Below are positions 1-26,153 of a DNA stretch of 26,153 bases, in pieces (the stretch's first letter is position 1; every line of letters starts with the position of its first letter). A program made the translations under genes and the position numbers. The stretch covers positions 1 through 26,153 of the forward strand of contig CAJVZA010000021.1 of the NCBI GenBank assembly GCA_913009315.1, read 5' to 3'. This DNA comes from an uncultured Hippea sp. Lineage in GTDB: Bacteria > Campylobacterota_A > Desulfurellia > JAADFJ01. The notes under the pieces are model-generated. The model was given only the letters and a program-made list of their open reading frames with translations, was not told where the DNA came from and searched no databases.

Positions 1-20
1 ACACGACGCTCTTCCGATCT
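1..20 (+). other. Illumina sequencing adapter remnant (not genomic)
   Basis: The first 20 bases are identical to the 3' end of the standard Illumina TruSeq read-1 adapter (ending GCTCTTCCGATCT). Homology to the repeat copy near 14192 begins immediately afterwards. This is untrimmed adapter at a contig end and should be masked. Confidence 0.97.
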
Positions 21-128
21 TACTTCGTTAAACTTCTTTGAATTAACCCGTTAGTCCTTCAGAAGTTTGCCTTGTCTATAGAAAACCTCATAAAAAGCTG
101 TGAATTTGCTTATTGTGCAGTGGTCTCA
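21..128 (+). repeat. Family A inverted-repeat element, right half (partial)
   Basis: This stretch matches the right part of the complete family A element at 14048-14464. The shared block is CTTCTTTGAATTAACCCG through TTGCCTTGTCT, then ATAGAAAACCTCAT and a terminal inverted repeat ending GTGGTCTCA, followed by TAA at 129-131. Unlike the 14048 copy, it has no family B insertion at the TTGTCT/ATAGAAAAC junction, so it shows the uninterrupted site. The left half is cut off by the adapter and contig end. Confidence 0.85.
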
Positions 129-351
129 TAATGTATGAGTGCAAACAACGCAATGAAAGGAGTAGTCGGCTATTTCAAGCTGCGCAAACGAAATAATCGT
201 GTACTGCTATTGTCTCCCAAAGGACAAAACAAGAAGGTGCACGATGAAAGGTAAGTTTTAAGAAGTGCGCCTGGTTTTGTAACAAAAGAGACGATGGATC
301 AAGGCTCAAAATGATCGATTACCGATTAATAGAAGCACCATTGAAATTCAA
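129..351. other. Intergenic stretch without a recognisable gene
   Basis: The only open frame of note is 135-254 (+), 39 codons beginning MSANNAMKGVVGY and rich in Lys/Arg. It has no convincing ribosome binding site and I recognise no family. It may be a gene remnant or chance. Around 323-342 a GATTAATAGAAGCACC stretch resembles the right end of the family B repeats. Confidence 0.3.
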
Positions 352-379
352 TTGACTGTCTGCAGTAACTATTTATAAT
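352..379 (+). promoter_or_regulatory. Sigma70-type promoter for the HTH/PBP-like regulator
   Basis: A -35 box TTGACT (352-357) is followed after 16 bases by a perfect -10 box TATAAT (374-379). Transcription would start near 386, giving a leader of about 20 nt that carries the GGAGG ribosome binding site (391-395) for the ATG at 406. Confidence 0.7.
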
Positions 380-405
380 ATATCGATATTGGAGGAATAA
401 GCAGT

Positions 406-1332
406 ATGGATAAGAAAGATTTGCTTAATACGCACGATGTTGCGGAACTTCTCGGCATTAACGATAAAATTGTTTATACCCTTGTTTCTGAAAAGGGACT
501 ACCGGCAACAAAAATTACCGGAAAATGGCTTTTTCAGCGTAGCCTGATTGAAAAATGGCTGGAAAGTAAAACGATAAATTATCCGAAACCCGACCGCCTT
601 TCAACCTATAGCGGATTGCTTGTTATACTGGGCAGCAACGATATTTTGTTGAATAAAACCATAGACCTTTTCAATCAACTGAATCCCGGGCATGCGGCTG
701 TTTTCGGCAATCTTGGAAGCCTTGGAGGCCTAACTGCTCTAAAACAGAATCTATGCCATATAGCATGCAGCCATCTCATAGAGGAGAATGAAAGAGAGTA
801 CAATTTTGACTTCGCTTTGAAAAAACTTGGAACTATGCCCGCAACGGTAAATTTCTGTAAACGTGAGCAAGGCCTGATAATTCAGAAGAAAAATCCAAAA
901 AATATATCGGGTATCATGGATCTGGCACGCAAAGATATCTGTATAGTAAATCGCCCTTCAGGTACGGGTACACGGTTGTTATTTGATAAACAACTGCAAA
1001 AGTCCGGCATTAATACCGATTTGTTAAACGGATATCGCAATGAAATAATACGTCACATTGATGTAGGTATAGAGATATTATCTGGCAGAATAGATGCAGG
1101 GCCTGGTATCAGAGCCGTATCTGAGCTGCTTAATCTGGATTTTATTTCGTTCGGATGGGAGCGATTCGATTTTGTTATTCCAAAAGAACGGTTTTTTGAT
1201 CGCGAAGTTCAGCTGTTCCTTAGTCTGCTGCATGAGGATTCTTTTCGCAAAATGGCCGATTCAATTGAAGGTTATAATATTGATATGTGCGGCAAAACTC
1301 TTTTTCCAAATAATGAGACCGCTGCACAATAA
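406..1332 (+). CDS. HTH (excisionase-type) regulator with PBP-like molybdate/tungstate-type ligand domain
   Basis: 308 aa. Residues about 5-55 form an excisionase/MerR-like helix-turn-helix (LNTHDVAELLGIN, then KITGKWLFQRSLIEKWLE), the usual DNA-binding module of this fold. Residues about 65-295 resemble the periplasmic-binding-protein-like domain of cytoplasmic regulators related to molybdate/tungstate-binding proteins, including the NRPSGTGTRLLFD segment typical of that fold. No signal peptide is visible, so it is a cytosolic sensor rather than a transporter component. GGAGG lies 10 nt before the ATG. I infer sensing of molybdate, tungstate or a related oxyanion. The formate dehydrogenase operon 3.4 kb away needs Mo or W and is a plausible target, but no operator was identified. 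The last residues (ETAAQ) and the stop codon are encoded by the end of a family A repeat, so the original C-terminus may have been different. Confidence 0.8.
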   Translation: MDKKDLLNTHDVAELLGINDKIVYTLVSEKGLPATKITGKWLFQRSLIEKWLESKTINYPKPDRLSTYSGLLVILGSNDILLNKTIDLFNQLNPGHAAVFGNLGSLGGLTALKQNLCHIACSHLIEENEREYNFDFALKKLGTMPATVNFCKREQGLIIQKKNPKNISGIMDLARKDICIVNRPSGTGTRLLFDKQLQKSGINTDLLNGYRNEIIRHIDVGIEILSGRIDAGPGIRAVSELLNLDFISFGWERFDFVIPKERFFDREVQLFLSLLHEDSFRKMADSIEGYNIDMCGKTLFPNNETAAQ

Positions 1333-1408
1333 ATAGATTTGCAGTTTTTTTATGAGGTTTTTTCTATAGAGTAACTTTATTAATTCTAAGCGTTTTGGAT
1401 TTGAGACC
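1314..1408 (-). repeat. Degenerate family A end with adjoining family B end
   Basis: TGAGACCGCTGCACAATAA at 1314 is a family A terminal repeat preceded by TAA (1311-1313). It continues through ATGAGGTTTTTTCTATA and then directly into a family B end (GAGTAACTTTATTAATTCTAAGCG). This is the same order as the right part of the 14048-14464 element read in reverse, so it is an older, inverted copy of the same composite. The far side cannot be followed. The terminal repeat supplies the end of the upstream reading frame. Confidence 0.7.
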
Positions 1409-1693
1409 GATCTTCAACCATAACCCCTACAAAACGTCCAGAAAGCTTGATATAGCAATGTTTATTGCGTAATTAGCTCGCATTCGGACACTTTTGTCTG
1501 AACTCCGAAACGTAAGGACGAGTTAAGGAACAAGCTGGAAATATTTTCTAAATTTAATTACACTTCTGTAAAAACAGATTGTCTACATCTCGTGCATCAC
1601 ATAAGAATGAGACTGAAGAAAATTTAATCAACTCTTTAAAAGATCTTGCTGAAAGTATCAGATGGAGGACATTTTCTACTGAAAATCAAGCTG
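1409..1693. other. Intergenic stretch; possible gene remnant
   Basis: No intact gene. An open frame without a start codon runs from 1558 to 1707 (+). Its end reads like real protein (LINSLKDLAESIRW, then RTFSTENQAVSDF), so it could be the tail of a lost gene; I do not recognise the family. A small imperfect inverted repeat, TTCGGACA/TGTCTGAA, lies near 1492-1511. Confidence 0.3.
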
Positions 1694-4093
1694 TTAGTGA
1701 TTTTTAAAAAGGGGAGCTGTCTTTTTATTTTCCTGAACCGAGTATCCGATAGCATTGTACCCTTTGATTCTTCTTTCGTACATACGCAGAAGCACTGGAA
1801 CCTGAGCATCTACATAATCGTATATCTGTACGACCTTTTTATTGGCATGGAGGCGATGGAGACGCCCGGCATACTGTTGGATTGTCCCTCGCCATGAGAT
1901 GGGCATAGCTAAAAACAGAGTGTCCAAACGGGCATCGTCAAATCCCTCTCCTATATATCGCCCTGTGGCTATAAGTATTCGTTCCTCACCGTCAGGAATA
2001 GCCGCAAGCTGTTCGGTCAGCGCCTTAAGTTTCTTTTTACTCATGCCGCCCCTTAAAACTATGATGTTCTTTGTAAAACCCCTGAGCCGCTGAGCGAACT
2101 CCTCCAGGTGCTCTGTTCGTTCCGTAAGGACAAGCGGCGAACGCCCTTCATTCATAGCCTTTAGGAGATCGTTGAATATCAGGTCGTTTCTTTGGCTGTC
2201 TTTTGTCAGTGTCGCATAGATGTACTGGATACCGTCTCCAGTTTCTTCGGACATCCTGAAATCAGTATATCTTGGAATGACTATATGCTCAAAGGGTCTT
2301 TCCCGTGCCTGCCTTCTGGCATCTCCACGGAAACGGATAGGCCCGCACTGCATCATGATAATCGGGTGGTGACCATCTTTTCTCACAGGGGTGGCTGTAA
2401 GTCCAATCAAATATCTGGCCTTCACCTGTTTGAGAACTTGCTCAAAGCTGTATGCGGAGATGTGGTGACACTCATCAACGATAATCTGCCCGTATTCGGC
2501 CACAAGATCCCTGACAACACCTTTACGGTGTATGCTCTGTATCATTCCCACATCGATATAGCCGGTTCTTTCATCCCTGCCCCCTCCGATACGGCCTATG
2601 CATTTCATGTTCAAAAACATCCTCAACTGTTCGTACCATTGATCCATGAGAAGTCTCCTATGGACCAGAACAAGCGTATTCACCCTGCGCCTCGCTATGA
2701 GGTATGCGGCAATAACTGTCTTTCCAAAGGCGGTTGGTGCGCTTAGTATGCCGATATCGTGTTTCAAAAGCTCCGATGCTGCCTTCTTCTGGAGAAGTTG
2801 AAGTTCCCCTTTGAAATCTACTTCTATTGAAACTCCTGAAAAACGCTCGTCTTTTATATCAACTTTTATATTGTAGGCTTTAAGAAGTTCTATTGTCTCT
2901 TTGAGAGACCCTCTTGGAAGTCCTATATATCTGCCGAAGTCCTCGGCACAGGATATTATTCTTGGCTTTCCAAAGGTCGAAAGACGCATAGCCTGCGCCT
3001 TGTAAAACTCAGGGTTCTGGAAGGCAGATAGCCGAATGAGCCGGTTGACCATGGTAGATGGTAAGCTCTCTTTTTCAATATACACCATGTTTCCCACTAC
3101 GATCCTAAGTTTTTCAGGGAATCGTCCTTCGATTTCCACCTTTTCCTGTCTTTTCCCTGATGGTGGAAGGGTCCACGGATCCACGCTTCCTTCGTCAGTC
3201 AGGCTCATCCGTACACCAAGAATCTTACCCTTTCGTTGCGCCTCATAGACTATTGTTTTAACCTCTTCCTGCTTCATCTTCCTGACAGTGGAAAGGTATG
3301 TCCACCGATCCGGGTATGGCTTGAACTTCCGGTCAAGAAAAAGAGTGTTTCCCTTTTCACAGGGGCCTCGCTGCATTGGAAGGGCAATGAGGTTTCCGAA
3401 CCCGCCTTTTGACATGGTATCCTGATTCGGGAAAAACCTGTCGTAAGAATCAAGGCCTACATGACGGTGTTTTTCCATGGTGGAGGTAAGGATGGCCGAG
3501 CCAAGTTTTCTGGCGAAGGTCGCCTGTATAGGGGATTCAAAAAATATCCAGATGTGCCCGCCATTGCCCGAGCGGGAACGTTCCATGACTGCCGGGACAA
3601 CCATCTCTTCACAGGTCTTTAAGAACGCTTCGACATCATCCTTCCACGTTGTCTTGTCAAAATCCACGGTAAGAAACCGACACGTCTCATCAGGTAAGAG
3701 CGGATATACTCCAATAGTCTGCTTACCGGTTAAATGGTCATGAATTACCTCGTCTGTCACGGGTAAGAGTTCACGATTTTCGCAATCCGTGCATTTTATT
3801 CCGGGCTTTTTGCACAAAGGCCGATTCCATTCATTGGCGCAGGCTGGCGAATAGCCTGATTTCCCTTTTTTGTTTTCCCATCGGACTGCATAGACATCTT
3901 CCCGACCGCGAAAAAGACCGCGAAAGATAGCAATCTTGTCCTCCGGCGAAAATCTCTCAGCGACAACAGAACATTTATTCGGCTTTTCTTCGGGAATGCC
4001 TAAGAGCGCCCGGAGCCTTCCGTTTTCCTCCCTCAGATGGACACATTCATCAATGGCCGCTCTCAGTTGCTTAACTATATCCTCAGAAGCCAA
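1694..4093 (-). CDS. TOTE-type archaeo-eukaryotic primase fused to a superfamily 2 helicase
   Basis: 799 aa, domains in order: a short coiled coil (about 1-32); a Cys cluster (C85, C94, C101, C104), probably a zinc knuckle; an archaeo-eukaryotic primase-like domain with the metal-binding DFD (144-146), SGNGGHIW (174-181) and GNLIALPMQRG (about 233-243); then a DEAD/DEAH helicase with Walker A SAPTAFGKT (451-459), DECHH (540-544), LTATP (565-569) and motif VI QYAGRLHRLH near 740. This architecture is known from TOTE conflict systems and related mobile-element proteins, and a role in DNA repair, replication or element conflict is inferred. All core motifs look intact. It starts at TTG, six bases after AAGAGG. 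The gene is clearly GC-richer (sampled 60-base lines are 50-57%) than the flanking AT-rich genes, which suggests recent transfer. It stands alone, next to a decayed transposase. Confidence 0.85.
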   Translation of the reverse strand: MASEDIVKQLRAAIDECVHLREENGRLRALLGIPEEKPNKCSVVAERFSPEDKIAIFRGLFRGREDVYAVRWENKKGKSGYSPACANEWNRPLCKKPGIKCTDCENRELLPVTDEVIHDHLTGKQTIGVYPLLPDETCRFLTVDFDKTTWKDDVEAFLKTCEEMVVPAVMERSRSGNGGHIWIFFESPIQATFARKLGSAILTSTMEKHRHVGLDSYDRFFPNQDTMSKGGFGNLIALPMQRGPCEKGNTLFLDRKFKPYPDRWTYLSTVRKMKQEEVKTIVYEAQRKGKILGVRMSLTDEGSVDPWTLPPSGKRQEKVEIEGRFPEKLRIVVGNMVYIEKESLPSTMVNRLIRLSAFQNPEFYKAQAMRLSTFGKPRIISCAEDFGRYIGLPRGSLKETIELLKAYNIKVDIKDERFSGVSIEVDFKGELQLLQKKAASELLKHDIGILSAPTAFGKTVIAAYLIARRRVNTLVLVHRRLLMDQWYEQLRMFLNMKCIGRIGGGRDERTGYIDVGMIQSIHRKGVVRDLVAEYGQIIVDECHHISAYSFEQVLKQVKARYLIGLTATPVRKDGHHPIIMMQCGPIRFRGDARRQARERPFEHIVIPRYTDFRMSEETGDGIQYIYATLTKDSQRNDLIFNDLLKAMNEGRSPLVLTERTEHLEEFAQRLRGFTKNIIVLRGGMSKKKLKALTEQLAAIPDGEERILIATGRYIGEGFDDARLDTLFLAMPISWRGTIQQYAGRLHRLHANKKVVQIYDYVDAQVPVLLRMYERRIKGYNAIGYSVQENKKTAPLFKNH

Positions 4094-4425
4094 ACAAACC
4101 TCTTTTCAACAGTGGAACTTCGAGGGGGTCTTGTACGTCTCGATTTCACATTTTTTATTATTTTACTTACTGGCGAATAATGAATATGTAGTTTTTGAGC
4201 AATCTCCTTCATGGTGTAGCCGTGATGCACATGGAAAGTATATACTTTTTCGTTTCGTTCTTTTTTAGCCATTGTTTTGTCCATCGGCCTGTCTAACAAT
4301 TCAGAAAGCTTTAGCCGCAATGCAAAGCGTTCGATTCCCTGTATCTTTTTTATCGCTTTTTCTCTTTTTAAGTACAAACATATCTTTTCCAAAAATCATT
4401 TTTCCTTTCAGTTATTTCCATGGCT
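4075..4425 (-). pseudogene. Decayed REP-associated / IS200-like tyrosine transposase remnant
   Basis: The open part (from about 4392 down) encodes the C-terminal helix-turn-helix typical of REP-associated tyrosine transposases: KKERNEKVYTFHVHHGY, then TMKEIAQKLHIHYSPVSKII. In the same frame upstream, SHGNN at 4425-4411 resembles the conserved RGNN motif near the N-terminus of these proteins. Two TGA codons follow before the frame opens. The catalytic middle (HUH motif and tyrosine) is missing, so the gene is internally deleted and inactive. It overlaps the start of the primase-helicase gene by 19 bp. I am moderately sure of the family from the RGNN and HTH signatures. Confidence 0.55.
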
Positions 4426-4748
4426 ATAGTTTTTCTTTTATGCCAGCTGGGACAAATGTTTTATAAGTCTCCTATATCTTCTAATAAAATATAGAAGAAG
4501 TCAATAGATTGCAAGAAAGCCTGCAGAAACGGATGCATACTCGCATGTATGTCACCACTACTATGCGCACAGAGCGGCAAGGTGCTGCATATTCGCAGGT
4601 ATCCCGTCATGAGTCGCGGCAGCTGCTCATCTACCGTGCACTCGGATCACCCTCCAATCCGGGAGGAACAAGTAAAACGATCATAGCAGGCAGAGAGTGA
4701 AAATTTGCAGTGCCAACAGCAGTCTCTAATCAGGGTACGAGATTTCAA
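4426..4748. other. Intergenic stretch with no recognisable gene
   Basis: This is the gap between the transposase remnant and the end of the formate dehydrogenase operon. The 4540-4690 part is noticeably GC-richer than its surroundings and has a 63-codon open frame on the + strand that resembles no protein I know. No clear terminator was seen after fdhE. Confidence 0.4.
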
Positions 4749-5528
4749 TTATCCTATTTTCAGAATTGATGCCTCAACCCGTTCCGTTATCGGATCAAAA
4801 TCTCCAAATTTTTCTCTCATATCAATAACAGGTAGAGAACCGCCGCACTTTTTGCAATAGTATATTCTTTTGTTGCCCTTTACATAAATATCAATACTTT
4901 CGGATTCTTTTGTGCCGCATATGCTGCATCCTGTTCTTAAATATCTCCATTGCATATCACATCTTGGACATACCAATATTCTTGCGCTGTCTTCGGAGCT
5001 TAAATAACCGATATCAGCTATCGCCCCGCAAACGGGGCACCTGTTATCACGATAATTTTCTTTTATATACGAATTAATGCGGTAACCGTAGCGATTTTTA
5101 AACATAATCAATGCCGGTCTGTAAGTTTTATTGAGTAGAAAAAACAAAAGTTGATCTGACTCCTCTATCAAATCCTCATACAAAAACTGATATGAACGAA
5201 CTTTGAACTCGGCGAACTCTATATTTTCTTCTTTTCTTACCTGATTTTCGATTGAAGGTTCCAGATGCATAAGAGTTTCTGCAATCTTTTTGAAGTAGGA
5301 GAAATATTCTTTATCAATAGATAAGTTAAGATTTTGTATAAGAGGAAACGCAGATATGCTGATATTGCTAAAATGAAGCAGTTTGTTTTTTCTTATTCTT
5401 TTTATTTCGGCCCGCTCTTCTTTGTAAAATGCGAGAGCAATATGGTAAACCTTGGTCAAATCTAAGTTTTCACTCAGTCTGACCAAGGTTTCTTCTGTGG
5501 AATCAGGCAAATTGTTATTGTCCCGCAA
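4749..5528 (-). CDS. fdhE: Formate dehydrogenase accessory protein FdhE
   Basis: 259 aa. The C-terminal half has the rubredoxin-like Cys pairs of FdhE: CPVCG, CPRCDMQW, CSICG and CKKCGG. These bind iron in the family; the N-terminal half is helical. FdhE is needed for active formate dehydrogenase and is thought to help sulfur transfer or assembly of the Mo/Se-containing catalytic subunit in the cytoplasm before Tat export. The gene overlaps the end of the membrane-subunit gene by 14 bp, and its position last in the operon fits an assembly role. The start used is a TTG without a clear ribosome binding site, so translation may be coupled to the upstream gene and the exact start is uncertain. 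Confidence 0.9.
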   Translation of the reverse strand: MRDNNNLPDSTEETLVRLSENLDLTKVYHIALAFYKEERAEIKRIRKNKLLHFSNISISAFPLIQNLNLSIDKEYFSYFKKIAETLMHLEPSIENQVRKEENIEFAEFKVRSYQFLYEDLIEESDQLLFFLLNKTYRPALIMFKNRYGYRINSYIKENYRDNRCPVCGAIADIGYLSSEDSARILVCPRCDMQWRYLRTGCSICGTKESESIDIYVKGNKRIYYCKKCGGSLPVIDMREKFGDFDPITERVEASILKIG

Positions 5529-6303
5529 AAACGATAAGATACCTTAACGCGAGACCCCCGAAAATAATCATCAATCCTGTAGCTGCTATGCTGATTTTTT
5601 TATCTGATTTGATTTCAAGATAAAGAGGCGCTGCTATACCTATGATCAAAACGCCCACCCAAAATGCTCCGATATACTTGCCCGCTACCATAGATAACGC
5701 GGCAGCCGGTGCTGCTGCAAAACTCCAGAAAACAAAGAGTACCAAAATTATAAGTTCTAAAATACCGTATACCTTTCCTACCTCACTCAAAACATCGGCA
5801 TACTGACTGCCGCTTTTTGATAAAGAGAGAGCAGCCGCACCTGTAGTAAACGCAGATGCCAGGAACAACCAGGGAAGAAGAAGCGTACCGGACCAGAGCT
5901 GCATAGCGGAAACCGTAAGCAGCACTCCAACATAACTTGCCGTAAGTGCCGCTCCGATAGCAGCAAGTATTGCTACCCCTTTTGATTTTGTCAGAGCAAC
6001 AATAAACATTAAAATAGTTGTTATGGTTATTAGCCAAGAACCGATCCACATAACCGATGAGCCTCTATATGAAACGAACATATGCCAAAATCTTAGCGGT
6101 CTGCCAAGGTCAATAAGGAGCAGTAGTGACCCTGCTGCAAGCGCTGCAACGCCAATCCAGCTTGCCCTTGTCAATAGATCCGACGCATCATTTTTTTTAT
6201 TTATATAATAAGCAGTTAGGAATGCTCCCGTTCCAATTCCTACAAACCATAAATAGAGAACAATCCAAAAATTCCATTGTCCTAATACAATTGGTCCACT
6301 CAT
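5515..6303 (-). CDS. NrfD/PsrC-like membrane subunit of formate dehydrogenase
   Basis: 262 aa, almost wholly hydrophobic, with about eight membrane segments. It resembles the NrfD/PsrC family of quinone-interacting anchors, including the early WFVGIGTGAFLTAYY segment. It contains no heme-binding pattern like that of cytochrome b FdnI. In the complex it should take electrons from the Fe-S subunit and pass them to or from the quinone pool. Its ATG overlaps the stop of the Fe-S subunit gene (ATGA) and is preceded by GGAGG, so the genes are translationally coupled. Confidence 0.85.
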   Translation of the reverse strand: MSGPIVLGQWNFWIVLYLWFVGIGTGAFLTAYYINKKNDASDLLTRASWIGVAALAAGSLLLLIDLGRPLRFWHMFVSYRGSSVMWIGSWLITITTILMFIVALTKSKGVAILAAIGAALTASYVGVLLTVSAMQLWSGTLLLPWLFLASAFTTGAAALSLSKSGSQYADVLSEVGKVYGILELIILVLFVFWSFAAAPAAALSMVAGKYIGAFWVGVLIIGIAAPLYLEIKSDKKISIAATGLMIIFGGLALRYLIVFAGQ

Positions 6304-7073
6304 TTTTCCTCCCTGCCGGCTTTCATTCGTCTATTGACTGCCCATGCAATCGGTAAAGTAGCCATAACGGCGGCTGCAACAACTCCGCTGCCCCAATCAG
6401 CAGCAAGCTGCCCGCTTGTTCCTTTTGGGTTAGACGGCATTCCATATGCCTCAGGCTCATTAAGAAGAATATTTATAACGTACTGTCCCGATAGCTCTTT
6501 CTCGCCATATATTCCTGCCCCGGAAAACCCCTGTTCTTTAAGTTTTGCAATACGAACTTTTGCTTTTCTGATCATTTTATTTCTATCGCCAAACTCCAGC
6601 GCAGAATCCGGACAAGATTTAACGCATGCAGGCTGATAGCCGTTTTGAACGCGATCAACGCAAAAGGTGCATTTTTCGACTACACCCCGTTTTTCATTGA
6701 ATCTCGGCACCTCGTATGGGCATGCCTTGACACAATATCTGCATCCTATGCACCAGCTTGTGTCAACTACAACATAGTTATCGTTGACGTGCGCCATAGC
6801 TCCGGTCGGACAGACTGAAACGCATGGTGCATCTGTGCAATGAAGACAGGAGTTTCTGCCGAAGAACCAAAATGGGTCGTTGCGCTCTTCTTTGCCTTCA
6901 TGAAACGTTATCCTAAGCCATGTCTGAGATGACAGATGAGGGGGGTTTTCATAGCTTCCTCTATTTTCGGTTATCTCAGCTTCTCTGTCATTCCACTGTT
7001 TGCAAGTCACCTGACATGATCTGCATGCCATACATTTGCTTGAATCAAAATAGATTGCATAATTTGTGCTCAT
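6300..7073 (-). CDS. fdhB: Formate dehydrogenase Fe-S (four [4Fe-4S]) electron-transfer subunit
   Basis: About 257 aa from the ATG at 7073. Four ferredoxin-type clusters are visible: CMACRSCQVTC, CLHCTDAPCVSVC, CIGCRYCVKAC and CTFC...CVKSC, each a C-x2-C-x2/3-C(-P) set as in FdnH/DmsB-type subunits. The C-terminus has a single hydrophobic segment (VVAAAVMATLPIAWAV) followed by basic residues, a membrane anchor as in FdnH. An alternative TTG start at 7103 would extend it by 10 residues into the fdhA gene. The ATG at 7073 has GGAGGGA just upstream and begins one base after the fdhA stop (TAAGATG), so I prefer it. It relays electrons from the catalytic subunit to the NrfD-like membrane protein. 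Confidence 0.9.
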   Translation of the reverse strand: MSTNYAIYFDSSKCMACRSCQVTCKQWNDREAEITENRGSYENPPHLSSQTWLRITFHEGKEERNDPFWFFGRNSCLHCTDAPCVSVCPTGAMAHVNDNYVVVDTSWCIGCRYCVKACPYEVPRFNEKRGVVEKCTFCVDRVQNGYQPACVKSCPDSALEFGDRNKMIRKAKVRIAKLKEQGFSGAGIYGEKELSGQYVINILLNEPEAYGMPSNPKGTSGQLAADWGSGVVAAAVMATLPIAWAVNRRMKAGREEK

Positions 7074-7074
7074 C

Positions 7075-10062
7075 TTATCCCTCCAATTTCCTGATATCTC
7101 CAAGAAATGCCTTATATTCAGGGATCATTGTGTTTGCATCGCCAATATTTGGAGTCAGGAGATTTGCCGAATCACCTTTGACAAGTCCTTTGTAGCCAAA
7201 GCTCCATAGCAGGCCTGCCGGATGAACCGTTTTGCCCATAATTTTCAGAGGATGTATTCTGCCGGTTACTATGGCAATCGCTTTGACTTTTCCTCTTGCT
7301 CCTACAATTTCGCAAAGAGAACCGTTTTTGATCCCTCTCTTTTTGGCGATTTCTTTGTCCATCTCAACAAATGCATCAGGTTGAAGTTCGGCAAGCCAAC
7401 CAATATTTCTACTCATCTGACCTGCCAGATAATGCTCCGTTACTCTGAATGTAGTTAATACAACGGGATATTTATCAAAATTTCCATGAATATCAATGCC
7501 CGGTGTTGCCCAGATTTTACAAGCCGGATTAATTTGAGTATTTCCAAATGGATTTTTAATAGGTGACTCATACGGCTCATAATGCTCCGGCAAAGGACCG
7601 TCAAGGAGACCTCTTGCAAACTCTCTGCCGTATCCCTCGTTGAGCATAATAAACGGATGTATGGTATTGGGCGGCGAACCTCCGTCGGGAACGTCCCCAA
7701 TCCATCTTGATCCGTTCCATTTGATTACCCATCTTCGAGGATCAAAAGGCTGTCCGTTTAGGTCAACACCAGCTCTGTTATACAAAATTCTTCTGTTGAC
7801 AGGCCAGTTCCATGACCAGTTTGAATATGTGCCGATTTTTGCAGGATGGGGATCAACATCGTTGCGTCTTGCCATCATATTGCCTTTTTCCGTAAAGCTG
7901 CCGGAATAGAGCCAGTTTCCGCATGCGGTGCTGCCGTCATCTTTAAGTTTTGTAAAGCTTGATACCAATTTACCGGTTTTGATATCAAAACCGTTGATCT
8001 CCTTTGCAATTGCCTCCGGTAATCGCTCTGTTTCGACGTCCCACCAAGAAAGATTACGCACCGGATCGGGATAGGCGCCGCTCTCCGAGTACAATTTTTT
8101 TAGTCGTTTGACAAGCTCGGTATAGATCCAGAGTTCATCTTTAACATTACCGACCCTGTCGATTACTTTATTTTTCCATTGTGCCCATCTTCCCGTATTG
8201 GTAAAACTTCCGCTTTTCTCGACCCATACGGTATTTGGAAGCAGAAAAACTTCCGTTTTGATCTTTTTTGGATTGGCACCCGGACGATTCCAGAAACTTG
8301 CAGTCTCGGTATCAAATATCTCAAGCACTGCAAGCCAGTCGAGATTGGCCATTGCATTTCTTGCCGGTCCGGCATTAGAGGCGCTCACGGCGGGATTTTC
8401 ACCCATAACAAAAAATCCTTTAATGACATTTTGATACATCGCCTCAAATATTGCAATGTGAGAATAGTTCGAACCGGCATCTGGAATATCGTTTTTGTGA
8501 GGTCCGAGTTTCGGGAGATAATGATAGCTTACACGGGGATCCGTTTCCCGCCACCATGCTTTAAGTTGACTTGTTAAATATTTGCCGTAGTTTTTCCACC
8601 AGTTCAAACTTTTGGGATCATAATTTTCCGGTGTTTTATCTTTAATCCTTGCATCCAATGTCTTTTCTTCGCGTTTAGGAAGTCCGAGATAGCCGGGCAG
8701 ATCATGAAAAAGCAGACCATGGTCGGTTGAGCCCTGAACGTTGCCGTGACCTCTAAGCGCATTTACTCCTCCTCCGGCAACCCCGATATTTCCCAATAAA
8801 AGCTGTATAACTGCATATCCTCTTATATGCTGAGTACCATATGTATGTTGAGTTGCACCCATTGCATACAGGATTGTGCCTGCTTTGCCTTTTTGACCGG
8901 TTGAGGAATATAGATCATAAATTGTTTTGAGTTTTTTTATCGCTACACCAGTAACATTTGAAACCATTTCAAAACTGTATCTTGCGTAATGTCTTTTCAT
9001 TATCTGAAATACAGAGTTAGGATCATTTAGTGTTTCGTCACGCAGAGGAATGCCGTTCTCATCAGTCTGATATTGCCAGGTCGATTTGTCGTAAGTTCTT
9101 TTTTTAGCATTATAGCCTGAGAATATCCCATCGAGTTCAGAAGTATCTTTGAAATCAGGATTTATAAGAAGAGCGGCATTGGTATAGTTTTTGACATAAA
9201 ACTCATCATATTTTTTATTTTCCATTATGTATTTAATCATTCCGCCCAAAAATGCAATATCGGTTCCGGCTCTTATCTGGGCGAAATAGTGCGCTTTTGA
9301 TGAGGTTCTGGTAAAACGCGGATCAACCGATATTATCTTTGCTCCGTATTTTTCAACTGCTTCCATTATCCATTTGAATGTCAGAGGATGGTTTTCCGCG
9401 GCATTAGAGCCCATAATGAGAAACATATCAGAGTTTTTCATATCAATAACATGATTGGTCATTGCTCCCCTGCCGAATGAGTTTGCGAGTGCCGCAACGG
9501 TAGATGAATGGCATATTCGCGCCTGATGTTCAAGCCACGGAATACCCAGCGCTCTGGCAAATTTTACCGCAGCATAGCATTCTTCGTTGTTGTGAGCTGC
9601 TCCTCCGAGATAAGCCAGGCCTTCGGAACGATTTATCTCATAACCGTCCTTGTCGAATCTTATGAACGTTTCATCTCTTGTTTTTTTGATTTTTTTCGCA
9701 ACGGCATCAAGCATCCAGTCCCAGCTTTTTTTCTCCCAGTGATCCGACCCCGGAGCCCTGTAAAGCGGCTCTGTGATGCGTCTCGGATTGTCGGCAAGAT
9801 GACGCGAACCCGCACCTTTTGGACAGAGCGCACCTCTGTTGATAGGATGATCGGGATCGCCTTCTATATCCAAAAGTTTGTTTCCTCTTTTTGAGACGAT
9901 CTGACCGCATCCTACCGCGCAGTAAGGACAGATGGTAGGACTTTCCGCCATCTTTTTGAGAAGCGGCACGGAAGCTGCCATTGCTTCTTTGACTGAAGGC
10001 AGAAAACTGCCTAGAGATATTAAACCGGTTAGTTTCAGAAATTCCCTACGTTTTACCCCCAT
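7075..10062 (-). CDS. fdhA: Tat-exported molybdopterin formate dehydrogenase catalytic subunit, cysteine form
   Basis: 995 aa, close to the length of E. coli FdnG. A twin-arginine signal (KRREFLKLTG, then a hydrophobic stretch ending near AMAA-30) predicts Tat export to the periplasmic side. Next is the [4Fe-4S] motif C45-x2-C48-x3-C52 and C80PKG, then the molybdopterin-bis-guanine domains. The active-site position reads ARICHSSTVA: residue 184 is a TGC cysteine where FdnG has selenocysteine, followed by the conserved His185 and GRGAMTNH. The C-terminal MopB/aspartate-decarboxylase-like domain is present (TEHYLAGQMSRN). It oxidises formate to CO2, or does the reverse, binding Mo or W. GAAGGAGG precedes the ATG. 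It is the first gene of a four-gene operon with its own strong promoter. Confidence 0.95.
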   Translation of the reverse strand: MGVKRREFLKLTGLISLGSFLPSVKEAMAASVPLLKKMAESPTICPYCAVGCGQIVSKRGNKLLDIEGDPDHPINRGALCPKGAGSRHLADNPRRITEPLYRAPGSDHWEKKSWDWMLDAVAKKIKKTRDETFIRFDKDGYEINRSEGLAYLGGAAHNNEECYAAVKFARALGIPWLEHQARICHSSTVAALANSFGRGAMTNHVIDMKNSDMFLIMGSNAAENHPLTFKWIMEAVEKYGAKIISVDPRFTRTSSKAHYFAQIRAGTDIAFLGGMIKYIMENKKYDEFYVKNYTNAALLINPDFKDTSELDGIFSGYNAKKRTYDKSTWQYQTDENGIPLRDETLNDPNSVFQIMKRHYARYSFEMVSNVTGVAIKKLKTIYDLYSSTGQKGKAGTILYAMGATQHTYGTQHIRGYAVIQLLLGNIGVAGGGVNALRGHGNVQGSTDHGLLFHDLPGYLGLPKREEKTLDARIKDKTPENYDPKSLNWWKNYGKYLTSQLKAWWRETDPRVSYHYLPKLGPHKNDIPDAGSNYSHIAIFEAMYQNVIKGFFVMGENPAVSASNAGPARNAMANLDWLAVLEIFDTETASFWNRPGANPKKIKTEVFLLPNTVWVEKSGSFTNTGRWAQWKNKVIDRVGNVKDELWIYTELVKRLKKLYSESGAYPDPVRNLSWWDVETERLPEAIAKEINGFDIKTGKLVSSFTKLKDDGSTACGNWLYSGSFTEKGNMMARRNDVDPHPAKIGTYSNWSWNWPVNRRILYNRAGVDLNGQPFDPRRWVIKWNGSRWIGDVPDGGSPPNTIHPFIMLNEGYGREFARGLLDGPLPEHYEPYESPIKNPFGNTQINPACKIWATPGIDIHGNFDKYPVVLTTFRVTEHYLAGQMSRNIGWLAELQPDAFVEMDKEIAKKRGIKNGSLCEIVGARGKVKAIAIVTGRIHPLKIMGKTVHPAGLLWSFGYKGLVKGDSANLLTPNIGDANTMIPEYKAFLGDIRKLEG

Positions 10063-10119
10063 ATCGACCTCCTTCCTCTCCTTATGGTGAGGAATAAGTT
10101 ATAAATAACCCCTGCTTAG

Positions 10120-10147
10120 ATTCTATCCTTATTAATAAATTTGTCAA
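10120..10147 (-). promoter_or_regulatory. Promoter of the formate dehydrogenase operon
   Basis: On the minus strand, TTGACA (10147-10142) is followed after 16 bases by TAGAAT (10125-10120), a near-consensus sigma70 promoter. The transcript would start near 10113 with a leader of about 50 nt before the fdhA ATG. No obvious operator for the HTH/PBP-like regulator was recognised. Confidence 0.75.
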
Positions 10148-10173
10148 GAGTGTAAAGTGAGTTTATAAGAGCT

Positions 10174-10256
10174 GCCTGCCTGTGCGGGCGAGTCGCACGC
10201 ACAGGCAGGCGGATTTGGATTTTCAATTTGAACGCTTAGAATTAATAGAGGTGTCC
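10174..10256 (+). repeat. Partial family B repeat with GC-rich palindrome
   Basis: A perfect 13-bp inverted repeat (GCCTGCCTGTGCG at 10174-10186, its complement at 10198-10210) forms a strong hairpin with an 11-nt loop. It is followed by GGATTTTCAATTTGAACG, then CTTAGAATTAATAGAGGTG and TCCTA, the right end of the family B elements. The left end is missing. A related GCCTGCCTGCGCG lies inside the 14251 copy. It stands between the fdh promoter and the end of the Gate-domain genes, where the hairpin could limit read-through. Confidence 0.7.
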
Positions 10257-10290
10257 TATGCGCAGGAGTACCTCCGGTAGTTTTATTTAG

Positions 10291-10728
10291 TCATCGTCTG
10301 TTTTGCAATATCTTATTCAGTATTGCCACAATTGTGAGTGCAAGCGCCACTCTGCTTCCAAACAAAATAACTCCATTTGCACCTATGGCAACAAATATCA
10401 GTGTATCCTCAATTATTGCATGACAAATTGATAGGAAAATGGCAGAGAGGATAATATCGGTGTAACTCATTTTATTTTCCATAGAATCTTTTATAAGAAC
10501 AGCTGAACCGTAAGCTATTCCAAGAAGAAGTCCCGCAATCATGGTAACAGACGCATTTGAAGAGATACCGATCTTTTTGAGAGGTTTGCCGGCAAGCTGT
10601 TTTATAGTCTCATACAGCTTTGAATTCTCATATATCTCATAAGCAATTGTCAATAATATGATAATAGCCGATAGTTTAAGACTTAGATACAATGCTCCGC
10701 CTAATACGTGCAGAAAGTTTATCGCCAT
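10291..10728 (-). CDS. Gate (nucleoside-recognition) domain membrane protein, second of pair
   Basis: 145 aa with about four hydrophobic segments. The central IGISSNASVTMIAGLLLGIAYGSA-like region (about 50-75) and the later SICHAIIEDTLIF resemble the Gate/nucleoside-recognition domain (as in SpmA/SpmB and FeoB gates). It overlaps the preceding gene by 10 bp and has the same fold pattern, so the two probably form a heterodimeric channel or transporter, each supplying half. The substrate is unknown; neither protein has an ATPase or signal peptide. Confidence 0.75.
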   Translation of the reverse strand: MAINFLHVLGGALYLSLKLSAIIILLTIAYEIYENSKLYETIKQLAGKPLKKIGISSNASVTMIAGLLLGIAYGSAVLIKDSMENKMSYTDIILSAIFLSICHAIIEDTLIFVAIGANGVILFGSRVALALTIVAILNKILQNRR

Positions 10729-11150
10729 AACAGATTCAGCATTCCTCCCGCAAAAAATGCCGTTAACAGGCGGGTAAGAACGATTATATATCCTTTGGCG
10801 CCAACGCGCGAGAGTACAGCTGTTTCTATAAAAAGATTATGAGAAATTCCCAATATCAATCCGATTATCGTTATCTGTTTAACCGTTAAATTCAACGGCA
10901 CCATTGCCGCGATGGCAGCGTATAAATTCAAAAGAAATCCTGATATCAGAACAATTGATGCATTACCCGGAAGGCCAATAAGTCTCATAAACGGAGAAAA
11001 CAGCTTTCCTACTTTTGCTATGATTCCCAACTGATTTAAGATATCCACAAGGATATAAAGCGGGAATGTATAAGCAACTATTTTTAGACTTATTGCAACT
11101 CCTTTTTTAAAGCCGCTTCGAATCTCATTTAATATTTTATGGATATTCAT
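10719..11150 (-). CDS. Gate (nucleoside-recognition) domain membrane protein, first of pair
   Basis: 143 aa with about four membrane segments and the family hallmarks IGLPGNASIVLISGFLLNLY (about 60-79) and GISHNLFIETAV (about 101-112), which parallel those in its partner downstream. Gate-domain half-transporters usually come as adjacent pairs (as spmA/spmB do), and this overlap suggests co-translation. Export or uptake of a small solute across the inner membrane is a reasonable guess, not shown by the sequence. A promoter candidate lies just upstream. Confidence 0.75.
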   Translation of the reverse strand: MNIHKILNEIRSGFKKGVAISLKIVAYTFPLYILVDILNQLGIIAKVGKLFSPFMRLIGLPGNASIVLISGFLLNLYAAIAAMVPLNLTVKQITIIGLILGISHNLFIETAVLSRVGAKGYIIVLTRLLTAFFAGGMLNLLWR

Positions 11151-11177
11151 TGATTTGTTTTTATTTCCTTACCATTC

Positions 11178-11206
11178 TATATAATGTGAAACTGTGAAGA
11201 AATCAA
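11178..11206 (-). promoter_or_regulatory. Candidate promoter for the Gate-domain gene pair
   Basis: On the minus strand, TTGATT (11206-11201) and TATATA (11183-11178) are separated by 17 bases, and transcription would start about 20 nt before the ATG at 11150. The fit is moderate. Confidence 0.45.
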
Positions 11207-11219
11207 TAGGTGACGGAAG

Positions 11220-11247
11220 TTGACAATGCACTCAAAGAGAGAATAAT
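11220..11247 (+). promoter_or_regulatory. Candidate promoter for birA, with almost no leader
   Basis: TTGACA at 11220-11225 is followed after 16 bases by AATAAT (11242-11247). The predicted start falls on or next to the birA ATG at 11254, so the mRNA would be leaderless. In line with this, no good Shine-Dalgarno precedes that ATG. A TATAAT at 11180-11185 without a matching -35 is the alternative. Confidence 0.45.
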
Positions 11248-11253
11248 AATTAT

Positions 11254-12186
11254 ATGCAAAGCCAAATTATCGATCTGCTTTTTGAGAATCAGGGGAAATT
11301 TATTTCCGGCCGACAGCTTGCCGACAGACTGAATATTTCTACAGTGGCCGTATGGAAAAGAATTCGAAATCTTATAGAAAAAGGTTACGAAATAGAGGCC
11401 TTGCAAAAAAAAGGCTATAGATTGACTAACAGACCAACCTGCCTTTGGCCGTCCGGATACAAAATTCCTAAAACTAAATGGCTCCCAAACGATATCGTGT
11501 TTAACACTAGCGTCAGCTCAACAATGGATATAGCAAAAAGGGAGTATAAAAACGGAAAAAGTGTAATTGCTTTGGCGCGAGAGCAAACCTCCGGCAGAGG
11601 AAGGCATAAAAGATCTTGGCTTTCAGCGACTGATGCCGGCATCTATATGACGGTTACTGTGAAGCCTGATTTTTCGATGAGTGTGCTGCCTTTGATAAAT
11701 CTTGCCTCATCCGTTGCCATATCAAAACTGCTTGACAAGCAATATGGTATTCACACGAAGATAAAATGGCCTAATGATATTTTTTTTAATGGAAAAAAAA
11801 TTAGCGGTATTCTCATAGAAACCGAAACAGAGGGGAACGAATTGGCATATCTTGCAATAGGTATTGGTATTGATCTGTATGATAATGGAATATACGGTTC
11901 GCTGTCGGAAGCCGGAAGCTATATAAATCCTATAAAGTTTGTTTCCTTTATTGTGCAGGAACTTGACATACAACTTGAAAATATTATTATGAATCCTGAA
12001 TGTCTTTTGTCTTATTGGAGATTGAACAATAATACCATAGGCAATAAGGTAATAATTAGCGGCTCGGGAGGCATTGTAAGCGGAATTGCCAGAGATATAG
12101 ACAGCAGCGGGTACCTGATTGTTGAAGAGAACAGAGGAAGGTTGTCAAAGGTAATATCAGGTGATCTTGTACTTGAGGGAGTGTAA
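11254..12186 (+). CDS. birA: Bifunctional biotin-protein ligase / biotin repressor
   Basis: 310 aa, the full two-function length. The N-terminal winged helix-turn-helix (about 1-57: GKFISGRQLADRLNISTVAVWKR-like) is present. The catalytic domain has the adenylate-forming loop GRGRH (114-118), preceded by SSTMD (89-93), and the KWPND...KKISGILIE strand near 165-184. The short C-terminal SH3-like domain ends in GDLVLEGV. The enzyme makes biotinyl-AMP and attaches biotin to a lysine of carboxylase carrier proteins; the HTH implies repression of biotin genes as well. Its stop is directly followed by the start of the GGDEF gene, so the two are co-transcribed. No biotin synthesis gene is nearby. Confidence 0.95.
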   Translation: MQSQIIDLLFENQGKFISGRQLADRLNISTVAVWKRIRNLIEKGYEIEALQKKGYRLTNRPTCLWPSGYKIPKTKWLPNDIVFNTSVSSTMDIAKREYKNGKSVIALAREQTSGRGRHKRSWLSATDAGIYMTVTVKPDFSMSVLPLINLASSVAISKLLDKQYGIHTKIKWPNDIFFNGKKISGILIETETEGNELAYLAIGIGIDLYDNGIYGSLSEAGSYINPIKFVSFIVQELDIQLENIIMNPECLLSYWRLNNNTIGNKVIISGSGGIVSGIARDIDSSGYLIVEENRGRLSKVISGDLVLEGV

Positions 12187-13116
12187 TTGAATAGTAGGTT
12201 AATAGAAAAGATAGCTAATGAGGCACTGTTAAGGATGTCTGAGGGGAAAGAAATACCTACTCCTAAGGTATATGAGTCATATTTTAAAGCTTGTGTTGCC
12301 GAAAAAGGTATTACTGACTATGATAAATACATAAGTAATACTGGTAGAAAGGATAGAATAGTATCTTTAGAAAAATCGACAAAAAATATCAACTATGTAG
12401 CTGATAATATATTAAATGCAGTCAGTGAGCACACTGATAAGCTTTCTGAATCAGAAAAAAATTTAGAGGAAATAGTAAATCTTGAAGATACTCTCAAAAA
12501 AAGTAAAAGGCTTGTTAGTGAAATAGCTGCAATAAAAGATGCGAACAAGCTTCTTAAAAGACATATCAACAGAATCAGCAATATCGTTAATCATGAGCTC
12601 GTTATGATAGAAAAGATGGAAAATGTAGCCTTGCGTGATTACTTGACCGGAACAGGCAACAGGCAACTTTTTGATATGGACTTAAAAAGTGAAATGAGCA
12701 GATCTAAGCGTTACAATAGAAATGTTTCTATTTTGATGCTTGATTTAGATGACTTTAAGCATGTAAATGATAACTACGGTCATGTAGCCGGAGATAAGGT
12801 TCTGCAATCAGTCGTAAATTATACTAAATCGAATATTAGAACATCCGACAGCGTGTATCGTTACGGCGGTGATGAATTTATTGTTCTTCTGCCTGAAACA
12901 GACAGCAAGCAGGCTATTGATGTAGGAAAGAAAATATTAAGCAGTTTAAATAATATAAAATACAAATACAAGGAAACGCTGTTCAGGGTTACATCTTCAT
13001 GCGGTATGACCGTGATTAATAAAAATGATAACTTGGAAACCGTTTTGGAGAGATTGGACAATGCTTTGTATAATGTAAAGCGCGTCGAAAAAGGTGAATT
13101 TTACTGCGTAATTTGA
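12187..13116 (+). CDS. GGDEF diguanylate cyclase
   Basis: 309 aa. Residues 1-145 are charged and largely helical, with a coiled coil near 85-145 and no membrane segment or recognisable sensor domain. The GGDEF domain starts at DYLTGTGNR (151-159), with DLDDFKHVND (186-195) and the intact active site RYGGDEF (225-231). An RTSD at 218-221 is the allosteric I-site (RxxD) for product inhibition. It should make cyclic di-GMP in the cytosol. The TTG start abuts the birA stop and GAGGGAG lies just upstream, so it is part of the birA transcript. Its end overlaps the permease start by 4 bp. Confidence 0.92.
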   Translation: MNSRLIEKIANEALLRMSEGKEIPTPKVYESYFKACVAEKGITDYDKYISNTGRKDRIVSLEKSTKNINYVADNILNAVSEHTDKLSESEKNLEEIVNLEDTLKKSKRLVSEIAAIKDANKLLKRHINRISNIVNHELVMIEKMENVALRDYLTGTGNRQLFDMDLKSEMSRSKRYNRNVSILMLDLDDFKHVNDNYGHVAGDKVLQSVVNYTKSNIRTSDSVYRYGGDEFIVLLPETDSKQAIDVGKKILSSLNNIKYKYKETLFRVTSSCGMTVINKNDNLETVLERLDNALYNVKRVEKGEFYCVI

Positions 13117-13925
13117 TCAAAAACAACCCGCTGCTCATACTGTCTGTTGTTTGCATCTCTTTTATTATTGTGTCCGCTGTTTTCGCACCGATTATTGCTC
13201 CGTATAACCCATATCAGATACATAGTTCTATACTCTCCGGACCATCGTCACAATTTCTCCTTGGAACCGACAGGCTTGGCAGAGATCTGCTTTCAAGAAT
13301 GATTTATGGAAGTAGAATATCGATAGAGGTTGGTCTGATAGCGGTCGGTATTTCAACAACTATCGGAGTTATTTTAGGTGGAATAGCCGGCTTAAAAGGC
13401 GGCTTCATTGATGCGGCCATTATGCGTATTGTAGATGCATTTTTATCTTTTCCTGTATTTTTCTTAATACTTGCAGTCATAAGCTATGTAGGACCCGGCA
13501 TCATTAATGTCATGGTAATCATAGGACTTACGAGTTGGATGGGTGTAGCAAGGATGGTGAGAGCGGAGGTGATGCGGCTCAGAAAGACAGAATTTATACT
13601 TGCAAGCCGCCTGGCCAACCAAACGGATCTGAAAATTCTGCTGCATCATCTGATCCCAAATAGCCTTGCTCCTGTTATAGTTAATGCGACCTTGGGAGTA
13701 GGATCGGCAATTCTGACCGAATCGGCACTCAGCTTTCTTGGCATAGGGGTTCAGCCTCCGGTTGCTTCGTGGGGTTCAATTTTATCCGAAGGTAAAGATT
13801 ATATTTCCATAGCCTGGTGGCTGACACTTTTTCCAGGGATAGCCATATTGATAACGGTGTTATCCTTTACAATAGTTGGAGATACACTGCAGAAAATTAC
13901 AGGCAATAATTCAGATCGCTCTTGA
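13113..13925 (+). CDS. DppC/OppC-type peptide ABC transporter permease, solitary
   Basis: 270 aa with the usual DppC layout: an N-terminal membrane segment, the periplasmic LLGTDRLGRDLLSRMIYGSR signature (about 49-68), then the five-helix permease core. The EAA loop that contacts the ATPase reads FILASRLANQTDLKILLHHLIPN-like, where the usual invariant glycine is Asn. Late hallmarks ESALSFLGIGVQPP and SWG are intact. DppC normally works with DppB, two ATPases and a binding protein. None is adjacent here, and the gene sits behind a diguanylate cyclase with a TTGA overlap. The partner genes may be elsewhere, or the set may have been broken up. The TTG start is supported by the overlap rather than by a close ribosome binding site. 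Confidence 0.88.
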   Translation: MIKNNPLLILSVVCISFIIVSAVFAPIIAPYNPYQIHSSILSGPSSQFLLGTDRLGRDLLSRMIYGSRISIEVGLIAVGISTTIGVILGGIAGLKGGFIDAAIMRIVDAFLSFPVFFLILAVISYVGPGIINVMVIIGLTSWMGVARMVRAEVMRLRKTEFILASRLANQTDLKILLHHLIPNSLAPVIVNATLGVGSAILTESALSFLGIGVQPPVASWGSILSEGKDYISIAWWLTLFPGIAILITVLSFTIVGDTLQKITGNNSDRS

Positions 13926-13950
13926 CATATTTTATCTATTGTGGTAGAAA
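13922..13950 (+). promoter_or_regulatory. Promoter of tRNA-Leu, overlapping the permease stop
   Basis: TTGACA (13922-13927), a 17-base spacer and TAGAAA (13945-13950) place the start of transcription within a few bases of the mature tRNA 5' end at 13959. The permease stop codon TGA (13923-13925) lies inside the -35 box. Confidence 0.65.
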
Positions 13951-13958
13951 ATCGGAAT

Positions 13959-14044
13959 GCCGAAGTGGCGGAACAGGTAGACGCGCTATCTTGAGGGGGT
14001 AGTGGGGTATACCCGTGCCGGTTCAAGTCCGGCCTTCGGCACCA
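13959..14044 (+). tRNA. tRNA-Leu (anticodon GAG)
   Basis: Acceptor stem GCCGAAG/CTTCGGC is perfectly paired and followed by an encoded ACCA. The anticodon stem CTATC/GGTAG closes the loop TTGAGGG, giving anticodon GAG. A long variable arm (GGGGTATACCC) marks a class II tRNA. The T arm is GCCGG-TTCAAGT-CCGGC. At 86 nt including CCA it is of normal size for tRNA-Leu. A family A element is inserted immediately after it. Confidence 0.95.
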
Positions 14045-14047
14045 TAA

Positions 14048-14464
14048 TGAGACCACTGTACAATAAACAGATCCACAGAAGTCAAAAAAAGAGTAAGATT
14101 TAGAAATTAACAGAAATGCCCTATAGAATTTAATTTCCTGAAGATTGCCCTTTATTTGACTTCCCAGCGGGCTTTATGAGATTTCCCATATACTTGCGTT
14201 TTGCTTCTTTGAATTAACCCGTTAGTCCTTCAGAAGTTTGCCTTGTCTTCAGGGCAACTCTATTAATTCGTAAACGATCATCCTGGGTCCCGAATTCGCC
14301 TGCCTGCGCGTCGCAAATTTTGGCAATAGCTCTGCTATTACCTGCAATTTGCGTCTTGATGAGACGGAATTGGACTCTCAATTTGAAACGCTTAGAATTA
14401 ATAGAGTTGCCCTATAGAAAACCTCATGAAAAGCTGTGAATTTGCTTATTGTGCAGCGGTCTCA
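14048..14464 (+). mobile_element. Family A MITE-like element, complete, with nested family B element
   Basis: 417 bp, bounded by inverted repeats: TGAGACCACTGTACAATAA on the left and the complement of TGAGACCGCTGCACAATAA on the right, extending to about 30 bp with the flanking ATTCACAG-like bases. TAA stands directly outside both ends (14045-14047 and 14465-14467), consistent with a 3-bp target duplication. No open frame could encode a transposase, so it would depend on one supplied elsewhere. TAA targets with GAG-type ends resemble some IS5-family (IS1031-like) elements, an inference only. Without the nested element it would be about 255 bp. Confidence 0.85.
14251..14413 (+). mobile_element. 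Family B MITE-like element nested in family A
   Basis: 163 bp with perfect 19-bp inverted ends AGGGCAACTCTATTAATTC at 14251-14269 and its complement at 14395-14413. It splits a sequence that is continuous in the copy at 21-128 (TTGTCT followed by ATAGAAAAC). The interior holds GCCTGCCTGCGCG and a GGCAATAGC/GCTATTACC hairpin. It has no coding capacity. Confidence 0.8.
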
Positions 14465-14468
14465 TAAT

Positions 14469-15464
14469 TTATATTTGCTTCAATATACTTTTTAGTTCTT
14501 TTGCGGACTCTTTCGGAAGATATGGATTTATGAAAATAGCTGTAGCTTGCTCAAAACCTCCGGCGGTAGTCATTTTCGGCAGGATAGTTATATAAAATCT
14601 GAAAAAATTACCGGCATCATTATACCCTTTTGGAGGCTCGCTTAATGTTAGATTGAACGAAAAATCCTTAAATTTTCTATATAAGGCTGCCATTAGTTTT
14701 TTAAGTATTTTAGATAGTGATACAAGTTTGTTGCTGTCAAGCAGCGTTAATGATGCAATATCATCCTTAGGGATAATCATAATCTCAAAAGGCGTTTTCG
14801 ATGCATATGGACAGATCGCAGCAAAATCCGAAGTTTCTAATATAATTCTTTCATTTAAAGCAATCTCTTGTTCCACGAGATCACTAAAATATGACCTGCC
14901 GTTTTTTTCATAATACTCCTTCAATCGCTTGAATCGATTAGCTATCATTTTTGGAACAAAGGGTATAGCAATGATTTGTGTATGCTGGTGTGTCTGACTT
15001 GCGCCGCTATCTATACCGTTATTCTTAAACACTTGAATATATTTTATATTTCGATCTTTCGCTATATTGCTAAGTCGGTTAATAATTGCCGCAAAATAAA
15101 GCTCAAACTGCTTCAAGCTGTACTGATCCATTCGTTGGTTATGAATCGGTGTCTCAACAATTATTTCGGCATAGCCGTAACCGTTAATGACTTTGAAAAA
15201 TTGATTTTCACCGGTTTTAAAGACAGACTTGGAAACTGCCGCATACAAATTCGGAACAACTCTTATCTTCCACCCGGTCTGATCCTTTTTATTATTGTCC
15301 CGAACCGCATAAACTTCAGCAGGTGTCATTAATTCATTGCCCTCATCAAACGGACAACTTTTTTTGTCCGAAATCTTTTTTATAAAGAGATTTGAGCGTT
15401 CTTTTCTCTTCTCGGAAATTAATACATAAGATTCGTCAAGCAACGAATATCTAAACTCCTGCAA
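14469..15464 (-). CDS. Galactose-1-phosphate uridylyltransferase-like HIT-superfamily protein
   Basis: 331 aa, the usual GalT length, with two HIT-like halves. It opens FRYSLLDESYVLIS, as GalTs do, and keeps SGASQTHQHTQ (153-163) for the catalytic His-x-His; His161 should be the nucleophile, with Gln in place of the usual Pro between them. The N-terminal CPF-C zinc site is incomplete (CPFDEGNE; second Cys replaced by Asp). These changes place it outside classical GalT, so another hexose- or nucleotide-phosphate substrate (as in ADP-glucose phosphorylase relatives) is possible. It starts at TTG three bases after the namA stop, so it is probably coupled to that gene. Confidence 0.75.
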   Translation of the reverse strand: MQEFRYSLLDESYVLISEKRKERSNLFIKKISDKKSCPFDEGNELMTPAEVYAVRDNNKKDQTGWKIRVVPNLYAAVSKSVFKTGENQFFKVINGYGYAEIIVETPIHNQRMDQYSLKQFELYFAAIINRLSNIAKDRNIKYIQVFKNNGIDSGASQTHQHTQIIAIPFVPKMIANRFKRLKEYYEKNGRSYFSDLVEQEIALNERIILETSDFAAICPYASKTPFEIMIIPKDDIASLTLLDSNKLVSLSKILKKLMAALYRKFKDFSFNLTLSEPPKGYNDAGNFFRFYITILPKMTTAGGFEQATAIFINPYLPKESAKELKSILKQI

Positions 15465-15467
15465 TTT

Positions 15468-16469
15468 TCAGAATGCCCTTTGATATGATTCCGGATACAG
15501 TTTAATTCCATATTTATTTGCGGCATAAAGTGCCCAATACGGATTTCTCAACAGTTCTCTGCCTAAAAAAATCAGATCGGCCGACCCATCATGCAGTATC
15601 GCCTCTGCGTATTCATCTGTCGTTATTAAACCTACTGCCCCTGTCATAATATCAGCTTCTTTTCTTATTCTTCTTGAAAATGCTACCTGATATCCGGGAT
15701 ATGTTGCGGGTAATTTTGGAGTAAGACCACCCGAGCTTACATCTATTAAATCAGCTCCCGCTTTTTTGGCAAGTTTGGCGGTTGTTACCGTTTCTTCAAT
15801 ATGATTCCCCTCTTTTTCGTATTCATCGGCAGATACGCGTACAAATAGAGGGCCGCCCCAAAATTTTCTTATCTTTTTCAATAGTTCGCTTAAGAATCGG
15901 TTTCTATTTTCAAAGTTACCGCCATATTGGTCGTTCCGTCTGTTTGTTAAGGGAGACAGCATTTCATTGATAAAATAGCCATGTGCAGCGTGTATCTCTA
16001 TGACATCGACTCCGGCGGCAATTGCCCGTTTACCGGCAGCCGCAAATTGATCCATGATTTGACCAATCTCGTCGGTTGCTGCTTCTTTGGGCGTTCTGTG
16101 TTTATTGCTATAGCTGATTGCCGATGGTGCAATCGGTTCTCCTTCTGCTTCCGATTTTCTTCCTGCATGTCCAAGTTGAACCCCGATCTTTGATCCGCAT
16201 TGATGAACCGCATCAATCAGTTGTCTGAAATCATCGACCTGACTATCATTCCACAAGCCTAAATCGTTATCAGAAATACGCCCGACAGGGCTGACAGCCG
16301 TTACTTCAGGGATAATCAGTCCTACTCCTCCGATTGCTCTTGTCGCATAATGATTAATATGCCGGTTGGTAACCTTGCCGTCGCCGCCGGCCATGTACAT
16401 ACACATCGGACTCATAACTACTCTGTTTTTAAGTTTAAGCCCCTTTGTTTTCAGTTCATCAAAAAGCAT
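15468..16469 (-). CDS. namA: Old yellow enzyme family NAD(P)H:flavin oxidoreductase, YqjM/NamA type
   Basis: 333 aa FMN-binding TIM barrel, matching YqjM (NamA) length. Thermophilic-like OYE markers are present: SPMCMY with Cys23 and Tyr25 (counterparts of YqjM Cys26/Tyr28), the substrate-anion pair H160 and H163 in IHAAHGYFINEMLSPL, and NDQYGGNFENRNRFL. It reduces activated C=C bonds using NAD(P)H in the cytosol; the natural substrate is unknown. A strong AAGGAGGAG precedes the ATG by a few bases. It is the first gene of a two-gene minus-strand unit with the GalT-like gene. The intergenic space towards the divergent flavoprotein gene holds a family B element. Confidence 0.9.
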   Translation of the reverse strand: MLFDELKTKGLKLKNRVVMSPMCMYMAGGDGKVTNRHINHYATRAIGGVGLIIPEVTAVSPVGRISDNDLGLWNDSQVDDFRQLIDAVHQCGSKIGVQLGHAGRKSEAEGEPIAPSAISYSNKHRTPKEAATDEIGQIMDQFAAAGKRAIAAGVDVIEIHAAHGYFINEMLSPLTNRRNDQYGGNFENRNRFLSELLKKIRKFWGGPLFVRVSADEYEKEGNHIEETVTTAKLAKKAGADLIDVSSGGLTPKLPATYPGYQVAFSRRIRKEADIMTGAVGLITTDEYAEAILHDGSADLIFLGRELLRNPYWALYAANKYGIKLYPESYQRAF

Positions 16470-16555
16470 AGCTCCTCCTTTATTAAGATAATATAAGTTA
16501 TTGATATCTCTTAATTTAATTGAAAAAAACCGATTTTCAACAATATTATATATTA

Positions 16556-16693
16556 GGGCATTTTCATTAATCCATGAACATAAACACCTAATTAACCTCT
16601 CCTTTGGTAATCCCCTGCAGCAATCTGCAATTTGCGACTTACCGACGGACTTGGACTCTCAGTTTGAAATGCAAAGGATTAATAGAAATACCC
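16556..16693 (+). repeat. Family B MITE-like element in a divergent intergenic region
   Basis: 138 bp from GGGCATTTTCATTAATCC to GGATTAATAGAAATACCC, imperfect inverted ends, each flanked by TA (16554-16555, 16694-16695) as expected for a TA target duplication. The right half (CTGCAATTTGCGACTT, then ACTTGGACTCTCAGTTTGAAA) aligns with the nested element at 14251-14413. It ends about 25 bp before the ATG of the flavoprotein and may carry or disturb that gene's promoter. Confidence 0.75.
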
Positions 16694-16718
16694 TATAAAT
16701 AAAACAGCAGGAGGTAAA

Positions 16719-18026
16719 ATGAAATACTTGATTATCGGCGCAGATGCGGCAGGACTTTCAGCGGCAAATAGAATTAGAAGCAAGACTGATGGAAAAATTA
16801 CCGTTATGGAAAAAGGAAGATTCATCTCTTATGCGGCATGCGGTATGCCGTATTTTATCGGAAATGAAATTGATAATTATGAGGCTTTGCTGGGAAGATC
16901 GGTCGAATATTTCAAAAAGAAAAATATTGACATACTCACTGAAACTGAAGCAGTAAAAATTGACCGGCTTAATAAAATTGTTTTTTGTCGAGGAAAAACA
17001 GATAAAATTGCTTATGATAAACTTTTGATAGCAACAGGCGCGGAGCCGTTTGTTCCGCAGATTTCAATCAGTTCAGAAAAGGTTTTCACACTTAAAACAA
17101 TTGACGACTCTATAAAAATTAAAAATTTTATCAAGAAAAATGCCCCAAAAAAAGTAACAATCATAGGGGCAGGCGCTATCGGAATTGAGATGGCTGAACA
17201 GTTTAACCGGATTGGATTGTCCGTCCTTATGATTGAGCGGCTTCCGCAAATTTTGCCGATTATCGACAGCGATATGGCAGAGACGATTCAAAACTATCTG
17301 ACAGAAATCGGAATAAGAATAAGAACCGAAACTTCGCTTCAGACAATCGAAGAATCAAAAAATATCAAGATAGTAACCGACAACGGGGAATTTGATACGG
17401 ATTTTGTTCTTCTTTCAGTCGGTGTAAAACCTTGCAGCAATTTGGCAAAATCATCCGGAATTAAACTTGGTTACAAAGGTGCAATAGCGGTTGACAGAAG
17501 CATGAAGACATCTGATGATGCAATTTATGCAGCCGGAGATTGCGCAGAAACCTATCACAAGTTGCTTGGAAACCGTTTTATTCCTCTTGGAACAACAGCA
17601 AACAAGCAGGGAAGGATTGCAGGCCTCGCAATGACCGGCATTGATGTCAAATTTGCAGGTGTGGTTGGAACTGCAATACTAAGATGCTTTGATATGGGCG
17701 TTGCAAGAAGCGGCATTGGAGTTGATCAAGCAGCACTGGAAAATATACCGGTTGCATCGGTAACAATAAAATCGGAAAGCAAAGCCCACTACTATCCGAC
17801 AACAAAAAAAGTGACTTTAAGAATCATATTTAAATCTGATGGAACAGTTGTGGGAGCGGAAATTATCGGAGGAGGAGTCGAGAGAATAAATCCGCTGGCA
17901 ATGGCAATAGCCCATTCGATGAAATTGGATGAACTATATAAACAGGATTTTGCCTACTCTCCTCCTTATTCGCCGGTGTGGGATCCTATTCTCGTTGCAG
18001 CTTATGAGGGAATGAAAAAGCTTTAA
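16719..18026 (+). CDS. CoA-disulfide reductase-like FAD/NAD(P) oxidoreductase
   Basis: 435 aa, the length of single-domain CoA-disulfide reductases and NADH oxidases. FAD-binding GADAAGLSAA (7-16), a single redox cysteine in SYAACGMPY (Cys41, equivalent to S. aureus CoADR Cys43), the NAD(P)-binding GAGAIGIEMAE near 149-159, the second FAD contact YAAGDCAE near 271-278 and the C-terminal dimerisation domain are all present. There is no C-terminal rhodanese domain. Members reduce CoA disulfides, polysulfide or O2; in an anaerobe, thiol homeostasis, peroxide/oxygen defence or sulfur reduction are options the sequence cannot separate. GCAGGAGG precedes the ATG. The stop TAA is also the target-site copy flanking a small family A element. 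Confidence 0.85.
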   Translation: MKYLIIGADAAGLSAANRIRSKTDGKITVMEKGRFISYAACGMPYFIGNEIDNYEALLGRSVEYFKKKNIDILTETEAVKIDRLNKIVFCRGKTDKIAYDKLLIATGAEPFVPQISISSEKVFTLKTIDDSIKIKNFIKKNAPKKVTIIGAGAIGIEMAEQFNRIGLSVLMIERLPQILPIIDSDMAETIQNYLTEIGIRIRTETSLQTIEESKNIKIVTDNGEFDTDFVLLSVGVKPCSNLAKSSGIKLGYKGAIAVDRSMKTSDDAIYAAGDCAETYHKLLGNRFIPLGTTANKQGRIAGLAMTGIDVKFAGVVGTAILRCFDMGVARSGIGVDQAALENIPVASVTIKSESKAHYYPTTKKVTLRIIFKSDGTVVGAEIIGGGVERINPLAMAIAHSMKLDELYKQDFAYSPPYSPVWDPILVAAYEGMKKL

Positions 18027-18076
18027 TATGCCGCCGTACAATAAACAGATTCACCGCTTATTGTACGGTAGTCTCA
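18027..18076. repeat. Minimal family A element forming a hairpin between convergent genes
   Basis: Only the two ends of family A remain. An 11-bp perfect stem CCGTACAATAA (18034-18044) and its complement (18058-18068) enclose a 13-nt loop, with GTCTCA at the right end. TAA flanks both sides (18024-18026, which is the upstream gene's stop codon, and 18077-18079). It lies between converging genes, and a T run at 18081-18085 follows on the + strand, so it may act as a weak terminator. Confidence 0.7.
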
Positions 18077-18105
18077 TAAATTTTTGGTCTATCTTTAGAA
18101 CACTT

Positions 18106-20463
18106 CTATTTGTACCGCTGTTTCAGAATAGCTCTGCAAAGTTTAGCTGCCGTTACCATATTTTTTAAAGACGGTATGACATCACGCCATTGTCTCGTCT
18201 TGAGACCGCAATCCGGATTGACCCAAAGAAGTTTTATCGGCACAACATTTGACGCCTTTTTAATAAGATCTGCTATCTCGCTTACGCTTGGTATTCTCGG
18301 GGAATGAACATCATAAACACCGGGGCCTATCTCATTAGGATATTTAAAACTTCTAAATGAGTCCAATAGTTCCATATTTGATCGTGACGCCTCTATGGAT
18401 ATAACATCTGCGTCCATATCCGCTATAAATTTTATAATATCATTAAATTCGCTGTAGCACATATGAGTGTGAATCTGGGTAGCATCAGTCACACCATTAG
18501 CGGCAAGTTTAAAACTGCCTACAGCCGACTTAAGGTACTTGCTCCATTGATTTTTCCTCAACGGTAAGCCTTCCCGTAATGCCGGTTCATCTATCTGAAT
18601 CATCTTTATTCCGGCCTTTTCCAGATCCAGCACCTCGTCTCGAATTGCCAGTGCAATTTGAGCAGCAGTTTGATCCAGAGGCTGGTCGTTGCGCACAAAG
18701 CTCCACTGCAGCATTGTGTTCGGGCCGGTCAGCATTCCTTTGACGGGTTTGTCGGTCAGGGATTGAGCATATTCAGCCCATTTTACCGTCATTCGACATT
18801 TTCTTGAAATATCTCCATAAATGATAGGCGGTTTAACGCATCTGGTGCCGTAACTTCTAACCCATCCATTTTGAGTAAAAATAAAACCGTTTAGTTTATC
18901 GCTGAAATATTCAACCATGTCGCCCCGTTCGGGTTCACCATGAACAAACACGTCAAGTCCTATCTCTTTCTGAATCGAGATAATATATTTTATTTTATCT
19001 TTTATAAAATTCTCATATTCTTCTTTATCTATATCACCCTTTTTAAAATCGTGTCTAACTTTTCTTATTTCTTTAGTTTGAGGAAAAGATCCTATGGTAG
19101 TAGTGGGCAGTTCGGGAAGATTAAATATCTGACGTTGTTTTTCAGCTCTGACGGCATACGGTGATTTTCTGCGCAAATCCTTATCAGCAATACTGCTACA
19201 TCTGTCTCTCACGATTTGATTATTCACTGAAAAATGGTCTTTTCCGGATTTAATTGCCGCTCTATTGCGTTTTATAAGTCTATCTACATTCTCGTCAGTG
19301 CTGTCATTCAATATTTTAGATAATATGGATAGTTCGCTTGCCTTTTCTCTTGCAAATGAAAGTCGATTTCTTATTTTACCATCCATCTGATTTTCATATT
19401 TCACGCTTACCGGAACATACTCCAACGAAGAAGATGTGCTTATCATAATATTGTCCTTTCCGATAATAGAAGCAGTATCCGATAACAATTCTTTTGATGC
19501 CTCAAGATCATTTATCCATATATTCTGCCCGTCAACTATACCTATTGAGAGCATTTTACCCTTTCCTTTTATAGCATCGGCCGCCTCTTTAATCTCATTT
19601 GGTGCAGCCACCGCGTCAATATGAACAGCATCAATCGGCAAATTTGTAAAAGTTTCCAGATTGTCTCTTAAATCTCCAAAATAGTTCGCAACCATAATTT
19701 TAGATTTTGAAACTTTACCAAGAATATCATATGCATACTCCAATTTATTGCAAATATTATCAGATAGATCCAGCGAAAAAACCGGTTCGTCAAGCTGTAT
19801 CCATTCAGCACCGAGCTCACCCAATCGTTTAATGACTGCCGCATAAACCGGAACAATTTTATCCAGAAGCCGTAAAATATCGAACGACTCGTTAGAATAA
19901 TTTTTGCTTAACATAAGATAGGTAACCGGACCCACCAAAACAGGCTTTATAAGAATACCGATCTCGCGTGCCTGCATAAATTCATCAAATATTTTGTTAG
20001 ACGATAGCCGGAAATTTGTATTTTTATCAAGTTCAGGAACAATGTAGTGATAGTTTGTGTTGAACCATTTTGTCATCTCGCATGGCTTTATGTCAGGTTT
20101 TCCTGTCATGCTTTTTCCTCTTGCCATCCTAAAATACAGGTCAAGGTCAATCATTGTTCCATTCCGGTCGAATCGATCGGGAATTGCCCCCAACATACAG
20201 CTCATATCGAGCATGCGGTCATACAGAGTAAAATCGTTGCCTGGAATCAGATCTATACCTATTTTCTTAAGCATTTTCCAATTTTTATTTTTAATGTCGC
20301 TGGCAGCAGTCAGCAATGCATTTTCAGTGAGCCCGCCGTACCAAAAAGATTCAATGGCCTTCTTCAGCTCTCTCTTATCCCCAATTCCGGGATAACCTAA
20401 AACATTAGTAATAATTTTACCTTTCGTGTCAGTACTATTATCTGACAGTGCATTTATGTACAT
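18106..20463 (-). CDS. metE: Cobalamin-independent methionine synthase
   Basis: 785 aa, full length for MetE, with two barrels. The N-terminal half starts VLGYPGIGDKRELKKA and has WIQLDEPVF. The C-terminal catalytic half starts near TTTIGSFPQT and has VHGEPERGDMVEYF, MIQIDEPALREG, and the zinc ligands His and Cys in IHTHMCYSEF, Glu in SIEASRS and the last Cys in VNPDCGLKTR. It transfers a methyl group from methyl-tetrahydropteroyl-triglutamate to homocysteine without B12. GGAG precedes the ATG, and the start overlaps the nrdG end by 26 bp. It is the last gene of a unit headed by a cobalamin riboswitch, the classic way metE is silenced when B12 is plentiful and MetH can work. Confidence 0.95.
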   Translation of the reverse strand: MYINALSDNSTDTKGKIITNVLGYPGIGDKRELKKAIESFWYGGLTENALLTAASDIKNKNWKMLKKIGIDLIPGNDFTLYDRMLDMSCMLGAIPDRFDRNGTMIDLDLYFRMARGKSMTGKPDIKPCEMTKWFNTNYHYIVPELDKNTNFRLSSNKIFDEFMQAREIGILIKPVLVGPVTYLMLSKNYSNESFDILRLLDKIVPVYAAVIKRLGELGAEWIQLDEPVFSLDLSDNICNKLEYAYDILGKVSKSKIMVANYFGDLRDNLETFTNLPIDAVHIDAVAAPNEIKEAADAIKGKGKMLSIGIVDGQNIWINDLEASKELLSDTASIIGKDNIMISTSSSLEYVPVSVKYENQMDGKIRNRLSFAREKASELSILSKILNDSTDENVDRLIKRNRAAIKSGKDHFSVNNQIVRDRCSSIADKDLRRKSPYAVRAEKQRQIFNLPELPTTTIGSFPQTKEIRKVRHDFKKGDIDKEEYENFIKDKIKYIISIQKEIGLDVFVHGEPERGDMVEYFSDKLNGFIFTQNGWVRSYGTRCVKPPIIYGDISRKCRMTVKWAEYAQSLTDKPVKGMLTGPNTMLQWSFVRNDQPLDQTAAQIALAIRDEVLDLEKAGIKMIQIDEPALREGLPLRKNQWSKYLKSAVGSFKLAANGVTDATQIHTHMCYSEFNDIIKFIADMDADVISIEASRSNMELLDSFRSFKYPNEIGPGVYDVHSPRIPSVSEIADLIKKASNVVPIKLLWVNPDCGLKTRQWRDVIPSLKNMVTAAKLCRAILKQRYK

Positions 20464-21121
20464 AATTTTTCTCCAATTCTACAGCTATCCTTTTCAATTC
20501 AGATTCCTGATAGCTGTTTTCGTTAATAAACAGCGGATCCAAAGTCTTTGTTGGAACAAACCTTTGCAAATACCAGATAGCAGCTCCAGATATTGTCTTT
20601 CCTATTTTTAGAATATCATCTTCAGACAGAAGCGATTTTACAACGGTTGTTCTGAATTCATAATTTACAGCTGATGAGATAATAATCTTTATACTCTTTT
20701 CTACCAGCATACTGCAATCGCCGCCAACCAGCTCGTTATATCGGTTAAGAGGCGTTTTTATATCCACTGCCGCATAATCAATCAATCTATCTTCGATCAG
20801 TTTTTCTAACATATCGGGATTACCGCCATTCGTATCCAGCTTTACCAAAAAACCAATTTTCTTAATCTCGGCTATAAACTTCGGCAGATCTTTTTGAATG
20901 GTCGGCTCACCCCCCGTAATTGAAACGGCGGTCAGTTTTCCTGTTCGTTGTTTTAAAAAGCTCAAGATTTTCTCTTCCGGAATAACAGGCGAGGTCATAT
21001 TTACCAGCTCCGGATTATGGCAGTACGGACATCTAAAATTGCATCCGGAACCAAAAACTATCGCTGAGATTTCACCCGGATAGTCGATTAGTGAAAATTT
21101 TTGAAACCCGCCTATTAACAT
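20438..21121 (-). CDS. nrdG: Anaerobic ribonucleotide reductase activating protein (radical SAM)
   Basis: 227 aa. The radical-SAM cluster motif CNFRCPYC (Cys27, Cys31, Cys34) is followed by the SAM-binding SITGGEPT and the LDTNGGNP segment. The start, GGFQKFSLIDYPGEISAIVF, is typical of the NrdG-type activases found with bacterial and archaeal NrdD. It cleaves SAM to place a glycyl radical on the reductase. Here the target glycine is in a separate small protein (21162-21335), whose gene ends 40 bp upstream. It overlaps metE by 26 bp, so the two are co-translated. Confidence 0.9.
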   Translation of the reverse strand: MLIGGFQKFSLIDYPGEISAIVFGSGCNFRCPYCHNPELVNMTSPVIPEEKILSFLKQRTGKLTAVSITGGEPTIQKDLPKFIAEIKKIGFLVKLDTNGGNPDMLEKLIEDRLIDYAAVDIKTPLNRYNELVGGDCSMLVEKSIKIIISSAVNYEFRTTVVKSLLSEDDILKIGKTISGAAIWYLQRFVPTKTLDPLFINENSYQESELKRIAVELEKNYVHKCTVR

Positions 21122-21161
21122 TATAAATACATGACCTCTATGACAATTGCAGTTTTCTTAA

Positions 21162-21335
21162 TTATTTCGCAAGATCAAAAGTTTTTCTCCTGTGAAATTC
21201 CTCTTTTTTGCCGATATTCCACTGACTGACCGGTCGAAGATACCCCACTACCCTTGAATAAACTTCGCATTTTACGCCTTTTATGTTACATTTTTCATTT
21301 TCCAATTCGCTAATTTCTGCATTAATATCTTTCAT
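21162..21335 (-). CDS. Separate glycyl-radical domain of class III ribonucleotide reductase (57 aa)
   Basis: 57 aa, too short for many gene finders. After a helical, charged start (MKDINAEISELENEK) it reads CEVYSRVVGYLRPVSQWN, then GKKEEFHRRKTF. This is the C-terminal NrdD motif, with RVVGY carrying the radical glycine (Gly31). The large nrdD protein encoded upstream ends without this motif, so this small protein must supply it. AGGAG lies eight to ten bases before the ATG, so it can be translated on its own. A family B element occupies most of the 184-bp gap to nrdD. Whether the split is ancestral or caused by that insertion is open. A functional reductase would need the two polypeptides to assemble. 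Confidence 0.85.
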   Translation of the reverse strand: MKDINAEISELENEKCNIKGVKCEVYSRVVGYLRPVSQWNIGKKEEFHRRKTFDLAK

Positions 21336-21357
21336 TTCTGTATCTCCTGTATGTATG

Positions 21358-21508
21358 ATATCTCTATTAATTCCAAACGTTCAAATTGAAAATCCTAATC
21401 CGTCGGCAGGGTGTAAACCCTGGCAGCAGCCCTGCGATTCTACCAGGATTTACAACGCAGAAGGAACCGGTTTGAGGCTGAGAATCGTTCATGAATTAAT
21501 ATAGTCAC
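21358..21508 (-). repeat. Family B MITE-like element between the two nrdD genes
   Basis: About 151 bp from TATCTCTATTAATTCC to GAATTAATATAGTCACC. The left end with CAAACGTTCAAATTGAAAATCC is nearly the complement of the family B end at 10214-10256. The interior holds a GGCAGGGTGTAAACCCTGGCAG hairpin-like sequence. It starts 11 bp downstream of the nrdD stop and ends 22 bp before the small gene's ATG. Confidence 0.7.
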
Positions 21509-21519
21509 CGTTTGTATTG

Positions 21520-23565
21520 TTAATCTTCGGCAATCGTTGATTTGTATGATTCGCTTTTTAATTTCTCAATTTTTCCTTCTACCTCCGCGACCTTTTCCTC
21601 TCTGCACTTTGGGCATTCATAATGGCTTCCGGCAATATATCCATGAACGGGACAAATAGAAAATGTTGGCGTAATAGTAACATAAGGTAACGAATAGTTC
21701 GCAAAAATTGTGCGTATAAGTGTTCTTATACTTCTGTAATCTGAAATTTCCTCACCTGCAAACAGATGAAGCACGGTTCCTCCGGTATATTTTGTCTGCA
21801 GACTATCCTGAAGATCTAACGCTTCAAAAACATCATCTGTAAGGTTCACCGGAAGCTGACTTGAATTTGTATAGTAAGGTCTATCTTTTTTGCCCGCTGT
21901 TATGATCTCTTTATATTTTTTTTTATCGATTAATGCCAGACGGTAGCTTGTTCCTTCTGCAGGTGTTGCCTCCAGATTGTAGAAGTTTCCTGTTTCCTTT
22001 TGGAACAACAGCAGCTTATTTCCCATAAAAGTCAAAACTCTGTTTGAAAACTCTTGTCCGATTTCAGACGCTATATTCTTGTTGAAGAGATTTAAGCAAG
22101 CCTCATTCATACCTACAAGCCCTATTGTAGAGAAATGATTATCCCAATATCTACCGAATCGCTTCTTCATGCTGCCAAGATAAAATTTTGTGTAGGGATA
22201 CAAGTCGCCGTCTGTATACCTTTCAAGCACTTTCCTTTTTATTTCAAGGCTCTCTTTGGCCAGTTCCATCAGATTGCCAAGTCTCACAAAAAATTCATCC
22301 TCGTCTTTTGATACATAGCCTATTCTCGGCATATTGATTGTTACAACACCTATCGAACCTGTCAGAGGATTCGCACCAAAAAGCCCTCCTCCTCTTTTTC
22401 TGAGATCTCTTGTGTCCAATCTTAACCTGCAGCACATGCTTCTTGCATCTTCAGGACTTATGTCCGAATTAATATAGTTTGTGAAATAAGGTATTCCATA
22501 TTTTGCAGTAGCCTCCCACAACGGTTCAAGATTTTTATTCTTCCAATCAAAATCTTTCGTTATGCTGTAGGTTGGAATTGGAAATGTAAATACCCGTCCG
22601 TCGGCATCACCTTCCGACATAACCTCCATAAATGCTTTGTTTAATAGATCCATCTCGCTTTGAAAGTCTGCATAAACGACATTCTGAAGTTTGCCTTCCA
22701 TTACCACTGACTGTTTTGACAGATACTCCGGAACTTTTAAATCCAGCGTCAAGTTTGTAAATGGCGTTTGGAATCCTACTCTTGTCGGAACATTAAGATT
22801 GAATACAAACTCCTGCAGCGCCTGCTTAATCTCACCGTAGCTTAACGCATCATGCGCTATAAACGGCGCCAAAAGTGTGTCGAAATTGGAAAATGCCTGA
22901 GCTCCGGCCGCTTCACCTTGAAGCGTAAAAAAGAAGTTTACTATCTGCCCGAGAGCAGTTCTGAAATGCCTTGCCGGATTACTTGCTACTTTGCCTGAAG
23001 CACCCCTGAATCCTTTGATAAGCAGATCCTGCAAGTCCCATCCGACGCAATATACAGAAAGCAGGTTAAGATCGTGTATATGAAAATCACCTTCAGTATG
23101 TGCTTTTCTTATCTCATCCGGATAGATTTTATTCAACCAGTATATTTTACTTATATAAGATGAGACATAGTTGTTGAGTCCCTGAAGAGAGAAGCTCATA
23201 TTGCTATTTTCGTTTACTTTCCAATCCAATTTCTGCAAATATTTATCAATCAGATCAACATCGGATTTTTCAACTATTTCTCTTATCTTTTTATGCTGAT
23301 CCCTGTAAACGATATAAGCTTTTGCGGTCTTCCTGTAAGGCGAACTAATCAGTACTTCCTCAACAATATCCTGTATCCCTTCTACGGTGGGGATTCTGCT
23401 TTTTGTGACGGACAGAGCAAGATTAATTACCCGTAAAGCTAATTTTTCAGCTTCTTCTTTTCCGAACTCACCTGTTGCAACGCCGGCTTTGACTATAGCA
23501 TCGGTTACTTTCGAAACATCAAAAAGGACAATACGTCCATCTCTTTTTTTGATCCGCTTGAACAT
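21520..23565 (-). CDS. nrdD: Class III anaerobic ribonucleoside-triphosphate reductase, catalytic part lacking the glycyl-radical domain
   Basis: 681 aa. An N-terminal ATP-cone (about 3-93, KRDGRIVLFDVSKVTDAIVKA-like) gives allosteric control. The catalytic barrel follows, with GDFHIHDLN (159-167), FNLNVPTR (255-262) and the finger-loop cysteines at 378-379 (RSMCCRLRLD). The C-terminal zinc-binding part has CPVHGYIAGSHYECPKC. It then ends in a helical tail (VAEVEGKIEKLKSES) with no RVxGY motif, so the radical glycine is not in this chain; it is in the 57-aa product downstream. GGAGGTG precedes the ATG. The gene heads the transcript controlled by the cobalamin riboswitch. It reduces ribonucleotides to deoxyribonucleotides in strict anaerobiosis; the reductant (formate or thioredoxin) is not settled. 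Confidence 0.93.
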   Translation of the reverse strand: MFKRIKKRDGRIVLFDVSKVTDAIVKAGVATGEFGKEEAEKLALRVINLALSVTKSRIPTVEGIQDIVEEVLISSPYRKTAKAYIVYRDQHKKIREIVEKSDVDLIDKYLQKLDWKVNENSNMSFSLQGLNNYVSSYISKIYWLNKIYPDEIRKAHTEGDFHIHDLNLLSVYCVGWDLQDLLIKGFRGASGKVASNPARHFRTALGQIVNFFFTLQGEAAGAQAFSNFDTLLAPFIAHDALSYGEIKQALQEFVFNLNVPTRVGFQTPFTNLTLDLKVPEYLSKQSVVMEGKLQNVVYADFQSEMDLLNKAFMEVMSEGDADGRVFTFPIPTYSITKDFDWKNKNLEPLWEATAKYGIPYFTNYINSDISPEDARSMCCRLRLDTRDLRKRGGGLFGANPLTGSIGVVTINMPRIGYVSKDEDEFFVRLGNLMELAKESLEIKRKVLERYTDGDLYPYTKFYLGSMKKRFGRYWDNHFSTIGLVGMNEACLNLFNKNIASEIGQEFSNRVLTFMGNKLLLFQKETGNFYNLEATPAEGTSYRLALIDKKKYKEIITAGKKDRPYYTNSSQLPVNLTDDVFEALDLQDSLQTKYTGGTVLHLFAGEEISDYRSIRTLIRTIFANYSLPYVTITPTFSICPVHGYIAGSHYECPKCREEKVAEVEGKIEKLKSESYKSTIAED

Positions 23566-23635
23566 CTATCGGCACCTCCATTTGATATCAATTTGGCAGA
23601 AATAACAAAATAATAAATGGAAAACAGATAAAGAA

Positions 23636-23659
23636 TCAACCAAAACCTGGAAAAACCAT
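23636..23659 (-). other. Possible 7-codon upstream reading frame in the riboswitch leader
   Basis: Between the riboswitch and nrdD, GGGAGG is followed after four bases by ATG and six more codons to TGA (MVFPGFG). The ribosome binding site is as good as that of nrdD. It could be a leader peptide or chance. Confidence 0.2.
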
Positions 23660-23680
23660 ACTGACCTCCCGTCATAAAAG

Positions 23681-23822
23681 TTTATCAGGTAAGTCTTCTG
23701 GCTCGGCTTCATCCTACTTCCCTGCCTTCCCGGAAATTCCAGTGGTGTTATAGGGGTTCGTCAGCCATACAGCAGCGGGAGCTGCGCCGGATTTTCACCG
23801 GACTTCCTTTGAACCTGATAAA
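23681..23822 (-). promoter_or_regulatory. Cobalamin riboswitch
   Basis: Read on the minus strand, a closing helix (ACCTGATAAA complement pair at 23813-23822 and 23681-23690) encloses the conserved cobalamin-riboswitch core: AAGTCCGGTGAAAATCCGG, GCAGCTCCCGCTGCTGTA, GGAAGGCAGGGAAGTAGGATG, then AAGCCGAGCCAGAAGACTTACC. These are the B12-box and flanking helices. It should bind adenosylcobalamin or a relative and turn the downstream genes (nrdD, small nrdD, nrdG, metE) off. The 115-nt stretch to nrdD has no obvious intrinsic terminator, so control may be translational. Confidence 0.93.
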
Positions 23823-23830
23823 AGCAGACT

Positions 23831-23854
23831 ATTATAAATCTTTCTTTTTGTCAA
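23831..23854 (-). promoter_or_regulatory. Candidate promoter upstream of the cobalamin riboswitch
   Basis: A perfect TATAAT (23836-23831) lies so that transcription would begin at about 23824, right at the riboswitch 5' helix. A perfect TTGACA (23854-23849) is only 12 bases upstream, too close for a normal pair, so the -35 contact is unclear. Confidence 0.45.
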
Positions 23855-23943
23855 ACAAAATATGCCGCATTAGAAAAGATATATCCAATATTTTGCATGA
23901 AAAGAACAGCGCGCATGGGAAAAACAATTAAAAATCCCAACTG

Positions 23944-23975
23944 TGAGACCACTGCACAATAAGCATATTCACACC
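23944..23975 (+). repeat. Solo family A terminal repeat
   Basis: TGAGACCACTGCACAATAA followed by GCATATTCACA matches the left end of the family A elements. No opposite end follows before the ATPase gene. The remaining sequence to 24089 is AT-rich, and I see no gene in it. Confidence 0.7.
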
Positions 23976-24089
23976 CTTTCGGAAAATAGAATTCAGATTG
24001 TTTTCAAATAACTTCAACATCTTTTTTTATTTTATTCTATACGATTCACCATCCATTACTTGCTAATTCTTAAAAAACAGAATAAATGT

Positions 24090-24118
24090 TTGATTATTAT
24101 AGAAATTGTATGTATATT
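24090..24118 (+). promoter_or_regulatory. Promoter for the ATPase/RloB pair
   Basis: TTGATT (24090-24095), a 17-base spacer and TATATT (24113-24118) give a start near 24125, leaving a leader of about 27 nt that contains the GGAGG at 24139-24143. Confidence 0.55.
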
Positions 24119-24151
24119 TGTAAATAAGTTGCAAATATGGAGGCAAAAACC

Positions 24152-25462
24152 ATGATAATAAATTTTTCGGTAAAGAATTTCTATTCGATAAAAGACCGGG
24201 TTACGCTTTCTTTTGAGGCTGCAAAATCAAATGATTTAGAAGATTACTATGTTATACAGCCTATAAAGGGACTGCGACTTTTAAAATTAGGGCTTATTTA
24301 TGGAGCAAACGCTTCAGGCAAAACAACTGTTCTGCAAGCTCTTGATTTTTTAAGAGATTTGGTACTGAAGCCTTTTGTAAAGAAAACAGAGATCTTTAAC
24401 TTTGAACCTTTCTTGTTTGATACAATAAGTAAAAATCATAATACCGTTTTTTCATTGAAGTTTATTCAAAATAAGGTGAAATACGCTTATGAAATAGAGT
24501 TAAACAAAAAAGCAATAGTTAGGGAAAGTTTGTATTTCCACAAGCCGAATAAAGCTCTTGTATATAGTAGGTCAACCGATGTTAAAAAACAATTGACGGA
24601 GATTACTTTTGGATCAAAAGTAAAAATTAGCAAAGAGAGTAAATCTGCTTTGATTGGAAACACATTATGGAATAATACGGTTTTGGGCGGGTATTTAAAA
24701 ACGAACTTTGAATCAACTGAATTGCAGGATGTTGTCAACTGGTTTAATAATAAATTGAAACCGATAATTGAACCAGGAACAGATTTGGTTTCTTTTGTTT
24801 CCGATTGGATAGAAAAAAAAGAAATAAAAAAAAGAAATGTTGTTGAGATACTTAAAAAAGCCGATTTTGGTATTTCCGATATTATTATAAAAGATCAAAG
24901 CATAGAACTTACTAAAGAGTTACTCAATTTTATAACTAAAGATTCAAATTTTTCTTATGAAGAAATTGGTAAGATAAAAGAATCCAAAAAAATAGAAACC
25001 CTGGAGATATTATTACAACATACAATTGGTAAAGACAATTATACGTTGCCCATAGAATATGAATCTGCCGGCACAAAACGGTACTATGAGTTTAGCGGAA
25101 TATTAAGTCTTATTATCAACGAAAAAGGTATTCTGCTAATTGATGAGCTGGAGTCTTCACTTCATCCCGATTTAGTAAAACATTTTTTACTTACTTTTTT
25201 GGTAAACTCAAAAGAGTCCCAATTGATAACAACAACTCACCACAGGGAACTTCTTATGGAAAAAGATATATTGAGAAAAGATGCAATATGGTTTACCGAA
25301 AGAAAAGAAGACTGTTCAACGGATTTGTTTTCTTTAACAGACTTTGATTCTTCTGTTATCAGAAATACAAGCTCAATTTACAATGCTTATAAAATAGGCA
25401 AGCTCGGGGCGGCACCGAACTTAAACGATTACTATATCGAGTTCGAAGATGACAAGAATTGA
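24152..25462 (+). CDS. AAA/ABC-type ATPase of a RloA/AbiLi-like defence pair
   Basis: 436 aa from ATG 24152. It begins MIINFSVKNFYSIKDRVTLSFEA, the usual opening of AAA_15/AAA_21 (SMC/RecF-like) ATPases. Walker A GANASGKT comes early, ESAGTKRYYEFSG serves as the signature motif, Walker B is ILLIDELESSLHP, and the switch histidine is in TTTHHRELL. An upstream in-frame ATG at 24137 exists, but it overlaps the ribosome binding site GGAGG (24139-24143), which sits eight bases before ATG 24152. The gene overlaps the RloB gene by 14 bp. ATPases of this kind are the sensor/regulator half of two-gene phage-defence modules (RloAB, AbiL, PARIS-like). The trigger is unknown. Confidence 0.85.
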   Translation: MIINFSVKNFYSIKDRVTLSFEAAKSNDLEDYYVIQPIKGLRLLKLGLIYGANASGKTTVLQALDFLRDLVLKPFVKKTEIFNFEPFLFDTISKNHNTVFSLKFIQNKVKYAYEIELNKKAIVRESLYFHKPNKALVYSRSTDVKKQLTEITFGSKVKISKESKSALIGNTLWNNTVLGGYLKTNFESTELQDVVNWFNNKLKPIIEPGTDLVSFVSDWIEKKEIKKRNVVEILKKADFGISDIIIKDQSIELTKELLNFITKDSNFSYEEIGKIKESKKIETLEILLQHTIGKDNYTLPIEYESAGTKRYYEFSGILSLIINEKGILLIDELESSLHPDLVKHFLLTFLVNSKESQLITTTHHRELLMEKDILRKDAIWFTERKEDCSTDLFSLTDFDSSVIRNTSSIYNAYKIGKLGAAPNLNDYYIEFEDDKN

Positions 25463-26033
25463 GAACAAACGGAAGCGGAGAGTTAAAAAATCTTATTCCA
25501 TAATAGTAGATGGACAGACTGAAATTTGGTATTTGCAGTTAATGAAAGAATTCGAAGAACTTCCAAGAATTGATATCAAACCGGAACTGCCGAAAAATAA
25601 AAAGTTAAAAGAATTATTTGAATTGGCAAAAAATAATGCTCAAATATATGATAAGGTCATTTGGTTATTAGACCTTGATGTGATTATTGAAAATGATAAA
25701 TTCGAAGAGTTTAAAAAATATGTAAAACAATTAAAGAAAAATAACAACGCAACGATTTTGGTTAACAACCCATGTCTAGAGTTTTGGTTTTTATTACATT
25801 TCAAAGAAACTAGTAAATTATTTTCAGGATGCAGCAATGTAATTTCAGAATTAAAAAAATGCGGTAGATTGGAAAATTACGAGAAATCAGAAAAATACTA
25901 CAAATATGCCAAGAATGATATTTATGCAAAATTAAAACCGTTTCAAAATACTGCAAATGAGAATGCAAAAAAACTCGGCAACCTTAATGTTAATAATAGT
26001 AAATCCGCAAAAGCTGAAATTTATGAATTATGA
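25449..26033 (+). CDS. RloB-family (TOPRIM-like) protein, likely defence effector
   Basis: 194 aa, cytosolic and Lys-rich. RloB landmarks are SIIVDGQTEIWYLQLM (about 17-32), where the family's first acidic residue is Asp rather than the usual Glu in an EGxTE-like motif; WLLDLDVI (the DxD metal-binding pair); and NPCLEFWFLLHF. These fit a TOPRIM-like nuclease fold. Paired with an overlapping ATPase, it resembles RloA-RloB and AbiLi-AbiLii abortive-infection systems, where the RloB-like partner is thought to be the toxic nuclease restrained by the ATPase. The stop codon TGA is the first three bases of a family A element, so that insertion may have trimmed or replaced the original C-terminus. 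The family name is fairly sure; the activity is inferred. Confidence 0.8.
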   Translation: MTRIENKRKRRVKKSYSIIVDGQTEIWYLQLMKEFEELPRIDIKPELPKNKKLKELFELAKNNAQIYDKVIWLLDLDVIIENDKFEEFKKYVKQLKKNNNATILVNNPCLEFWFLLHFKETSKLFSGCSNVISELKKCGRLENYEKSEKYYKYAKNDIYAKLKPFQNTANENAKKLGNLNVNNSKSAKAEIYEL

Positions 26034-26153
26034 GACCACTGCACAGTAAACAGATTCACAGAAGTCAAAGAAAGGGTGAGATTTAGAAATTAAAATTTGA
26101 GGTACTAACCGGTTAGTTTGAGAATTTTAATTTCCTGAAGATTGCCCTTTATT
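26031..26153 (+). repeat. Family A element, left half, running off the window end
   Basis: It starts TGAGACCACTGCACAGTAA and follows the 14048 element closely (CAGATTCACAGAAGTCAAAG, GATTTAGAAATTA, then TTTCCTGAAGATTGCCC), breaking off at CCCTTTATT. A 33-bp segment here holds a perfect palindrome ACTAACCGGTTAGT (26104-26117) in place of the unrelated bases at the same point of the 14048 copy. Confidence 0.85.

Follow-up and report, generated by a model that had tools for sequence, protein, structure and literature searches.

A 26,153-nucleotide stretch of DNA from an uncultured Hippea sp. (referred to throughout as the window) carries a single cobalamin riboswitch ahead of the genes for two B12-free enzymes, a class III ribonucleotide reductase (RNR) and the methionine synthase MetE, and the locus is very probably a B12-sparing operon in which the one riboswitch governs both. 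The preliminary description of this DNA had reported a well-formed cobalamin riboswitch followed by nrdD, a detached glycyl-radical gene, nrdG and metE, closely spaced and in one direction; that observation is confirmed here and the interpretation placed on it is supported.

The riboswitch aptamer (23671..23833, on the minus strand like all features of the block given below) matches the covariance model RF00174 over its full length (model positions 1-189 of 189), with a score of 99.9 bits (gathering score 31.5; E = 3.7e-24), and a -10-like box, TATAAT, which is a consensus match only, lies just before aptamer stem P1 (23831..23836). The sequence is that of a kissing-loop expression platform: the CUCCC of loop L5 (23777..23781) is complementary to the GGGAG of L13, the loop of the P13 hairpin TGAC-GGGAG-GTCA (23662..23674), and this loop contains a Shine-Dalgarno (SD) sequence. 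Two of the four P13 pairs differ on both sides from the GAAC-GGGAG-GTTC of relatives, that is, the changes are compensatory. Sixteen genomes of the Hippea class, the window genome included, have an assembled nrdD start, and in every one of them the riboswitch lies ahead of nrdD; the pairing is therefore not due to chance. Genome G060 was not accepted as a further case; its riboswitch and nrdD, each close to a different end of one contig, would be ~40 kb apart if that contig were circular. A third RF00174 match (C18:10326-10450, 26.5 bits) is below the cut-off, is not closely followed by any long gene, and is not counted.

The genes behind the riboswitch are assigned with confidence. The 681-residue product of nrdD (21520..23565; NF006126, 1044.7 bits; TIGR02487) has the NRDD domain (PF13597, 599 bits), an ATP-cone (PF03477), the MCCR finger loop (as SMCCR) and the C-terminal Cys region of class III enzymes, and C378, C379, C638, C651 and C654 are invariant among the 23 NrdD sequences compared. 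The gene that follows (21162..21335) encodes a separate glycyl-radical protein of 57 residues, CEVYSRVVGYLRP, that matches the ends of NrdD models and has homologous ORFs behind nrdD in relatives. The radical-SAM activase gene nrdG (20438..21121) is identified by PF04055 and by TIGR02495 (NrdG2; 218.9 bits, over cut-off), and metE (18106..20463) by NF003556 (1090.9 bits) and the equivalog model TIGR01371 (1061.8 bits), both over cut-off, by both Meth_synt domains (PF08267 and PF01717) and by aligned HTHMC and NPDCG motifs. The spacing is 105 nt from aptamer to nrdD, 184 nt from nrdD to the glycyl-radical gene and 40 nt from there to nrdG, and nrdG shares 26 nt with metE. The block is bordered by a convergent gene (16719-18026, plus strand) on one side and a divergent gene (from 24137, plus strand) on the other.

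The B12-dependent counterparts that the preliminary description had predicted, NrdJ and MetH, are both present in the genome, a draft assembly that is 88% complete. Its one class II NrdJ (714 residues) scores over cut-off with NF006417 (1046.6 bits) and TIGR02504 (735 bits), and its 815-residue MetH has TIGR02082 as best match, under the cut-off of that model because the reactivation domain is missing. Looking for cobalamin uptake or synthesis genes, as had also been proposed, we found a run read as btuB-btuF-btuD-btuC-cobA, for B12 uptake and adenosylation, under a second B12 riboswitch, together with cobT/cobS/cobQ-like genes. Searches of the same assembly gave no CbiD and no PF02867 match besides NrdJ that could be a class I RNR large subunit; given its 88% completeness, both absences are provisional. 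Three genomes of family f2 provide a natural contrast: they gave no match to RF00174, PF02867 (NrdJ), B12-binding_2 (the cobalamin domain of MetH) or CobS, yet they retain NrdD and MetE.

With a B12 sensor placed before both B12-free enzymes, the cell should produce these backups only under B12 shortage. When adenosylcobalamin is ample it would bind the aptamer, L5 would pair with L13, the SD sequence would be hidden and the message would be off; using imported B12, NrdJ would then supply deoxyribonucleotides and MetH methionine. Once B12 becomes scarce the switch would open and NrdD, the glycyl-radical protein, NrdG and MetE would be made. We infer the OFF direction of the riboswitch in this scheme, and transcription would probably run on through metE.

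Control of a class III RNR by a B12 riboswitch is not new. The isozyme argument made here was made in 2004 for nrdDG genes under B12 elements in Desulfovibrio vulgaris and Desulfuromonas (PMC545781), which share with the window a cobalamin riboswitch before class III nrdDG and a class II NrdJ in the genome; unlike the window, the operons are without metE, and neither a leader ORF nor a split NrdD is mentioned in the part of that account available to us. In Propionibacterium acnes (PMC3848588), too, a class III RNR under a cobalamin riboswitch backs up NrdJ, but riboswitches stand before nrdDG and nrdAB in separate operons and metE is not mentioned. In Chlorobium (PMC8620254), as in the window genome, the cobalamin riboswitch targets btuB, metE and nrdD in one organism, but there metE and nrdD each lie behind a riboswitch of their own and share none. 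Of the arrangement that the preliminary description had called unusual, the class III RNR as B12-controlled backup is thus long published, and the transcript shared with metE stands as rare but not as unique, given a distant genome, G034, with the order riboswitch-metE-nrdG-nrdD.

That reverse-order operon indicates that the placing of the two backups under a shared switch has evolved more than once. In G034 the neighbouring RNR resembles class I NrdAB, not NrdJ, and the RNR half of the isozyme logic therefore does not apply everywhere. Most relatives have the operon without metE, and within the genus metE was seen in it in this genome alone, the operon of G001 being cut by a contig end and G002 having neither gene. 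This scarcity would fit a metE that lies outside riboswitch control, transcribed from a promoter of its own within nrdG and belonging to the operon only by accident, as would the weak promoter-like matches found throughout the block, although these are about as many as in shuffled sequence. We consider such independence quite improbable: the 26-nt overlap leaves no room for an intergenic metE promoter, metE is itself a usual target of B12 riboswitches (in G015 and G041, for example), and G034 places the same genes behind one riboswitch. No strong intrinsic terminator was found between the operon genes; the six weak matches compare with 4.5 expected, and none lies between the aptamer and the nrdD start.

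Judged from the sequence, the split in NrdD falls just before the glycyl-radical loop. The loop, RVVGYLRP, is not on the NrdD chain but on the 57-residue ORF, which matches NrdD models at their very end (PF13597, 522-562 of 562, E = 9e-11), has an SD sequence of its own (GGAG) and is in a different frame from nrdD. In a draft genome one could suspect a frameshift or an error of assembly, or that a functional NrdD has been lost, and the gap between the two genes does carry a copy of a dispersed repeat, but we regard this explanation as extremely unlikely, for the same arrangement, in which the glycyl motif is conserved and its gene has a start of its own, is found in relatives of family f3, some of them complete genomes, and it recurs in Elusimicrobiota, where the fission arose separately from that in the Hippea class. 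In the tree, the label 'fused' on L207 reflects only a contig that stops within nrdD, and the fused group also took in a few rows with no visible glycyl motif (L018 and L023, for example). NrdD would act as a two-chain enzyme, with NrdG installing the glycyl radical on the small protein. RNR catalytic chains divided between two polypeptides are known from P. aeruginosa (NrdJa/NrdJb) and phage Aeh1 (NrdA) (PMC3267527), but these belong to class II and class I; here it is a class III chain, cut in such a way that the loop bearing the radical becomes a 57-residue protein of its own. Joining of the pieces by complementary helices was considered and is not supported; an N-terminal helix was modelled for the mini-protein (mean pLDDT 66), and the NrdD tail, residues 658-681, has pLDDT under 50.

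The SD sequence in the L13 hairpin belongs, in each of the 16 leaders, not to nrdD but to an ATG-initiated leader ORF of 7-11 codons at the same place, which shuffled leaders contain in only 1-7% of cases. In the window this ORF is MVFPGFG, seven codons and a stop (23636..23659). The L13 SD is 80-100 nt from nrdD, which has its own SD, TGGAGG in the window (23575..23580), and starts 35-70 nt past the stop of the leader ORF, or 229 nt in one leader. The leader ORF thus appears to be the target of the switch, and its translation may pass the signal on to nrdD, whether through displacement of an anti-SD sequence, through reinitiation or by keeping Rho from terminating the transcript. The leader of M. 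tuberculosis ppe2 (PMC11260477) is alike in that a short ORF has its SD masked by a B12 riboswitch and the downstream gene depends on translation of that ORF; there, the stop of the ORF lies within the start of the gene and the mechanism is termination-reinitiation, an overlap not seen here.

The relay step is uncertain. In the predicted fold of the window's leader, a putative anti-SD, TTTTCCATTT (23615..23624), is paired to AAATGGAGG, with moderate support, but masking of the nrdD SD is relieved only about half when the leader ORF is masked, and the predicted folds of four relatives (G010, G012, G016 and G020) leave that SD open, with no anti-SD. The latter would suit a plain class I riboswitch that acts directly on nrdD, through its own SD or its transcript, with the leader ORF incidental; for most B12 riboswitches the described target is the first gene, and so it is for the btuB riboswitches of G000 and G001, their SD serving btuB itself. 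The btuB case also marks the leader ORF as a feature of the nrdD arrangement, and the distance from the L13 SD to nrdD, the ORF found in every leader and the lack of an intrinsic terminator there make direct action a possible but doubtful alternative. Rather less likely is that B12, by leaving the leader ORF untranslated, exposes the leader to Rho, which terminates before nrdD; riboswitch inhibition of translation can promote Rho termination (PMC11260477), and after the leader ORF the leaders of several Hippea-class relatives are C-rich and G-poor, but in the leader of the window G and C are about equally frequent. The boldest reading, at somewhat under an even chance, is the combined one that the riboswitch acts on a leader ORF of 7-11 codons that licenses the distant nrdD start, and that the enzyme so controlled is a two-chain class III RNR with its glycyl radical on a small protein, the product of independent fissions in at least two phyla.

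The leader ORF on which the switch seems to act and the two-piece NrdD look new. Through this operon, one vitamin sensor would link the supply of DNA precursors to that of methionine. The 57-residue protein would be a natural glycyl-radical chain in trans, and mixing two purified proteins could address both the docking of the radical loop and target recognition by NrdG. Should the leader-ORF relay prove true, it would be a further route, besides that of M. tuberculosis ppe2, by which a B12 riboswitch acts through a translated short ORF, and here one that is class-wide.

The operon lies on contig 21 of the Hippea assembly (1.74 Mb, 96 contigs, completeness 87.63, contamination 0.02), and its preliminary description as a cobalamin riboswitch followed by nrdD, a detached glycyl-radical gene, nrdG and metE, in that order, is correct by profile and sequence matches. 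The Rfam covariance model gives a full-length riboswitch match of 99.9 bits at 23671-23833 on the minus strand, and a TATAAT box just ahead of P1 shares the first three bases of this match. On the same strand follow nrdD (21520-23565), a 57-aa ORF (21162-21335) that carries CEVYSRVVGYLRP, the glycyl-radical motif, nrdG (20438-21121) and metE (18106-20463), the last two overlapping by 26 nt. One divergent and one convergent gene flank the block. An AAA_21 ATPase and then an RloB-family protein, possibly a defence pair, are encoded divergently at 24137-26033 (+).

The B12-sparing logic proposed for the operon, with NrdJ and MetH as the B12-replete enzymes, is supported by the rest of the genome. 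PF02867 (class I/II RNR large chain) matches one protein, a 714-aa NrdJ over the NF006417 and TIGR02504 cut-offs, and B12-binding_2 also matches one, an 815-aa MetH made up of homocysteine, folate and cobalamin modules, in which the PF02965 reactivation domain is absent. The genome's second riboswitch (C16, 92 bits) precedes a gene run read as btuB-btuF-btuD-btuC-cobA, in which btuB, btuF, btuD and btuC do not reach the cut-offs of their models and take their names from best matches and gene order; cobT-, cobS- and cobQ-like genes lie on another contig. CbiD was not found in this assembly, at 87.63 completeness, nor in two genus mates. Taken together, these gene contents indicate that corrinoids are probably imported and finished by the cell, which would hence need backups when supply fails.

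In our panel of 61 genomes, the riboswitch lies ahead of nrdD in all 16 genomes of families f1 and f3, the window's own included, that have an assembled nrdD start; an f3 contig, L207, falls in Hippeaceae in the NrdD tree. Among 80 named nrdD loci, two that lie outside Hippea (L203 and L213) have it just upstream. Three genomes of family f2 (95-100% complete) possess NrdD and MetE and give no match for the riboswitch, PF02867, B12-binding_2 or CobS: here the switch has been lost along with B12 use, and the B12-free enzymes are retained. The reverse is seen in G002, of the window's genus, where NrdJ, B12-binding_2 and CobS are matched and profile and covariance searches of the genome found no nrdD, metE or B12 riboswitch.

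After the 3' edge of the aptamer stands a hairpin, TGAC-GGGAG-GTCA in the window's genome and its genus mate G001 and GAAC-GGGAG-GTTC in all others, with two of the four pairs altered on both sides between the versions. Its loop is complementary to L5, exactly in the window (CUCCC) and with a mismatch in the others (CCCCC). GGGAGG is a Shine-Dalgarno (SD) sequence, and its start codon opens an ORF of 7-11 codons in 16/16 leaders (MVFPGFG in the window), an arrangement expected by chance in 1-7% per leader from dinucleotide shuffles. The nrdD start has its own SD and lies 35-70 nt past the leader-ORF stop (229 nt in G001). At the btuB riboswitch of the window's genome and G001, an SD at the equivalent place serves btuB itself, and in three Hippea-class relatives a short ORF after the second riboswitch overlaps or abuts the start of a cbiA-like gene. 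At L105, L106 and L109 (second riboswitch of G009, G004 and G008) the leader ORF preceding the cbiA-like gene has 12-14 codons.

Judged from its sequence, the riboswitch can hide the SD of the leader ORF, and something must carry the signal on to nrdD. Folding suggests that a pyrimidine stretch within or after the leader ORF may mask the nrdD SD. Covering the ORF plus 12 nt cuts the predicted opening cost of this SD by a larger margin than it does for shuffled leaders (mean z 1.35, 15 leaders), most clearly in G023, G011, the window's genome, G014 and G024, and the effect is absent in G010, G012, G016 and G020; since the genomes are related and non-independent, this result is only suggestive of unmasking by leader-ORF coverage. 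Alternatively, reinitiation or Rho could carry the signal from the leader ORF to nrdD. The principle of a leader-ORF relay has a precedent in M. tuberculosis, where a riboswitch controls a uORF whose translation is strictly required for PPE2 expression (PMC11260477).

Among the f1 and f3 genomes, metE is found behind nrdG only in the window's, and G015 has a separate riboswitch-metE of its own. Outside the class, G034 has riboswitch-metE-nrdG-nrdD, in reverse gene order with genes overlapping or abutting; the neighbouring RNR reads from sequence as class I NrdA and NrdB, so that the RNR half of the B12-sparing argument is weaker there. NrdD of G034 consists of two ORFs (514 and 177 aa) whose stop and start abut (L216:5041-7120), at a cut site that differs from the window's. 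Two f4 genomes have metE-nrdD-nrdG, with the riboswitch absent from the stretch examined, and one Endomicrobia contig has nrdD then metE.

The window's NrdD chain contains the ATP-cone, MCCR finger loop and C-terminal Cys region and ends ahead of the glycyl loop. This loop has its own gene in the f3 genomes and one f2 genome, and is fused to NrdD in G011 and, via a longer linker, in G005. NrdD is cut in the same way in Elusimicrobiota, and no B12 box was seen upstream on those split-nrdD contigs; the detached loop is found there on L154, L157, L159, L163, L168-L170, L179, L180 and L208. In a 104-row NrdD tree, built by a quick method and with a few rows lacking a visible glycyl motif counted as fused, the two split groups stand apart and well-supported branches call for at least six changes of the split/fused label. 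The stretch separating nrdD from the glycyl gene, wider in the window, contains one copy of a dispersed repeat. The genome has tens of copies, full or partial, of this repeat (about 45-55 nt, CGGATTTGGATTTTCAATTTGAACGCTTAGAATTAATAGAG...), those in the window being at 21354-21407, 10207-10259, 14362-14419 and 14243-14269. Structure models give the mini-protein an N-terminal helix and place the NrdD tail at low confidence. Several relatives (L068, L069 and L071, from G005, G007 and G009) carry large in-frame nrdD insertions that look like inteins; in G005 (1866-aa frame) they lie near residues 173, 230 and 267, and in G007 and G009 near 267.

For D. vulgaris and Desulfuromonas, a 2004 paper (PMC545781) describes a B12 element ahead of nrdDG and takes NrdJ to be the B12-replete enzyme; it cites an earlier description covering both RNR and methionine synthase. 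The same regulatory idea has been noted for P. acnes (PMC3848588) and Chlorobium (PMC8620254), and all four share with the window a cobalamin riboswitch ahead of class III RNR genes. Given these publications, the regulation proposed for the operon is not new in kind, the operon is a variant of a described logic, and the rarity first attributed to it is reduced. Split RNRs listed in one review belong to class I and class II (PMC3267527), and no split NrdD was found in the literature searched, which is weak evidence given the many journals outside its coverage. Neither for the leader ORF nor for the radical loop supplied in trans did we find a match to a described class III system, and these two features are the main points of note in this operon.
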